From assembly GCA_004299555.1 (NCBI GenBank), contig SCQU01000026.1:1-64000 (forward strand): 64,000 nt of DNA, given 5' to 3'. The DNA is from Rhodanobacteraceae bacterium (GTDB lineage: Bacteria; Pseudomonadota; Gammaproteobacteria; Xanthomonadales; Rhodanobacteraceae). Numbering within the stretch: the first letter of the stretch is position 1; each line of letters starts with the position of its first letter. Shown one piece after another: positions 1 through 64,000 of this stretch. A program made the position numbers and the translations under genes. The notes beneath the pieces are model-generated. The model did not search any database, was not told where the DNA came from, and saw nothing but the letters and a program-made list of their open reading frames with translations.

Positions 1-139
1 AGCGGATTCCATCAGGGCCAGCAGGCACCAGCCTGCACCACAGGCCGGATACAAAACTGCGACCGATGTTGTTTGACATCAAAACCAACAGCCTTGCCAA
101 ACGGGAGGCGTTCATACAAAGGTCTGATCAAGCGTGTCC

Positions 140-269
140 CTGGTCATTCGGGGACCATCGCAGCTTTATCGCGGGGGAACCCGGGATCGGTCATCGGTAC
201 GGCTTCCGGGTGCCTGCTCACGCACCAAGCAAACCGATTCCGGAATCGCTACGCGATTCCGGAATGACG
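140..269. repeat. Degenerate dispersed repeat, copy 1, ending in a perfect inverted repeat
   Basis: This gene-free left edge resembles a second stretch at 31991-32188. Both begin with CTGGTCATTC, continue through a similar block ending in GGAACCC, and close with a block around GCGATTCC. Copy 1 ends in a perfect 13-bp inverted repeat with a 3-nt loop (237-249 and 253-265, core ATTCCGGAATCGC). Both copies lie just downstream of minus-strand genes. The hairpin could act as a terminator for the MFS gene or be a REP/MITE-type element. Nothing else is seen in positions 1-275. Confidence 0.5.
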
Positions 270-275
270 AGAAAA

Positions 276-1460
276 TCATGGCGCCCCTGGTGTCCGCTCG
301 GCCGAGCGCCACAGCGACACCGCGGCGGCCAGGACGACCAGCGCCGAGCCGATCAGGGCCGCGGCAAAGCCGTGCGGCACCGACGCCACCGCGCTGACAA
401 TGAGCGGCCCGACGACCTGGCCCAACGCAAAACCCGCGGTCATCACCGCGATGAAGGCCGTGGCCGAGGTGCCCGCCACGCGGCGCGCTTCGCGCAGGCC
501 TTGCATCGTAACCACCATGTAGGTGCTGCCGACCAGCAGCGCCGCGACCAGGACCGCCGCAAAATCCGTCCACAGCGCCGGCAATGCGTCGCCGGCCGCC
601 ATCAGTACATAGCAGATCGCCCACAGCCGGCGATCATTGACGCGCGCGAGCCAGCGCGCCGCAATCCAGGTCGACAGCGCCGAGGTCACGCCAAACACCG
701 GCCACGCCAGGCCGAACACCAGGGGGTCGGTGATGTACCGGTGCGCCATGTCGGGCAGATAGGTCGCCGGAATGATGTAGCCGATGCCGAGCGCGCCGTA
801 GCACCACAGCAAACGCCAGTGGTCGCCCGACCAGCGCACCCGCGGCCGCACCGTGGCGACCGCCGCGGGCGGCGCCGGGCTGGCGCCCGCAAACGCGCGC
901 CACAGCGCCAGCGTGACCGCAAGCGACAGCACGCCAAACAGCCGCCAGGTGCGATCGGCGTCCCAGCGCAGCTGCATCGTGGCCATCACCACCAGTCCAG
1001 CGAGCGCGACGCCGGCCCCAACCCCGGCGTACACCACGCCGTTGGCATCGCTGCGGCCAAGCGCCAGCAAGCGGCCGAGCGACCACGCCGACACGTGCAC
1101 CAGCACCCACGCGCTGGCGACTCCGGCGGCGAGGCGCAGGACCAACTGCAGCGCAAACGCATCGGTCACGCCCATCGCGAAGGTGACCACCGCGATCAAC
1201 AGCAATCCGCCGCGCACCGCCTGCGCCAGCGACAACCGCGCCGCGCACAGCGCGCCGAGGAAATAACCGAGGTAATTGGCCGCCGCAAGCCAGCCCGCAG
1301 CACGCAGCGTGAGGCCGGAATCAGCCTCCATCATCGGCATGATCGGGGTGAACGCAAAGCGGCCGATGCCCATCGCCACCGCCAACGCCACCAGCCCCGC
1401 CACCGCGACGGCGGCCGCGTGTGGACGGGCCGCATCGACGCTGGTGGAACCTGCGGGCAT
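276..1460 (-). CDS. MFS transporter, YbfB/YjiJ family
   Basis: The 394-residue protein is almost entirely hydrophobic helices rich in Ala, Gly, Leu and Val, with short basic loops, as expected for a 12-helix major facilitator. The opening helix ends in MGIGRFAFTPIMP and is followed by a helix ending in a GYFLGAL-type turn. This start is typical of the YbfB/YjiJ group of uncharacterised inner-membrane MFS exporters. The substrate cannot be read from sequence. The gene is divergent from recC, with only 77 bp between the start codons. No Shine-Dalgarno is present; a TAAAAT hexamer sits 6 nt before the ATG, so the mRNA may be leaderless. The family call is fairly secure and the function is not. 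Confidence 0.8.
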   Translation of the reverse strand: MPAGSTSVDAARPHAAAVAVAGLVALAVAMGIGRFAFTPIMPMMEADSGLTLRAAGWLAAANYLGYFLGALCAARLSLAQAVRGGLLLIAVVTFAMGVTDAFALQLVLRLAAGVASAWVLVHVSAWSLGRLLALGRSDANGVVYAGVGAGVALAGLVVMATMQLRWDADRTWRLFGVLSLAVTLALWRAFAGASPAPPAAVATVRPRVRWSGDHWRLLWCYGALGIGYIIPATYLPDMAHRYITDPLVFGLAWPVFGVTSALSTWIAARWLARVNDRRLWAICYVLMAAGDALPALWTDFAAVLVAALLVGSTYMVVTMQGLREARRVAGTSATAFIAVMTAGFALGQVVGPLIVSAVASVPHGFAAALIGSALVVLAAAVSLWRSAERTPGAP

Positions 1461-1466
1461 CCGGCC

Positions 1467-1472
1467 ATTTTA
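1467..1472 (-). promoter_or_regulatory. -10-like hexamer placed for a leaderless MFS mRNA
   Basis: On the minus strand TAAAAT is followed by 6 nt (GGCCGG) and then the ATG. Initiation about 7 nt after the hexamer would fall on the start codon. No good -35 box is visible. The same spacing recurs before ubiJ, trmL and ubiE. Confidence 0.4.
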
Positions 1473-1537
1473 GCCGTCGCAAGCGGCGAGACCCACACCC
1501 GGCATACTTGCAACATTGCCATCGCGCCTGGCCGGGG

Positions 1538-4500
1538 ATGTTCCAGCTCGTTACGTCCAACAACACGGCAACGCTCGCCGACGCCCTCGGCGAACGCCTG
1601 GGTGCCCGCCACGGCAATCCGCTGCTTCCGGCCCGCGTGCTGGTGCCCCAGGCGGGCCTGCGGCGCTGGCTGCAGGTACACCTGGCCGGGCGGCTCGGCG
1701 TCATTGCCAACGTCGAATTCACCCCGCCGGCACAGTTTGCGTGGGAATTGCTGCGTGCCGCCCAGCCCGGGCTCCCGCGGCAATCACCGTTTGACGTCCC
1801 GGTGCTGCGCTGGCACCTCCACGCGCTGCTCGGTGCGCCGCTGGAAGGCGCGGCGCTCGAACCACTGCGCGCGTACCTCGCTGGTGGCGACGACCCGCTG
1901 CGGCGCTACGCGTTGAGCCTGGAACTTGCCCGCGTGTACGAACGGATGCAGGGTTATCGCCGCGCGAAATTGTTGAGCTGGCAGCGGGGCGGCGACGCCG
2001 ATGACTGGCAAGCCGAGCTGTGGCGGCGCCTGCTGCCGCGGGTCGGCGGCAGCTCGCGCGCCGCGCAGGTGGACGCCTGGTTGCGCGCGTTCGACCCCGG
2101 GTCCGGCGTGGACGGCTCCACGGAAAAGCCTGCCCCGCCCGGCCTGCCGGAGCACTTTGCGTGCTTTGCCTGCGCCAACGTGTCGCCCGACGTGCTGCGG
2201 ATGCTGGCCATCGCGGGCCGCCACTGCGACGTGGATTTTTACCTGCCGTTGCCCTCGAGGGAGTACCTCGGCGATGCGCCGCAGTCACGGCGCGCGGTAT
2301 ACGCCGCATTGCAGGGAAAGCAGGACGGCAACCCGCTCATCGTGCAGCAGGGTGGCGCGCTGGCCGCCACGGTGGAGCTGCTCTACAGCTACCAGCAGGT
2401 GCAGCCCGACGCGGAAACCGAAGCGTTCGACGCCGCGATCGACGGGGCAACGCTGCTCGGCCGCGTGCGCAACGACATTCTGCACCACGCGGCACCGGCG
2501 CCTGAGCGGCGCGTAGTGGACGCGGACGACTCGCTGCAGTTCCACGCCTGCCACACGCCGCTGCGCGAAGTTGAAACCCTGCACGACACCCTGCTCGCCT
2601 TGCTGCAACACGACGCCACCCTGCAGCCGCGCGGGATCGCGGTGATGCTGCCCGACGTTGCCGCGTACGCCCCGGCGATCAGGGCGGTGTTTGGCGGGAT
2701 CGAGCGCAGCGATCCACGCTGGATTCCCTTCAACCTCGGCGATGCCGGCGCCGCAACGCTGCATCCGGTGGTGCAGTTGTTCCAGAAACTCCTCGAAGCC
2801 CCGGCCTCGCGCTGGGAAGTCGGTGAGATCCTCGACGTGCTGGCCGTGCCCGGGGTGCAGCGGCACTTCGATCTCGACGCCGACGCGCTGGAACGCCTTG
2901 GGCGGCGCCTGCGCGAAGCCGGCGTGCGCTGGGGCGAAGACGAACATGCACGCGCGGGCTGCGGTGACTACCGCGAGTTCAGCTTCGCCTTCGGCATTGA
3001 CCGGCTGCTGGCGGGCTTTGCCTGCGGCGATGCCAGCGCCGATCTGGTCGGCGGCACGGCGCCGCTGGCAGGCGTCGAGGGCGCGGCCTTCACGCACCTT
3101 GACGCGGTGCTCGGTGTCACCGCGAGCTGGCGCCGCCTGCGCGCGCAGTCGCAGCACGCGCAAACCGCCACGCACTGGCAGCGCTTCCTCAACGAAACCC
3201 TGGACAGCCTGTACCAGGCCGATCCGCACGACAGCGTGGAAGCGCGCGCGCTGGAACGCATCCGCGCGGCGCTGGCCGCGCTGGCCAACGCCTGCGCCGA
3301 CGCCGACCCCAGCCTCCTGCTGACGTGGGCCGAACTGCGCGCATTCCTGCGCGACACGCTGGCCGGCGCCGATCCGCAGCAGCATCTTTTCACCGGCGGC
3401 GTGACCTTTTGCGGCATGGTGCCGCTCCGCGTGGTGCCGTTCCGGGTGATTTGCCTGCTCGGCATGGACGAAGCGGCGTTTCCGCGGCGCGAGGCCAACG
3501 GCTTGGACCCGTTGCTTGGCGACCGCCGCGCGGGTACGTCCCAGCCCGGTGACCGCGACGTGCGCGCCGATGACCGCCTGCTGTTTCTGCAGCTCCTGGC
3601 CGCAACCCGCGATGTGTTCTACGTCAGCTGGACCGGCCGCGACGCGCACACCAACGAAGAACGTCCGCCCTCGGTGGTGGTATCCGAACTGCTGGACGTC
3701 GTGCGCGAGTATTACCTCGTGCCGCCTGCCGATGACGCCGCGCGCGCGCGGCGCGATGCGCGGCTGCCGCAGACCGAACCCCTGCACCCGTTCGACCGCC
3801 GCCTGTTCGCCGCGGACGCCGACGCCGCGCGTTCGTTCCACGCCGAATGGCGTCCGGCCGCCAACGCAGCAGCGTACGGTACGCAGGCGCAGGCGCCATT
3901 CGCCAGCATTGCGTTGCCGCCACCGCCGGCCGCGGCCGCGGTGGTCGAGCTTGACGCACTCAGGCGCTTCTTCTCCGACCCGGCGCGCGGCTTTCTCGAA
4001 CACGCGCTGCACCTGCGCCTGCCGCACGACGCCGAAGCAGACGCGGACCTTGAACCCCTGCAGCCAAACGCCGCCTTGCTGCGCTACGGCCTTGCCAGCA
4101 CGCTGCTGGCGCACGGCGATACCGACGCGGCGCGGGAACAACGGCGGCTGCGCGCGCAAGGGCTACTGCCGCCGGGGGCACTCGCTGATGCCGCACTGGC
4201 CATCGCGCGCACCCGCGCCGGGCATCTGCGCGCGGCAATCGCGGAATTCACCGGTCGCGCGGCGCGCGTCGAAGGTGTCGCGCAAACCCTGACGCTGACG
4301 GACGGCACGCAACTGGCCGGCACCGTGACCGACGTGTATCCAGCCGGATTGGTGCGCGCCACCGCCGGCAAGCTCAACGGCAAGCGCGTACTGTGCGCGC
4401 GCATCGACATGCTGTTTGCAACGATCGCGGCCGGCGCACCCGTCGCCTGCCGATTGCTCTGGATGGAAGCCGACGACAAGGTCGCCCAGCGCGACCTCGC

Positions 4501-4861
4501 CGCCGTGCCGCCCGCAGATGCCGCAGGCCAACTGGCCGCCCTGGTGGCGGCCATGCGCAGCGGTTGCAGTCGGCCATTGCCGCTGTTTGCCAAGGCTTCG
4601 TGGGATGCGCTGAAGCGCTGGCGCGTCCGCGCGGGCGAGGCCGGGCTGGATGAGTTCATCGAGACGTTTTGTGACCTTGCCGGCCGCTCCGACGCCGACG
4701 CCCACGACAGCCGCAGCGAATTCCGGCAACCCGCGGCGCGCATCGCCTGGCGCGGCGTTGACCTCACCGCCCCCGATGACGCCCTGCAACGGCAGCTCTA
4801 CGCCGCCGCCACCTCGCTGTTTCCGAAGTTGCTGCCGGTCACCGCGGGGTCCGGGCGATGA
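1538..4861 (+). CDS. recC: RecBCD exonuclease V, gamma subunit RecC
   Basis: This 1107-residue protein is RecC, the subunit of the RecBCD helicase-nuclease that holds the complex together and recognises Chi during double-strand-break repair in the cytoplasm. It starts MFQLVTSNNTATLADALGER, the usual RecC opening, with a G-rich Shine-Dalgarno just before the ATG at 1538; the in-frame sequence upstream is not protein-like. The family signature LLGMDEAAFPRREANGLDPL lies in the middle of the protein, and the length matches the family. The stop overlaps the recB start (ATGA), so translation is probably coupled. No ptrA gene lies between recC and recB, unlike in E. coli. Confidence 0.96.
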   Translation: MFQLVTSNNTATLADALGERLGARHGNPLLPARVLVPQAGLRRWLQVHLAGRLGVIANVEFTPPAQFAWELLRAAQPGLPRQSPFDVPVLRWHLHALLGAPLEGAALEPLRAYLAGGDDPLRRYALSLELARVYERMQGYRRAKLLSWQRGGDADDWQAELWRRLLPRVGGSSRAAQVDAWLRAFDPGSGVDGSTEKPAPPGLPEHFACFACANVSPDVLRMLAIAGRHCDVDFYLPLPSREYLGDAPQSRRAVYAALQGKQDGNPLIVQQGGALAATVELLYSYQQVQPDAETEAFDAAIDGATLLGRVRNDILHHAAPAPERRVVDADDSLQFHACHTPLREVETLHDTLLALLQHDATLQPRGIAVMLPDVAAYAPAIRAVFGGIERSDPRWIPFNLGDAGAATLHPVVQLFQKLLEAPASRWEVGEILDVLAVPGVQRHFDLDADALERLGRRLREAGVRWGEDEHARAGCGDYREFSFAFGIDRLLAGFACGDASADLVGGTAPLAGVEGAAFTHLDAVLGVTASWRRLRAQSQHAQTATHWQRFLNETLDSLYQADPHDSVEARALERIRAALAALANACADADPSLLLTWAELRAFLRDTLAGADPQQHLFTGGVTFCGMVPLRVVPFRVICLLGMDEAAFPRREANGLDPLLGDRRAGTSQPGDRDVRADDRLLFLQLLAATRDVFYVSWTGRDAHTNEERPPSVVVSELLDVVREYYLVPPADDAARARRDARLPQTEPLHPFDRRLFAADADAARSFHAEWRPAANAAAYGTQAQAPFASIALPPPPAAAAVVELDALRRFFSDPARGFLEHALHLRLPHDAEADADLEPLQPNAALLRYGLASTLLAHGDTDAAREQRRLRAQGLLPPGALADAALAIARTRAGHLRAAIAEFTGRAARVEGVAQTLTLTDGTQLAGTVTDVYPAGLVRATAGKLNGKRVLCARIDMLFATIAAGAPVACRLLWMEADDKVAQRDLAAVPPADAAGQLAALVAAMRSGCSRPLPLFAKASWDALKRWRVRAGEAGLDEFIETFCDLAGRSDADAHDSRSEFRQPAARIAWRGVDLTAPDDALQRQLYAAATSLFPKLLPVTAGSGR

Positions 4862-7800
4862 TGGCACCGCGCGACGCCATGCAACTGCCGCTGGATGGCA
4901 TTCGCGCGGTCGAAGCCAGCGCCGGCACCGGCAAGACCTTCACCATCGCGACGCTGTACCTGCGCCTGCTGCTTGAGCGCGGCCTCAAGGTCGATGAAAT
5001 CGTGGTCGCCACCTTCACCCGCGCGGCGGCGGCGGAACTCTCGACCCGCCTGCGCGAACGCCTGCTGATCGCCGATGCGGTGCTGGGCGATACCGACCCG
5101 GGCACGCCGCGCGCGGACGACGATGGCCAGCACGCGGCAAGCCGCAAGGCCGTCGCGCAGGCGCTGGCGGCGTCCATCGCGCTGGACGAACTGCGCCGCC
5201 GCGCACGCGCGGCGCGCCTGGCGATCGACACGGCCTACATCGGCACCCTGCACGGGTTCTGCCACCGCGCGCTGGCCGAGTTTGGTTTTGAGACCGGGCA
5301 GGCGCTCGTGCAGCCGGACCTGATCGACGACATCCGCGTGCTCGAAACCGAAGTCGTGCGCGATTTCTGGCGCCGGGGCAGCGCCGACGCCGCCACCGCG
5401 CGACTGCTGGCCGACATCTGGCAGGCACCGGAACACCTGATCGGACAGGTATGCGATTCACGCTGGCGCGGGCGCGAGGTGCACGTCGCCGAGCCGGACT
5501 GGCCCAGGCTCCACGCGACCTTTGAACGCGCGCGCCAAACGCTCGCGCGCTGGGGCGCCGGCGCCGTGGCCGCATTCCAAGCCGAACTCACCGATTGCGT
5601 CACCAGCGCACGCACCCGCAGCGGCCGGATGGCAGCCTTCGAGCAGCTTCGCGCGTGGGCGCAAACCGGCACGCCTGCCGAGGCCCTGGCGAGCTTCGAC
5701 GCCAAGCTTCTATCGAGCCTCGCGGCCGACGCGCTGGAGCGCCTGCAGCCCAAGGGTGTCCGCCCGTCCGGGTCGGTGTTCGATGACCTGGCTGCGCTCG
5801 GGGCCGCCCACGCCGCGTTGCAGCAGGCCGAGTCGGCGGCCGCCGCCCTGCCGGCGGCGCGGCTCCTGCGCGACGCGCGCGGGTACCTTGAAGCCGAGCT
5901 TCCGCAGCGCCTGGCCGCGCGCAACCTCATGGGCCACGACCAGGCGGTCGACCGCCTGGTGGCGGCGCTGGATGAGGGCGAACGCGGCGCGCGGGCCGCA
6001 GCACGCATCCGCGCGCGCTGGAAAGCGGCGCTGGTGGACGAGTTTCAGGACACCGATCCGCGCCAGTGGCGCGTGGTGCGGACGTTGTTTGGACCGGGCA
6101 CGCTGGTGCTGGTCGGGGACCCCAAGCAGGCCATCTACAACTTTCGCGGCGGCGACGTGTTCGCGTGGCTGGCGGCGCGCGCCGAGGCGCAGGGCGAGCC
6201 GCTGCGCCTCGACGAGAGCTGGCGTGCCGGACACGGGCTCTGCGCCGCCACCAACGCACTGTTCTCGCCCCCGCACGCCTTCATCGAGGCCGGCATCGAA
6301 CACCCCGACATCCGTGCCGCCGCGGCGGTCGCACCGCGCGCACTGCTGCGCGACGGCGCGGTATTGCCCGCCCTCGAGTTGTGGCGCCTCGATCCGGAAC
6401 TGATCGGCCACGCCGCCGGCAGGCTCCCCTCCAAGGCGCGCGCGAGGGCCGTCATCGAGCGTGCCTGCGTCGCCTGGATCGGCAACACACTGCACGATGC
6501 CGCCATCCGTTTGCGCGACGCGCACGGCGAGCTGCGGCGCCTGCGGCCGCAACACATCGCGGTGCTGGTCCATTCGAATGCGCAGGCGCAGGCGCTGCAG
6601 GCGGCACTCAGCCAGGCCGGCATCCCGGCCTCGTGCAACCTGCGCGCCAGCGTGTACGCGGGCGACGAGGCCGCCGACGTCACCTTGCTGCTGGACGCGC
6701 TGGCCGCGCCCGATGACGGCCCCCGCGCACGCGCGGCGCGGGCCAGCCTGCTGCTCGGGGACAACGCCGCGGATCTCGCGCGGGGCCTCGACGACGACGC
6801 GCAACAGGCCACCCTGCTGGCCGGCATCGCCACCTGGCGCAGCGCGGTCGAACGGCACGGCCCACTGCCGTGGTTGCACCGGCTCATCGCGGTCGCCGCA
6901 CCGCGGCTGCTGGCGACCGCGGGCGGCCAGCGCTGCGTCGCCAACTACCTGCAACTTGCGGAGTTGCTGCAGGACCTCAACGCCCAGTGCTTCGGCGTCG
7001 AGGATCTCGCCACGCGCTTTGCCCGCGCGCGCGTGGAAGCCACCGACGACGCCGACAGCACACGCCTGCGGCTGGATACCGACGCCGATGCGGTCACCGT
7101 TTCCACCATCCACGCGGCCAAGGGCCTCGAATACCCCGTGGTGCTGGTGCCCTACGCGGTACTGGGCCGCGACCCCGCCGGCAGGCAGGACCCACGGCCC
7201 GCCCTGCACTGGTACCACGAAGGCACCCGCGCGCAGGTGGCGATCGGCGAGGGCGCGAGCGCAGCCGTGCGCCAGCGCGCAGCCGTGGAAATCCGCGCCG
7301 AGGCCATCCGCAAGCTCTACGTCGCGGTCACCCGCGCGAGCGCGCTGTGCGTCGTGCCGTGGGGACCGGTGAACCTGGCCGAGCACAGCGCCGCCTACCA
7401 TCTGTTGCACGCGGCGGGTCGCGCTGCGGCGTTGCCGCTGGACGCGGCCGGGTGCGATACCGCCCTGCAGGAACTCTGTACGCGGGCGCACGGAGCGGCC
7501 GCAATCGTCCCCGTCCCCGCCGCAACCACCGCCGGCGTCCAACCCGCTGCGGCCGCAGCGGCCACCCCGCTGCACGCGCGCGCTTTCACCCGTGCAGGGG
7601 TCGAGCGCGACTGGCAGGTGTGGTCGTTTTCGCGGCTGGTCCGCGGCAGCCCCAACCAGGCCGCGGTCGATCCCGCGCCGGGCACCGGCGACACCGACGC
7701 CGGCGACACCCGCGGCCCGGCGGGCCCCCGGTTTGGGACCGCGGTCCACGCCGTGTTCGAGCAGACGGACTTTGCGGCCTGGCGCGACCGCACGGGCATT

Positions 7801-8436
7801 CCAGCGGCCGAGCGCGCGCTGGTTGAACGCTGCCTGCGCGATCAGGGCCTCGCTGGCGGCCGCGCCGCGTTGCAGCACGCGGTCGACCTGGCGGGCGCGT
7901 GCGTGCGCAATGCCCTGAACGCGACCCTTCCCTGCGGCGTGCGCCTGTGCGACCTCGCGCCCGCGGCGCACCGCGCCGAAATCGAATTTCACCTGTCGCT
8001 TGCACCGGCACGCACGGCGGACCTGTTTGCACTGCTGCACCGGTACGGCTACCAGCGCCAGCGCAGCGGCGTCGCCGCGGCCACGCTGCACGGCCTTTTG
8101 ACCGGCAAGGTCGACCTCACCTTCAGCCACGCCGGCCAGTTTCACCTCATCGACTGGAAAACCAACCGCTGCGCGGCCTATGACGATGCCAGCCTGCGCG
8201 CGGAAATCGCGCTGCACGACTACGACCTGCAGTGGCTGGTGTACACGCTGGCGCTGCATCGCTGGCTTGGGCAGCAGTGGGCCGGCTACGACTACGCGCG
8301 CGACGTCGGCGACGCGTACTACCTATTCGTGCGTGGGATGGCCGACGGCCATGGCGTCCACGCCAACCACCCGCCGCGCGAATTGATCGAGGCGCTGGAT
8401 GCCTTGTTCGGTCACGGCCGCGGGGACGGCGCATGA
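4858..8436 (+). CDS. recB: RecBCD exonuclease V, beta subunit RecB (helicase-nuclease)
   Basis: The 1192-residue protein is the 3'-5' UvrD-type helicase and the only nuclease of RecBCD. Visible motifs are Walker A at about residues 20-27 (EASAGTGKT), a Walker B-like LVDEFQDTDPRQW, motif III GDPKQAIYNFRGGD, late helicase motifs STIHAAKGLEYPVVLVPY and KLYVAVTRA, and C-terminal nuclease residues in GKVDLTF...LIDWKTN. The start ATG at 4858 overlaps the recC stop; a second ATG follows at once at 4861. The stop overlaps recD by 4 nt. Length and domain order are normal, and all catalytic motifs look intact. Confidence 0.97.
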   Translation: MMAPRDAMQLPLDGIRAVEASAGTGKTFTIATLYLRLLLERGLKVDEIVVATFTRAAAAELSTRLRERLLIADAVLGDTDPGTPRADDDGQHAASRKAVAQALAASIALDELRRRARAARLAIDTAYIGTLHGFCHRALAEFGFETGQALVQPDLIDDIRVLETEVVRDFWRRGSADAATARLLADIWQAPEHLIGQVCDSRWRGREVHVAEPDWPRLHATFERARQTLARWGAGAVAAFQAELTDCVTSARTRSGRMAAFEQLRAWAQTGTPAEALASFDAKLLSSLAADALERLQPKGVRPSGSVFDDLAALGAAHAALQQAESAAAALPAARLLRDARGYLEAELPQRLAARNLMGHDQAVDRLVAALDEGERGARAAARIRARWKAALVDEFQDTDPRQWRVVRTLFGPGTLVLVGDPKQAIYNFRGGDVFAWLAARAEAQGEPLRLDESWRAGHGLCAATNALFSPPHAFIEAGIEHPDIRAAAAVAPRALLRDGAVLPALELWRLDPELIGHAAGRLPSKARARAVIERACVAWIGNTLHDAAIRLRDAHGELRRLRPQHIAVLVHSNAQAQALQAALSQAGIPASCNLRASVYAGDEAADVTLLLDALAAPDDGPRARAARASLLLGDNAADLARGLDDDAQQATLLAGIATWRSAVERHGPLPWLHRLIAVAAPRLLATAGGQRCVANYLQLAELLQDLNAQCFGVEDLATRFARARVEATDDADSTRLRLDTDADAVTVSTIHAAKGLEYPVVLVPYAVLGRDPAGRQDPRPALHWYHEGTRAQVAIGEGASAAVRQRAAVEIRAEAIRKLYVAVTRASALCVVPWGPVNLAEHSAAYHLLHAAGRAAALPLDAAGCDTALQELCTRAHGAAAIVPVPAATTAGVQPAAAAAATPLHARAFTRAGVERDWQVWSFSRLVRGSPNQAAVDPAPGTGDTDAGDTRGPAGPRFGTAVHAVFEQTDFAAWRDRTGIPAAERALVERCLRDQGLAGGRAALQHAVDLAGACVRNALNATLPCGVRLCDLAPAAHRAEIEFHLSLAPARTADLFALLHRYGYQRQRSGVAAATLHGLLTGKVDLTFSHAGQFHLIDWKTNRCAAYDDASLRAEIALHDYDLQWLVYTLALHRWLGQQWAGYDYARDVGDAYYLFVRGMADGHGVHANHPPRELIEALDALFGHGRGDGA

Positions 8437-10175
8437 GCGACCGCCTCGCCAGCCTCGTGCAATCAGGCCACCTGCGCCGGGTCGATGTCGCGCTCGGCGA
8501 CTGGGTCGTGCGTGCGTTCCCCGGCACGCCGCCGGAAGTCGCGCTGGCGGCGGCGCTGGCGGCGCGCGCCGTCGCCGATGGCCACAGTGCGCTGGCGTTG
8601 GATCGCGCGCAGGCCTGGCTGGAAGGGCTGGATGGCGAGGGCAAGCCGGAGCCGCTGCCGGCACCCGCTGCCTGGTGTGGCGTGCTGCGCGCAGCCGCCG
8701 CGGTACAGGCGTACCCGAACGCGCTCGCCGGCGCCGTCGCGCCGCTGGTATTGGACCCGCAGCGTCGCGTGTACCTGCGCCGTTACTTCGAATACGAACG
8801 GCAGCTTGCCGGCGCCCTGGTCCAGCGCGCCCGCGCCACGCCCGGCGCAACTCCGGCGCCGACCGCGACGGACGGCCTCGACGCGGCGCAACAGCAGGCG
8901 ATTGACACCGCACTCTCCGGCCGTTTCACGCTGATCACCGGCGGCCCGGGCAGCGGCAAGACCTACAGCGTGGTGCGCCTGCTCGCCGCGCTGGTCGCGC
9001 AGGCACACGCCGCGCCGTTGCGCATTGCACTGAGCGCACCCACCGGCAAGGCAGCCGCGCGCCTGTGTGAAACGGTCCGCGCGCAGCTCGGACGCCTGCA
9101 CCTGCCCGTCAGCGCAGCGGAACAAATTCCGACCACCGCGTCCACCGTACACCGGCTGCTGGGCTTGAATCCGGCGACCGCGCGCGCGCGCTTCGATGCC
9201 GCTGCGCCCCTGCCGTTCGACGTGATCGTGGTCGATGAAGTCTCGATGGTCGACCTGCCGCTGATGACCCGGCTCGTGGCGGCGGTACCCGACTCGGCAC
9301 GCTTGATCCTCCTGGGCGATCCCGACCAGCTGTCCGCCGTCGAGGCCGGCGACGTGCTCGGCGCGCTGGTCGCCGCCGCGCACGCGGGGCCCCTGCGCGC
9401 GTGCCACGTCGCGCTCACGCGCGGCCACCGCTTCGGTGCGGACTCGGCGCTGGGCGCGCTGGCCCGCGCGATCGCGACCGGCAACGCCGACGCCGCGCTC
9501 GCAATCTGCACGCACGGCCCCGGCATCAGCCTCGTCGAGCCTGCGCAGCGCACGGCCTTCATCACGGCGGCGGCCGCCGCGTACACGCCCGTGCTCGACG
9601 CAGCGGACGCCGCGCAGGCGCTGCGCGCGGCGCGCGCCTTTCGCGTACTGACCGCGCTGCGCCGGGGGCCGTCCGGCTGCGTCGCGCTCGATCGCGCCAT
9701 TGCCGCGCACCTGCAGCGCGCATCGGGCATCGCGGCCGACGCACGCTGGTGGCGGGGGCGGCTCCTGCTCGTCACCGCCAACCGGCCCGAACTTGGCCTC
9801 TTCAATGGCGACACCGGTGTCGTTTGGCCCGACGCCGACGGCATCCTCAAAGCGTGGTTTGCGGGCGCCGATGGCACGCCACGGCCGCTCGCGCCCGCGG
9901 CCCTGCCGCCGCACGAGGGCGCGTTCGCGCTGACGGTGCACAAGGCGCAAGGGTCCGAGTTCGACCGCGTCGCCCTGGTCACCGGCCCCGACTCCGCGGT
10001 GCTGACGCGGCAGCTCCTCTACACCGGCGTGACCCGCGCCCGCGAACGCGTGCAGCTGTACGCCGACCCCGCGGTGCTGCACGCCGGCATCGAACGCAAC
10101 GCGACCCGCTTTGGCGGCCTTGCCGACCGCATCGGCGAAGCCGCGCGCACGGCCACGGTTACTTCGGCCGAATGA
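8433..10175 (+). CDS. recD: RecBCD exonuclease V, alpha subunit RecD (5'-3' helicase)
   Basis: The 580-residue protein is the SF1B helicase subunit of RecBCD, which unwinds from the 5' end and stimulates the RecB nuclease. Visible motifs are Walker A in LITGGPGSGKTYSVVRLLAAL at about residue 165, Walker B in VVDEVSMVDLPLMTRL, GDPDQLSAVEAGDVLGAL, and the C-terminal TVHKAQGSEFDRV and LYTGVTRARERV motifs. The ATG at 8433 overlaps the recB stop. The 3' end overlaps the convergent M61 peptidase gene by 17 bp. With recC and recB it completes the operon. Confidence 0.96.
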   Translation: MSDRLASLVQSGHLRRVDVALGDWVVRAFPGTPPEVALAAALAARAVADGHSALALDRAQAWLEGLDGEGKPEPLPAPAAWCGVLRAAAAVQAYPNALAGAVAPLVLDPQRRVYLRRYFEYERQLAGALVQRARATPGATPAPTATDGLDAAQQQAIDTALSGRFTLITGGPGSGKTYSVVRLLAALVAQAHAAPLRIALSAPTGKAAARLCETVRAQLGRLHLPVSAAEQIPTTASTVHRLLGLNPATARARFDAAAPLPFDVIVVDEVSMVDLPLMTRLVAAVPDSARLILLGDPDQLSAVEAGDVLGALVAAAHAGPLRACHVALTRGHRFGADSALGALARAIATGNADAALAICTHGPGISLVEPAQRTAFITAAAAAYTPVLDAADAAQALRAARAFRVLTALRRGPSGCVALDRAIAAHLQRASGIAADARWWRGRLLLVTANRPELGLFNGDTGVVWPDADGILKAWFAGADGTPRPLAPAALPPHEGAFALTVHKAQGSEFDRVALVTGPDSAVLTRQLLYTGVTRARERVQLYADPAVLHAGIERNATRFGGLADRIGEAARTATVTSAE

Positions 10176-12063
10176 TCCGGCTGAGGTAATCCGGTGCGCC
10201 GGGCAGCCGCTCGAGGTGCGGATGCTGCAAGCCCGCGTGATAGGCAACCGGCACGGTGCGATAGCGGTCCTGGTATTTCAGCAGCAGCTCGATCGGCGCC
10301 TTGCCGCCCTTGGCGAGGGTGATCGCGTCGGCCAGGACTTCGGGCCGATACGCCATGCCATCCACCGCCACCAGCGTCGCGCCCGAGGTGACGCCCGCCT
10401 TGAACGCGGCGCTGTCGCGGCGCACGTCGCCGATCCGGCCGTCCTTGGCCACCGCAATCCCGAGCGAGAACATGAAACCGGGCCGGAAGTGGTAGCGCTG
10501 TGCGAGCTGCTTTTCAAACTCGCTCTGCCGGTCGGTATAAACCAGCTTCCAGCCTGACGCTTCGATGCCTTCGAGCGGCGGCCGGTGCGCGTTGACGCGC
10601 GCGTTGAGGTACGCGGCCCAATCATGCCTCGCCACGCGGTTGAGGGCCGCGACCACGTCATCGAAAACATAGGTGCGGGTCACGCGGCTGCCGTCGTCAA
10701 CGCCGAAAAACGCGTGCGCGAAATCATCCAGCGACTTCCGGCCCCGGCTGAGTGCGCGCAATTTCGTGTCGACCGCCAGCCACAGCAGCTGGCCCGCGTT
10801 GTAGTACTCCTCGCTCATCTGCCAGTTGCGGTACGGCAACGCCGCGCGCCGGGTGCTGGCCGGATCGTTGGTGGTATCGGCGATCGGCCGCCAGTCAAAA
10901 CCCGGGCGATTGCGCTCGTAACGCGCGGCGATGAGCGCCAGCGCCTGGCGGTATTCGTCCGCCGACCACAACCCCGCGCGCGCGGTCAGCACGTAGCCCC
11001 AGTACTGGGTCTGGCCCTCGTACACCCACAGCAACGATGCGCCCATCGGCACATTGAAGTTGGGCGTCCACAGATCGGCCGGCCGCCGGAACTTGCCATT
11101 CCACGAGTGCGTGTATTCGTGCGCCAGCAAATCGCGGCGCGCGGCGTTGTGCGCCCACTCGGTGAAGTAGTCGGCGCGCACGCCGTCTTCGCTGGACTGC
11201 TTGTGCTCGAGACCCTTGCCCCCAAGGTGGTCCGACAACGACAGCAGGAAGTCGTAGTGCGCGTAGTGGTGCGAGCGGTACAGCCGGTACGCCTGGCTGA
11301 CCAGTTCGCGGTGGGCCGCAAGCTGCTGCGGCGTGAGGGCGAGATACTTTGGCGCATCCGCCACCAGGTCGAGATACACCGGTGGCGTCACGCCGGGCGC
11401 AAGCTCCAGCCGCTTGAAGTATTTGCCGGCGTAGACCGGTGAATCGACCAGCGTGTTGTAGGCCACCGGCTTGAAGTGAACCACGCCACGTGCCTGCGCG
11501 CGCCGCTCCAGCGCGCTGCCGAACCGCCAGCCCGCCGGCAGCTTGACGCTGGCCGCCACCGTGATGCCGCGCGTATAGTGCCCTGCCGGATACAGCGACG
11601 CCTTGTCCCACACGACGTTCACCATAAGGTCGGTCATCTCGACCGGGCCCTCGCCGGGACTGCGCGCGGACAGGTATTCGAAATCGACGTTGATCGACTT
11701 CACGCCGGCCGGCACCTCGATCCGGAACGCATGCACGTCGTACTGCAGGCGCGTCCACGCGAGCGGCCTGCCACCGGCGCTGATCGCAAGCCCCGCCAGC
11801 TTGTCGATCGGCCCGGTCGGTGAATGCTTGCCCGGCAGCCATTGCGGGTACAGAAGGATCAGCGCACCCGGCGCGACCGGCAGCGTTTCATGCACGCGAA
11901 AGATACCCTGTGCGGTGTCGCTCGCGTCCACCAGCAACTTGATCGTGCCGGGATACGGAACATCCACGGGCGGCGGCACCGGCCGCTCCGCCGCGGCGAT
12001 CGCCGCCGGTGGAGCCGCCACGGCCTGCGGGCGCGGAGCGGGCGACTTGCGACGTGGCGGCAC
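10159..12063 (-). CDS. M61-family metallopeptidase (glycyl aminopeptidase type) with C-terminal PDZ
   Basis: The protein has 634 residues if started at the GTG complementing 12061-12063, which has CAGGAG 6 nt upstream; sequence further upstream in frame is not protein-like. The zinc motif HEYTHSWNGKFRRP lies at about residues 315-328 (HEYTH, with a downstream Glu expected as third ligand). An N-terminal beta domain begins PYPGTIKLLVDASDT. The C-terminal part (FKAGVTSGATLVAVDG) is a PDZ-like region. M61 enzymes remove N-terminal Gly or Ala residues from peptides. The N-terminus is Pro/Ala-rich without a clear signal core, whereas its paralogue at 13665-15611 has a clear signal peptide. It is convergent with recD. 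Confidence 0.9.
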   Translation of the reverse strand: MPPRRKSPAPRPQAVAAPPAAIAAAERPVPPPVDVPYPGTIKLLVDASDTAQGIFRVHETLPVAPGALILLYPQWLPGKHSPTGPIDKLAGLAISAGGRPLAWTRLQYDVHAFRIEVPAGVKSINVDFEYLSARSPGEGPVEMTDLMVNVVWDKASLYPAGHYTRGITVAASVKLPAGWRFGSALERRAQARGVVHFKPVAYNTLVDSPVYAGKYFKRLELAPGVTPPVYLDLVADAPKYLALTPQQLAAHRELVSQAYRLYRSHHYAHYDFLLSLSDHLGGKGLEHKQSSEDGVRADYFTEWAHNAARRDLLAHEYTHSWNGKFRRPADLWTPNFNVPMGASLLWVYEGQTQYWGYVLTARAGLWSADEYRQALALIAARYERNRPGFDWRPIADTTNDPASTRRAALPYRNWQMSEEYYNAGQLLWLAVDTKLRALSRGRKSLDDFAHAFFGVDDGSRVTRTYVFDDVVAALNRVARHDWAAYLNARVNAHRPPLEGIEASGWKLVYTDRQSEFEKQLAQRYHFRPGFMFSLGIAVAKDGRIGDVRRDSAAFKAGVTSGATLVAVDGMAYRPEVLADAITLAKGGKAPIELLLKYQDRYRTVPVAYHAGLQHPHLERLPGAPDYLSRIIRPK

Positions 12064-12122
12064 GAATGACTCCTGATGCAGTGGACGTCCTTCCAGTCTA
12101 CCTGCGCCACCGCGGGCACTGG

Positions 12123-13436
12123 CTACCGCACCGGCAGCCGCGGCAGCCACACGTACAGCGCGGCCAGGGCCGCCAGCAACACCGGCGGCGTGATCAGCAG
12201 GCCGATTTTCATGTACTGGCCCCAGCCGATCCGGTAACCCTTGTGCGCGAGGACGTGCAGCCACAGCAACGTCGCGAGGCTGCCGATGGGCGTGAATTTC
12301 GGCCCCAGGTCGTTGCCGATGACACTCGCGTAGGTCATCAGTTCGCGCGTGGCGGCCGGCACCTGTGCGTGGCCGATCGCCAACGCGCTTACCAGGGTCG
12401 ATGGCATGTTGTTCATCAGCGACGCGACGCCCGCCGCCAGGAAACCGGTGCCGACGGTGGCGATGAGGTCGCCGCGGCGCGCCAGCCACCGCAGCGCACC
12501 GACGCCAAGCGCGGTCAGCCCGGCGTGGCCAAGACCGTACACGACCACGTACATGCCGAGCGAAAACAGCACGATCTGCCACGGCGCATGACGCAGCACC
12601 GCAGTCACGGGCACGACCGCGCCGCGCCCGCGCCGCCACCAGCGGCCGGCGATGGCGAGCAACACCAGCGCCGCCGCACCCGTTACCAGGGAAACCGGAA
12701 CCGCAAACGGTGCGGTGGCAAAGTACGCGACCAGCAGCACCGCGAGCAGCGGGAAGGCCGCGCGGAATACCAGTGCGTCCTTGATCGCGTCGCGCGGCAC
12801 CTGCAGGTTGGCCATCGAATAGCGCGCTGGTACACGGTGTGCGAACGCGATTCCCAGCACCACCAGTACGGCCGCCAGCGAGACCGCATCAACCGGCACC
12901 ATGACCGCCGCGTAGCGGCCAAAGCCGATGCCGAAATAGTTGGCGGTGACGATGTTGACCAGGTTCGAGGTGATGAACGGCAGGCTGGTGGTGTCAGCCA
13001 CAAACCCCGTCGCAATGATGCAGGCGAGCGCGGCCCGCGGCGGGAAATCGAGCCGCAGCAAAATCGCGATCACGATCGGCGTCAGCAGCAGCGCCGCGCC
13101 ATCGTTGGCAAACAGCGCCGCGATCACCGCGCCGAGCACCACGATCAGGGGAAACAACAGCCGCCCGCGCCCGCGGCCCCAACGGGCAACGTGGGCCGCC
13201 GCCCAGGCGAAAAAGCCGGCCTCGTCCAGAATGAGTGAAATGACGATCAGGGCGACGAAGGTGAAGGTGGCATCCCACACGATGTGCCACACGATGCCGA
13301 CGTCGGCCACGCTCACCACGCCCGTCGCGAGCGCCACCACCGCGCCGCCGAGCGCGCTCCAGCCAATGCCCAGCCCCCTGGGTTGCCAGACCACCAGGAT
13401 CAGGGTGCCAATGAAAATGGCCAGTGCCAGCCACAT
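12123..13436 (-). CDS. arsB: ArsB-type arsenite/anion transporter
   Basis: The 437-residue multi-span inner-membrane protein carries ArsB hallmarks: FANDGAALLLTPIVIAIL, FVADTTSLPFITSNLVNIV, and near the C-terminus GNDLGPKFTPIGSLATLLWL. ArsB proteins expel arsenite using the proton-motive force. Start MWLALAIF at 13436 is preceded by GAGG at a suitable distance and gives the family's usual length. No arsR, arsC, arsA or arsD gene is present; the neighbours are two M61 peptidases on the same strand. The physiological substrate here is therefore less certain than the family. Confidence 0.85.
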   Translation of the reverse strand: MWLALAIFIGTLILVVWQPRGLGIGWSALGGAVVALATGVVSVADVGIVWHIVWDATFTFVALIVISLILDEAGFFAWAAAHVARWGRGRGRLLFPLIVVLGAVIAALFANDGAALLLTPIVIAILLRLDFPPRAALACIIATGFVADTTSLPFITSNLVNIVTANYFGIGFGRYAAVMVPVDAVSLAAVLVVLGIAFAHRVPARYSMANLQVPRDAIKDALVFRAAFPLLAVLLVAYFATAPFAVPVSLVTGAAALVLLAIAGRWWRRGRGAVVPVTAVLRHAPWQIVLFSLGMYVVVYGLGHAGLTALGVGALRWLARRGDLIATVGTGFLAAGVASLMNNMPSTLVSALAIGHAQVPAATRELMTYASVIGNDLGPKFTPIGSLATLLWLHVLAHKGYRIGWGQYMKIGLLITPPVLLAALAALYVWLPRLPVR

Positions 13437-13621
13437 GCAGTGAGCCTCGATCAAACCAACGGTGGGAGGTTGCGCGCAAGCCTGCCTTGCGCTGGTCGAC
13501 GGGGCACGCCGGCACACCAGACCCACGCCGCCACCCGTACCGAACCAAGCCACTTGCCCCGGCGAGCGGCTCCGGGCGATGCCAACCGGTGGCGGCAGAG
13601 CGGGAGTGCCGTCCCCGCGTT

Positions 13622-13643
13622 CCCCCTTCCTCGGGGAAGGAGG
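13622..13643. repeat. Short G/C palindrome (CCTTCC-TCGG-GGAAGG)
   Basis: This small hairpin lies in the 228-bp gap between two minus-strand genes. It resembles the other CCCCTTC...GAAGGGG palindromes at 33054, 38783, 42174 and 42254. It could terminate transcripts or be a REP-type element. The rest of the gap holds nothing recognisable. Confidence 0.45.
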
Positions 13644-13664
13644 CGGAAAATCGTCCGGCTGCTG

Positions 13665-15611
13665 CTACCGCGCCTTGATGATCTGGTCCAGGTAATCCGG
13701 CGTGCCCTTGACCCGCACCAGGTGCGGGTACTTGAGGCCCCCGTGGTAGTCGACCGCCACCGTGCGGTACTCACCGAGGTACTTCAGCAACAGCTTGACC
13801 GGTTGCCGGGAATCCTTGGCGGTGGTGATCGCGCGCTTCAGCACCTCGGCCGTGTAGGCTTGGCCGTTGACCGCGACCAGCGTGCCGCCCGAACCGATGC
13901 CGGCCTTGAACGCGGGGCCGTTCCAGCGCACGTCATTGATCTTGCCGTCCCCGGTCAGCGTCAGCCCGATGGACCAGGCGAAATTGAAGATGTGGCGCGG
14001 TGATTCCTCCTGCGCCGCGTACTGCTTTTCGTACTCGCTTTCCTGGTCGGTGTAGACCAGCTTCCAGCCCGACGCCGCAACGCCCGCCACCAGCGGCGGG
14101 TTCAGCGCATCGACATGACCGCGCAGGAACGCGGCCCAGTCGTACGCCACGACGCCGTTCAGCGCCGCAACGACGTCATCAAAGGTATAGGTCTTGGTGA
14201 CGAAACTGCCGTTGTCGACGCCGAAAAAATCCCGCGCAAAGGTGTCGAGCGATTTCCGGTCATGCGTCAGCGCACGGATCTTGGCGTCGACCGCCAGCCA
14301 CATCAACTGCCCGCCCGAGTAGTACTCCTCGCTCATCTGCCAGCTGCGGTAGGGCAGCATGGCGCGGTGCGCGGCGGTCGGATCGTTGGTGGTGTCCTCG
14401 AGCGTGCGCCACTGGAAACCCGGACGGTTGCGGTCGTAGTTGGCGGCCACCATGGCGAGCCCCTGGCGGAACTGCCCGGGCGTCCACATGCCCGAGCGCG
14501 CGGTCAGGACGAAACCGTAATACTGCGTCAGGCCTTCATACACCCACAGCAGTGAGTCGCCCATCGGCACATTGAAATTGGGCGTCCACAAATCCGCCGG
14601 CCGGCGGAACTTGCCGTTCCAGGAATGCGTGTACTCGTGGGCCAGGAGGTCACGGTTGGGCGCGTTGTTGGCCCAGTTGCTGAAGTAGTCCGGATCGGCG
14701 CCGTCCTCGCTCGACTGGTGATGCTCGAGCCCGTTGCCGGAGAGCTGCTTGGACAGCGAGAACAGGAAGTCGTAGTGGTTGTAGTGGTGCGCGCCGAACA
14801 GCCTGTACGCCTGAGTGACGAGGTTGCGATTGACCTGCACCTGTGCCGGCGTCATCTCCAGATCCTTGGGGGCGTCGGCAAAGAGGTCCAGGTGCACCGG
14901 CGCCTTGGCGCCCGGATCAAGGTCCACGCGCTTGAAATTCAAGCCCGCGTAGACCGGCGAATCGACCAGGGTGTTGTAGGTCGTCGGCTCGAAGGTGACA
15001 TGACCGCCCGTTTGTGAAGCCTTTTCCAGCGCGGTGCCGAACTGCCAGCCGGCCGGCAGCGTGACGCTCGGTGCAAACGTGATGGCCCGCGAGTAGTACC
15101 CGGCTGGATACAGCGACACCGTGTTCCATTCCAGCGACAGCATCTTGTTGGTCATCTGGACAAAGGAAGACTTGCCGCGGCCCGAAAGGTACTGGAAGCT
15201 GACATCAAGGCTCGCCGCGCCCGCGGGCACATCGAGCTTGAACGCGTACACGTCGTACTCGTCGCGCTTCCAGGCGAGCGCCTTGCCATCGGCGGTGACG
15301 CGCAACCCCGCGAGGGCATCAATCGGGCCGCCGGGCGCATGCTCACCCGGAATCCATTTCGGGTACAGCAGCGTCAGCACACCGGGTTTGACCGGGATGG
15401 TTTCCTGCACCCGAAAGATGCCCTGGGTCACATCCGTCGCATCGACGTGGATCTGGATCGTGCCGGGGTACGGGGTATCCGCCGGCGCCTGGATGTGCGC
15501 GTCGGCGGCATCGGCCCACGCGGTGGAGGCCAGGGTGGCACCAGCCAGGCCCAGCGCAATCAGCGCGGTCAGGCGGACAGGAAGCGGCAGACGGCGAGGC
15601 AGGAAGGACAT
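13665..15611 (-). CDS. Exported M61-family metallopeptidase with C-terminal PDZ
   Basis: This 648-residue protein is a close paralogue of the product at 10159-12063. They share the N-terminal PYPGTI block, the zinc motif HEYTHSWNGKFRRPADLWTP (HEYTH at about 325-329) and the C-terminal PDZ region (FKAGIGSGGTLVAVNGQAY). It begins MSFLPRRLPLPVRLTALIAL and continues into a hydrophobic core ending near ASTAWA, a Sec signal peptide, so it should work in the periplasm or outside. GGAG lies 6 nt before the chosen ATG; an in-frame ATG four codons upstream is less well placed. The likely role is aminopeptidase trimming of peptides for nutrition. Confidence 0.92.
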   Translation of the reverse strand: MSFLPRRLPLPVRLTALIALGLAGATLASTAWADAADAHIQAPADTPYPGTIQIHVDATDVTQGIFRVQETIPVKPGVLTLLYPKWIPGEHAPGGPIDALAGLRVTADGKALAWKRDEYDVYAFKLDVPAGAASLDVSFQYLSGRGKSSFVQMTNKMLSLEWNTVSLYPAGYYSRAITFAPSVTLPAGWQFGTALEKASQTGGHVTFEPTTYNTLVDSPVYAGLNFKRVDLDPGAKAPVHLDLFADAPKDLEMTPAQVQVNRNLVTQAYRLFGAHHYNHYDFLFSLSKQLSGNGLEHHQSSEDGADPDYFSNWANNAPNRDLLAHEYTHSWNGKFRRPADLWTPNFNVPMGDSLLWVYEGLTQYYGFVLTARSGMWTPGQFRQGLAMVAANYDRNRPGFQWRTLEDTTNDPTAAHRAMLPYRSWQMSEEYYSGGQLMWLAVDAKIRALTHDRKSLDTFARDFFGVDNGSFVTKTYTFDDVVAALNGVVAYDWAAFLRGHVDALNPPLVAGVAASGWKLVYTDQESEYEKQYAAQEESPRHIFNFAWSIGLTLTGDGKINDVRWNGPAFKAGIGSGGTLVAVNGQAYTAEVLKRAITTAKDSRQPVKLLLKYLGEYRTVAVDYHGGLKYPHLVRVKGTPDYLDQIIKAR

Positions 15612-15693
15612 GCAAGGCTCCACGCGGATGGCAACCCGCTGAACGTATCAGCACGCGGCACGGCGCGCATAGGCCGGATGGCACTCCCCGCGG

Positions 15694-17181
15694 TCAGGTG
15701 CGGCGCGCGCGCCCCAGCGCACTGTGGCGGATGCCGTAGCCAAAATAAATCGCCAGGCCAATCACCATCCACACGATGAAGCGGATGTAGGTGTCGCGGT
15801 CCAGACCGCCGATCAACTGGAAGTGCCCGCCGGCCAACCACGGCCAGCCGATGATCAGGAACAGCGAAAACACCACGCCGAGCGGTGCCAGCACATACAG
15901 GAACGGGGTGCGGAAGCGGCGTTCGAGATCGGGCTTGCGGATGCGCAACACCAGCACCGAGGTGCAGATCAGGATGAAGGCCGACAAGGTGCCGATGTTG
16001 ACCAGCTTGGCCAGTTCGTTCAGGGGGACGAACCCCGCGGTGATCGCGGTCGCGACGCCGAGGATCGCGGTCGGCCGGTAGGGCGTGTTGTACTTCGGAT
16101 GGCTCCGCGCAAACCAGTGCGGCAGCAGGCCATCGCGCGCCAGCGCAAACCAGATGCGCGCGGCACCCAGCATGAAGGCAAACACCACGCTCGCGATGCC
16201 GCATACCGCCGCCACATTGATGATGCCGCTGACCCAGTGCAGGCCGCGGTCCTGGAAGGCCGCACTGACCGGCGCCGGCACGTTGAGCTGGGTGTAATGG
16301 ACCATGCCGGTCAGCACCAGCGACACCCCGAAATACAGCGCCATCGCGATCGCCAGCGACAGCACCACCGCCAGCGGCAGGTCGCGTTGCGGATTTTTCG
16401 ACTCTTCGGCCGCCGTGGTCAGGGTGTCGTAACCAAAGCAGGCGAAGAACACGATGCTGGCGGCCGCCATCACGCCGGCCCAGCCGTATTGCAGCGAACC
16501 GTCGGCGTGTACGACCACCTTCGGAATGAACGGATGCCAGAGGCTCGGGTCGATGAAGAACGCGCCGACCACGATCACGATCACGACGCCGATGACCTTC
16601 AGCGCAACCACCACGGTGTTGATGCGCGCGCCGACTTCGGTACGGTAGATCTGCAGGCCCGCCACCAGCAACGCGACCACCGCGGCCAGCAGGTTGAACA
16701 CCATGCCCGCGTGTTCGCCATACGCACCCTGCAACGCCATCGGCAGTTGCCAGCCGGTGACCTGCAGGATCAGCGACTGCAGGTAGTTTGAGGTGCCGGC
16801 CGCCACCACCGCGACGATCAACGCGTACTCGATCAAAAGATCCCAGCCGATGATCCACGCCGGCAGTTCGCCGAGTACCGCGTAACCGTAGGTGTAGGCG
16901 CTGCCCGTCACCGGGATCATGCCGGCAAATTCGGCGTAGGAGAGCGCCGCGCACGCGCTGCCGATGCCGGCAATCAGGAAACTCAACACGATCGCCGGGC
17001 CCGCGTGCAGCGCCGCCTCGTGCGGCGCCAGCACGAACACGCCGACGCCGACGATCGCGCCGATGCCGATCGCGGTCAGTTGCCACACGCCCATCGTGCG
17101 CTTGAAATCGGTGCTCGCGCCGGCGTCCGCCTGCAACTGTTCGACCGACTTGTGGCGAATGATCTTGTGGATGAAGTTCAT
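15694..17181 (-). CDS. APC-superfamily amino acid permease (cationic amino acid transporter type)
   Basis: The 495-residue inner-membrane protein opens MNFIHKIIRHKSVEQL, then a soluble segment and KRTMGVWQLTAIGIGAIVGVGVFVL, the conserved first helix of the CAT/YfnA group of amino acid transporters. A dozen or more hydrophobic segments follow. It should import amino acids by proton or cation symport; the substrate is not readable. A GGGG-type ribosome site precedes the ATG at 17181. The gene follows the M61 pair on the same strand, which fits peptide breakdown followed by uptake, but that link is an inference. Confidence 0.85.
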   Translation of the reverse strand: MNFIHKIIRHKSVEQLQADAGASTDFKRTMGVWQLTAIGIGAIVGVGVFVLAPHEAALHAGPAIVLSFLIAGIGSACAALSYAEFAGMIPVTGSAYTYGYAVLGELPAWIIGWDLLIEYALIVAVVAAGTSNYLQSLILQVTGWQLPMALQGAYGEHAGMVFNLLAAVVALLVAGLQIYRTEVGARINTVVVALKVIGVVIVIVVGAFFIDPSLWHPFIPKVVVHADGSLQYGWAGVMAAASIVFFACFGYDTLTTAAEESKNPQRDLPLAVVLSLAIAMALYFGVSLVLTGMVHYTQLNVPAPVSAAFQDRGLHWVSGIINVAAVCGIASVVFAFMLGAARIWFALARDGLLPHWFARSHPKYNTPYRPTAILGVATAITAGFVPLNELAKLVNIGTLSAFILICTSVLVLRIRKPDLERRFRTPFLYVLAPLGVVFSLFLIIGWPWLAGGHFQLIGGLDRDTYIRFIVWMVIGLAIYFGYGIRHSALGRARRT

Positions 17182-17386
17182 CGCGTTACCCCGGTTGACG
17201 CCAAGCCGCCGAGCATAACGGGTCTGCCCGGCGCGACCGTGTGCCACAAGTCCCCGCCGGTTGGAGGCAGGCGCAGGTTGCGCGACAATCGGGGCCCGTG
17301 CAATCAGGGCGCCACGCCATGCCGCAGCCGTTTCCCGCCGCCACGCGCGCACACGCAAGCGCCCGCCACCAGGTCACGCGCTGAGC

Positions 17387-18445
17387 ATGTCGCGCAAGCG
17401 CCGTCACGCAAAATCGAAGCGCCCGCTGGCGGCGCCCGCGGAGCAGCAGCAATTGCCGCTGCTGGACCTGCGGGCCGTGGACCTGCCGTTGCCCTCCCTG
17501 CCCGATACCTCGCGGCCGGCCGACGCGTCCATCCGCTCGACCCGCAGCATCGAGTTCCTGCTGCGCGCCCTGCCCGGCAGCTGGCGCGCCAAGACCCGTG
17601 ACCTTCTGGTGCTGGTCAGGATGGATCGCCCCATCGGCGCGCTGCTGCTGCTGTGGCCAACCTGGTGGGCGCTGTGGCTGGCGGCGAACAGCGCGGTGCC
17701 GCGGTGGAAGTACCTCATCGTCTTCACCATCGGCGTGTTCGTGCTGCGCGCCGCCGGCTGCGCGATGAACGACTTTGCCGACCGCAAGCTCGACCCGCTG
17801 GTCAAGCGCACGGCCGGCCGGCCGCTGGCCGCGGGGCGCGTCAAGCCGTGGGAAGCCGTTGCGACCTTCGTGGTGCTGTGCCTGGCCGGCTTCGCGCTGG
17901 TCGTCGCCTTTACCAACCGGTTGACGATCGAACTTGCATTGGTCGGCGCCGCGCTCGCGGTGGTGTATCCCTTCACCAAGCGCTACACGCAGCTGCCGCA
18001 GGTAGTGCTGGGCGCGGCGTTTGGCTGGGGCATTCCGATGGCCTTTGCCGCGATCACCAACGGCGTGCCGCCCGTCGCGTGGCTGCTGTTTGCCGGCAAC
18101 ATCCTGTTCTCGGTGGTGTATGACACCGAATACGCGATGGTCGACCGGGACGATGACCTCCGCGTGGGCGCCAAATCCACCGCAATCCTGTTTGGCGATG
18201 CGGACCTGCCGATCATCGCCATCCTGATGGCGACGCTGCTGTTCACGCTGCTGTTGGTCGGGCAGCGCGCGCAGCTCGAATGGCCCTGGCTCGCCGGCCT
18301 CGGCGGCGCGCTGGTGCTGTTTGCGCGGCAGCTCTGGACGATGCGCTGGCGCCAGCGCGACGCGTGCTTTGCCGCGTTCCGCAACAACAACTGGGTCGGC
18401 GGCGTGATCTGGCTGGGGCTGGTGGCCGCGCTGGCGCTGCAGTGA
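17387..18445 (+). CDS. ubiA: 4-hydroxybenzoate polyprenyltransferase UbiA, with N-terminal extension
   Basis: This 352-residue membrane enzyme attaches the polyprenyl tail to 4-hydroxybenzoate in ubiquinone synthesis. Both aspartate-rich motifs are present: GCAMNDFADRKLDPLVKRT and YDTEYAMVDRDDDLRVGAKS. The family core starts near KTRDLLVLVRMDRPIGALLL at about residue 65. The preceding 60 or so residues are a polar, basic and proline-rich extension not found in typical enzymes of about 290 residues. Internal starts are possible, but the extension is in frame and open. The gene is divergent from the APC permease. Confidence 0.93.
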   Translation: MSRKRRHAKSKRPLAAPAEQQQLPLLDLRAVDLPLPSLPDTSRPADASIRSTRSIEFLLRALPGSWRAKTRDLLVLVRMDRPIGALLLLWPTWWALWLAANSAVPRWKYLIVFTIGVFVLRAAGCAMNDFADRKLDPLVKRTAGRPLAAGRVKPWEAVATFVVLCLAGFALVVAFTNRLTIELALVGAALAVVYPFTKRYTQLPQVVLGAAFGWGIPMAFAAITNGVPPVAWLLFAGNILFSVVYDTEYAMVDRDDDLRVGAKSTAILFGDADLPIIAILMATLLFTLLLVGQRAQLEWPWLAGLGGALVLFARQLWTMRWRQRDACFAAFRNNNWVGGVIWLGLVAALALQ

Positions 18446-18501
18446 TGCCGGTGCGGCCGGCGTGCGCCCCGGTACTCCGCAACCTGCCGCGGTTGAAGAA
18501 G

Positions 18502-18521
18502 GACCCCGCACACGCGGGGTC
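18502..18521. terminator. Hairpin between convergent ubiA and the small exported-protein gene
   Basis: A perfect 8-bp stem GACCCCGC/GCGGGGTC with a 4-nt loop lies in the 111-bp gap where ubiA and the next gene converge. There is no T-run, so it is only a plausible two-way attenuator or terminator. Confidence 0.45.
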
Positions 18522-18556
18522 GAAGGAACCTGGGTCCCGGGCGCCGCTGGCCGCGT

Positions 18557-18916
18557 TCAATCGTGCGCTTCGGCCGCAGCCGCGGCACGCAGCTGCGCCT
18601 GGTAGCGCTCGTGGGCCTGTTCGTAGGATGTCTTGCACTCGGGATATACCGCGCAGGCATGCAGCAGCATGCCCACTTCGCGCTGGGTCAGCGGACGCAT
18701 CAACTTTGGATTGACCGGTTGCGGGGCGCGCTTGGCGGGTGCCGGAGCCCGGTACGTGCGGTAGCCGATTTGTCCCGTGGCCGGACCATCCTGCATGGCC
18801 TTTTGCTGGATCTCGGCGCGGGTTGGACTGGACTGGACGGGTGGGCCGCCGGCGATGGCAGCGGCGGCAACGCCCAGGCTTGCGCAGACAACGATGGCGA
18901 AGATGTTGCGTTTCAT
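18557..18916 (-). CDS. Small exported protein of unknown function
   Basis: The 119-residue protein has a clear Sec signal (MKRNIFAIVVCASLGVAAAAIA, then GGPPVQ). The mature part is about 95 residues, Ala/Pro/Gln-rich, with two Cys in LLHACAVYPECKTSYEQA that could form a disulfide. No family is recognised. The C-terminal half (REVGMLLHACAVYPECKTSYEQAHERYQ) looks helical. It is convergent with ubiA. Confidence 0.7.
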   Translation of the reverse strand: MKRNIFAIVVCASLGVAAAAIAGGPPVQSSPTRAEIQQKAMQDGPATGQIGYRTYRAPAPAKRAPQPVNPKLMRPLTQREVGMLLHACAVYPECKTSYEQAHERYQAQLRAAAAAEAHD

Positions 18917-19183
18917 GACGAGCCTCCTCGGCGGCAGGCCCTTCCCGAGCCGGCCCGCGCGGTGCGTGAGTGCCAGGATCCGTCCACGGCACGAAAGCGT
19001 GGGCTTTCATGCCGAAGCTTCCGGAAAGGCGACGGCCGATTACAGGCGACGCGGGTTTCAGGCCGGCCGCGCAGGCGGCGTCGCACCGGGGGCCGGCGCG
19101 GGAGCGGACGAATGCGGAGCAAAGGGACGGCCGCCGGCCGCGGTGGATCCGGATGGGGCTGCCGGGCAGTGCCAGGACGAGCG

Positions 19184-20146
19184 TCAGGCCCGCCCGAACA
19201 GGCGCGACCACCAGCGCGGTTTCACCGGCGCTGCCGTGCCAACGCCCTGCAGCGTTCCGGCCAAAGCCCGCCGCCTGCTGCGGTACTCCTCGCGGCTGAT
19301 CCGGCCAAGACGGTAGTCCTCGTTGAGCCCGTGCAGCCGCCGGTTGGCCTCGCCCAAGCCACCGGCCGGCGCGGAGGCCGGAGTCCCGGTCGCTCCGGGT
19401 GGTGCTTGCGCGCGCGACCGCAACGCTGGCACGGCGCCACCCAGGCGCACCACGACCGCCGAGATGTTGTCGCGGGCCGCCCGGCTCAGTGCGGTTGCAA
19501 ACAACGCGGCCAACACCTCCCCGGCCGAGGCACTGCCGCAGCAGACATCCCCGATCTCCTGGTCGGTCATTTCCTTGTTGAGGCCATCCGAGCACAACAC
19601 GAAGCAGGTACCCGGACGGTTGCCAGCCAGCACCCAATCCACGAACAAGGACTGCTCAACCCCTACCGCACGTGTCAGCGGCGCGCTTCCGGCCGCCGGC
19701 GGCGTCACCCTGTCGCCGAGCCACCCGGCGGCGTCCGCGTCACGATACACATGGTCACGCGTGATCTGCAGCAGCCGCCCGTCCTCGCAGCAATACGCGC
19801 GGCTGTCCCCCAGCCATCCGCAAAACAGGCAATTCTCGCCGCGCACCAAGAGCACGACGGTCGAGGCAATGACGTCCACGTTGCGTGCGCGCGCAGCCCG
19901 CCGCAGGTCGCCATTGACCGCGTCCAGGACGTCCTCGATGGAGTCAACGAAATCGAGCGCGCTGCCGGCGCGTGGCAATGCCGCCAGGCGCTCAACGATC
20001 AACCGGCTGGCATAGTCCCCGGCGGCGTGCCCGCCGAGACCGTCGGCCACCACCCACAAACCCGCCTCCGGGCGATTCAGGATGGCATCTTCATTGCGCC
20101 GCCGAACCTTGCCCACATCGGTTCGTCCCGCCGACCGCAATTTCAT
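19184..20146 (-). CDS. PP2C-type Ser/Thr protein phosphatase with C-terminal SHOCT-like tail
   Basis: The 320-residue soluble protein has the full set of PP2C (PPM) metal-binding motifs: GKVRRRNEDA, LWVVADGLGGHAAGDYAS, GWLGDSRAY, VLCSDGLNKEMTDQEI and RDNISAVVVRL. After about residue 250 there is a Pro/Ala linker and a 25-residue segment, LNEDYRLGRISREEYRSRR, that looks like a SHOCT-type module. Bacterial PP2Cs reverse Hanks-type kinase phosphorylation. The Ser/Thr kinase at 22621 is the obvious candidate partner, although this gene is on the opposite strand. Start MKLRSAG at 20146 is preceded by GAGGG. Confidence 0.9.
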   Translation of the reverse strand: MKLRSAGRTDVGKVRRRNEDAILNRPEAGLWVVADGLGGHAAGDYASRLIVERLAALPRAGSALDFVDSIEDVLDAVNGDLRRAARARNVDVIASTVVLLVRGENCLFCGWLGDSRAYCCEDGRLLQITRDHVYRDADAAGWLGDRVTPPAAGSAPLTRAVGVEQSLFVDWVLAGNRPGTCFVLCSDGLNKEMTDQEIGDVCCGSASAGEVLAALFATALSRAARDNISAVVVRLGGAVPALRSRAQAPPGATGTPASAPAGGLGEANRRLHGLNEDYRLGRISREEYRSRRRALAGTLQGVGTAAPVKPRWWSRLFGRA

Positions 20147-20383
20147 CAACCCGCCCTCATCGCTACAGCCGACGCCACACCGCGTGACGCCCGGCGGTCC
20201 ATTGGAATTGTCTGCGGCCGGCCTTGGCGGCTTGATCATCGTGAGGTTCAGGCCGTGCGGTCAAGTTCGCCAGCTGGCCCGCGCGCCGGCGGGAGCCTTG
20301 TAATCGCGCCGGCCCGATTTGGAATATCGGGATGAGTCCGGCGTGCCAGCCGGATCGCCTTCCCACCAGCGAGGATGCCCGTC

Positions 20384-21037
20384 ATGCCCAACGTCAATGA
20401 TGATTTCAACCGTACCTGCCTGCGCCTGGATCTTGATCCCGAACGCTCGGGCATTTTTACCCCCGGCGTCAGTGCGGTCAGTTTCAGCGAGGCCGACCTG
20501 CAACGCTTCAATGCCGCCGCGGCACGGGTTGCGCCGGGAACGCCCGCGCTCGATTCGGTGCAGATCGCCGCTGCGGCCCGGCGCCTGTCGCGGGCCGTCG
20601 GGAGCGGCAGCGAATCCAGATTCATCCGGACGCGCCAGCGCCGCGCCGGCGAAACCCGCGCACTCCTCGCCGACACCGCGTGGACCTGCGAGCCAGGGCT
20701 GCGCGCGCGCATGCAGGCCCTGATCGCTTACATGGACCAAGGCCCGGGCCTGATTCCGGCTGATGTCCCGGTGATCGGTGGGCTGGATGCTGCGCTGCTG
20801 GTCGATCTTGCGATGGAGCACCTGCGCAGCGAACTCGACGAATACGCCGATTTTTGCCGTTATCGCCTGGGCGAGTCGGCGCGCACCGGCGTGCCGGTCG
20901 AACGGGTGGCGATCGACCGCGAGCGTTGGCAAAAGGAGCGTGCCGAGGAACTGCGGCTCGAGCGCCAGATGCGCCGCGCGCGCGGTACCCCCTACGCCAA
21001 GGGGGTCGGTCCGGGCAGCGTGTTCAGGGTCAGTTGA
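20384..21037 (+). CDS. DUF1232 (YkvA-like) domain protein
   Basis: The 217-residue protein carries near its middle the segment LIPADVPVIGGLDAALLVDLAME, matching the DUF1232/YkvA pattern (PxDxIPxxxPxxGxxDDxxL). The C-terminal third is highly charged, with Arg/Glu helices (KERAEELRLERQMRRAR). The biochemical role of the family is unknown; members often sit near membrane and stress genes. The start could be 20375 or 20384; the latter is favoured because GAGG lies 9 nt upstream. It is divergent from the phosphatase and upstream of the sigma genes in the same direction. Confidence 0.65.
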   Translation: MPNVNDDFNRTCLRLDLDPERSGIFTPGVSAVSFSEADLQRFNAAAARVAPGTPALDSVQIAAAARRLSRAVGSGSESRFIRTRQRRAGETRALLADTAWTCEPGLRARMQALIAYMDQGPGLIPADVPVIGGLDAALLVDLAMEHLRSELDEYADFCRYRLGESARTGVPVERVAIDRERWQKERAEELRLERQMRRARGTPYAKGVGPGSVFRVS

Positions 21038-21044
21038 AAGGCGC

Positions 21045-21072
21045 TTTACACCCGCACGGGGCAATGCATAAT
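21045..21072 (+). promoter_or_regulatory. Sigma70-like promoter for the sigma-kinase-receptor operon
   Basis: TTTACA (21045-21050), a 16-bp spacer and CATAAT (21067-21072) match five of six bases at each box. The start codon of the first sigma gene is 54 nt downstream. This suggests that housekeeping sigma, not an ECF factor, drives basal expression of the operon. Confidence 0.5.
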
Positions 21073-21126
21073 CGACCTACGGGCGTGCCGTCCTGGCCCG
21101 CCCGTCACTGCGTCGAGGGCGCGGCG

Positions 21127-21822
21127 ATGGGCCGATTTGACACGACCCGCTGGAGTGTGGTGCTGCGCGCACGGGGCGAACCTGCCGAGGCGCGCGCGGC
21201 TTTGGAAACCCTGTGCCGCACGTACCGGCCGCCGGTGCTGGCCTATGTGCGCAACCACGTCTTTGTGCGCGACAACGCCGAGGATCTTACCCAGGCGTTT
21301 TTTGCGCGGTTTCTCGAACAGGCGTGGTACGCGGACGCCGATCCCGAGCGCGGCCGCTTCCGCTCGTTTCTCCTGACCGCGCTCAAGCGTTTCCTGATCG
21401 ACGCCAGCGCCGAAGCCCGCACGTTGAAACGCGGCGGCGCTTTCCGCTTCGACAGCCTTGACGACGCCGGTGCAATCAGCACGGGTGAAACGCCCGAACA
21501 CACGTTCCAGCGTGAGTGGGCCAGGGCGGTGCTGGCCGCCGCGTTCGCACGTTTGCGTGAAGAGGCCGAACACGCCGGCAAGCTCGCGCTGTTCGAGCGG
21601 CTGAGTGAATTTCTGGCCGAAGCGCCGGATGAAGCCGACTACGCGCGCGCGGCGGCAGACTTGAACCTGCGCCGCAACACCCTGGCCGTGGCGGTGCACC
21701 GGCTGCGCCGCCGGCTGCGTGATCTGGTGCGCGAGGAACTGGCTGAAACCACGGCCGACCCTGGTGACCTCGAAGCGGAGTTGCGGGCGCTGCGCGAAGC
21801 GCTGGGAACGGTGCTGCGATGA
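21127..21822 (+). CDS. ECF-type RNA polymerase sigma factor, first of a tandem pair
   Basis: The 231-residue sigma70-family protein opens MGRFDTTRWSVVLRARG, a start shared with ECF factors linked to Ser/Thr kinases in several phyla. Region 2 is clear (YVRNHVFVRDNAEDLTQAFFARFL), with the acidic DNAED core at 49-53 and Thr55 just after it. Region 4 ends with helix-turn-helix RRNTLAVAVHRLRRRLRDLVREEL. A 25-residue Leu/Glu-rich tail follows. GAGGG precedes the start. No anti-sigma factor gene is adjacent. The paralogue downstream shares the same opening and tail. Target promoters are unknown. Confidence 0.85.
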   Translation: MGRFDTTRWSVVLRARGEPAEARAALETLCRTYRPPVLAYVRNHVFVRDNAEDLTQAFFARFLEQAWYADADPERGRFRSFLLTALKRFLIDASAEARTLKRGGAFRFDSLDDAGAISTGETPEHTFQREWARAVLAAAFARLREEAEHAGKLALFERLSEFLAEAPDEADYARAAADLNLRRNTLAVAVHRLRRRLRDLVREELAETTADPGDLEAELRALREALGTVLR

Positions 21823-21895
21823 AGCCGGCCGCAAGCTCCCTTGTAATCAACGGCCCGGTTTGCCGAAGCAGTGGTGGAACCGGAGGCACTGCCTG

Positions 21896-22618
21896 ATGGA
21901 ACCGACTGATCATCACCCGAGCAGGGATTTCACCCGCACCCGCTGGTCGCTGGTGCGGCGCCTGCACACGCCGCGCACGGACGAGGCGCGCGACGCGCTG
22001 GCCGAGTTGGCGGTGCGCTACTGGTATCCGGTGTACGCCTATGTGCGCCGCTGCGGGCACGCGCCGGAAATCGCGCAGGACATCACCCGCGCATTCTTCC
22101 AGCAACTGACGGCCGAAACCCGCGGTGGTGCGCTACCCGACGGGCGGTTCCGGGACTGGTTGCTGGGGCGGCTCAACACCTTTCTGGCGGGCGACTGGCG
22201 CGAACTGGCGGAGGGCGAGACGACGGCGGTGGCGCCATCACTCGAGGATCTGGAGCAACGCAACCGTGACGACCTGACCGCGGCCGGCTCGCCCGAGCAG
22301 GCGTTCCAGCGCGGCTTTGCGCTGGAAGTGCTGGCACGCGGGTTCAAGCGGCTGCAGTCCGAAGCCGGCCAGACCGGGCACCTGGACATGTACGAGGCGC
22401 TGGAGCCGTATCTTGCGCACGATCCGCTGCCCGGCCAGTACGAGGAGATCGGCCGGCGTTTGGCCATCCGGCCGTTGGCACTGGTATTGGCCCTGAAGCG
22501 CCTGCGCCAGCGCTTCCGCGAGCTGGTGCAGCAGGAGTTGATGGGCACCGTGGCATCGCCTGAACAACTCGACGCCGAACAGCGGGCGCTGTTCGCGGCC
22601 ATGGGTGGAGGGCGCTAG
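21896..22618 (+). CDS. ECF-type RNA polymerase sigma factor, second of a tandem pair
   Basis: The 240-residue paralogue of the preceding sigma factor (FTRTRWSLVRRL opening) has region 2 in YVRRCGHAPEIAQDITRAFFQQL. The acidic core aligned with DNAED reads EIAQD, so the central Glu is Gln61; Thr64 follows. Region 4 is RPLALVLALKRLRQRFRELVQQEL. In kinase-controlled ECF factors such as Vibrio EcfP, loss of the acidic motif is compensated by phosphorylation of a nearby Thr; applying this here is inference. GGAGG lies 9 nt before the ATG. The stop is 2 nt before the kinase start, so co-translation is very likely. Confidence 0.83.
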   Translation: MEPTDHHPSRDFTRTRWSLVRRLHTPRTDEARDALAELAVRYWYPVYAYVRRCGHAPEIAQDITRAFFQQLTAETRGGALPDGRFRDWLLGRLNTFLAGDWRELAEGETTAVAPSLEDLEQRNRDDLTAAGSPEQAFQRGFALEVLARGFKRLQSEAGQTGHLDMYEALEPYLAHDPLPGQYEEIGRRLAIRPLALVLALKRLRQRFRELVQQELMGTVASPEQLDAEQRALFAAMGGGR

Positions 22619-22620
22619 GC

Positions 22621-25600
22621 ATGGCCGGCGGACTGCCCGACCTGACCGGCCCGCAGTCCGCACGGCGGCCGCGCGCCACGCAACCCGACCTGCACGGGTT
22701 GGCGGAGCTCGCGTTTGCCAGCCTGAGCCACTGTGACGAGTCCGCCGTGGGCCAACCCCTGGGGTTGCTGCACACCGAAAGCCTCGAGCTGGACCTCACG
22801 GATCCGGCGCAACGGCAATTTGGTGACTACGAACTTTTGGAGCAGATCGGCGAGGGCGGCATGGGCGTGGTCTACCGCGCGCGCCAGAACTCGCTCGATC
22901 GCGAGGTTGCGCTGAAGTTGCTGTCGGCGGGGCCGTGGGCATCGAAGGACTTCATTGCGCGTTTCGAACGCGAAGCGCAGAACGCCGCAAGGATGCAGCA
23001 TCCAAACATCGTCACGGTGTTCGAAGCCGGCAGCTGCGAAGGTCTGCATTTCATGAGCATGCGGCTGATCGAGGGGCGCAGCCTCTCGACGCTGCTCAAG
23101 AGCGGTGAACGCCTCGCGCCCAGGCAGGCGGCAGCGTTGCTGCGCACCGTGGCCGAGGCAGTCGCCTATGCGCACAGCCTCGGCGTACTGCATCTGGACT
23201 TGAAGCCGGGCAACATCCTGATCGATGGCGATGGCATACCCTACGTCGCCGACTTCGGCCTGGCCCGGCGTCTGGACCGCAGCGCGCTGGCGCTCGACAA
23301 CGACGAGGTTTCCGGCACACCGTCCTACATGGCGCCGGAGCAGGCGCAGGTACGCAGCAGCCGGCTCACCGCGGCAACCGACGTGTGGGGCCTGGGCGCG
23401 ATCCTGTATGAGCTCCTGACCGGCCAGCCGCCATTCCGTGCCGCCAGCGCGCAGGCGACGCTGAAGCTGGTGCTGCAAGGCGCCGTGCGGGCGCCGCGCC
23501 GCCTGCAACCGCGGCTGCCGCCGGACCTGCAAGCGATCACGCTGCGTTGTCTCGCTCGCGATACCACCGAACGTTATCCGTCGGCGCGTGCCCTGGCCGA
23601 GGATCTCGCGCGTTATCTGGAAGGCCGGCCTGTCATTGCGAGGCCGCTGAACGTCGTACAACGCAGTGCGCGCTGGGCGCGCCGCGAGCCACGCCTGGCC
23701 GCAACCGCCCTGCTGGCATTCGGCCTGCTGGCCGGCGGCGTCGTGGCGACCACGCAGCAGTGGTATCGCGCAGACCGCAATGCCGACACCGCGCGCGCGA
23801 ACGAGGCGACCGCGAATGCACGCTTGTGGGATTCGCGCAATGATGCGGTGCAGCGGTTCATGGAGGAAGGCCAGGACTGGCAGGCTGCGCCGCTGTTGCT
23901 GGCGAACCTCAAGGAAATGGAGGCGGCGGGCAACGTCAGGCGCGCGCAGGGCGCGCGCTTCCGGCTGGGGCTCGTGCGCAATCGCAACCCGGTACTGATC
24001 GATGCGATACCGGCACAAAAACCGGCCGTCGCGATCGCGTTCGATGCGTCGGGAACACGCATGGCCACCAGCGGCACGGAAACCGGCTTGCTGCTTTTCG
24101 ATGCCGCGGATGGCAAGCAGCTGCTGAAGATCCCGGGTCGCCCGCACGAGGTGTGGACCCGGCTGCGCTTCACCGACGACGGGCGCGTGTTGCTGGCCCA
24201 GCGGATGGAGATGTCCAACCAGTCGCCGCGGCCCGCGGGTGCCCACATGCGGCGCCTCGACACCGCGACCGGCAACTGGCTTGCGCCGCCGGCACCGTTT
24301 GCCGACGCCGATGCCCAGAGCTACAGCGCGGATGGGCGGTACGCGGTGCTGACGCTGCCCGACGGCCGCGCGCAGTTCTGGAGCACGTCGCCGTGGCGCG
24401 CGCTCAGCCCGCTGCGCGCGTTGCCATTTTCAGATGAAGAGGACGCTCGGCTGATTGCGCCGGACGGAAGCTTCTTCGCCCTCAACGGCCCTGAGGGCGC
24501 GGTAACCCTGGTGGACCCGCGCAGCCTTGCCGCGACGCGGATCCCGCTCGGCGCGTTCGGCCGGATCGTCGCGTGGGCCACGAGTCCGGACGCGCGCTGG
24601 CTGGCGCTTGGCGACGCGGCCGGACACGCGGTGGTGGTGGATGTTGCAACCCATGCCGTGCGCCGGCTCGAGCCCCGCCCCTTCTTCGGCGCGCGCGGGT
24701 TGACCTTCAGCGGCGACGGCGGCTGGCTCGCGCTGGCGGCGCGCGACGGCGGCGTGTACCTGTGGTCGTGGCCGGAAGGCCGGCTGCTGGTTCCCCCCTT
24801 CAGCGCCAGCACGTCGCCGACGGGCACGCCGTTGGCCGAACACGTGGAACTCGATCGTGCGCGGGGCCTGGTATTCGTCACCGACGAAACGGCCAACACG
24901 GCCCTGTGGCAGGTCGCGCCGGCCGCGCACGCAAACGACCCCGGCCTCGCGCGGCGCGTCACGGCCGGCCTAGATGTCCGAACGGGTTGGGGTGTCGAGG
25001 CAGCCGCGTGGCATCCCGCAACCGGCCTGATCGCGACCGCTATCGACGAACGTGTGCGCCTCATGCGTCTGCGCGCGCCGGTGCTGAAAGCGGGCAAGGG
25101 CGCGCCGCTGCGTGCCGGCACCTTGCGCTTCGATGGCCGGCACCTGGTCGAGGTGGACGGGCACCAGGTCCGGGTCGTGGACGCGCTGACGGAGCAGCCG
25201 CTCGGCGCTCCGATCGCATTCGCGCAGCCGCCCACGTTCGCGGAGCTCACGCCCGACGGCGCGACGCTGGTCGTGGCCAGCGGCCGCGAGGTGCACATTC
25301 TGGACGTCGCCAGCGGCAAGGCACGCGTCAAGCCGATCGTGCTCGGGGGTGCCCCGGCACGCTTCGACCTCAGTCCCGACGGTCAGCGGATCGCCATCGG
25401 GTGGTTGTCCGGCGATGCGCCGGACGACCGCAATGTCAGCGAGATGGTGGTGATCCACGGTCTTGCCGACGGACGGAGGCTGGGTGGTCCCGAGCCGCTC
25501 CCGGGGCCGACCAACGAGGAGCTGGCGTTCAGTCCCGATGGCTCGCGCCTGCTGGTCCGGAATCCCAGGGACTTTGCCCTGCGCGACGGTGTGACGCTGG

Positions 25601-26961
25601 CACCCGTGGCGGGACCGCTCGCACACTTCCTTCCGCGCGGCCGGGACGAGGATGCGCGCAAAGGCTACGTACGCCTGACGGCTTTGGACGCGGACAACCG
25701 CATGGAGTTGGTATACGGCCGGCACGACGGCGCGCGCTATCTGCATGAGTTGCGACGGTACGCGCCCGACGGCACGTTTTCTGTTGCCCCGCAGCGTGGC
25801 TGGTCACAGGCCATCGTGCCGCTGTCGAACGGGCTCGGCACGGCGGTAGCGTCGGGGGATGATCCACTCAATCAGGTCATCGGGCCCGACGGCGTCAGCC
25901 GCACGCTGCCCGACATGGGCGATGATGCACGCGGGGCCGCGCTCGCACTCAGCCCGGACGGGCGCTGGTTGGTGCGGACGCGCCTGGATGGCGTGTTGCT
26001 GTTCGACCTGGAGCGGATGGCGCGCGTGGCGACCCTCAACGTCGCACTGCCGCAGCCCGACGAGGTGATGCAGGTGGCATTCAGTCCGGACGGACGGCGC
26101 CTGCTGGGGCGCAGCGTGCGCAACCGCTACCTGGTGTGGGATTTCACCCCCGACGAGCGGCCGGCGGACGCGATCGCGCGCGAACAGGGGCTGCGCGACC
26201 TGCCGTTCAACGTGGTGAAACACGGTGTCGACGTGCGCGACCTCGATGCGGCCGAACGCAGGGCGCTGCACGCGGCCGATCCGGGCGTGCCACCGGCGCC
26301 GCCGGTCCCGGTCGCGGCCGCCGCCATCCGCGTGCTGCCGGGTGGCGCCATTCCGCTCCGCGAACCTGCGGTACCACCCGGGCTGTTGGACCTCACGCCG
26401 TATTACACCTTCGGTCTCACGGACTCCTTCATCGATCCCGCGGGCGAAAGTGGTGATTTCACCTGGCTGCCCCGGGGCGTCCAGCGCCTGCTTGGCGTCG
26501 ACTACGACCTGCGTGGCGGCGTCCGCATGACTCGCGGTGCATCCATGCGCCTTGATCTCGCCGCGTCCAGCGGCCCGCGTGCGTTTGGCGCCATCCACGC
26601 ACTGCTGCGGATCGATGACGCCGCGGATGACCAGCGCCTCGCGCAGATGCGGCTGGACTACGCGGATGGCACGCACGCCAAAGTCCCGCTGCGCCTTGGC
26701 AAGCATTTCGGCGACTACTGGCGCAAACCCGGTGCGGAAGCATCCGCACTGATCGCAGCCGCCGGCTGGGACTCCCGGTGGTACTGGAACTACTCGATAC
26801 GTTCCCGCGCCCTCGCGGTACGCATCCCGAACCCGCATCCGGAACGGCCGGTGAAGACCCTGACCTTGTCCAACCCCACTGACGCCGGCGGTGCGCCGAT
26901 CGTGCTCGCCCTGACTCTCGGGCCCCCCGTCGGGGTGCGCGCCGCGACCGGCAAGGAGTGA
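22621..26961 (+). CDS. Membrane Ser/Thr protein kinase with large beta-propeller (WD40-like) sensor part
   Basis: This 1446-residue protein has a kinase domain at about 68-335: glycine loop GEGGMGVVY (77-85), Lys99 in VALK, catalytic Asp193 in HLDLKPGN, DFG at 211-213 and APE at 238-240. The usual HRD is HLD, so it is a non-RD kinase. One transmembrane helix follows (about 359-377), then a short coiled stretch, then about 850 residues of repeated LAFSPDG-type blades as in WD40 or PQQ propellers. A final beta-rich domain of about 190 residues begins near YYTFGLTDSF. By topology this part is periplasmic. The kinase may phosphorylate the two upstream sigma factors. Confidence 0.9.
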   Translation: MAGGLPDLTGPQSARRPRATQPDLHGLAELAFASLSHCDESAVGQPLGLLHTESLELDLTDPAQRQFGDYELLEQIGEGGMGVVYRARQNSLDREVALKLLSAGPWASKDFIARFEREAQNAARMQHPNIVTVFEAGSCEGLHFMSMRLIEGRSLSTLLKSGERLAPRQAAALLRTVAEAVAYAHSLGVLHLDLKPGNILIDGDGIPYVADFGLARRLDRSALALDNDEVSGTPSYMAPEQAQVRSSRLTAATDVWGLGAILYELLTGQPPFRAASAQATLKLVLQGAVRAPRRLQPRLPPDLQAITLRCLARDTTERYPSARALAEDLARYLEGRPVIARPLNVVQRSARWARREPRLAATALLAFGLLAGGVVATTQQWYRADRNADTARANEATANARLWDSRNDAVQRFMEEGQDWQAAPLLLANLKEMEAAGNVRRAQGARFRLGLVRNRNPVLIDAIPAQKPAVAIAFDASGTRMATSGTETGLLLFDAADGKQLLKIPGRPHEVWTRLRFTDDGRVLLAQRMEMSNQSPRPAGAHMRRLDTATGNWLAPPAPFADADAQSYSADGRYAVLTLPDGRAQFWSTSPWRALSPLRALPFSDEEDARLIAPDGSFFALNGPEGAVTLVDPRSLAATRIPLGAFGRIVAWATSPDARWLALGDAAGHAVVVDVATHAVRRLEPRPFFGARGLTFSGDGGWLALAARDGGVYLWSWPEGRLLVPPFSASTSPTGTPLAEHVELDRARGLVFVTDETANTALWQVAPAAHANDPGLARRVTAGLDVRTGWGVEAAAWHPATGLIATAIDERVRLMRLRAPVLKAGKGAPLRAGTLRFDGRHLVEVDGHQVRVVDALTEQPLGAPIAFAQPPTFAELTPDGATLVVASGREVHILDVASGKARVKPIVLGGAPARFDLSPDGQRIAIGWLSGDAPDDRNVSEMVVIHGLADGRRLGGPEPLPGPTNEELAFSPDGSRLLVRNPRDFALRDGVTLAPVAGPLAHFLPRGRDEDARKGYVRLTALDADNRMELVYGRHDGARYLHELRRYAPDGTFSVAPQRGWSQAIVPLSNGLGTAVASGDDPLNQVIGPDGVSRTLPDMGDDARGAALALSPDGRWLVRTRLDGVLLFDLERMARVATLNVALPQPDEVMQVAFSPDGRRLLGRSVRNRYLVWDFTPDERPADAIAREQGLRDLPFNVVKHGVDVRDLDAAERRALHAADPGVPPAPPVPVAAAAIRVLPGGAIPLREPAVPPGLLDLTPYYTFGLTDSFIDPAGESGDFTWLPRGVQRLLGVDYDLRGGVRMTRGASMRLDLAASSGPRAFGAIHALLRIDDAADDQRLAQMRLDYADGTHAKVPLRLGKHFGDYWRKPGAEASALIAAAGWDSRWYWNYSIRSRALAVRIPNPHPERPVKTLTLSNPTDAGGAPIVLALTLGPPVGVRAATGKE

Positions 26962-26967
26962 GAAGAA

Positions 26968-29859
26968 ATGGCCATGGCACGGACTGCACTCACCACGGGA
27001 CTGGTATCCACGCTGCTGCTGTGCGGCGCACCGGATGCGCTGGCGCAGGACACCCCGGACAAGGATCGCGTGCCCGTGGCCGTAGCGGACACGAGTGCGC
27101 CCAAGACCCTGGAGACGATCGTCGTCACCGGTACCCACATCCGGGCGGTCGATATCGAAACCGAGCAGCCGGTCACCGTGTTGACCCGCGCGGACCTCAC
27201 GCGCACCGGGTTGACCGGCGTCGCCGATATCGTGCAGTCGTTGATGGTTGCGGACGGCCCGACCCTCAACCGCAACGTCAACAACGGCGGTACCGGTGAA
27301 TTGACCGTCAACCTGCGCAGCCTCGGCGCCAACCGCACCCTGGTGCTGGTGAACGGCCGCCGTTGGGCCACGGCGCTGGATGGATCGGTGGACCTCACCG
27401 CGATTCCGCTGCCGATGGTCGAGCGGGTCGAGGTGTTGCGCGACGGCGCCTCGGCGATCTACGGCTCGGACGCGATCGCGGGGGTGGTCAACATCATCAC
27501 CCGCCGTAATTACAGCGGCGCGGAACTCGGCGCTTACGTGGGCCAGAGCGACCACGGCGACGGCCTGCGCCGCGAGTTCGATTTCACTTTTGGCCATGCG
27601 GCGGGCAAGTGGAACGTCGCGGCGGGTGCCGAATACGGCAAGGACGATCCGATCCTGGCCGGCGCGCGGTCGATCTCGGCCGTGCCGGTGTTTGGACTGC
27701 CGCTGTCGGCGTCCGGCTCGCTCACGACGCCGTACGGGCTGTTCGAACCCTCGGACAGCTACGAGGCGCTGGTGCTGATTCCCGGAACGCCGGGCACCTC
27801 GCCGGACGACTTCCGATCGTTCGACACGGGCCGCGACCGCTCGTACAACTTCGCACGGTTCAACTACCTGCAGACGCCGCAGGAGCGCCGCGCCGCGTTC
27901 GCGCACGCGCGCTTCGATGCGACGTCCAACCTGGCATTCTCCGCCGACGTGTTGTTCAACCAGCGCCGCTCGGCCCAGCAACTGGCGCCGGCGGCCATCA
28001 GTTTTTCGGACTACCAATACGTTGGAATGCAGCAATTCGGCGTCGCCGCCGACAACCTCTACAACCCCTTCGGGGTGGTGGTCGACTCGGTACGCATACG
28101 TCTTGCTGGTGCGGGCGACCGGCGCTTCGAGCAGACCGTGGACACCACCCGCCTGCACTTTGGCGTGGAAGGCGCCTTCACCGTGAAAGGGCGCGACTGG
28201 ACCTGGGGCGCCGACCTCAGCCGCGTGCGCGCGAGTCTCGCCGAGAGCACCTGGCCCTATGCCGACAATGAGAAGCTTGCGCTGGCGGTGGGCCCTTCCT
28301 TCCTCGATGCAGCCGGCACGCCGCGCTGCGGCACGCCCGCTGACGTGATCGCCGGTTGCGTACCGCTCAACGTGTTCGGTGGGCCCGATGCCGTGACCCC
28401 GGCCATGCTGGACTACATCACCGTCACCGAGCACAACCGCAAGCGCGCCGTGACCGACGATGCCATTGCCCACGTCACCGGGCCCCTGGCCGACCTGCCG
28501 GCAGGCGCGCTGCAGTTCGCGGCGGGCGTCGAGTACCGCCACGATTCTGGCTACGACCATCCTGATCCGATGATCGTGAGCGGACGCGAGAACGGCAATG
28601 GCACGTCGCAGGGGCCGACACAGGGTGCGTATTCGGTCAGGGAGGCATACCTTGAACTCGACGTGCCGCTGCTCAAGGACCGCCCCGGTGCGCGCGAGCT
28701 CGGCCTTGACCTCGCCACGCGCTGGTCGAATTACTCGCTGTTTGGCACCACCACCAACTCGCAACTGGGGCTGCGCTGGAAACCGATCGCGGACCTTCTG
28801 GTGCGTTCGAATTATTCGGAAGGCTTCCGCGCACCCAGCCTGTTCGAGGCTTTTGGTGGCGTTGGCACCTTCACTTCGATCGGATATTTTTACGATCCTT
28901 GCGCGGTCGAAGAGGAACCCGACCCGTCGACCCTTGCGCATTGTTCTGGACAGGGCGTGCCTGCGGACGTGCACGATCCGTTCGAGGTTACGGCCACGTT
29001 TCGCGGCAACCAGAAGCTGCAGCCCGAAACCTCGCGTTCGCTGACTGCCGGCCTCGTGTGGAGTCCATCGGTGCTCCCGGGCTTCAGTGCCAGTCTCGAC
29101 TGGTACCGGATCAAGGTACGCGATGCGATCGGCCAGCCCGACCCGCAGGGCGTGGTCGACGCGTGCTACGTGCGCGGCGACACCGCCGCCTGCGGCAACG
29201 TGATGCGGAACCCCGATGGCACCCTCATCGGCATCGTGGCACCGCAGCAAAATTTACCCGGCGGGCTCGAGACCGAAGGTTGGGACCTCGGGCTGCACTG
29301 GCGCCGTGATACCCGCGCCGGCACCTTCAACTTGCGCTGGGATGCCGCCTACGTCGATTACTGGGGCGACATTGGCAAGCCCGCGTTGGGCGCTGAACTG
29401 CCCGACGGGTCGCTTTCGAATGGCAACGTCGCGGGTACGGCCTATTCGCCATTCGGTGTGGTCTGGCGGGTGCGCTCGGTGGCGAGCCTCGCGTGGCAGC
29501 GCGGGCCCTGGAACGCGTCCGTCACCGCGCGCTATTTTTCGCCCATCAAGGAAGGGTGCGGCATGGTCACGCTCGTGGCCGCACGGGTCGGCGATCCCTC
29601 GTTGCGCAACCTTTGTTCGAACCCGGACAACGTGCTGCTTGGCGTGTTCCCGTCTCCGGAAAACCGCGTCGCCAGTGTCACCTATTTCGACCTTGCCGCG
29701 GGCTGGGAAGCGCCGTGGAATGCGCGCGTGACACTGGGCGTGCGCAACGCCTTCGACCGCGATCCGCCGGTTTCGTATTCGGCGTTCGCCAATTCGTTCT
29801 TCCCCGACTACGACGTACCCGGCCGGTTCTGGTGGGCGAGCTACCGGCAGCGGTTTTGA
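26968..29859 (+). CDS. TonB-dependent outer-membrane receptor
   Basis: The 963-residue protein has a signal peptide (MAMARTALTTGLVSTLLLCG, cleaved near ALAQ), a TonB-box-like region ETIVVTGT at about 50, a plug domain (LRSLGANRTLVLVNGRRW, VERVEVLRDGASAIYGSDAIAGVVNIIT) and a long beta-barrel ending in an aromatic Phe, as outer-membrane barrels do. The large barrel resembles the group importing polymers or peptides, but the ligand is not readable. GGAG lies upstream of the ATG, and the gene begins only 6 nt after the kinase stop, so it belongs to the sigma-kinase operon. Its last 48 bp are repeated exactly at 31862-31909. Confidence 0.93.
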   Translation: MAMARTALTTGLVSTLLLCGAPDALAQDTPDKDRVPVAVADTSAPKTLETIVVTGTHIRAVDIETEQPVTVLTRADLTRTGLTGVADIVQSLMVADGPTLNRNVNNGGTGELTVNLRSLGANRTLVLVNGRRWATALDGSVDLTAIPLPMVERVEVLRDGASAIYGSDAIAGVVNIITRRNYSGAELGAYVGQSDHGDGLRREFDFTFGHAAGKWNVAAGAEYGKDDPILAGARSISAVPVFGLPLSASGSLTTPYGLFEPSDSYEALVLIPGTPGTSPDDFRSFDTGRDRSYNFARFNYLQTPQERRAAFAHARFDATSNLAFSADVLFNQRRSAQQLAPAAISFSDYQYVGMQQFGVAADNLYNPFGVVVDSVRIRLAGAGDRRFEQTVDTTRLHFGVEGAFTVKGRDWTWGADLSRVRASLAESTWPYADNEKLALAVGPSFLDAAGTPRCGTPADVIAGCVPLNVFGGPDAVTPAMLDYITVTEHNRKRAVTDDAIAHVTGPLADLPAGALQFAAGVEYRHDSGYDHPDPMIVSGRENGNGTSQGPTQGAYSVREAYLELDVPLLKDRPGARELGLDLATRWSNYSLFGTTTNSQLGLRWKPIADLLVRSNYSEGFRAPSLFEAFGGVGTFTSIGYFYDPCAVEEEPDPSTLAHCSGQGVPADVHDPFEVTATFRGNQKLQPETSRSLTAGLVWSPSVLPGFSASLDWYRIKVRDAIGQPDPQGVVDACYVRGDTAACGNVMRNPDGTLIGIVAPQQNLPGGLETEGWDLGLHWRRDTRAGTFNLRWDAAYVDYWGDIGKPALGAELPDGSLSNGNVAGTAYSPFGVVWRVRSVASLAWQRGPWNASVTARYFSPIKEGCGMVTLVAARVGDPSLRNLCSNPDNVLLGVFPSPENRVASVTYFDLAAGWEAPWNARVTLGVRNAFDRDPPVSYSAFANSFFPDYDVPGRFWWASYRQRF

Positions 29860-30157
29860 TACCGCGGTTCGCTTGCCGGTCGCTTTATTCGCCCAAGGTC
29901 GACCGCGCGGTAGCGCATCCCGTCGGCACCTGTGCCGGAAGACCATCGGTGAGCATTGCAGATTGCGCTGCGCCGTGCTCCAGCCGACGGCGCGGGCGGG
30001 ATGCGGCAGACCCTTTCCGACCATGGGGTTGCAAGCCCATCGGCGGCGAATGCAGCTGGATACCAGCGTGGCCGTGTAATCACGCGGCCGCGATCCGGAA
30101 TGGGGAAACAGGAGGCAGGATGACCTGTCTCCACCATTCCAACGAAGGGAGACCATC
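29860..30157. other. Gap between the TonB receptor and HAF-repeat genes
   Basis: This 298-bp stretch is gene-free. It has several short G/C-rich inverted segments (for example around GGCCGTG-TAAT-CACGCGGCC near 30068) but no convincing promoter boxes, riboswitch or terminator. A ribosome-binding site (GAAGGGAG) for the next gene lies at its end. Confidence 0.3.
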
Positions 30158-31585
30158 ATGCTTCGCCCAAAACTCCTGCCAGCCGCACTGGCGGCACTGT
30201 TGTGCATACCTCTCGGGCTGACGGCAGCGGCCGCGCCTGCACCGGCCGCAAGGGGTCAGTCGCAAAGCCAGCCACGCTACCGTGTGGTGGACCTGGGCTC
30301 GCTCGGCGGCGACCTCGGGATACTCCAGGGCCGCTCCATCAATCGGCGCGGGATGGCCGTGGGCTTCATGAGCACGGCAGAATCGGATCCGTTCTGCGAC
30401 TTCGAGACCTGGGAGGGCTGCTTCTACTCCGGTAACGTCGACCACGCGTTCCTGTACTCGCACGGCAAGACTTGGGATCTCGGCGCACTGGCCCAAGGCG
30501 TCAGCAGTTCGGCAACCGGCATCAACGAACCCGGGCTCGTGACCGGGCAATCGGAAAACGGCAGGATCGATCCGGCCACCGGATTTCCGGAGACACGCGC
30601 CGTGTTATGGGTGAACCGAAAGATCAGGGATCTCGGTACCCTCGGCGGCAGTCAGAGCATAGCCACGAACGCTAATCTGCTTGGCCAGGCGGTCGGTGGC
30701 GCACTGACAGCGAAATCCGACCCCTTCGCGGACGCACCGATGGCTGGGTGCCGGTGGAGCCCGATCAGCGGCTCGGGATCGAACTGGGGCACGTTTGCCG
30801 AAAACACGTTCTTCTTTCCGGGCACCACGGCAACCCACGCCACGTTGTGGTGGGGCAGCGCGAAATTCGATCTGGGCACACTGGGTGGCCCCGACAGCAC
30901 CGCTCTGGACATCAACGAGCTCGGTCAGGTCGCAGGTTGGTCCTACACCAGCTACCACGCCAATGAATTCGGGGTGCCCGATGTGCGCCCGTTCGTGTGG
31001 AGCGTGTGGGACCGCAAGATGCGCGACCTTGGCACCCTCGGCGGCGCGTGCGCGATGGCGTCCGCCATCAACAACCGCGGCGAAGTGGTCGGTTATTCCA
31101 CCCTGGTTGACAACAGCACCCTGCATCCGTTCCTGTGGACGGCGAAGGGCGGAATGCGCGACCTCGGCACTCTGGGCGGACCCTACGCCCACGCCAACGC
31201 AAGCAACGACCGCGGCGAGGTGATCGGCTATTCCACCATGTTGTCGGCTGGGCAGGCACCTGCGTACAACAAGGGGCGCGCGTTCTACTGGTACAAGGGC
31301 GTGATGAAGAACCTCGGTACCTTTGGTGACGCCTACAGTGATGCCAACGGCATCAACAACCGCGGACAGATCGTGGGTGAAACCTTTACCAAAGATGGCG
31401 ACAGCCTGCGCGGCTGGATATCCGATCGCGGTGGTCCGATCGTGGACCTCAACACCCTGATCGACCCCAACGCGGGTTACGAGATCATCGCGGGCGGCTA
31501 CATCACCGACGCTGGCGTGATCGGGGCACGCGCGCTGGCGCCCAACGGTGATGAACACCCGGTGATGCTCGTTCCCATCAGGTGA
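30158..31585 (+). CDS. Secreted HAF-repeat protein
   Basis: The 475-residue protein has a Sec signal (MLRPKLLPAALAALLCIPLG, then AAAAPAPAA). The mature part consists of tandem repeats of the HAF type: a DLGTLGG element followed by an AxxINxxGxVVGxS element, seen six or more times (for example DLGTLGGPDSTALDINELGQ). It is probably an extracellular or periplasmic propeller-like structure; the biochemical role of HAF proteins is not established. The gene follows the receptor on the same strand after 298 bp and has its own strong hairpin terminator. It sits between the receptor and a decayed receptor tail. Confidence 0.85.
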   Translation: MLRPKLLPAALAALLCIPLGLTAAAAPAPAARGQSQSQPRYRVVDLGSLGGDLGILQGRSINRRGMAVGFMSTAESDPFCDFETWEGCFYSGNVDHAFLYSHGKTWDLGALAQGVSSSATGINEPGLVTGQSENGRIDPATGFPETRAVLWVNRKIRDLGTLGGSQSIATNANLLGQAVGGALTAKSDPFADAPMAGCRWSPISGSGSNWGTFAENTFFFPGTTATHATLWWGSAKFDLGTLGGPDSTALDINELGQVAGWSYTSYHANEFGVPDVRPFVWSVWDRKMRDLGTLGGACAMASAINNRGEVVGYSTLVDNSTLHPFLWTAKGGMRDLGTLGGPYAHANASNDRGEVIGYSTMLSAGQAPAYNKGRAFYWYKGVMKNLGTFGDAYSDANGINNRGQIVGETFTKDGDSLRGWISDRGGPIVDLNTLIDPNAGYEIIAGGYITDAGVIGARALAPNGDEHPVMLVPIR

Positions 31586-31622
31586 CACCGTGCGTCGCTC
31601 CAACGACGCGTTCCTCGACATG

Positions 31623-31658
31623 GACGCTGCGGCTGCGCCAGGCAGCTGCAGCGTCTTT
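31623..31658 (+). terminator. Rho-independent-like terminator after the HAF-repeat gene
   Basis: A 14-bp stem (31623-31636 and 31642-31655, one G-U pair, 5-nt loop) is followed by CTTTGGGTTT. It lies 38 nt after the HAF-repeat stop codon. Confidence 0.65.
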
Positions 31659-31810
31659 GGGTTTGAGTCAGCCCGACGGGCGCGGTCCTGCGTCCGTGTC
31701 CCGGGCGGCCCTGATGCAGGCAAAGCCCAAAACCTGTGGCGATGAAACCCCAAGGTTTGGCCCCATCCAAATCCTGTACCCGAAGGACAGCGATCGTGCG
31801 GGACAAGGCC

Positions 31811-31909
31811 ATGCTGACACATGCCGTGCTGCCGAACGCTTTTGATCGTGCCGCAGGCTCGGACGTACCCGGCCGGTTCTGGTGGGCGAGCTACCGGCAG
31901 CGGTTTTGA
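31811..31909 (+). pseudogene. Decayed C-terminal tail of a TonB-dependent receptor
   Basis: One frame reads NAFDR, four further residues, then DVPGRFWWASYRQRF and a stop. The intact receptor ends with NAFDR, a longer loop and the same DVPGRFWWASYRQRF. The final 48 bp (31862-31909) are identical to 29812-29859, whereas upstream only the NAFDR codons are recognisable. It is therefore a receptor remnant with a deletion, or a partial duplication. The remainder of the 671-bp gap 31586-32256 holds the terminator, this remnant and a dispersed repeat; no complete gene is seen. Confidence 0.6.
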
Positions 31910-31990
31910 CGCGGCCCGGTGCGGCCCTTTCGCCCCCGCCAGCGTCGCGCGATCCTGGCCGCTTTGCGGCATGGGGATGCCCTGATTTTG

Positions 31991-32188
31991 CTGGTCATTC
32001 TGGGGCCACCGCGGTTTTATCGCAGTGGAACCCGACTGCGTTGGCGGGACTTCCAACGCGAAGGCCGCAGGCAGCGCGCAGCGCAAGCGCCAGGGATGGC
32101 GCGAGTCCATCGGTTTGCGGTGTTACCCGGTTGCAGGCGCGTCTGCACCACCAACCGATCCCGGATATCGCATCGCGATTCCGGGACG
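31991..32188. repeat. Degenerate dispersed repeat, copy 2
   Basis: The stretch starts CTGGTCATTCTGGGGCCACC and ends CGCGATTCCGGGACG. It aligns with 140-269, allowing an extra internal block of about 80 bp here. It lies just downstream of comF, as copy 1 lies just downstream of the MFS gene. Confidence 0.45.
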
Positions 32189-32256
32189 CTGATCAAAACC
32201 AGAGGACTCGTAGGCTCGAGCGCACGGATCCGCCCTGGGAATCGGCAAGAGCGCCC

Positions 32257-32973
32257 TCAGCGCCGCGCCGCGCGGGCCAGCGCCCACACGTCCACCCGCG
32301 CGACGCCCGCGCGCTTGAGCACGCGCACGCACTCACCCAGCGTCGCGCCGGTCGTGAACACGTCGTCCAACACCGCGACGTGATCGGGCAAGGATGCGTT
32401 GCCAGCCAGCACGAACGCACCGCGTACGTTGCGCCGCCGCGCCACCGCGTCAAGCTCGGTCTGCGCGGCCGTCGCCCGCGGACGCCGCAGCACATCCCGC
32501 AACAGCGGCACCCCGAAATGCCGGGCCAAGGGCCGCGCAAGTTCGAGCGCCTGGTTGTAGCCGCGCCGGCGCAGGCGCGCGCGGTGCAACGGCACCGGCA
32601 CGATCGCCTGCGGCAGTTCGGCCGGCTGCGGGGATACCATCCACGCGGCGGCAAGCGTATGCCCGGCGGCAAGGTCGGCGGCGAACTTGAAGCGCGCCTC
32701 CAGTTGCGCCAGCGGCCACTCATAGCGGAACGGTGCCCACGCCGCATCCCATGGCGGCAGACGCCTCACGCAACGCCCGCACAACGGCGCCGGCGCCGCG
32801 AGCGGCAGCGCACAGCGCGGGCAGCACACGGCGTTCACCGGCAGGTCACCGGCGCAGTCCGCGCACAGGCTCAACGCGCCCTGGCCACGCGCGCCACACA
32901 AGAGGCAGTGCGAGGGCAGCAGCGCACCCATCACGCCGTCAACCGCGGATGCAATTTTCAAGTTGGCAGTCAT
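32257..32973 (-). CDS. comF: ComF-family phosphoribosyltransferase-like protein
   Basis: The 238-residue cytoplasmic protein has an N-terminal zinc-finger-like Cys cluster (HCLLCGARG, LCADC, CCPRCALP, LCGRCV) and a C-terminal PRTase fold with the PRPP-loop motif VAVLDDVFTTGATLGE. ComF is required for DNA uptake in naturally competent bacteria and acts on incoming single-stranded DNA. The start MTANLK at 32973 has AAGGG close upstream; the spacing is short, so the exact start is moderately uncertain. The gene is divergent from bioH, a common arrangement in gammaproteobacteria. Confidence 0.88.
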   Translation of the reverse strand: MTANLKIASAVDGVMGALLPSHCLLCGARGQGALSLCADCAGDLPVNAVCCPRCALPLAAPAPLCGRCVRRLPPWDAAWAPFRYEWPLAQLEARFKFAADLAAGHTLAAAWMVSPQPAELPQAIVPVPLHRARLRRRGYNQALELARPLARHFGVPLLRDVLRRPRATAAQTELDAVARRRNVRGAFVLAGNASLPDHVAVLDDVFTTGATLGECVRVLKRAGVARVDVWALARAARR

Positions 32974-33053
32974 TCCCTTGGCCGTGAGGCTCCCCGTCCA
33001 CTGTAAACGCGCAGCGGCTCCGTTGGGCGACGGCACCCGCCCGCCCGGCTTCC

Positions 33054-33072
33054 CCCCTTCGGCACGAAGGGG
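33054..33072. repeat. CCCCTTCG/CGAAGGGG palindrome
   Basis: A perfect 8-bp stem with a 3-nt loop, followed by GGGGGATG, lies between divergent comF and bioH. It belongs to the same family as 38783 and 42174. Because the flanking genes diverge, it is not acting as a terminator here. Confidence 0.55.
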
Positions 33073-33182
33073 ATTGAGGGGGATGGCTTTGTACTGCGCT
33101 GCGCGGCGGCATCTCCCCGGCGCCAACGCGCCGACCCCGTTCCTGCGGACGGGGGTGAACACCCGCGTAAAATCGCCGTTCC

Positions 33183-33959
33183 ATGCCCGAACTTTTCATC
33201 CACACCGAAGGCCACGGTGACACCCACCTCGTGCTGCTGCATGGCTGGGCCATGCACGGCGGTGTGTTCGCGCCGCTGGTTGCGGCGCTGGCCGGGCGCT
33301 GCACGCTGCACGTGGTCGACCTGCCGGGGCACGGGCGCTCGCGCGACTGCAATGTATCGCTGCAACCGGCCGCCTGCGCTGCGGCGATCGCCGCGCGGGT
33401 GCCGCCGGCCCTGTGGCTCGGCTGGTCGCTCGGCGGTCTGTATGCACTGGAAGCCGCGCTGGATTTCCCGCAGCAGGTGCGCGGACTGGCCCTGGTGTGC
33501 GCCTCGCCGCGCTTCGTGCGCAGCAGCGACTGGCGCTACGCGGCTTCGCCCGAGATCCTGCAGGACTTCGAGCACGCGCTTGCCACCGACTACGACGCGA
33601 CGCTCGAGCGTTTCCTTGCGCTGGAAGCGCTTGGCAGCGATTCGGCACAGGCGGACCTGCGCCAGTTGCGCATCGATACCTTCGACCGCCATCGGCCTGC
33701 GGTGCGCGCGCTGGTGGAAGGGCTGGCCGTGCTTGAACGCAGCGACCTCCGGCCACGCCTGGCCTCGCTGGCCCCGCCCAGTACCTGGATCGCCGGCCGC
33801 CGTGACCGCCTGATTCCCTGGCAAGCCATGCAATGGAGCGCGACGCAGTGCGGCGGCACCTTCACCTGCGTTGCCGGCGGCGGCCACGCGCCCTTCATCG
33901 GCCACACCGATGCGGTGGTCGCAGCCTTGAACCCCCTGTTGGCGCTCAAACCCGCATGA
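33183..33959 (+). CDS. bioH: Pimeloyl-ACP methyl ester carboxylesterase BioH
   Basis: The 258-residue alpha/beta hydrolase cleaves the methyl ester from pimeloyl-ACP, ending BioC-BioH pimelate assembly for biotin. The oxyanion motif VLLHGWAMHGGVFAPL, the nucleophile elbow GWSLGG, an Asp in GRRDRLIPW and the catalytic His in GGGHAPFIGH are all present. The stop overlaps the bioC start (ATGA), which firmly supports the assignment. No Shine-Dalgarno is visible; TAAAAT ends 9 nt before the ATG, so a very short leader is possible. Confidence 0.93.
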   Translation: MPELFIHTEGHGDTHLVLLHGWAMHGGVFAPLVAALAGRCTLHVVDLPGHGRSRDCNVSLQPAACAAAIAARVPPALWLGWSLGGLYALEAALDFPQQVRGLALVCASPRFVRSSDWRYAASPEILQDFEHALATDYDATLERFLALEALGSDSAQADLRQLRIDTFDRHRPAVRALVEGLAVLERSDLRPRLASLAPPSTWIAGRRDRLIPWQAMQWSATQCGGTFTCVAGGGHAPFIGHTDAVVAALNPLLALKPA

Positions 33960-34843
33960 CGGCACCCAAACTCCACTTCGACCACCGCCAGATACGCCGT
34001 GCGTTCGCGCGTGCGGCGGGTTCCTACGAACAACACGACGCGCTGCAGCGTGAAGTCGCGGCGCGCCTGTTTGACAGCCTCGACTACTACGCCGCCAAGC
34101 CGGCGCGCGTGCTGGACGTGGGCTGCGCGACCGGCCGCGGCAGCGCGCGCCTGAAGCAACGCTGGCGCGACGCCGAAGTCATCGCGCTCGACGCCGCGCC
34201 CGCGATGCTGCGCGCCGTGCGCCGCCACAGCGGCTGGCGGCATCCGCTCGCGCGGGTGTGCGCGGACGCCGCGGCGCTGCCGTTTCCCGACCGCAGCATG
34301 GACGTGGTGTACTCCAACCTCTGCATGCAGTGGTACGAGTCACCGCGGAAATTCCTGCGCGAACTCAACCGCGTGCTGAAGCCTGGCGGCTTCATGGTGG
34401 CATCGAGCCTTGCCCCCGACACGCTGAAGGAGCTCCGCGCCGCGTGGGCCGCGGCCGACCCGGAGCGGCCGCACGTCAACCAGTTCATCGACCTGCACGA
34501 CATCGGTGACGCGGCGCTCGCCGCAGGCTTGAAGGATCCGGTGCTGGACGCCGACCACATCACGCTCGACTACACCGACGTGCGCGCCATGCTGGCCGAA
34601 CTGAAGGGCCTTGGCGCCACCAACGCCGAGCAGGAACGCGCCACGGGGCTCACCGGCAAGGCCCGTTTCAACGCCATGCTGGCCGCCTACGAGGCGCAGC
34701 GTCAGAACGGCCGCATCCCGGCCACCTTTGAAGTGGTGACAGTGCACGCGTGGGGCCCGCCGGAAGGTTTTTTGCCGCGCTACGGCGGCCGCGAAACGCC
34801 CTTTGAAGTGGTCCAATGGGCCGAGCGCAAACCGCGGCGCTGA
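33956..34843 (+). CDS. bioC: Malonyl-ACP O-methyltransferase BioC
   Basis: The 295-residue SAM-dependent methyltransferase methylates malonyl-ACP to let fatty-acid synthesis build pimeloyl-ACP. It starts TAPKLHFDHRQIRRAFARAA, the typical BioC opening (a motif ending in FxRAAxxYxxHDxLQREV). The SAM-binding motif VLDVGCATGRGS and NLCMQWYESPRKFLREL follow. It starts within the bioH stop. Its stop abuts the stop of the convergent DUF3617 gene with no intervening base. Confidence 0.94.
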   Translation: MTAPKLHFDHRQIRRAFARAAGSYEQHDALQREVAARLFDSLDYYAAKPARVLDVGCATGRGSARLKQRWRDAEVIALDAAPAMLRAVRRHSGWRHPLARVCADAAALPFPDRSMDVVYSNLCMQWYESPRKFLRELNRVLKPGGFMVASSLAPDTLKELRAAWAAADPERPHVNQFIDLHDIGDAALAAGLKDPVLDADHITLDYTDVRAMLAELKGLGATNAEQERATGLTGKARFNAMLAAYEAQRQNGRIPATFEVVTVHAWGPPEGFLPRYGGRETPFEVVQWAERKPRR

Positions 34844-35323
34844 TCAGCCGGCCGCCTTCGGCCGGTAGTCGCAGCTGCCAACCTTCTTGCCCGCGTACTC
34901 AACGTCAACCGTCATCGCCCGGCCCGCGATGTGCAGCGCCGAATGCGTACTGCCGGTGAAATCGACCCCCGGACCCTCGTGGAACACGCCATGGCTGGTC
35001 AGGGTTTGCCCGCCGACGGTACAGGTCTGGTCGAAGGTGACGGTCTTGCCCTGCTGCCGGTAGTTTTCGATCCGGCACCGGGCGTTGGCCCGTTGCAGGG
35101 CGCGCTCCATTTGCGCCTTGCTGAACTGGCCCGCCACCGGCGCACACAGTTTCCGTTGCACGGTACGCGGCGCCAGCGACGGCGCGCCCTGCATGTGCTC
35201 GGTCGTTTGCATGGTCCACTGCATGAGGTTGCCGGTCGCGCCAGCCGCCCATGCACCGCCGCCGGCCAGAGCCGCAAGGCCAAGGCCTGCCGCCAACACG
35301 ACAACCACGGTTCGCTGTTGCAT
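34844..35323 (-). CDS. Exported DUF3617-domain protein
   Basis: The 159-residue protein has a signal peptide (MQQRTVVVVLAAGLGLAALA, cleaved near WAAG). The mature part fits DUF3617: a weighted-Met segment, a Cys pair (RKLCAP and ARCRIENY), a TVTFDQTCTVGGQ strand and a final GSCDYRP. The role of the family is unknown; members are periplasmic. GGAGGG is well placed before the ATG. The mass of in-frame sequence further upstream on this strand is antisense to the EamA gene and is not coding. Confidence 0.8.
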   Translation of the reverse strand: MQQRTVVVVLAAGLGLAALAGGGAWAAGATGNLMQWTMQTTEHMQGAPSLAPRTVQRKLCAPVAGQFSKAQMERALQRANARCRIENYRQQGKTVTFDQTCTVGGQTLTSHGVFHEGPGVDFTGSTHSALHIAGRAMTVDVEYAGKKVGSCDYRPKAAG

Positions 35324-35458
35324 GCGTCCCTCCCCGGCCGGGTGCTGCCGTTCCGCGCCGCGCGTATGCGCCAGGCGCCGGTGCGCACTAGGATACGGCA
35401 CGCGCAACCCGACTGCACACCAGCGCGCAGCGCCAAGGCCTGCGGCACCCAACCCACC

Positions 35459-36343
35459 ATGACCACCCCACGTTCCACCCGCATCGCCTGGATCGGGCTG
35501 GCGATCCTCACCGTCGTCTGGAGCCTCAACTGGTCGGTGATGAAGATCGCGACCCGTTTCAGCGGGCCGTTCACCTTCAGTGCGCAGCGCTACGTGCTCG
35601 GCACCGTGGTGCTGTTCGCGCTGCTGTTGCTCCGGCGCGAGAAACTGCAGCCGTCGCCGTGGCTGCCGACGATCGTGATCGGCCTGGCACAGACCTGCGC
35701 GTTCCAGGCGCTCGCACAGTGGGCGCTGATGTCGGGCGGCGCCGGCAAGACCGCGCTGCTGGCCTACACGATGCCGTTCTGGGTGGTACCGCTGGCGTGG
35801 TGGTGGCTGCACGAAAAGCCCGGCCTCGTGCGCTGGCTCTGCATCGCGATCGCGGCCGCTGGCTTCATCAGCGTGGTGCAACCCTGGAAGCCGCTGGGCG
35901 CGCCGGAAAGCATCGCGCTGGCGCTCGCCGCGGGCCTTGCCTGGGCCATCGCAACGGTCCTGTCCAAGCGCGTGTTCGAGCGGCATCCGGACGTGACCCC
36001 GTTGCAACTGACCGCGTGGCAGATGCTGATTGGTACCGTGGGCCTCGTGGTGCTGGCACTCGGCGCCCACGAGCGCACGGTTGACTGGACGGCAACCTAC
36101 ATCGCCGCGCTCCTTTACAACGGCTTGCTTTCCTCCGGCGTGTGCTGGGTGTTGTGGGCCGTGGTGGTGCAGCGGTTGTCGGCTAACGTCGCGGGGCTGA
36201 CCAGCCTCGCGGTACCGGTGGCCGGCGTCCTCTTCGCGTGGGCCCTCTTGGCCGAACGGCCATCCGCCTTCGAGTGGTTTGGCATCGCCCTGATCGGCAT
36301 TGCCCTCGGCGCCTTGAATTTTTCCCGCCGCGTGCCAGCATAG
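35459..36343 (+). CDS. EamA/DMT-superfamily transporter
   Basis: The 294-residue inner-membrane protein has about ten hydrophobic helices in two EamA-type halves (first helix IAWIGLAILTVVWSLNWSVMK; second half from ALALAAGLAWAIATVLSKRV). It is a drug/metabolite transporter-type exporter of unknown substrate. It starts MTTPRSTR at 35459, since the in-frame sequence upstream is antisense to the DUF3617 gene. No good ribosome-binding site is visible (CACCC just before the ATG). It is 47 bp upstream of the nucleotide-sugar dehydrogenase. Confidence 0.85.
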   Translation: MTTPRSTRIAWIGLAILTVVWSLNWSVMKIATRFSGPFTFSAQRYVLGTVVLFALLLLRREKLQPSPWLPTIVIGLAQTCAFQALAQWALMSGGAGKTALLAYTMPFWVVPLAWWWLHEKPGLVRWLCIAIAAAGFISVVQPWKPLGAPESIALALAAGLAWAIATVLSKRVFERHPDVTPLQLTAWQMLIGTVGLVVLALGAHERTVDWTATYIAALLYNGLLSSGVCWVLWAVVVQRLSANVAGLTSLAVPVAGVLFAWALLAERPSAFEWFGIALIGIALGALNFSRRVPA

Positions 36344-36390
36344 GCCGCTTTGGGCCCTGCGCGACGCGCGCCCCGGCAAGGAACCCCCGC

Positions 36391-37680
<1,290 letters not shown>

Positions 37681-37689
37681 GGTATCGCC

Positions 37690-38697
37690 ATGCGCATTCT
37701 CATCACCGGCGCCGCCGGCTTCATCGGAGCGTCCCTCGGCCTGCGCCTGCTGGCGCGCGGGGATACCGTCCTCGGCGTTGACAACCTCAACGATTACTAC
37801 GACGTCAGCCTGAAGCAGGCGCGCCTGGACCGGCTGACGCCGCACCCGGCATTCAGGTTCGCCAAGCTCGACATCGCCGACCGGCCGGCGCTGGAACACG
37901 CCTGCAAGGTGTTTCGCCCCGAGCGCGTGGTCAACCTCGCCGCGCAGGCGGGCGTGCGCTACTCGATCGAGAATCCGTACGCGTACGTCCAATCCAACCT
38001 CGTCGGTTTCATCAATGTGCTGGAATGCTGCCGCCACGGCCGTGTCGGGCACCTGGTGTATGCGTCCTCGAGCTCGGTCTACGGCGCCAACCGCAAGCTG
38101 CCGTTCTCGGTGAAGGACCCGGTTGACCACCCGGTCAGCCTGTACGCCGCGACCAAGAAGGCCAACGAACTGATGGCCCACACCTACAGTCATCTATACG
38201 GCTTGCCAACCACCGGCCTGCGGTTTTTCACCGTGTACGGGCCATGGGGGCGGCCGGACATGGCGCTGTTCCTGTTCACCAAGAAAATCCTCGCCGGCGA
38301 GCCGATCGATGTCTTCAACCACGGCCACCACAGCCGCGACTTCACCTACATCGACGACATCGTCGAGGGCGTGATCCGCACGCTCGACCGCGTGCCCGCG
38401 CCCGACCCCGCCTACGATCCGCTGCACCCGGATTCGGCCACGTCTTCCGCGCCGTATCGCGTGTACAACATCGGCAACAGCCACCCGGTCGCACTCAGCC
38501 ACTATATCGAGGTGCTGGAAGCCTGCCTCGGGCGCAAGGCGCAGCAAAACCTGCTGCCGCTGCAGCCGGGCGACGTACCCGACACCGCGGCCGACGTCAC
38601 CGAACTCACGCACGATACGGGCTACCGCCCGGACACGACGGTCGAAACGGGCATCCGCCGGTTCGTCGAGTGGTATCGCGCCTACTACGGCGCCTGA
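37690..38697 (+). CDS. UDP-uronate 4-epimerase (SDR family)
   Basis: The 335-residue extended SDR has [11 protein letters not shown] at 8-18, the [15 protein letters not shown] block typical of UDP-glucuronate 4-epimerases, the catalytic Tyr152-Lys156 pair in SLYAATKKA, and [15 protein letters not shown]. It interconverts a UDP-glucuronate-type sugar and its galacto form. Given the TviB-like dehydrogenase just upstream, UDP-GlcNAcA to UDP-GalNAcA (TviC/WbpP) is an alternative substrate. The spacing of 9 bp with TAAGG overlapping the previous stop suggests translational coupling. It is convergent with galE. Confidence 0.87.
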
Positions 38698-38782
38698 GCG
38701 GGCCGCATCCCCCTCGCCGCGCTTCGCGCGCGTTCGCATTCGCTCCGCCCTTCGCACCGAAGCGCAAAGACCGGCCCGCCCA

Positions 38783-38826
38783 CCCCCTTCGTTTACGAAG
38801 GGGGTTGCCGCGCAGCGGCGGGGGGA
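38783..38826. repeat. CCCCCTTCG/CGAAGGGGG palindrome with GGGGGGATG tail
   Basis: A perfect 9-bp stem (38783-38791 and 38796-38804) with a 4-nt loop is followed by a second small stem CCGC-GCAG-CGGCGG and then GGGGGGATG. The layout matches 42174-42220. It may serve as a shared terminator for the convergent epimerase and galE genes. Confidence 0.6.
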
Positions 38827-38831
38827 TGGGC

Positions 38832-39815
38832 TCAACCGGAAAGTTTTTTCTCCCACGCGAGCGCCGTGCGCGCGATGAAATCGAGATCATCGTGGCGCGG
38901 CCGCCAGCCGAGCGTCGTGCGGATTTGCGCGGACTCGGCCACCAGCGACGCCGGATCGCCGGCGCGGCGCGGGCACTCGACGCATCGCACCGGCGCGCCG
39001 TGCGCGCGGCCGACCGCCGCCAGCACCTCGCGCACCGAGTAACCGTGGCCGTAACCGCAGTTGAGCGTGGTGGACGCGCCACCCGCCCGCAGATAGCGCA
39101 AGGCGTCCAGGTGCGCGCGCGCAAGGTCATCCACGTGGATGTAGTCGCGCACGCCGGTGCCATCCGGCGTCGGATAGTCGGTGCCGAAGATGGACAGCGC
39201 ACCGCGCTTGCCGAGCGCCGCTTCGCAGGCCACCTTGAACAGCAGCGTCGCGTGCGCGGTCGACTGGCCAATGCGCCCCGCGGGGTCGCAGCCGGCGACG
39301 TTGAAGTAGCGCAACGCGACGTAGCGCGGGCCGCCCGCCGCGGCCAGATCGCGCAGCATCCACTCACTCATGAGCTTGGACGACCCATACGGATTGATCG
39401 GCGCGGCCGGCGTGTCTTCGCGCGCAATGCCACCCGGCGGCGTGCCATACACCGCGGCGCTGGAAGAGAACACGATCTGCGCGACTCCGGCATCACGACA
39501 ACATTCCAGCAGGTTGCGCGTGGCGCAGGTGTTGTTGGCGTAATAGCGCAGGGGATCGGCGACCGATTCCGGTACGATCGTGCGCGCCGCAAAGTGCAGC
39601 ACCGTGTCGACCTCGTGCCCACGCAACAGGCGCGCCACCAGTGCCTGGTCGGCCACGTTGCCGACGCTGAGTTCCGCGCCCAGGACCGCGTCGGCGAATC
39701 CGGTCGACAGGTCATCCAGCACCACCACGCGCTCGCCCGCGGCCACGAGCTGCAGCAACACATGGCTGCCGATGTAGCCGGCGCCGCCGGTAACGAGAAT
39801 GCTGCGTCGAGTCAT
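38832..39815 (-). CDS. galE: UDP-glucose 4-epimerase GalE
   Basis: The 327-residue SDR enzyme interconverts UDP-glucose and UDP-galactose. It shows the opening ILVTGGAGYIGSHVLLQL, FAARTIVPESVADPLRYY, the catalytic Tyr-Lys in INPYGSSK, ALRYFNVAGCDPAGRIGQ and the GalE-specific GTDYPTPDGTGVRDYIHVDDLA. Start MTRRSIL at 39815 is chosen because this is the normal GalE start and the sequence upstream in frame is not conserved. It provides UDP-galactose for surface sugars, consistent with the adjacent dehydrogenase and epimerase. Confidence 0.94.
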   Translation of the reverse strand: MTRRSILVTGGAGYIGSHVLLQLVAAGERVVVLDDLSTGFADAVLGAELSVGNVADQALVARLLRGHEVDTVLHFAARTIVPESVADPLRYYANNTCATRNLLECCRDAGVAQIVFSSSAAVYGTPPGGIAREDTPAAPINPYGSSKLMSEWMLRDLAAAGGPRYVALRYFNVAGCDPAGRIGQSTAHATLLFKVACEAALGKRGALSIFGTDYPTPDGTGVRDYIHVDDLARAHLDALRYLRAGGASTTLNCGYGHGYSVREVLAAVGRAHGAPVRCVECPRRAGDPASLVAESAQIRTTLGWRPRHDDLDFIARTALAWEKKLSG

Positions 39816-39925
39816 CGCTTGCTGTCCGTGGGTGTCGGCAACGCACCAGCATAATCGGCAACCGGCACGCGGCGCACCCCGTGGATCGTGGTTATCCTTG
39901 CGCTTCCCGGTTCCACGACCCGTAC

Positions 39926-40459
39926 ATGCCACCCGCCGCCGCCCCGCGCCACCGCATCGACCCCAGGCTGTTTCGCCGCGTGATGGGCCGCTTTGCGACC
40001 GGCGTGACCGTGGTGACCTACATGCGCGAAGGCAAGCCTGCGGGCATGACCGCCAACGCGTTCCTGTCCGTCTCGCTGGAGCCCCCGCTGGTGCTGGTGT
40101 CCATCCGCAAGCGTTCGAGCTTCGTCAAGCACGTCCGCGTCGGCAGCCGCTGTGGCATCAACATTCTTTCCGAGCAACAGCGGAAACTCGGGCCGCATTT
40201 CGCGCACTATCCACCGGCAGACGCGGGCATACCGTTTCTGATGCACGCCGGCACCCCGCTGCTGGCCGGCAGCCTGGCCCAGATCATCGCCCGCGTCACC
40301 GACATCCATCCGGCCGGCGACCACTTGCTGTTCATCGCCGAGATCGAACACCTGACGCACGGCCCGGAGGCGCAGCCACTGATCTTTTTTTCGGGCCGCT
40401 ACAAACGCATCCACGCGCACGACCCGGAGGTTCCCCAGTGGGAACCGCCGGCCGCCTGA
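39926..40459 (+). CDS. Flavin reductase-like (DIM6/NTAB) domain protein
   Basis: The 177-residue protein has the flavin-reductase fold signature: FRRVMGRFATGVTVVTYMREGKPAGMTANAF and SLEPPLVLVSIRKRSS. Such proteins bind FMN and reduce it with NAD(P)H, often to feed a monooxygenase. No partner monooxygenase is adjacent, so the physiological role is open. The start MPPAAAPRH at 39926 is chosen for length; no clear Shine-Dalgarno is seen. It converges with the repeat lipoprotein gene 16 bp away. Confidence 0.87.
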   Translation: MPPAAAPRHRIDPRLFRRVMGRFATGVTVVTYMREGKPAGMTANAFLSVSLEPPLVLVSIRKRSSFVKHVRVGSRCGINILSEQQRKLGPHFAHYPPADAGIPFLMHAGTPLLAGSLAQIIARVTDIHPAGDHLLFIAEIEHLTHGPEAQPLIFFSGRYKRIHAHDPEVPQWEPPAA

Positions 40460-40475
40460 CCATCCGCGCCGCCGC

Positions 40476-41204
40476 TTACGAGGCCGGTGGTGGCGTCGCG
40501 CCGCTGAACTTCACCGGGGTCGCCCCCGTGATGGGTCCGGCCACATGCGCGGCGTCACTGATGTAAAGCTTCACCTTGCGCTCAAACACCAACGGTCCGT
40601 TCACGGTCGCGCCCGCGCCGATAACGATGCGCGGCTCGTTGTCGCTGCCAAAACGGATGCCGAAGGACTGGTCACCGGGCTTTTTCACCCTGATGCCGCC
40701 ATCGATCACCGCGTTGCCGCTGATGTCGATGTCGCCGTTGACGGTGGCGATGCCGCGGCCAACGTGCGCACCCGCGATCGTGATGGGGCTGTTGACGTTG
40801 GTGAGTGCGCCATCCACCGCCGCGCCAGCCGCAAGGTCAAAGGCCCCATTGACCGCCGTCACGTCGCCCGTGACCGTGGCGCCAGGGCCAAGCGTCACCC
40901 CGCCGTTGACCGTGCTGATGCTGCCCACCGTCGCGTGCTCACCAAGGGTGATGTGACCATTCACCGTACTGGCGCCACCCGCCTTCGCGCCCGCGGCAAG
41001 CGTGATCGAGCCGTTGACGGTGGAAGCCTTGCCGGCCTTGGCGTTGGCCCCGAGGCGCACCGCGCCATTGACGGTGGTGGCGTTGGACACGCTGGCGCCG
41101 GCGGCGACGTCCACCGAACCGTTGACCCCGCCGACACAGCCGCCGAGCATGAACGGCAATGCCAGCAAGGCGATCGCGACCATCTGGAAACGTGCCGATT
41201 GCAT
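40476..41204 (-). CDS. Lipoprotein with tandem 18-residue TVNG repeats (predicted beta-helix)
   Basis: The 242-residue protein has a lipobox LGGC at about 20-23, so Cys23 is probably lipidated. About seven tandem repeats of 18 residues follow, each starting TVNG and continuing with a hydrophobic-x-LGxxAxxG pattern (for example TVNGSITLAAGAKAGGAS). This spacing suggests a right-handed or bactofilin-like beta-helix in the cell envelope. The final third loses strict repetition. Related polymer-forming or cytoskeletal-like envelope proteins are known, but no function can be given. AGGAG precedes the ATG. Confidence 0.75.
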   Translation of the reverse strand: MQSARFQMVAIALLALPFMLGGCVGGVNGSVDVAAGASVSNATTVNGAVRLGANAKAGKASTVNGSITLAAGAKAGGASTVNGHITLGEHATVGSISTVNGGVTLGPGATVTGDVTAVNGAFDLAAGAAVDGALTNVNSPITIAGAHVGRGIATVNGDIDISGNAVIDGGIRVKKPGDQSFGIRFGSDNEPRIVIGAGATVNGPLVFERKVKLYISDAAHVAGPITGATPVKFSGATPPPAS

Positions 41205-41413
41205 GGGCTACTCCTGCGCAGGGCGCCTGGTTTGAGCCGATCGTGCCTGACCCGCGCGCCGTTGCCAATAGGCCTGTGGGCACCCTGACTTCCGGCCGAC
41301 GGCCAAGGCTACGGCACAACCCGGGGAGCGCTGTGGCCGCGGGCCAGGGCCGGCCGGCTGGCCTTGCGGCAACCCCTTGTTAAGATGGCGCGATCATCCC
41401 GTTGGGCACCGCC

Positions 41414-42163
41414 ATGCACACGCTTGTCATGCTCCGCCACGGCCAGTCGCTGTGGAATCAGGAAGGCCGCTTCACCGGCTGGGCCGACATCGACCTGTCC
41501 GAGCAAGGCCGGCGCGAGGCGCGCGAAGCCGGTGAACTGCTGCGCCGCGAGGGCTACAGCTTCGACGCTGCCCACACTTCGGTGCTGAAACGCGCAATCC
41601 ACACCCTGTGGGGCGCACTGGACGCGATGGACCTTGCGTGGCTGCCGGTGCGCAACGACTGGCGCCTGAACGAACGCCACTACGGCCAGCTCACCGGCCA
41701 GAACAAGGCGGAAGTGGCCGCCCGGCACGGCGACGCGCAGGTCCACATCTGGCGCCGCAGCTACGACGTGCGCCCGCCGGCCCTCGCGCCCGCGGACAAC
41801 TTCTGCGCGGACGATCCCCGTTACGCCGGGCTCGAACCCGGCCAGATTCCGTTGACCGAGTGCCTCAAGGACACCGTCGCGCGGGTCATGCCGTACTGGC
41901 ACGAGGTGCTGGCGCCTGCCATCCAGGGCGGCCAGCGGGTGCTCGTCGCCGCGCACGGCAACTCCATGCGCGCGCTGATCAAGTACCTCGACGGCATCTC
42001 CGACGCCGACATCACCAGCGTCAACGTCCCGAACGGCGTGCCGCTGGTGTACCGCTTCAACGATGACCTTTTGCCGGTCGAACACTTCTACCTCGGCGAT
42101 GCCGCCGCGATCGCCGCCAAGACCGCGGCCGTGGCAAATCAGGGGCGTGCCAACGCGGGTTAG
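41414..42163 (+). CDS. gpmA: 2,3-bisphosphoglycerate-dependent phosphoglycerate mutase GpmA
   Basis: The 249-residue glycolytic enzyme interconverts 3- and 2-phosphoglycerate. The phosphohistidine motif [10 protein letters not shown] (His9), the family block [31 protein letters not shown] and [17 protein letters not shown] are all intact, and the length equals that of E. coli GpmA. The ATG at 41414 is used; an in-frame TTG at 41402 would add four residues. TTAAGAT about 27 nt upstream could be a -10 element without a good -35. It is convergent with ubiB. Confidence 0.95.
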
Positions 42164-42173
42164 CCGTGTGTTG

Positions 42174-42273
42174 CCCCCTTCCGCAGGAAGGGGGTCGCGC
42201 GCAACGCGCGCGGGGGGATGCTGCCGCGAGGCCAAGAAGCCACCCCCTCGATCCCCCTTCGCCCGCGAAGGGG
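42174..42273. repeat. Two CCCCTTC/GAAGGGG palindromes between gpmA and ubiB
   Basis: The first is a 9-bp stem CCCCCTTCC/GGAAGGGGG with a 3-nt loop (42174-42194), followed by a CGCGCG-CAA-CGCGCG stem and GGGGGGATG. The second is a 9-bp stem CCCCTTCGC/GCGAAGGGG with a 2-nt loop (42254-42273). They lie between convergent genes and resemble 33054 and 38783. Confidence 0.6.
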
Positions 42274-42280
42274 AAGAACG

Positions 42281-43939
42281 TCACAGCTTGGCGTGCTTGT
42301 GCGGCCAGGCGGCGGCGAAGCTCCCGACGCCGACGGCCAGCAGCACGAGCGGCAGCCAGACCTGGTGCCGCGGCCCCAGTGCGTAGACCAGCGCCGCGCC
42401 GATCAGGAGCGCTCCGCCGAACGCGGCCACGAGGATGCGCCGCTGGATTTCGCGCTGCAGGACGCGCAGGTGCTCAAGTTCGCGCTCGCCAAATTGCAGC
42501 GGCCCATTGCCTTCCGCCAGCTTGTCGAGCACCGCGTGGACCTTTTCGGGAATGAGCGGAGCGATGCGCAGCCATTCGGGGAGGCGTTTCCTGATTTCTC
42601 CCAGCGCGTGGCGCGCGCTGTAGCGGTCGGCAATGATGCGCTTGAGCACGGGCTGCGCGACCGACCAGATGTCGATATTGGGGTCGAGCTGGCGGCCCAG
42701 GCCTTCAACGTTGAGCAGGGTCTTCTGCAACAGGATCAGCTGCGGCTGCAACGTCAGCTCGAACCGGCGCGCGGTGCTGAACAGCTTGACGATCACCTCG
42801 GCGAGCGAAATTTCCGCCAGCGGACGCGTGAAATACGGTTCGCACACGGTGCGTACCGCGGCCTCGAGTTCGTCCACCCGGATGTGCCGCGGCATCCAGC
42901 CGGCCGCCAGGTGCAACTCGGCGATGCGCCGGTAGTTGCGCTCGAACATCGCGATGAAGTTTTCCGCCAGCCAATACTGGTCCTCGTCCGGCAGCGAACC
43001 CATGATGCCGAAATCCAGCGCGATGAAGCGCGGATCGCGGGTGCGCGTCGGATCGACCCAGATGTTGCCGGGGTGCGCGTCGGCGTGGAAAAAGTTGTCG
43101 CGGAATACCTGTTCGTAAAACAGCCTGACGCCCTTTTCGGCCAGCGCTCGGCGGTCGATGCCGGCGGCATCGATGGCCGCAATGTCATCGGCCGGAATGC
43201 CGTGTACACGCTCCATCGTCAGCACTTTTTCGCAGGTGTGCGTCCAGAAAATCCTGGGTACGTACAAGTCGTTGGAATGCTCGAAGTTGCGCCGCAGCAG
43301 GCTGGCGTTGGCGCCTTCGGTCTGCAGGTTCAGCTCGTTGTTGAGGGTCTTGGCGACCTCGTTGAAAAGGTCGCGCGGACGCAGCTTGTCGGCCTGCGGA
43401 TGCCAGCGCTCGACCAGTGCCGCCAGCGCCTCCAGCAACTCGAGGTTGTAGCGGATGTTCCTGCTGACGTTCGGCCGCAGCACCTTGACCACCACCTCGC
43501 GCCCGTCGGGCATTCGCGCCGCATGCACCTGCGCGATCGACGCCGACGCCAGCGGGGTTTCATCGAAGCTCGCGTACAGCTCGGCAACCGGCTTGCCGAG
43601 CGACGCCTCGACGATCGCGCGGGCTTCCGCGCCCGGAAACGGCGGCACCTGATCCTGCAACGTCGCCAGCTCGTCGGCCACGTCGGCCGGAATCAGGTCG
43701 CGCCGGGTCGACAGGACTTGTCCCGCCTTGACCCAGATCGGCCCCAGCTCGGTCAGCGCGAGGCGCAGGCGCGCGCCGCGCGGCAACGCGGCAATCTTCT
43801 TGCGCGGCCGCGGCAGCAATGCATGCAACCAGCGCAGTGGGCGTATCGCATGCGTCTCGTCGATCACATCATCGATGCGATACCGCACCAGCACCGCAGC
43901 GACGTGGAATACACGCGGCACCAGGCGCAGCGGCGTCAT
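42281..43939 (-). CDS. ubiB: Ubiquinone biosynthesis protein UbiB (atypical kinase/ATPase)
   Basis: The 552-residue UbiB/ADCK-family protein supports ubiquinone assembly at the inner membrane. Diagnostic motifs are present: [20 protein letters not shown] (the KxGQ element), [15 protein letters not shown] (Ala-rich loop), the Lys in [16 protein letters not shown] and ALDFGIMG. Two hydrophobic helices close the protein (about 497-515 and 522-540). The start ATG overlaps the ubiJ stop by 4 nt, so the two are co-translated. It may extract lipid intermediates from the membrane, by analogy with other family members. Confidence 0.95.
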
Positions 43940-44592
43940 GGCCTGGGATCCCCGAGGCGCGCAAGGCGCGCCGCCAGCCGCTCGGTACGCTCGCGCAAAC
44001 CGTCGACGCCATCCAGAAACATGTTCATTTCGGCCTGCGGCACGGTAAGGCGCGCCTCGTCGCGCAGCCAGTCAACCGTGTCATCACGCAAATGCCGCGC
44101 ACTTTCGCCGGTCCACCGCGCGGCATCGTGCAACGCGCGCGCGATCGCGGTGCCGGCGATGTCGCCAAACACCGCCGCGAAGGCTGCCTCGAAATCCGGC
44201 TTGTAGTCGCGGGCCAGCTGCTGCACCCGATGCGCGAGCTCGGCATCGCCCGCAATCTCGACCTTGCCGGCCGGATGCGCGGCGCCGTCTGCGCGCCCCA
44301 ACACCATCGCCAGCAACGCGCCGGGTGTGGCGTTGACTTCAAAATCGTTGACGCCATCGTCGCGTGCGCCCGGTGGCGGTTCGATCTGCAGCGTGCCGTG
44401 GCGCGCCGCGATCGAAAACGCGATCTCGGGGCCCGCAAGGTGGACGCCAAGGCGCCGGCCTTCGAGCCTGGTCACCGCGGTTTCGGCATCGGGGTCGAGC
44501 GCCAGCAGGCGATTGAGGCCAAGGGTCAGGGCCAGGCCACCCAGCCGGCGCAGCGGATGGGGAATCCAGGCATTCGGTTCGCGATCGGACAT
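43936..44592 (-). CDS. ubiJ: Ubiquinone biosynthesis accessory factor UbiJ (SCP2 domain)
   Basis: The 218-residue protein has an N-terminal SCP2-like lipid-binding domain ([43 protein letters not shown]) and a C-terminal helical coiled region ([21 protein letters not shown]), the UbiJ layout. UbiJ helps the hydroxylases and UbiE act on lipid intermediates in a soluble Ubi complex. It overlaps ubiB (ATGA). In E. coli the order is ubiE-ubiJ-ubiB, whereas here ubiE lies 6 kb away on the other strand. There is no Shine-Dalgarno; TACAAT sits 6 nt before the ATG. Confidence 0.88.
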
Positions 44593-44598
44593 GGGGTT

Positions 44599-44604
44599 AT
44601 TGTA
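44599..44604 (-). promoter_or_regulatory. -10-like hexamer placed for a leaderless ubiJ mRNA
   Basis: TACAAT is followed by AACCCC and then the ATG. The 6-nt gap would place the transcript start on the start codon. No -35 match is seen. Confidence 0.45.
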
Positions 44605-44694
44605 GGTGCGCCCACCGGCCCGAGTGCGGCCGTGCGTGCCGCGCCCTGCCGCGCCAGGCTGTTCACCGCGCTCGGGTCGTGGAGCCGCCTACGC

Positions 44695-45159
44695 TCACAC
44701 GGCCCCCGGGAACCCCATCTGCCGCCACGCCTCGTACACCGCGATGGCGACCGAGTTCGAGAGGTTGAGACTGCGGTTGTCAGGCTGCATCGGCAGCCGC
44801 AAGCAGTGGCCGGGCGGCAGCGACCGCAGCACCGCCGCCGGCAGGCCACTGGTCTCGCGGCCAAACAACAGCGCATCGTCATCGGCAAAGCGGGCATCGG
44901 TATAGCGCCGGGCGGCCGAGCCCGTGAACGCAAACACGCGCGGCTGGCGCAACAGCACGAGGCACGCGGGCAGGTCGTCGTGCACCTGCACGCTCACGAA
45001 CTCGTGGTAGTCGAGCCCCGCGCGGCGGAGCTTGGCGTGGTCCAGCGTGAAACCGAGCGGACGAATGAGGTGCAACGACGCCCCGGCGTTTGCGCACAGG
45101 CGGATCACGTTGCCGGTGTTGGGCGGAATCTCGGGTTGATACAGGATGACGTGGAGCAT
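44695..45159 (-). CDS. trmL: tRNA (cytidine/uridine-34-2'-O)-methyltransferase TrmL
   Basis: The 154-residue SPOUT methyltransferase modifies the wobble nucleotide of certain leucine tRNAs. The start [20 protein letters not shown], the motif [11 protein letters not shown] and the C-terminal [20 protein letters not shown] are diagnostic, and the length matches TrmL. The sequence upstream in the same frame is not conserved. There is no Shine-Dalgarno, but GATAAT lies 6 nt before the ATG. Its first 29 codons and the upstream 50 bp recur, decayed, at 48536-48671. Confidence 0.94.
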
Positions 45160-45210
45160 CCGCGCATTATCGCGGACGGCGCGCGGTACCGGCGCGCGGG
45201 TGGCGCCCCG
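45073..45210. repeat. Direct repeat over trmL 5' end, intact copy
   Basis: This stretch covers the first 87 bp of trmL and 51 bp upstream. It is similar, with scattered substitutions and small indels, to 48536-48671 in the same orientation. The two copies flank the RHS remnant and the BNR/VPS10-type gene. Confidence 0.8.
45166..45171 (-). promoter_or_regulatory. -10-like hexamer placed for a leaderless trmL mRNA
   Basis: GATAAT, then GCGCGG, then ATG on the minus strand. In the decayed trmL copy the hexamer reads GATGAT, losing the conserved base. Confidence 0.45.
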
Positions 45211-45215
45211 GATGG

Positions 45216-45256
45216 AACCGAAAAAGCGAAAAAGGGGACGGAGGTAATTAATTTCT
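45216..45256. repeat. AAAAAGGGGACGGAGGTAATTAATTTCTG motif (REP/transposase-end-like)
   Basis: This A-rich block is out of character with the GC-rich surroundings. The GGGGACGGAGGTAATTAA core resembles sequences I recall beside IS200-like (Y1/RAYT) transposase genes in Xanthomonadales and other bacteria. No transposase gene is present here. The attribution is from memory, not from a search. Confidence 0.4.
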
Positions 45257-45625
45257 GTGGACTTGGCGATGCGCGGCTGGGCGGGGTACAACGGTCTGCG
45301 TGACACGACCGTCCATGACAGCGTCCTGCGCCCCGCTTCGATCACGGGGCCGGGTGTCGAAAGTTTGGCCTTCGCCTACGATGGGGACAACCGGATCACC
45401 CAGGTCACCAACGGGTTGAACGGTACGCAGTCCGAGTTGATGGGCCATGACGCGATGAACCGCCTGCTCAGCGTCACCTCGGGTGCCGAAAACACTCGCC
45501 TGGCCGCTTTGTGGTGCGCATTTGCAGAGGTCGACCAGCCACAGTTGGCCGACAATTGCCTGGGCGTGTCCAACGTACTACCGTCCTGTTCGGCACTCGC
45601 GTGGCTCGGGAAACAAGAGGCCTAA
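45257..45625 (+). pseudogene. RHS/YD-repeat protein fragment
   Basis: An open frame of 122 codons encodes, at about 38-80, [17 protein letters not shown] followed by a second unit HDAMNRLLSVTSG. These are YD (RHS) repeats of the kind found in large polymorphic toxins and cell-surface proteins that are usually over 1000 residues. The start is not supported by a ribosome-binding site, and the C-terminal third shows no homology I recognise. It is therefore a remnant, not a functional gene. The remainder of the 552-bp gap 45160-45711 holds the trmL upstream region, the A-rich motif and a short leader for the next gene. Confidence 0.7.
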
Positions 45626-45711
45626 CGCAACCTGCGCCTGAGCAGGCGCCTGCCAGCCGGTAATGAAATGCAAACCGTGCCGATGTGCCGGTCTTGAGGG
45701 AACCGCAAACC

Positions 45712-48504
45712 ATGTTGCAAACCTTGTGCGTTGCCTGCCTCGCACTTGCTGCCGGTCTTGCGGGTGGGGTATCAGGTGCTGCGCCGACCCCGTCCGCGCC
45801 GGCGGCAGTCATGCCGCCTTCCTTGTTCGCGTCCCTGCACTGGCGTTTTATCGGCCCCTATCGGGGTGGTCGTACGGATGCGGTCGCGGGGGTCCCAGGC
45901 AAGCCCGCCGTCGCGTACATTGGTACGGTCGACGGCGGCGTCTTCAAGACGATCGACGCCGGCACCACGTGGCAGTTGTTGTTCCAGCACGAACCGGTCT
46001 CTTCGATCGGCGCGATTGCCATCGCGCGCTCCAATCCGAACATCATTTACGTCGGCAGCGGCGAAAACACCATCCGCACGGACGCCACCTACGGCGACGG
46101 TGTCTACCGGTCTCACGATGCCGGTAAAACCTGGCAACACGTGGGCCTGGACGATGCGCGCCACATCGGGCGCATCCTCGTAAGCCCTGCCGATCCGAAC
46201 GATGTCCTGGTGGCCGCACTGGGACACGCCTGGGGAACCAACGTCCAACGCGGGGTGTTTCTCAGCACCGATGGCGGCCAGCACTGGAAGAAAACCCTGT
46301 ACGTCAACGACCACACCGGCGCCATCGATCTGGCCCGCGATCCTGCGCGCCCGCAGAGCGTTTACGCCAGCACCTGGAACATGAACCGCCCGCCGTGGTT
46401 CCAGTACGCGCCGCTGCACTGTCCCGGCGCTGCGCTCTACCACTCCGGTGACGGCGGCAAGACCTGGCAGAAGCTCGCAATGCACGGGTTGCCGCCGGAC
46501 ATGGGCCGCGTCGGCATCGCGGCGGCGGACGCAAAATCAGGTGCGCGCATCTACGCGATCGTAAGCACCGGTACCCCGGCCGGCGCCAACAGCGGCGGCG
46601 CCGGCAGCGGCTTGTATCGCTCCGACGACGGCGGCACCAGCTGGGCGCTGGTCAACAGCACGCCCCGTTTGCTGGGGCGCGGCTGGTACTTCGGGCGTAT
46701 TGCGGTCGATCCCGGCAACCCCGACGTGCTGTACATCCCCAACACCACGCTGTATCGCTCAACCGACGGCGGCAAGCATTTCACGGCGCTCAAGGGATCG
46801 CCGGACGGCGACGACCTGCAGCGCTTGTGGGTCGACCCCAAGGATCCCGACCACCTGGTCGCCACCGCCGATCAGGGCGGGTCGGTCAGCCTCGACGACG
46901 GCGCGACCTGGTCAGGCTGGTTCAATCAGCCGAGCGCCCAGATCTATCACATCAGCACGGACGATGCGGTGCCGTTCAACGTGTACGCCACGCAACAGGA
47001 TTCCGGCGCCCTGATGATCCACTCGCGCGGGCGCAGCGGCATCATCACCAACCACGACTGGCGGCCGGTGGCGGGCGGTGGCGAGTCGGGCTACATCTTC
47101 CCGAAAAAAGGCGACCCGAACATCATCTACGGATCGTCGGCGGGCGGCATGGTGGCGACCTATGACCTGAAAACCGAAGTCACCACTCCGATCCCTCCGC
47201 AACCGCCGGTACCGTTCGGTGCCAAGCCCACGGCAGCCGGCTATTCGGCGCCATGGAACACTGCGCTGGCACCGTCGCCGTTCAACGCCGACACGCTCTT
47301 TGCCGGCACCCGAAAAGTCTTCGAGACCACGGATGCCGGCAAGCACTGGCACGCCATCAGCCCGGTCCTCACAGGCTGGAACCCCAACGCGCACTGCCCG
47401 GGCATGCCCACCCGCAAGAGCGCCGCCGAATGCGGTTATTCGGTTGTCTACGCGCTCGCGGTGTCGCCGGTACAGCCGGGCATCATCTGGGCGGGGACCG
47501 ATGACGGCCGCCTGTGGGTCACGCGCGACGATGGCAAGCATTGGAGCAAGGTTGCGCCCCCCGGATTGGGTCCGTGGAGCCGGATGGACACCATCGCCGC
47601 CGACCCCCGGCAGGCGGGTACCGCTTACGTTGCCGTCGATCGCCACGAAGTCGATGACCTGAAGCCCTATATCTACATTACCCACGATTTTGGCCAACAC
47701 TGGCGCAGGGCGGCAAGCGGCATTCCCGACGGTGATTATGTACACGTCGTCCGCCCCGACCCCGCGCGCCGCGGGCTGCTGTACGCCGGCACCGAGCAGG
47801 GTGTGTTCGTCTCCTTCAACGACGGCCATGCCTGGCAATCGCTGCAATTGAACCTGCCGACCAGCTCCATACGCGACCTGCGGGTGCACGCGGGCGACCT
47901 GATTGTCGCCACCCACGGGCGCGGCATCTGGATCCTTGACGACATCGCGCCGTTGCGCCAGGCCGACGCCGCGACCGCCCAGAGCGCGGTCCATCTGTAC
48001 CGGCCGCAGCCCGCGGTCGAGTTCAGCCTGGGCATTTATCCCGGTGAAGCGCGCCCGCCCGAAGTTGCGCACGCCGCCAACCCGCCCACCGGCGCCATCA
48101 TCGATTACTGGCTGGGGCAAGACATGCACGGACCGGTCACCCTGGCGATCTACGACGCCAGCGGCGAACTGGTGCGCCGTTATTCGAGCGCGGCCCAACC
48201 AGTGACGATGCCGCCGGCCAACTTTCCGAAGTACTACCGCGCACCGCCTGCCATCCTTCCCGCCCAAACGGGTGCCAATCGTTTTGTGTGGAACTTCCGC
48301 GGCACGCCGCCGTCCGGTCCGGCCCATTGGGCAAGCCCCGCGGTACTGTGCCGTACGCCGCGTGGACCGCTTGGGCCGTGGATGCCGCCAGGACGCTATC
48401 GCGTGGTGCTCACGGTGGACGGCAAGCAGTACAATCAGCCGCTCACCGTACGCCCCAATCCGTACGGCTGGCACCCGGTCGTGCCACACCCCGGCGCTTG
48501 TTGA
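45712..48504 (+). CDS. Secreted BNR/Asp-box (VPS10/sortilin-like) propeller protein
   Basis: The 930-residue protein has a signal peptide (MLQTLCVACLALAAGLAGGV, cleaved near VSGA). Many Asp-box/BNR units of the form (S/T)xDxGxxW follow (GVYRSHDAGKTW, GVFLSTDGGQHW, ALYHSGDGGKTW, GLYRSDDGGTSW, FETTDAGKHW, ITHDFGQHW), so it is probably one or two beta-propellers. A final domain of about 200 residues resembles the FlgD-like region (GPVTLAIYDASGELVR) seen at the end of such proteins. Relatives include glycosidases and VPS10-type proteins, but no catalytic residues can be assigned. The ATG at 45712 gives the signal peptide; a GTG at 45685 is possible. Confidence 0.82.
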   Translation: MLQTLCVACLALAAGLAGGVSGAAPTPSAPAAVMPPSLFASLHWRFIGPYRGGRTDAVAGVPGKPAVAYIGTVDGGVFKTIDAGTTWQLLFQHEPVSSIGAIAIARSNPNIIYVGSGENTIRTDATYGDGVYRSHDAGKTWQHVGLDDARHIGRILVSPADPNDVLVAALGHAWGTNVQRGVFLSTDGGQHWKKTLYVNDHTGAIDLARDPARPQSVYASTWNMNRPPWFQYAPLHCPGAALYHSGDGGKTWQKLAMHGLPPDMGRVGIAAADAKSGARIYAIVSTGTPAGANSGGAGSGLYRSDDGGTSWALVNSTPRLLGRGWYFGRIAVDPGNPDVLYIPNTTLYRSTDGGKHFTALKGSPDGDDLQRLWVDPKDPDHLVATADQGGSVSLDDGATWSGWFNQPSAQIYHISTDDAVPFNVYATQQDSGALMIHSRGRSGIITNHDWRPVAGGGESGYIFPKKGDPNIIYGSSAGGMVATYDLKTEVTTPIPPQPPVPFGAKPTAAGYSAPWNTALAPSPFNADTLFAGTRKVFETTDAGKHWHAISPVLTGWNPNAHCPGMPTRKSAAECGYSVVYALAVSPVQPGIIWAGTDDGRLWVTRDDGKHWSKVAPPGLGPWSRMDTIAADPRQAGTAYVAVDRHEVDDLKPYIYITHDFGQHWRRAASGIPDGDYVHVVRPDPARRGLLYAGTEQGVFVSFNDGHAWQSLQLNLPTSSIRDLRVHAGDLIVATHGRGIWILDDIAPLRQADAATAQSAVHLYRPQPAVEFSLGIYPGEARPPEVAHAANPPTGAIIDYWLGQDMHGPVTLAIYDASGELVRRYSSAAQPVTMPPANFPKYYRAPPAILPAQTGANRFVWNFRGTPPSGPAHWASPAVLCRTPRGPLGPWMPPGRYRVVLTVDGKQYNQPLTVRPNPYGWHPVVPHPGAC

Positions 48505-48535
48505 ATGCACGCCCGGCGGTACGCGCTGCCGGGCG

Positions 48536-48671
48536 CAACGACGCGCCGGCGTTTGCGCACAGGCCAATTACGTTGCCGGGGTTGGGCGGGATTTCGGGTT
48601 GCTACAGGATGACGTGGAGCATCCGCGCATCATCGCGACGGTGCGCGGTACCGGCGCGCGGCTGGCGCCCC
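48536..48671 (-). pseudogene. Decayed duplicate of the trmL 5' end
   Basis: On the minus strand it reads MLHVIL, then a stop codon where trmL has Tyr7, then [21 protein letters not shown]; after that, similarity stops. The upstream 50 bp also match. A hairpin GCCCGGC-N10-GCCGGGC (48511-48534), a possible terminator for the preceding gene, lies immediately beyond. The gap 48505-48907 otherwise contains only the small ORF described next. Confidence 0.85.
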
Positions 48672-48850
48672 GAATTGAACGCGAGCAGACGCGACCAGTC
48701 GATGGCTGCGTTGCCATCGAGGAAGTCCGCGACCACGGTCCGGGTCATGCGGTTCACCACCGCCGCGTAGGCCTGCGCGAATTCCTCGTTGTGCCGCCGC
48801 GCATCAGTGCCCAGCGGTTCGACGATGTCGATATAAAGGGATTGGCTCAT
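48602..48850 (-). pseudogene. Truncated small ORF downstream of the DNA methyltransferase
   Basis: The first 60 or so codons (MSQSLYIDIVEPLGTDARR...WSRLLAFNSG) are unique. The frame then runs into the duplicated trmL upstream region and ends after MLHVIL. It is on the same strand as the methyltransferase and begins 57 bp after its stop, the place where a cognate restriction enzyme gene often lies. No endonuclease motif (such as PD-ExK) can be seen in so short a piece, so a truncated restriction enzyme is only a hypothesis. Confidence 0.4.
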
Positions 48851-48907
48851 TCAAGACGCTTGGCATGAAACTGGCCGATGTGGGACGCGACCCAACCCCC
48901 GATCTCA

Positions 48908-49804
48908 TCATTCGCCGGTAGTGGCATAGGACCCCGGTTCTTCCGATAGATACGGCGGCCTGCTTTGGTCGCGCAGCTGCGTGCGCACGCGCGCAACATA
49001 GTCCGAATCGAGATCAATCCCTATCGCTGCACGCTGCAGCTCCAGGGCGGAGAACACCGTCGTCCCGGAACCCATGAAGGGGTCCAACACCACGTCGCCC
49101 GCTTCGGTGAACAACCGGATGAACCAGTCGGGCAGGGCCCGCGGAAACGCCGCACTGTGGTTGCGGTTGCCGCACTCGGTGGCCAGGTGCAATACGTTGG
49201 TGGGATAAGCCAGGTCGCGCCCGACCCAGTTCTCGATCTTCTTGCCGAACCCCGAGCCCACGTGTGACTCGTCCCGCTGGCGATCGGTGTCACTCAGGTT
49301 GCGCAGGCGCGTGCGTGCCCAGTCGCCGGTCGGTACCCGCACGGCGTCCTGAAACATGCGGAAGTGCTTGTGCAAGGTGAAATGCAGGCAACGCTCCCAG
49401 GCATCGCGAAAGCGGTTCGGCCAGCGGCCGGGATAGCAGTTCTTCTTGTGCCAAATGTATTCCTCGGTCCACCGCCACCCCTGCGCACGCAACGCGCAAA
49501 TGAGTTCCAGTACATAGGTGTGCCGCTCGCCATCGACCACCCGCTCCTTGATGTTGAGGACGAAGCTGCCTTCAGGCTTCAACACGCGCTTGAGCTCGGC
49601 CGCGATCGGCAAGAACCAGGCAACGTAATGGTCGGGGGCAACGCCGCCATAGGTGCGCTTGCGCTGGTCGGCGTAGGGTGGCGAGGTAACGATGAGATCC
49701 ACGCTGGCGTTGGCGATCCTGCGCAGTACGTCCAACGCATCGCCGGCATACAGCTGCGCCGCTGGCCGGTTGGGCAACGCCAGTGGTTTGGGTCGTGCGT
49801 TCAT
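48908..49804 (-). CDS. Site-specific DNA methyltransferase, beta class (probably N4-cytosine)
   Basis: The 298-residue SAM-dependent DNA methyltransferase has motif IV TSPPY at 40-44 and the SAM-binding motif DPFMGSGTTVFSALEL near the C-terminus; this order defines the beta class. Ser-Pro-Pro-Tyr favours N4-cytosine, although N6-adenine is possible. The central region (CYPGRWPNRFRDAWERCLHF) is probably the target-recognition part; specificity cannot be read. The start MNARPKP at 49804 lies 40 bp after the SDR stop. The expected restriction partner appears lost, so this may be an orphan. Confidence 0.88.
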   Translation of the reverse strand: MNARPKPLALPNRPAAQLYAGDALDVLRRIANASVDLIVTSPPYADQRKRTYGGVAPDHYVAWFLPIAAELKRVLKPEGSFVLNIKERVVDGERHTYVLELICALRAQGWRWTEEYIWHKKNCYPGRWPNRFRDAWERCLHFTLHKHFRMFQDAVRVPTGDWARTRLRNLSDTDRQRDESHVGSGFGKKIENWVGRDLAYPTNVLHLATECGNRNHSAAFPRALPDWFIRLFTEAGDVVLDPFMGSGTTVFSALELQRAAIGIDLDSDYVARVRTQLRDQSRPPYLSEEPGSYATTGE

Positions 49805-49844
49805 GCCAACAGCGTAGCCGATCCGCGGCTCATGGCGCGAGACC

Positions 49845-50543
49845 CTACCACGGCAATTGGGCGCCATCGTAGGCGACAAACCTGCCGCCCTCGGCAACCG
49901 TCGCGCGCTCGATCAGGCCGAGCAACGCGTGCGCGGACGCGGCCACTGCCAGCGTCGCGCCGGTGCCGCCCATCTCGCTCTTGACCCAGCCCGGGTGCAC
50001 CGCCAGCACGACGATCCCGCGCGGCGAGAGTTCTGCCGCCAGCCGCTTCACCGCCATGTTGAGCGCGGCCTTGCTCATGGCGTAGCTGACGGTGCGGAAA
50101 CTGGTCGATTGCGCGATCGAGCCCAGCTGCGAGGTGACGCACAGCACGCGCGGCCGATTGCCCAGCGCCAGCAGCGGGCACAACGCCTGCGTGAGCAACA
50201 GCGGCGCGGTCGCGTTTACCGCAAAACTCATCGCCAGCGCTTCGGCCTTGACGTTGCCGAAGCGCTCGCCCGACACCAGCACGCCGGCGTTGTTGACCAG
50301 CAGGTCGATACGCTGCAGGTGCGCCGCCGCGACCGGCGGCAGCGCGGAGATCGCTGCGCCATCGGCCACGTCCAGCGCGTGGATCGCCAGCCGCTCGCCA
50401 TGCGCGGCTGCCAGCGCCCTCAGCACCTCGGCGTGGAGCGGGTCGCGACAGCACGCCAGCACCCGCGCGCCGCGTTCCAGCAGCTCGGTCGTAAAGGCCA
50501 ACCCAAGCCCGCGGTTGGCGCCGGTGACGAGGCAACGCTGCAC
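49845..50543 (-). CDS. Short-chain dehydrogenase/reductase
   Basis: The 232-residue Rossmann enzyme has the cofactor motif VTGANRGLGLAF, the structural NNAG in IDLLVNNAGVLVSG, catalytic Ser in TSQLGSIAQS and Tyr-x3-Lys in VSYAMSKAAL. NADP is likely because of the downstream Arg in CCRDP. The substrate is unknown; CsgA/sniffer-like SDRs look similar. A GTG start at 50543 is chosen because AGAGGA lies 6 nt upstream; there is no suitable ATG. It is divergent from ubiE and upstream of the methyltransferase on the same strand. Confidence 0.85.
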   Translation of the reverse strand: MQRCLVTGANRGLGLAFTTELLERGARVLACCRDPLHAEVLRALAAAHGERLAIHALDVADGAAISALPPVAAAHLQRIDLLVNNAGVLVSGERFGNVKAEALAMSFAVNATAPLLLTQALCPLLALGNRPRVLCVTSQLGSIAQSTSFRTVSYAMSKAALNMAVKRLAAELSPRGIVVLAVHPGWVKSEMGGTGATLAVAASAHALLGLIERATVAEGGRFVAYDGAQLPW

Positions 50544-50623
50544 AGGGTTTCCTCTGGCCGTTGACAGTGTAACCCCGCGGCTGGCCGGCCTTGACACCGA
50601 CACGCAGCCACCGCGCGCGACCC

Positions 50624-50629
50624 TACAAT
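50624..50629 (+). promoter_or_regulatory. -10-like hexamer placed for a leaderless ubiE mRNA
   Basis: TACAAT is followed by GGGCGC and the ATG. A TTGACA at 50591 is too far upstream (27 bp) to pair with it. Confidence 0.45.
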
Positions 50630-50635
50630 GGGCGC

Positions 50636-51397
50636 ATGGACGAAACTCCCGCTTCCGCCGGCACGACCCACTTCGGCTACCGCACCGTTCCGGTGGCTGA
50701 AAAGCAGCACCTGGTCGGCCAGGTGTTCTCGTCGGTCGCCCGCAACTACGACGTGATGAACGATCTGATGTCCTTCGGCATCCACCGCCTGTGGAAGCGG
50801 CACTTCGTCGCGACCTCGGGCATACGCCGCGGCGACCGCGTGCTCGATCTGGCGGGTGGCACCGGCGACATCGCGGCGCTGGTGCTGCCGCGCGTGGGTG
50901 CGGCCGGCACGGTGACCCTGGCCGACATCAACGCCGACATGCTGAAGGTTGGCCGCGACCGGCTGCTCGATCGCGGCCTGCTCGAGGGCCTTGACTGGAC
51001 GCAGGCCAACGCCGAGGCGCTGCCGTTTCCGGATAACGCTTTCGATGCGGTGACCATCGCGTTCGGCCTGCGCAACGTCACCGACAAGGGTCGGGCCCTG
51101 CGCGAAATGCAGCGTGTGCTGAAGCCGGGCGGGCGCGTGCTGATCCTGGAATTTTCCAGGGTCAACCAGGCGTGGCTGGCGCCGCTGTACGACTTCCACT
51201 CCTTCAAGGTGCTGCCAAGGATCGGCAAGTGGGTCGCGCACGACGAGGCCAGCTACCGCTACCTTGCCGAATCGATCCGGAAGCACCCGGACCAGGCGAC
51301 ACTGAAGGCGATGCTCGAAGCCGCGGGTTTCCGGAACGTCCAGGTGCGCAACCTCTCGGCCGGCATCGTCGCGATCCACCGCGGCTACAAGGCCTGA
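50636..51397 (+). CDS. ubiE: Ubiquinone/menaquinone C-methyltransferase UbiE
   Basis: The 253-residue SAM-dependent enzyme methylates the quinone ring in ubiquinone (and, where present, menaquinone) synthesis. It has the family start [33 protein letters not shown], the SAM motif [29 protein letters not shown] and the C-terminal [17 protein letters not shown]. All are intact and the length is normal. No Shine-Dalgarno is seen and TACAAT is 6 nt upstream. It is divergent from the SDR gene and separated from ubiJ-ubiB by about 6 kb. Confidence 0.95.
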
Positions 51398-51473
51398 TCC
51401 AGGACTTTGCGCACGCTACGCGCAGCGTGCCGGGTGTTATGTTCACGCACCCCATCTGCGCGGACGCACGACC

Positions 51474-53159
51474 ATGAGCGAGCGCGGGCAGCCTGACGCC
51501 CCTTCATCGACCGCGGACCCTGAGCAGCCGGACAATCCCGCACGCCGGCGGCTGATCGGTGGCATGGCCATTGCCGGTGCGGCGCTGACCCTCGGCGGCT
51601 ACGCGACCGCTGGCTTGGCGCCCGCCGCCGACCGCGCGCTCGATGCGACGCTGCGCGAACGCATCCGCAACGTCATCGTCATCTACTGCGAAAACCGCAG
51701 CTTCAACCACCTGTTTGCCGATTTTCCGGGGCTTGAACAGCCGCTCTCGGCGCTGCCGCCGGCGCGCGCCCTGCAGCGCGACCGCGACGGCCGTGTGCTG
51801 AAGGCCCTGCCAAAAATCTGGCACGGCCTCGTCCCGCACCAGCAGGTGCTGGATGGCAAGACGTGGCAGATTGGCGAAGATGCCATCACCGGCCTTGCCA
51901 ACGCGCCGTGGGTGCTGCGCGCGGCCGACGGCACGCCGCTGCCCCACGCGCTCGTCACCGCCAGCCCGCTGCACGTTTTCTACCGCAACCAGATGCAGAT
52001 CAATGGCGGCGCCAACGACATGTTTGTCGCCTGGGGCAACCACGGCGCGCTGCCGATGGGCCGCTACGCGACGAGTGCGCAAAACTTCTACCTGTGGGCG
52101 CTCGCGCACGAGTACACCCTGTGCGACAACTTTTTCATGGGCGCGTTTGGCGGTTCGTTCCTCAACCACCAGTATCTCGTCGCCGCCGCGCCGCCCATCT
52201 ATCCGGACGCCGGCCGCAGCCCGGCCGGGCATCGGATCGCCCTGCTGGAAGGCAGCGACCCCGCAGGGACCCGCCTGCAACTCTCGGCCCGGTCCCCGGC
52301 GAGCGCCTTGCAGGGCCCGCCCAAGTTCGCCTCGCACGCCAGCCTCACGCCCGATTTTTACGCCGTCAACACGTTTGGCCCACCCTACGCGCCAAGCTTC
52401 AACACCGATCCCGCCGATGCGTTGCTCGCCAACTGGGCCAAGGCCGACATCCTGCCGCCGCAGCACCACCTCACGATTGGCGACACGCTGTCGGCCAGGG
52501 GCGTCGACTGGGCGTGGTATGGCGGCGGCTGGCAGATGGCGCTGGCGGGCCACGGCGATGACGGCGTCAGCGCCGCGTTTCCACGCAGCCCGAACTTCCA
52601 GCCACACCATCAGCCACTCAACTATTTCCTGAGCTTCGCGCCGGGGACCGAAGCGCGCCTGCGGCACCTGCGCGATGGCGGCGTGGGCCACACGGCCGCG
52701 ACCAACCACTTCATTGCCGACATCGAAGCCGGGCGCCTGCCGGCGGTGGCCTTCTACAAACCGCAGGGCAATTTCAACATGCACGCGGGCTATTCCGACC
52801 TCACGCTGGCCGACATCCACCTGCGGCACGTCATCGCGGCGCTGCGGAAAAGTCCGCAGTGGGCGCACGCGCTGGTCATCATCACGGTCGATGAAAACGG
52901 CGGCTGGTGGGATCACGTCGCGCCACCCAAGGCCGACCGCTGGGGCCCGGGCACGCGGATCCCGGCGCTCGTGGTCTCGCCGTGGGCCAAGCGGGGCCAC
53001 GTCGACCACACGGTCCTTGACACGGGATCGATCCAGCGTTTCCTCAACCGCCGCTTCGGCCTTGCGCCGTTGCCCGGCATCGTGCTGCGCGATGCCTCCA
53101 TGCGCAAACACAGCGGCGTCGCGCCCGGCGACCTTACCAGCACGCTGGAGCTGACCTGA
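51474..53159 (+). CDS. Tat-exported phosphoesterase (AcpA/phospholipase C-type)
   Basis: The 561-residue protein of the phosphoesterase family includes acid phosphatase AcpA and phosphatidylcholine phospholipase C. After a polar lead comes a twin-arginine-like signal (ARRRLIGGMAIAGAALTLGG), so it should be exported folded. Metal-binding signatures are VIVIYCENRSFNHLFADFPG near residue 68, GGSFLNHQYLVAA, and DENGGWWDHVAPPKADRWGPG near the C-terminus, where GPGTRIPALVVSPWAK is the conserved block. It probably liberates phosphate from organic substrates in the periplasm. The stop lies 2 nt before the next start, so it is co-transcribed with pip. Confidence 0.88.
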   Translation: MSERGQPDAPSSTADPEQPDNPARRRLIGGMAIAGAALTLGGYATAGLAPAADRALDATLRERIRNVIVIYCENRSFNHLFADFPGLEQPLSALPPARALQRDRDGRVLKALPKIWHGLVPHQQVLDGKTWQIGEDAITGLANAPWVLRAADGTPLPHALVTASPLHVFYRNQMQINGGANDMFVAWGNHGALPMGRYATSAQNFYLWALAHEYTLCDNFFMGAFGGSFLNHQYLVAAAPPIYPDAGRSPAGHRIALLEGSDPAGTRLQLSARSPASALQGPPKFASHASLTPDFYAVNTFGPPYAPSFNTDPADALLANWAKADILPPQHHLTIGDTLSARGVDWAWYGGGWQMALAGHGDDGVSAAFPRSPNFQPHHQPLNYFLSFAPGTEARLRHLRDGGVGHTAATNHFIADIEAGRLPAVAFYKPQGNFNMHAGYSDLTLADIHLRHVIAALRKSPQWAHALVIITVDENGGWWDHVAPPKADRWGPGTRIPALVVSPWAKRGHVDHTVLDTGSIQRFLNRRFGLAPLPGIVLRDASMRKHSGVAPGDLTSTLELT

Positions 53160-53161
53160 CG

Positions 53162-54121
53162 ATGCGCACGCTGTATCCCGCCATCGAGCCCTATCGCACG
53201 GAGCGCTTTCCGGTCAGCGACCGGCACACGCTGTACGTCGAGGAATGCGGGACGCCCGGCGGCATCCCCGTCGTCTTCCTGCATGGCGGCCCCGGCGCGG
53301 GCCTGGCGCCGTACCACCGGCGCTTCTTCGATCCTGCGCGCTGGCGCGTCGTCCTGTTCGACCAGCGCGGCGCGGGCCAGTCAACGCCCTTCGCCGACCT
53401 CACCGACAACACCACCTGGGACCTTGTCGCCGACATCGAACGCATCCGCACGCACCTTGGCATCGAGCGCTGGCTGGTGTTTGGCGGTTCGTGGGGCTCG
53501 ACCCTGGCGCTCGCGTACGCCGAAGCGCACCCGGCGCGGGTGACCGGCCTGGTCCTGCGCGGGATCTTCCTGGCCCGGCCCGAGGAAATCGCCTGGTTCT
53601 ACGAGGCCGGCGGCGCCTCGATGCTGTTGCCCGAATCCTGGCAGCGGTACGCCAGCGCCATCCCGGAAGCCGAACGCGGCCACATGCTGGACGCGTACTG
53701 GCAACGCCTGACCGCGGACGATGCGGCCACGCGCACCGCCGCCGCCCGTGCGTGGGGCGCGTGGGAAGGCAGCTCGCTCACGCTGGAGGAAAGCCCCGCC
53801 ACCGTCGCCGAGTTCGCCGAACCCAAGGTTGCAGTCAGCCTCGCCCGGATCGAAGCGCACTACTTCCGGCAGCACGCCTTCCTCCGACCCGACCAGCTGC
53901 TCCGCGAGGTCGGCAAAATCCGCCACCTGCCCGCCGTCATCGTGCAGGGCCGCTACGACCTCATCTGTCCGCGCAAAAGCGCGCACGACCTGCACGTCGC
54001 GTGGCCGGAAGCCGGCTACCACGTCGTCCTCTCCGGCCACGCGGCGTCCGAACCCGCGATCGTCGACCAACTGGTCGACGCGACCGACGCGTTCGCGGCG
54101 CGGTTGCGCCCGGCGGGCTGA
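53162..54121 (+). CDS. pip: Proline iminopeptidase
   Basis: The 319-residue alpha/beta hydrolase releases N-terminal proline from peptides. It shows the family opening YPAIEPYRTERFPVSDRHTLY, the oxyanion block VFLHGGPGAG, DQRGAGQSTPFADL, the nucleophile elbow GGSWGS, and catalytic Asp and His in RYDLICP and LSGHAASEP. The length is typical of the S33 family. It begins 2 nt after the phosphoesterase stop. A cytoplasmic location is expected, as there is no signal peptide. It converges with the oxidase operon across a 146-bp gap in which nothing else is recognised. Confidence 0.93.
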   Translation: MRTLYPAIEPYRTERFPVSDRHTLYVEECGTPGGIPVVFLHGGPGAGLAPYHRRFFDPARWRVVLFDQRGAGQSTPFADLTDNTTWDLVADIERIRTHLGIERWLVFGGSWGSTLALAYAEAHPARVTGLVLRGIFLARPEEIAWFYEAGGASMLLPESWQRYASAIPEAERGHMLDAYWQRLTADDAATRTAAARAWGAWEGSSLTLEESPATVAEFAEPKVAVSLARIEAHYFRQHAFLRPDQLLREVGKIRHLPAVIVQGRYDLICPRKSAHDLHVAWPEAGYHVVLSGHAASEPAIVDQLVDATDAFAARLRPAG

Positions 54122-54267
54122 GCGCCATCGACCGCGTGGGCGCCCATGACCCAGCCGCGCCCGCGGCAGGCCGCTGGACCTCGTAAAGCGCATGCCGCGG
54201 GGCGGAGGTGCGGACGCGCATCCGTTCCCGGTGGGCGATCCGCCGGAATGACCGGCACGGCTGGCCG

Positions 54268-54873
54268 TCAGCGGGGCCCGATGGGCGGATCCTTGCGCTC
54301 CGTGCGGCCGGTGTCGATGCGGCCCCACATGAGCTTCCAGGCCAGAATCAGGACGACGGCGCCGCCGATCCCGACCAGGTACTTGCCCAGGCGCTGCTGG
54401 TCATCCAGCAGGTAGTTGCTGCACAGGCGCACAGGCGACACCAGGTACAGCCAGCCCATCCGGAAACAGGTCGCAATCAGTTCGACCAGGAACACACCGC
54501 GCACCACGAAGCCCATGCGCGGCCAGCTCAGCGCGATGGCCGCGCCCAGCAACAGCGGGACGCTCAGGAATTTCGCCAGCGTGACGAGCGGAACGTCCAC
54601 CGCGGCATCCATCGCGCGTGGCAGCATCCATACCAGACCCGTCAACGACGCCAGCACGAGCCCACTCACGCCGCGATGGTTCCACGCGGCGAGGACGCGC
54701 CGCAACCGCGCCGGCGTCCCCTGTGCGAGCAGCCAGCCCGCCACGCCCAGCAGCGGGATCTGCACCAGCATCTGCAGGGTCATCATCGACTCCAGCCCGC
54801 GTCGCACGGGCGGGATCGCCAGCACCGCCCACAAGGCCGCGCCGGCGAGGCACCAACGGCCGGCCAAATTCAA
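54268..54873 (-). CDS. Multi-span membrane protein of the heme-copper oxidase operon
   Basis: The 201-residue protein has about six hydrophobic helices (for example LWAVLAIPPV, MLVQIPLLGVAGWLL, GLVLASLTGLVWMLP, VVRGVFLVELIATC) and a polar C-terminal tail. No family is recognised with confidence. Its position as the last gene of an operon with SCO and both oxidase subunits suggests an assembly factor (CtaG-like) or accessory subunit. The TTG start overlaps the SCO stop (TTGA), implying coupled translation. Confidence 0.7.
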   Translation of the reverse strand: MNLAGRWCLAGAALWAVLAIPPVRRGLESMMTLQMLVQIPLLGVAGWLLAQGTPARLRRVLAAWNHRGVSGLVLASLTGLVWMLPRAMDAAVDVPLVTLAKFLSVPLLLGAAIALSWPRMGFVVRGVFLVELIATCFRMGWLYLVSPVRLCSNYLLDDQQRLGKYLVGIGGAVVLILAWKLMWGRIDTGRTERKDPPIGPR

Positions 54874-55484
54874 GGTGTCAGCCGCCGCGTGATGTAACGC
54901 GCGGCGGCGCGTGGATCATCCCAATCCAGAATCGCGACCAGCTTGCCGTCGGGATTCACCACGTTGATCGCCGCATTGTGCACGAAGCCGCCCAACCCGT
55001 CCGCCACGGCGGTCACGCCAAACACGCGCATCAAAACCGCGCGGTCCGCGCTGGCCACCGCGCGCACTGCGACCCAACCGGTGCCGCTATCGCCGAAACG
55101 CCGCTGATAACCCGCCAGTTGTGCCGGTTCATCGCGCGGGTCGAAACTGACGCTCACCAGCGTCACCTTGCCCGCGGCGATGGGCCCGGCCAACCATCGT
55201 TGCAGGTTCGCGAACTCGCCGCCCTGTACCGAGCAGTACGTCGTGCAGCGGGTGTAAATGAAATCGACCAGCAGCCAGCGTCCGCGCAGCGCCGCGAAAC
55301 TGGTACGCGTGCCATCGGCAGCCTGCAGCACCAGCGGCGGTACCGGGCGCGGGTGCGTCCGCACATCGATGCGGCGTGCGGTCTCGGTCGTGTAGGCCCG
55401 AAAGCCGTCAGTGGAGAACGCGAGTACCGCGATCCCCGCTACCAGGATTGCCAGGCTAGCCAGCAGCGTCCGCAGCACGGTCAC
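54870..55484 (-). CDS. SCO1/SenC-type copper chaperone
   Basis: The 204-residue membrane-anchored thioredoxin-fold protein has an N-terminal helix (LLASLAILVAGIAVLAF), the copper-binding CxxxC at Cys80 and Cys84 (IYTRCTTYCSVQ) and the third ligand His169 in GGFVHNAAINVV. SCO proteins deliver copper to, or reduce, the CuA centre of subunit II. Here the cognate CuA-bearing subunit II lies two genes upstream. The GTG start overlaps the end of the subunit I gene by 29 bp. Confidence 0.9.
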   Translation of the reverse strand: MTVLRTLLASLAILVAGIAVLAFSTDGFRAYTTETARRIDVRTHPRPVPPLVLQAADGTRTSFAALRGRWLLVDFIYTRCTTYCSVQGGEFANLQRWLAGPIAAGKVTLVSVSFDPRDEPAQLAGYQRRFGDSGTGWVAVRAVASADRAVLMRVFGVTAVADGLGGFVHNAAINVVNPDGKLVAILDWDDPRAAARYITRRLTP

Positions 55485-56964
55485 CGAGGCCCCCGGCAGC
55501 AGCGGGTGAGGGCGTCTTCAGCAGGCCCACGGTTATGCGGATCGCGAAGTAGATCATCGCGAGCAGCACGAGGATCCCGCCGACCGATCCGATCGCGTCC
55601 GTGGGCAGCCAGGCCTCCAGGTGCGGATACATGCGCCTTGGCACGCTCAAGTGCCCCGCGTCGAGAAACGCAAACAGGAAGATCAGGGCACCCCCGACGT
55701 AAACCGGAAACCCGAGGCGATCGGCGCTGGAATTGGGCGGTGCGTGCGCGCGCGAGCCGATCACGTGGTACATCAACGCGAGCGCCATCGCCAGCGCACC
55801 CAGCAACAGGTAGAAATGGAAGTGTCCAGGCACCCATTGCGTGTTGTGCATCACCAGATTGATGCGGATGGTGCTGTCGAGCACCGCGGCGAAGCCCCCC
55901 GCGACCCAGCCAAACAGCGACAGCACGAGCAGCTTGGACGGCATCGACCAGCGCATGTTGGCACGGTAAATGTTTGTGAGCGCGCCGTAGGCCGTGACCA
56001 CCACCACCGGGAATCCGGAGGCCCAGGACACCGTCTGGCCCATCAGCAGGAACCAGTGCGGTTCGGCGTAATCCATCATCAAGTGGTGCGGGAACACGAT
56101 GATCACGAACAGCGTCGTCGCGGCCCACGCCCACAGGAACACGCGCGTCAGCGGATACGGCCGGCCGGAGTAGCGCGACAGCAGCTCGTAGATCGCGATC
56201 ACGCCCATGTAAATTGCGGCGTTGATGTACATGTGGCCGAACCAGTAGATCAGGGTCTTGGTAAACAGCGCATCGAGCACGACCTGCGGATAGAAGATGT
56301 TGATCAGGCTCATCACCAGAACCACGGCGCCGGCGAGGATCCCCAGCGAGTTGGCGATGATCATGCTGGTGCTGGCCACCACCGTCTTGGGATGGTTCTG
56401 GTCGATGGTGCCGCCGAACAACCAGTGCAGGCCCAGCGCCCGCCCCAGGTTGCCATAGACCTTGATGATTCCCGCCGCCGCGTCGAGGTAGAAAATCAGC
56501 TCCCCGACACCAATCAGCAGATACCCCAGCATGAACAACGCCGCGGCGTGCGGGCTCCACATGCCCACGCCATGCGTGGGCAATGGATACAGGAACGTCC
56601 ACAGCGCCGCATACCCGCCGCCAAAGATCGAAACGATGAGGCACAGCGCACCCAGCATGAACAGCACGTAATTGGTGACCAGGGCCCAGAGGTGCAGCCG
56701 CACGTACTTGCGCAGGAAGAACCACATGACCGCGGTCGTCGCCAGCACCATGCTGCCGACCATGCCGGCACCATGCATCGACAGCAGCTGGTAGAACAGG
56801 GCGGGGGGAACGCCGTACCAGTTGGCCTGCGTCATGCGCATGGCCACGCCGATCAGCATCATCAGCACAAACAGCACCACCGCGCTGATGATGTACAGGT
56901 TGAACGCCACGCGGTCTGCGCCCTGGAGCCGTTCTTCTTCGGGATACATGGTAAGTGAGGCCAT
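55456..56964 (-). CDS. Heme-copper oxidoreductase subunit I, B-family-related, lacking the catalytic Tyr
   Basis: The 502-residue protein has about 12-13 transmembrane helices. Heme and copper ligands are readable: His64 (LLSMHGAGM), His244 (YWFGHMYIN), His293-His294 (FPHHLMMD), and His381/His383 in HNTQWVPGHFHFY. The last motif and GHLSVPRRMY closely match Thermus ba3 (B-family) oxidase. In oxidases the CuB His is followed by a Tyr four residues later (HPIVY, HPEVY); here position 248 is Asn (HMYIN). Only Tyr246 is nearby. This is what B-family-derived NO reductases (eNOR-like) would show, so O2 versus NO reduction is open. AGGAGA precedes the ATG. Confidence 0.85.
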   Translation of the reverse strand: MASLTMYPEEERLQGADRVAFNLYIISAVVLFVLMMLIGVAMRMTQANWYGVPPALFYQLLSMHGAGMVGSMVLATTAVMWFFLRKYVRLHLWALVTNYVLFMLGALCLIVSIFGGGYAALWTFLYPLPTHGVGMWSPHAAALFMLGYLLIGVGELIFYLDAAAGIIKVYGNLGRALGLHWLFGGTIDQNHPKTVVASTSMIIANSLGILAGAVVLVMSLINIFYPQVVLDALFTKTLIYWFGHMYINAAIYMGVIAIYELLSRYSGRPYPLTRVFLWAWAATTLFVIIVFPHHLMMDYAEPHWFLLMGQTVSWASGFPVVVVTAYGALTNIYRANMRWSMPSKLLVLSLFGWVAGGFAAVLDSTIRINLVMHNTQWVPGHFHFYLLLGALAMALALMYHVIGSRAHAPPNSSADRLGFPVYVGGALIFLFAFLDAGHLSVPRRMYPHLEAWLPTDAIGSVGGILVLLAMIYFAIRITVGLLKTPSPAAAGGLGDRAADAAG

Positions 56965-57069
56965 GATCGTTCTCCTGCTCGTTCGGCATGCTCGGGCGCA
57001 TCGGCCAGTGTCCGATGCTGCCGTTTTTTTCTGTCACCGTGGATTCGCCCGGCAGCGGGCGCTACCACG

Positions 57070-57984
57070 TCATTGTTTGCGCTGTGCCGCCACGTCCTTC
57101 GCCGTCACGGTTGGCGCGTGGTTGCCCCAACTGGTACGTTCGTGGTTGATGGCCGCGGCAATTTCCTCGTCAGTGAGCTGGCTGCCCCAGCCGGGCATCT
57201 GCGCGGCGTAGGTCACGCCATTGATGGGCTTGCCCTGGGTGCCATTCAACACGATCTCGATATGTTCGGTCGGATCCTTGGCCGTCACCACGGGATTGCC
57301 CGCCAGCGGCGGGAAAACGTTGGGCACACCCTTGCCGCTCGCCTGGTGGCAGACGGCGCAATTGTCGTTGAACACCTTGGCGCCGAGCGCTGCGGTCGAC
57401 GCTTCGCCGTTGCCGCCCGCGGCGCCCTGCGTGCTGGCCACCGTCTGCCCGGCTGCAACCACCTGGAGCGTCTTGGTCATTTCCGCGTGCATGAGCCCGC
57501 AATACTCGAGGCACTGCACCTTGTAGACACCCGGATGGGTAAAGGTGTAGAGGACCTTGTTGGTGTAGCCGGGCATCGCCTGGGTCTGGGTCACGATGCG
57601 GTCGTCCGGCGCATACAACGCAAATCCGTGGTTCACGTCCTTGCTGGTGACGCGAAACTCCACCACGCTGCCGGTGCGCACCGTGTCCGGCTTGATCTGC
57701 CAGGACCACTGTTGTCCCACCACGTCCACGACCTGATGGGCCCCCAGGGGCGAATGCTGGGGCGGGATCGGAAAGTGATGCAAGGTGGCGTAACTGCCGA
57801 CGAAGAAGATCACCAGCAGTACCGCGAAAAGCCAGCCTTGCAGCCGGTGTGCGCGGTGCAGGGTCTTGCGCGTCGCGTCGTCGTCTGCCGGTTTCCCGCT
57901 CTGGCTGATGACGAGTATGAACCCCAGTGCAACCAAGCCGATGCCGCACAACACGATGATCCAAACTACATTCTGGACGATCAC
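57070..57984 (-). CDS. Heme-copper oxidoreductase subunit II with CuA and fused cytochrome c domain
   Basis: The protein has 304 residues if started at the GTG at 57984 (GGGGTG 6 nt upstream); a GTG at 58038 overlaps the promoter and is unlikely. Two N-terminal helices anchor a periplasmic cupredoxin with CuA ligands His119, Cys158-EYC, Cys162, His166 and Met169 (CLEYCGLMHAEM). A c-type cytochrome follows, with CAVCH at 209-213 and a later Met in QMPGWGSQL. The layout resembles caa3-type subunit II, in which electrons enter through the fused heme. It is the first gene of an operon with subunit I, SCO and a membrane protein. Confidence 0.88.
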   Translation of the reverse strand: MIVQNVVWIIVLCGIGLVALGFILVISQSGKPADDDATRKTLHRAHRLQGWLFAVLLVIFFVGSYATLHHFPIPPQHSPLGAHQVVDVVGQQWSWQIKPDTVRTGSVVEFRVTSKDVNHGFALYAPDDRIVTQTQAMPGYTNKVLYTFTHPGVYKVQCLEYCGLMHAEMTKTLQVVAAGQTVASTQGAAGGNGEASTAALGAKVFNDNCAVCHQASGKGVPNVFPPLAGNPVVTAKDPTEHIEIVLNGTQGKPINGVTYAAQMPGWGSQLTDEEIAAAINHERTSWGNHAPTVTAKDVAAQRKQ

Positions 57985-58016
57985 GGCAGTCACCCCACTC
58001 CGGCTGCAATTGGGTG

Positions 58017-58045
58017 TTTCTACACTGATCGGCAGCACATATCAA
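58017..58045 (-). promoter_or_regulatory. Sigma70-like promoter for the heme-copper operon
   Basis: On the minus strand TTGATA (complement of 58040-58045), a 17-bp spacer and TAGAAA (complement of 58017-58022). It gives a leader of about 25-30 nt before the GTG at 57984. No clear FNR, NsrR or NorR operator is seen. Confidence 0.5.
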
Positions 58046-58214
58046 CCATCCGGACCGCCGGTGCCTGTTCGGTCTGCGTGGGACCCGGTCGGCACCTGGC
58101 TGGCCACCCAATTTTCAGCGGTCTGGTCAAATTCAGGCCCGCGCGAACCGCGGCCACGCACAGCCGGCGAGCCAGGTTCCAGGCGGCGTTGAGACGCCGT
58201 TGGGCCACCCGCCA

Positions 58215-61200
58215 TCAATGCAGTCCGGGGTTGCCGGTCACCGCAGCATCGGCACCCAGGCCGGAGGGTTCGACGGCTTTCCCTTTGACCGTCGCCACGT
58301 AGGTGTAGATCACCGGCACGACGTAGAGCGAGATCACCGCACCGCTGGTCAACCCGGTCGCGATCACCAGGCCCATGTCAAACCGGCTCACGGCACCGGG
58401 GCCACTGGCGACCAGTAGTGGCACCACGCCAAACACCATCGCGCAGGTGGTCATGAGGATCGGCCGCAACCGGATGCTGGAGGCCCGCTCCGCCGCGGCG
58501 CGCCGGTCGAGGCCTTCTTCCTCCTGGATGACGTTGGCGAACTGCACGATCAGGATGCTCTGCTTGGTGATCAGTCCGATCAGGGTGATCAAGCCCACTT
58601 CCGTGTAGATGTTCAGCGTGGCCGCGCCGAGGTACAGGAAGACCAGCGCGCCAAATACCGACATCGGCACCGCCACCAGCACGATGAGTGGATCGCGGAA
58701 ACTTTCAAATTGCCCGGCCAGCAGCAGGAACACCAGCAGGATCGACAGCGCAAAGGTGACCATGATCGCGTGGCCCTGCTGGATGAACTGGCGCGATTGG
58801 CTGGCGTAGTCGACGCTGTAGCTGGCCGGCAGCGTGCGGTGGGCAAGGTTCTTCAGGTAATCGAGGGCCTGCCCAAGCGTGACCCCGGGCGCCATGGTGC
58901 CCTGGATGGTGACGGAGTTGAGCTGTTGGAACTGCGGCAGGTATTCAGGCTCTACGCTGTGCTTGACGTTGACCACGGTCGTCAGGGGTACCAGCTTGCC
59001 GCCGCCCGTCCTGACGTAGTAACGGCCCAGCGCATTGACGTTGGCGCGCATGGCATCGGGCACCTGCGGGATGACCTCGTAACTGTGTCCGGACATGTCA
59101 AAGCGCCCGACAAAATTTTCGCTCAACAGCGGACTCAGGTCCTGGCCGACGTCGCTCATGCTGAGGCCGAGGTTGGCGGCAACATCGCGGTTCACATCCA
59201 GCGAGATGTGCGGGCTGTCGTAACGCAGGTCCTTGGTGAGAAACGCGAATTGCCCGCTCTGCATCGCGGTGCCGATCAGCTTGCCGGCGGCGGCGTCGAG
59301 CTGCTGGTAGCCGTTGGGCGAAGTCAGCACGAACTGGATTGGCAGACCGCCGGAAGAGCCCGGCAGAGAGGGCAACGTAAAGGCCACCGTCTGCAAACCC
59401 GTGACGCTGCCCAACTTCTGCTGCATCTGCGGCATGATTTGCATCAACGTGCGCGAGCGCTTGTCCCAAGGCTTCAGGTTGGTACCGGCGATCACCGCGT
59501 TGTTGCCGGCACCGCCCGGCGGTGCGAGGCCACTGATCTGCCACACCAGCGCATTTTCCGGGAAGCTCTCGAAGATCTTGCGTATCTCACGGTTGTAAAT
59601 GTTGAGGTAGTGCAGCGTCGCCGTCGCGGGCGCGAGGCCTTCGGCGATGATCACGCCCTGGTCTTCGGTGGGTGCGAGCTCGCTCTTTGCCCCCAGGAAC
59701 AGGAACGGGATGCTGATGAACACGCACGCGGCCGCCAGCAGCACCAGCGGCCGAAAGCCCATCACCAGGTGCAGCGAACGGTCATACAGATGGCGTACGC
59801 GCGCGAACCCCTGATCCAGGACGTGGGTGAAGCCTTTCGCCGGCGTCGGACGCAGCACCCTGGAGCTCAACATCGGCGTCAGCGTCAGCGCGACGATCAT
59901 CGAGATGACGACCGTCGCGACCAGCGTGAACGCAAATTCCGTGAACAGGCTGCCGGTCAGGCCACCCATGAAGCCGATCGGGATGAAGACCGCGACCAGG
60001 GTGGTCGACATCACGAGGATCGGGCTTGCCAGCTCGCGTGCGCCGTGGATGGCGGCCTGCACCGGTGTTTCGCCGTCATCGATCAGGCGCTGGATGTTTT
60101 CCAGCACGATGATCGCGTCATCGACCACCAGGCCAATCGCCAGCACCACCGCGAGCAGCGTCAGCAAATTGATGGTGAAGCCGAGCGCCAGCATGATGAT
60201 GCCGGCACCAATGACCGACAGCGGAATGGCCACTGCCGGCAGCAACAGCGAACGCAAGGATCCCAGGAACAGGAAGATCACGATCACCACCACGACCAGG
60301 GTGATGACGATGGTGGAAATCACCTCGTGCAACGACGCGGTGATGAAGGTGCTTTGATCCAGCGCGACGTGCGCCTGCATGCCGGGCGGTAGCGACGGCT
60401 TCAATTCGTTCAGTACCTTGTGCACACCGGCGGCGACATCGAGGTCGTTGGCGTTTGGCGTGGGCTGGACGCCGATGAACACCGAGGGCTTGCCGTCGTA
60501 GAACACCGCCTGGTTGTAGTTTTCGGCACCCAGCGTGACCTTGGCCACGTCCTTGAGGCGGATGACGGTGTTGCCGACATTCTTGACCACCAGATTCTGG
60601 AACTGCGCCAGGTCGTTGAGCGAGGTGGTCGCGGTGATGGTCACCTGCGTCTGCTGGTTGCGGGTGCTGCCGACCGCGGAAATGAAGTTGTTGGCCTGCA
60701 GCGCGTTGGACACGTCGGCAGGCGTGATGCCGCGCGCCGCCATGGCGGCAGGGTCCAGCCACGCGCGCAACGCGAACGCATTGCCGCTGGGGTCGGTACC
60801 GGCCGGTACGATCTGCGCCTGGCCGACGCCCGGCACGCCCTGGATCTTGGGCTGCGCCACCCGCAGCACGTAGTCGTTGATCTGTTGCTGGCTCAGGCCC
60901 TTGCCGGTAAACGCCAGGTACATGAGCGCGGTGGAACTGCCCACGGTTTCATTGATGGTCGACCGCTGGCTCTGGGCCGGCAGCAGGTTCTGCACCTGGT
61001 TGACCTTGGACAGGATCTGCGACACCGCGGCGTTCGGATCGAAGTTGAGCCGCATGTTCACGGTGATGGTGGAAATGCCCTCCGCGCTGCTGCTGGTCAG
61101 GTAGTCGATGCCCGGCGCGCTGGCGATCGCCTGTTGCAAGGGCGAGGTAATGAAGGCACGCACGGTTTCCGGGCTGGCGCCCGGATAGGCGGTGGTCACG

Positions 61201-61337
61201 GTGACCACGGTGTTGGTGACGGTCGGGTACTCGCGCACGGTCATGCCCGTCCACGCGCGCAGGCCCAGCAACAGGATGACGAGACTGATCGCGCTCGCAA
61301 GCACCGGGCGGCGAATGAAGATGTCGGTAAATTTCAT
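58215..61337 (-). CDS. RND multidrug efflux transporter, HAE1 type (MexB-like inner-membrane pump)
   Basis: The 1040-residue pump has the start MKFTDIFIRRPVLASAISLV, the two large periplasmic loops and 12 helices of the HAE1 family. The proton-relay Asp pair is in GLVVDDAIIVLENI. The conserved PLLVASGPGA near the C-terminus and the 2+2 repeat design are visible. It exports lipophilic compounds from the inner membrane or periplasm to the outer-membrane channel. The gene begins 12 bp after the adaptor stop. It is the last gene of the efflux operon; about 170 bp separate its stop from the oxidase operon promoter. Confidence 0.94.
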   Translation of the reverse strand: MKFTDIFIRRPVLASAISLVILLLGLRAWTGMTVREYPTVTNTVVTVTTAYPGASPETVRAFITSPLQQAIASAPGIDYLTSSSAEGISTITVNMRLNFDPNAAVSQILSKVNQVQNLLPAQSQRSTINETVGSSTALMYLAFTGKGLSQQQINDYVLRVAQPKIQGVPGVGQAQIVPAGTDPSGNAFALRAWLDPAAMAARGITPADVSNALQANNFISAVGSTRNQQTQVTITATTSLNDLAQFQNLVVKNVGNTVIRLKDVAKVTLGAENYNQAVFYDGKPSVFIGVQPTPNANDLDVAAGVHKVLNELKPSLPPGMQAHVALDQSTFITASLHEVISTIVITLVVVVIVIFLFLGSLRSLLLPAVAIPLSVIGAGIIMLALGFTINLLTLLAVVLAIGLVVDDAIIVLENIQRLIDDGETPVQAAIHGARELASPILVMSTTLVAVFIPIGFMGGLTGSLFTEFAFTLVATVVISMIVALTLTPMLSSRVLRPTPAKGFTHVLDQGFARVRHLYDRSLHLVMGFRPLVLLAAACVFISIPFLFLGAKSELAPTEDQGVIIAEGLAPATATLHYLNIYNREIRKIFESFPENALVWQISGLAPPGGAGNNAVIAGTNLKPWDKRSRTLMQIMPQMQQKLGSVTGLQTVAFTLPSLPGSSGGLPIQFVLTSPNGYQQLDAAAGKLIGTAMQSGQFAFLTKDLRYDSPHISLDVNRDVAANLGLSMSDVGQDLSPLLSENFVGRFDMSGHSYEVIPQVPDAMRANVNALGRYYVRTGGGKLVPLTTVVNVKHSVEPEYLPQFQQLNSVTIQGTMAPGVTLGQALDYLKNLAHRTLPASYSVDYASQSRQFIQQGHAIMVTFALSILLVFLLLAGQFESFRDPLIVLVAVPMSVFGALVFLYLGAATLNIYTEVGLITLIGLITKQSILIVQFANVIQEEEGLDRRAAAERASSIRLRPILMTTCAMVFGVVPLLVASGPGAVSRFDMGLVIATGLTSGAVISLYVVPVIYTYVATVKGKAVEPSGLGADAAVTGNPGLH

Positions 61338-61349
61338 GGGGCTGCCTCG

Positions 61350-62435
61350 CTACGGTTGCACGCTGTTGTCGACGGCAACCGGGGCGCCGTCGCGAAGCTT
61401 GTTTTGGCCCGCGGTGACCACCGTGTCACCGGCCTTGATACCCGACTGGACCAGCGCCAACCCGGCGCGCTGATCGCGCACCTTCACCACCTGCTCGTGC
61501 GCAATCAATGAATGCCTGGGGCCCGGGGTGACGATGTAAACATTGTCGCCGAAGGTGTTGTAGGTGATCGCGGTGTTCGGAACCACGACGCCGCGCAGCG
61601 CCTTGCCGACCGCGAGCTTGACGCTGCCATACATGCCCGGTCGCAGCAGGTCATGCGGGTTGGCAAGCGTCGCCTGCAACGCGATGTTGCGGGTGGCCGG
61701 ATCAACCCGCGAACCGAGTGCGGTGACCCGGCCCTCGAATACCTTGCCGGGGTAGGTGTTGACCGTGAAGGCCACCTCCTGGCCCACCGCGATCTCGCTC
61801 ACGCTGTTTTGCGGCAGCGAAAAATCCAGCAGCAACGGCGCGTAGCGTTGCAGGCTGACGACGCCCGCGCCGGGCGAAACGTATTGGCCAAGGCTCACCT
61901 CGCGGATGCCGGCTACGCCAGCGAACGGCGCCGTGATGTGCAACTTGTGCAGGGCGGCCTGGTCGCCTTCCACGGCGGCGCGGGCGGACCCTTCATTGGC
62001 CTCGGCGGTCTGCAGGTCCGACTGGCTCGCCGCGTGCGACGCGTACAGCTTGCGGGTGCGGGCCAGGGTGGCCGCCGCCAGTTTCAGCTTGGCCTGGTCG
62101 GCGTGGAGCAAGGCCAACTGGCTGGAGTCATCCAGGCTCACCAGCAGTTGCCCCTGCTGCACGTGCGCCCCGGAACGGAAGGCGATCCGGGTGACGTTGC
62201 CGGCGATCTGGGCGGTGATTTCGGTGCCATCCACCGCTTCGAGGCTACCGACGACGTTGACTTCGGGGCTCCAGGGTTCGTCGCGGGCGACGGCGGTGGA
62301 CACCGAAACGGGTGGAAAGCTGCGGTGGGAAGCCGCTTCGGCCGCTCGATGATTGGCATAGGACCTGCCGCCAAAAATCGCGCCGAACACGACGACCAGG
62401 ATCACCACCACCACGATCAATTGTTTGCGCACCAC
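61350..62435 (-). CDS. RND efflux periplasmic adaptor (membrane fusion protein)
   Basis: The 361-residue protein has an N-terminal hydrophobic helix (QLIVVVVILVVVFGAIFG) that anchors it to the inner membrane. The lipoyl/barrel-sandwich half (VNVVGSLEAVDGTEITAQIAGNV, HVQQGQLLVSLDDSSQL) and its partner half (HITAPFAGVAGIREVSLGQY) frame a long alpha-helical hairpin. A beta-barrel domain follows (PGMYGSVKLAVG). The GTG start has AAGGAGAG just upstream; a second GTG follows directly. It links the RND pump to the outer-membrane channel. Confidence 0.92.
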   Translation of the reverse strand: MVRKQLIVVVVILVVVFGAIFGGRSYANHRAAEAASHRSFPPVSVSTAVARDEPWSPEVNVVGSLEAVDGTEITAQIAGNVTRIAFRSGAHVQQGQLLVSLDDSSQLALLHADQAKLKLAAATLARTRKLYASHAASQSDLQTAEANEGSARAAVEGDQAALHKLHITAPFAGVAGIREVSLGQYVSPGAGVVSLQRYAPLLLDFSLPQNSVSEIAVGQEVAFTVNTYPGKVFEGRVTALGSRVDPATRNIALQATLANPHDLLRPGMYGSVKLAVGKALRGVVVPNTAITYNTFGDNVYIVTPGPRHSLIAHEQVVKVRDQRAGLALVQSGIKAGDTVVTAGQNKLRDGAPVAVDNSVQP

Positions 62436-62509
62436 GACTCTCCTTGCAAACGCCTGGTTCCGGCGTGAGCACCACCATTGCTTTTACGGGCCCGTTTGCA
62501 CGCGCGGCA

Positions 62510-64000
62510 TCAGCGCCTGTCGGTGACGGCGCCGTGGGCATCCGCAGACGCGTTCATCCACTCACCACCGCCCAGCGCGACGTACAGCGCCGCGGTATCG
62601 GCATAGCGTTGCGCCTCGGCCCGGACGAACGCGATGCGTGCGTTCTGGACCTGGGTTTCGCTGGCAAGCACGTTCAGAAAATCCACGCCGCCCGCGCGGT
62701 ACTGCGTCTGCACCAGCTCCGAGGCTTGCCGCGCATCGCGCAGGGCACGGGCCTGGGCATCCAGCAGCGCCGAATCATGTTCGAGCGCACGCAGCACGTC
62801 GGCCACATTGCGGAATGCGCCCAATACCGTGCCCTGGTAGTTGGCGAACACGCCACGATAGGCAGCCTGTGCCGCGTGTTTTTGCGCCCGCAGGGTGCCG
62901 CCTTCAAACAAGGGCATCACCAGACCCGCGGCCAAATTCCACAGCCGGCTGGCCGGGTCGAACAAGGTACCGGTGTGGTTGCTCTGGTCGCCAAAGCTGC
63001 CGGTGAGCTGCAGGTTCGGATACATCCGCGCGACCGCCTCGCCGACCTGCGCATTGGCGGCCCGCAGCTGTGCTTCCGCGGCCAGGACGTCGGGACGCTC
63101 GCGCACCAGGGTTGACGGCAGGCTGAGCGGCAGCGTCGCGGGCAGGCGCAGATCGGCCAGTGCAGGTGCGTGCAGAGTGCCCGTCGCGGAAGGAAATTCA
63201 CCGAGGTAAGTCGCCAGGAGATGCCGCGCAACATCGCGCGCCTGTTGCAATTGCTGCAGCTGCGCCTCGCTGCTGGCCAGCTGGCTTTCCTGGGTCAACA
63301 CGTCGAATTGGGAAGTCGCGCCCAGCTGGTAGCGGGTGCGCGTCAGTCCCAGGGTCTGGTGCTGGTCACTGACGGTTTTCCGGGTCGCGGCCACCTCGTC
63401 TTCGAGCGCGGCCAAATCCAGTGCCGCGTTCACCACATTGCCCTCGATGGTCAGGCGCGCGGCCAGCAGTTGATCCCGCGCGACGTCCACCCGCGCCTGC
63501 TGGTTGCGCGTCACCAGGCGGTTCAACCCGAATACGTCCGGGTAATAGCTGACCGACACCTGGCCGGTGTAAAGGTTGTACAGCTGCGGGCCGAAATTGC
63601 CGCCGGCAGCCGCGCCGGTGGTGCGCGTCCGCTCGCCGCCGAGCCCCAGCGAAACCTGCGGGTAGAACACGCCACGCGCAGCCTTCAGTTCGAACTGCGC
63701 GGTTTGCAGCGTGGCCTGCGCCGCCGCGAGATCCGGGTTGTGCGCCAGCGCCTCAGCCACGAGCCGGTCCAGCTCGGGCGAACCAAAGCCTTTCCACCAG
63801 CCCGGCTTGACCGTGGCGCCGGGCTCGAGTGTTTGCGCGCCGGCGACCGAACCCGGTGTGGACCGCGCGCGCGGAATCGTCGTGGCCAGCGGGGCCGCGG
63901 TATAGCCGCGAACATCGGGCGGCGCGGGCTTGTGATAGGCGGGCCCCACCGCGCAGGAGGCGAGCATGACGCTGCCGCAGAACACCAGTGCATACCGCCA
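62510..64000 (-). CDS. Outer-membrane efflux lipoprotein, TolC/NodT type (5' end cut by window edge)
   Basis: At least 490 residues are visible. The frame continues through the right edge with WRYALVFCGSVMLASCAVGPAY, so the start and part of the signal peptide lie outside. The lipobox LASC and the following AVGPAYHKP are typical of NodT-family channels. Two TolC-type repeats are present (ELDRLVAEALAHNPDLAAAQATL and the second half from RPDVLAAEAQLRAANAQVGEA). It forms the outer-membrane exit duct for the RND pump downstream. It is the first visible gene of the efflux operon; any regulator lies outside the window. Confidence 0.92.
   Translation of the reverse strand, partial: WRYALVFCGSVMLASCAVGPAYHKPAPPDVRGYTAAPLATTIPRARSTPGSVAGAQTLEPGATVKPGWWKGFGSPELDRLVAEALAHNPDLAAAQATLQTAQFELKAARGVFYPQVSLGLGGERTRTTGAAAGGNFGPQLYNLYTGQVSVSYYPDVFGLNRLVTRNQQARVDVARDQLLAARLTIEGNVVNAALDLAALEDEVAATRKTVSDQHQTLGLTRTRYQLGATSQFDVLTQESQLASSEAQLQQLQQARDVARHLLATYLGEFPSATGTLHAPALADLRLPATLPLSLPSTLVRERPDVLAAEAQLRAANAQVGEAVARMYPNLQLTGSFGDQSNHTGTLFDPASRLWNLAAGLVMPLFEGGTLRAQKHAAQAAYRGVFANYQGTVLGAFRNVADVLRALEHDSALLDAQARALRDARQASELVQTQYRAGGVDFLNVLASETQVQNARIAFVRAEAQRYADTAALYVALGGGEWMNASADAHGAVTDRR

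Follow-up and report, generated by a model that had tools for sequence, protein, structure and literature searches.

A probable sNOR-type nitric oxide reductase operon with a cytochrome c-tailed subunit II in a Rhodanobacteraceae bacterium

Here, we describe a minus-strand operon that very probably encodes an sNOR (norS-norY-senC-orf1), reducing NO to N2O, in a 64,000-nucleotide stretch of DNA from a Rhodanobacteraceae bacterium (contig SCQU01000026.1, positions 1 to 64,000; henceforth, the window). Apart from a small variation in subunit II, the locus is an ordinary representative of sNOR, a family that had already been proposed. Standard databases annotate sNOR genes as ordinary cytochrome c oxidases (PMC11388526), so that in denitrifiers of the Rhodanobacter group, which occur in soil and groundwater, a capacity to reduce NO and produce N2O is easily missed. 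N2O, the proposed product of sNOR, is a greenhouse gas.

Operon organization

Four tightly packed genes, all on the minus strand, encode in this order subunit II, subunit I, a SCO/SenC protein and a small membrane protein. The NorS-like subunit II (57070-58038) matched the Pfam models COX2 (E = 5e-9) and Cytochrom_C (E = 5e-12), and the NorY-like subunit I (55456-56964; 502 aa plus stop) matched COX1 (E = 4e-47). The start of the gene for the SCO1/SenC-type copper chaperone (54870-55484; Pfam SCO1-SenC, E = 4e-12) overlaps the end of the subunit I gene, and its stop is in turn overlapped by the start of the small membrane protein gene (54268-54873). The latter's product had no Pfam match and is termed orf1-like here on the basis of its homology to orf1 of the norSY-senC-orf1 operon. 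A SCO protein and an extra membrane protein had both been expected in the operon by the original prediction, and both are present, just outside the bounds it had drawn for the locus. As to the 5' end of the operon, the subunit II ORF begins with a GTG codon at 58038; the true start is more likely the GTG at 57984, from which the protein would begin VIVQNVVW, to be compared with MILQNVVW in its relatives.

This gene order equals that of the published sNOR operon, norSY-senC-orf1 (PMC4940428), and is also kept in Ruegeria pomeroyi. Homologues of SenC and of orf1 were found near subunit I in all 80 relative loci on named contigs (80/80), and the orf1 of the window shares 47% identity with its positional counterpart in Nitrosomonas mobilis. 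No FNR/NNR-type box was detected upstream of the operon, near 58000-58200. Directly upstream, on the same strand, lie the genes of an RND efflux system (58215-63985; membrane fusion protein, RND pump and outer membrane factor), which have no obvious functional tie to the sNOR operon.

Active site of subunit I

In translation, subunit I reads YWFGH244-M-Y-I-N248-AAIYMG, IVFPH293H294L and VMH373NTQWVPGH381FH383. It thereby holds the CuB ligands H244, H293 and H294 and, within the HNTQWVPGHFH motif, H373, H381 and H383; the His ligand columns were invariant across the family in our alignment. The diagnostic motif, H244-M-Y-I-N248, is encoded at 56221-56235 on the minus strand (DNA CACATGTACATCAAC) and places Asn248 four residues past the CuB ligand His244, where A- and B-family oxidases carry the cross-linking Tyr. 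With these motifs and the COX1 match, the description of the protein as a B-family-like heme-copper enzyme that has Asn in place of this Tyr stands as originally given.

The relatives used for comparison were gathered from whole genomes, plasmids and named genome contigs, with 82 distinct sequences entering the alignment. Asn248 was invariant in these 82/82 relatives and can hence be attributed neither to a sequencing slip nor to chance. The same column held Tyr in 5/5 B-family oxygen reductases and Gln in 26/26 eNOR-like proteins. A published residue table (PMC8756737) assigns Asn to sNOR, Gln to eNOR, Tyr to oxygen reductases and Glu to cNOR/qNOR, and it lists Silicibacter, as Ruegeria pomeroyi was once called, for sNOR. 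The ba3-type (B-family) oxygen reductases share with the window's enzyme the metal and heme ligands, the HNTQWVPGHFH motif and a CuA subunit II, yet differ by Tyr at the cross-link site and at one further K-channel position; N248 is at odds with membership among them.

From the loss of Tyr in a B-family background, the original prediction had proposed an eNOR-type NO reductase. An eNOR would indeed share the B-family-like motifs, the cupredoxin subunit II and the missing Tyr with the window's enzyme, and NO reductase is still the most likely function; the eNOR label itself, however, is refuted both by the active-site Asn (eNOR proteins have Gln, both in the table of PMC8756737 and, for the eNOR-like set, in our alignment) and by the tree described below, in which the two groups occupy separate branches, which leaves a vanishingly small chance for it. 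Asn248 together with a SenC/orf1 operon is instead the signature of sNOR, a family that had been on the list of candidates in that prediction and was passed over.

Phylogenetic placement

A maximum-likelihood tree of subunit I (quick search, SH-aLRT support, no bootstraps; some long branches) placed the window protein deep in a clade of Asn-bearing proteins that includes those of Nitrosomonas sp. Nm33, N. halophila, N. mobilis, Nitrococcus mobilis and Ruegeria pomeroyi. Proteins with Tyr (ba3-type) and those with Gln (eNOR-like) sit together on the other side of the tree. Clustering with characterised oxygen reductases, a check to which the original prediction had exposed itself, was thus not what we found: the protein does not group with the Tyr-bearing oxidases. 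Subunit I is 47-48% identical to Nitrosomonas NorY (47% to that of Nitrosomonas mobilis) and 64% identical to the Nitrococcus mobilis protein. The closest named relatives are Rhodanobacteraceae. norSY-SenC has been recorded for Nitrosomonas mobilis (PMC5118430), and PMC6967387 refers to Nitrococcus mobilis as a case with indirect evidence for sNOR activity. NCBIfam holds no sNOR model, and its best matches to subunit I fell far under the cut-off. Taken feature by feature, the sNORs of Nitrosomonas and Nitrococcus, which are oxidisers of ammonia and nitrite, share with the window the gene order, the Asn for Tyr exchange, a two-helix CuA subunit II, SenC and orf1; their subunit II, on the other hand, ends without the C-terminal cytochrome c domain, and the presence of denitrification genes in the window's host is a further difference.

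Another family with a comparable operon is bNOR (CuANOR, qCuANOR) of Bacillus azotoformans, which likewise has the Asn and a CuA subunit II, and whose operon includes SenC and a membrane protein (PMC3475470). Could the window's enzyme be a bNOR, or an nNOR, rather than an sNOR? We regard this as very unlikely. bNOR has been reported from Bacillota only (PMC11388526), whereas the nearest relatives here are Pseudomonadota, and its published description (subunit I of ~568 aa with 13 helices, subunit II of ~153 aa with one helix, and a small cbaC peptide; PMC3475470) differs from the 502-aa subunit I and the two-helix subunit II of the window. Subunit I has 12 long helices; together with the two of subunit II, these agree with the numbers published for the Bacillus type II enzyme, 12 and two (PMC3475470). 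In the tree, which comprised no Bacillota bNOR or nNOR sequence, the closest relatives were named holders of sNOR.

Some members were encountered outside the expected groups. Two sNOR operons (L082 and L083; 56-57% identical) lie on contigs titled Gemmatimonadota, and another (L023) is located on a Ruegeria megaplasmid beside a cbb3 operon, a Rrf2-type regulator and a formate/nitrite transporter; their occurrence there suggests horizontal transfer of sNOR operons. A more remote relative on a Thermomicrobium roseum plasmid (L024, 3938-5419; 33% identity) reads FGHTLVN and therefore also has the Asn. It adjoins a gene for a CuA subunit and one for a formate/nitrite transporter; its position in the tree is unsure owing to a long branch, and it may belong to another NOR family.

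Substitute tyrosines and the proton channel

Two other tyrosines had been named as possible stand-ins for the missing residue, and neither held up. Tyr246 occupies a variable column (Y in 41, F in 38 and other residues in 5 of 84 sequences) and was rejected as an alternative cross-linker given that Phe replaces it in nearly half the family. A C-family (cbb3-like) cross-linking Tyr on helix VII was likewise rejected: the corresponding position, six residues before the first CuB His of that helix, is Val287 and is Val in 82/82 relatives, and the same check returned Tyr for the genome's own cbb3 subunit CcoN. Two further helix VI tyrosines, Tyr252 and Tyr259, do not vary within the family, the latter being present in B-family oxidases, too. 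Judging from the sequence, they should sit two (Tyr252) and almost four (Tyr259) turns below His244, and we know of no cross-linking at such positions.

Besides, subunit I has lost part of the B-family K-channel. The K-channel Tyr seven residues past the cross-link site is Val in the window protein, as is the helix VIII Ser/Thr, while Tyr259 and Thr324 are retained. sNOR has been stated in print to be devoid of a proton channel, and the K-channel residues appear to match this statement in part. An AlphaFold model of subunit I (built with 41 relatives and no hemes; mean pLDDT 84.9, pTM 0.89) matched heme-copper oxidases generally, with Z-scores of up to 37.9, and picked out no single family.

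These residues bear on the main competing explanation, namely that the enzyme acts chiefly as a high-affinity oxygen reductase and dispenses with the usual cross-linked Tyr, a role that has been suggested for the sNOR of Nitrosomonas europaea. In that organism, transcription of all sNOR genes went up under oxygen limitation, which was read as suggesting a high-affinity oxidase, and sNOR was affiliated with B-type oxidases (PMC6967387). The intact CuB ligands and CuA site of the window proteins and the invariance of Tyr252 and Tyr259 would be compatible with such a role. Against it stand the absence of Tyr from either known cross-link site throughout the 82 relatives, the replacement of one K-channel Tyr and of the helix VIII Ser/Thr by hydrophobic residues, and the fact that the genome already owns an aa3-type and a cbb3-type oxidase. 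On balance, the sequence data appear to weigh against oxygen as the main substrate, and we consider this explanation improbable, albeit less so than bNOR or nNOR.

Subunit II and its cytochrome c tail

Subunit II consists of two N-terminal transmembrane helices, a CuA cupredoxin domain (CuA motif CLEYCGLMHAEM) and a C-terminal class I cytochrome c domain with a single CxxCH heme site, in line with the CuA and c-type heme foreseen for this protein. According to PMC8756737, a cupredoxin takes the place of a heme c fold in the subunit II of sNOR-type enzymes, and the combination of CuA and cytochrome c in one subunit II thus represents a departure from that description. It is this fused domain (57073-57393, minus strand; Pfam Cytochrom_C) that constitutes the uncommon part of the operon: of the 78 named-contig loci in which a subunit II was detectable, 3 (L027, L047 and L049) share it with the window. 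The original prediction had regarded the enzyme as a less common, CuA-bearing and cytochrome c-linked form, which applies to the added c-heme only, as CuA belongs to the usual make-up of sNOR. A cytochrome c domain fused behind CuA is a familiar arrangement in the caa3-type oxidases, A-family enzymes that have it in their subunit II, though with a subunit I of another family and another active-site residue.

Within the genome, the closest paralogues of the tail are the C-terminal domains of CcoO (54% identity), of a short membrane cytochrome (53%) and of the NirK-like protein (49%), and related genomes show tails of this type on CcoO and NirK as well. Together with the sNOR subunit II, four proteins of this genome thus bear a cytochrome c tail of ~107 aa (L148-L151, at 57073-57393 of the window, G000:C26:70795-71109, G000:C19:57631-57951 and G000:C19:30905-31210); the NirK-like one also has an N-terminal membrane region. 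The window tail is 77% identical to that of L027. The tail of L047, by comparison, is nearer to a NirK tail (67%) than to the window tail (54%), and relatives without the fusion (L026, L042, L051 and L085) share a small clade with the fused ones. Both observations suggest that the tail was fused to subunit II at least twice. A more far-reaching and rather tentative interpretation, which we hold to be possible but somewhat doubtful, is that of an sNOR subtype whose subunit II gained, at least twice independently, a cytochrome c module shared with NirK and CcoO, and in which nitrite reductase, NO reductase and oxidase might be served by one donor through a common docking domain.

Genomic context and proposed function

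The genome (2.98 Mb in 29 contigs, 98% complete) encodes five heme-copper proteins, i.e. an aa3-type and a cbb3 oxidase, a cNOR-like pair, a qNOR and the sNOR, with the cNOR-like and qNOR proteins having Glu at the Tyr position. NarG is present above the cut-off (1995 bits). NirK-like and NosZ-like proteins were found as well, both with scores short of the curated cut-offs set for the respective models. The sNOR operon is not located beside other denitrification genes. Given the genes for NarG, NirK-like, cNOR-like, qNOR and NosZ-like proteins, NO reduction is the likely role of the operon, and a third NO reductase is plausible in such a genome.

We return to sNOR as the preferred reading and to NO reductase as the most likely activity, a conclusion drawn from sequence. 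Judging from family membership, NO would be reduced to N2O at the high-spin heme/CuB centre of subunit I. Electrons may enter from the periplasm at the fused c-type heme and pass via CuA of subunit II and the low-spin heme to heme/CuB; the tail could allow subunit II to take them straight from the donor pool that also feeds NirK and the cbb3 oxidase. Asn248 would be unable to give the radical and the proton that Tyr gives for O2 splitting. Lacking this Tyr and part of the proton channel, the enzyme probably draws its protons from outside, and its NO reduction is unlikely to be coupled to pumping. SenC would help in copper loading, and orf1 may act as an assembly factor or third subunit. In the literature consulted, we found no purified-enzyme proof of sNOR activity, and sNOR was listed only as proposed in 2024 (PMC11388526). 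A tail-bearing sNOR whose host genome encodes cNOR-like and qNOR enzymes as well would be a handy subject for deciding between NO and O2 reduction.

The cNOR-like locus of this genome (L003, G000:C6:114718-118917) has features of its own. Its catalytic subunit is unusually long at 574 aa, with no match among the NCBIfam models. The neighbouring protein, of 325 aa, contains two cytochrome c domains, and a multicopper-oxidase-like protein is encoded further on.
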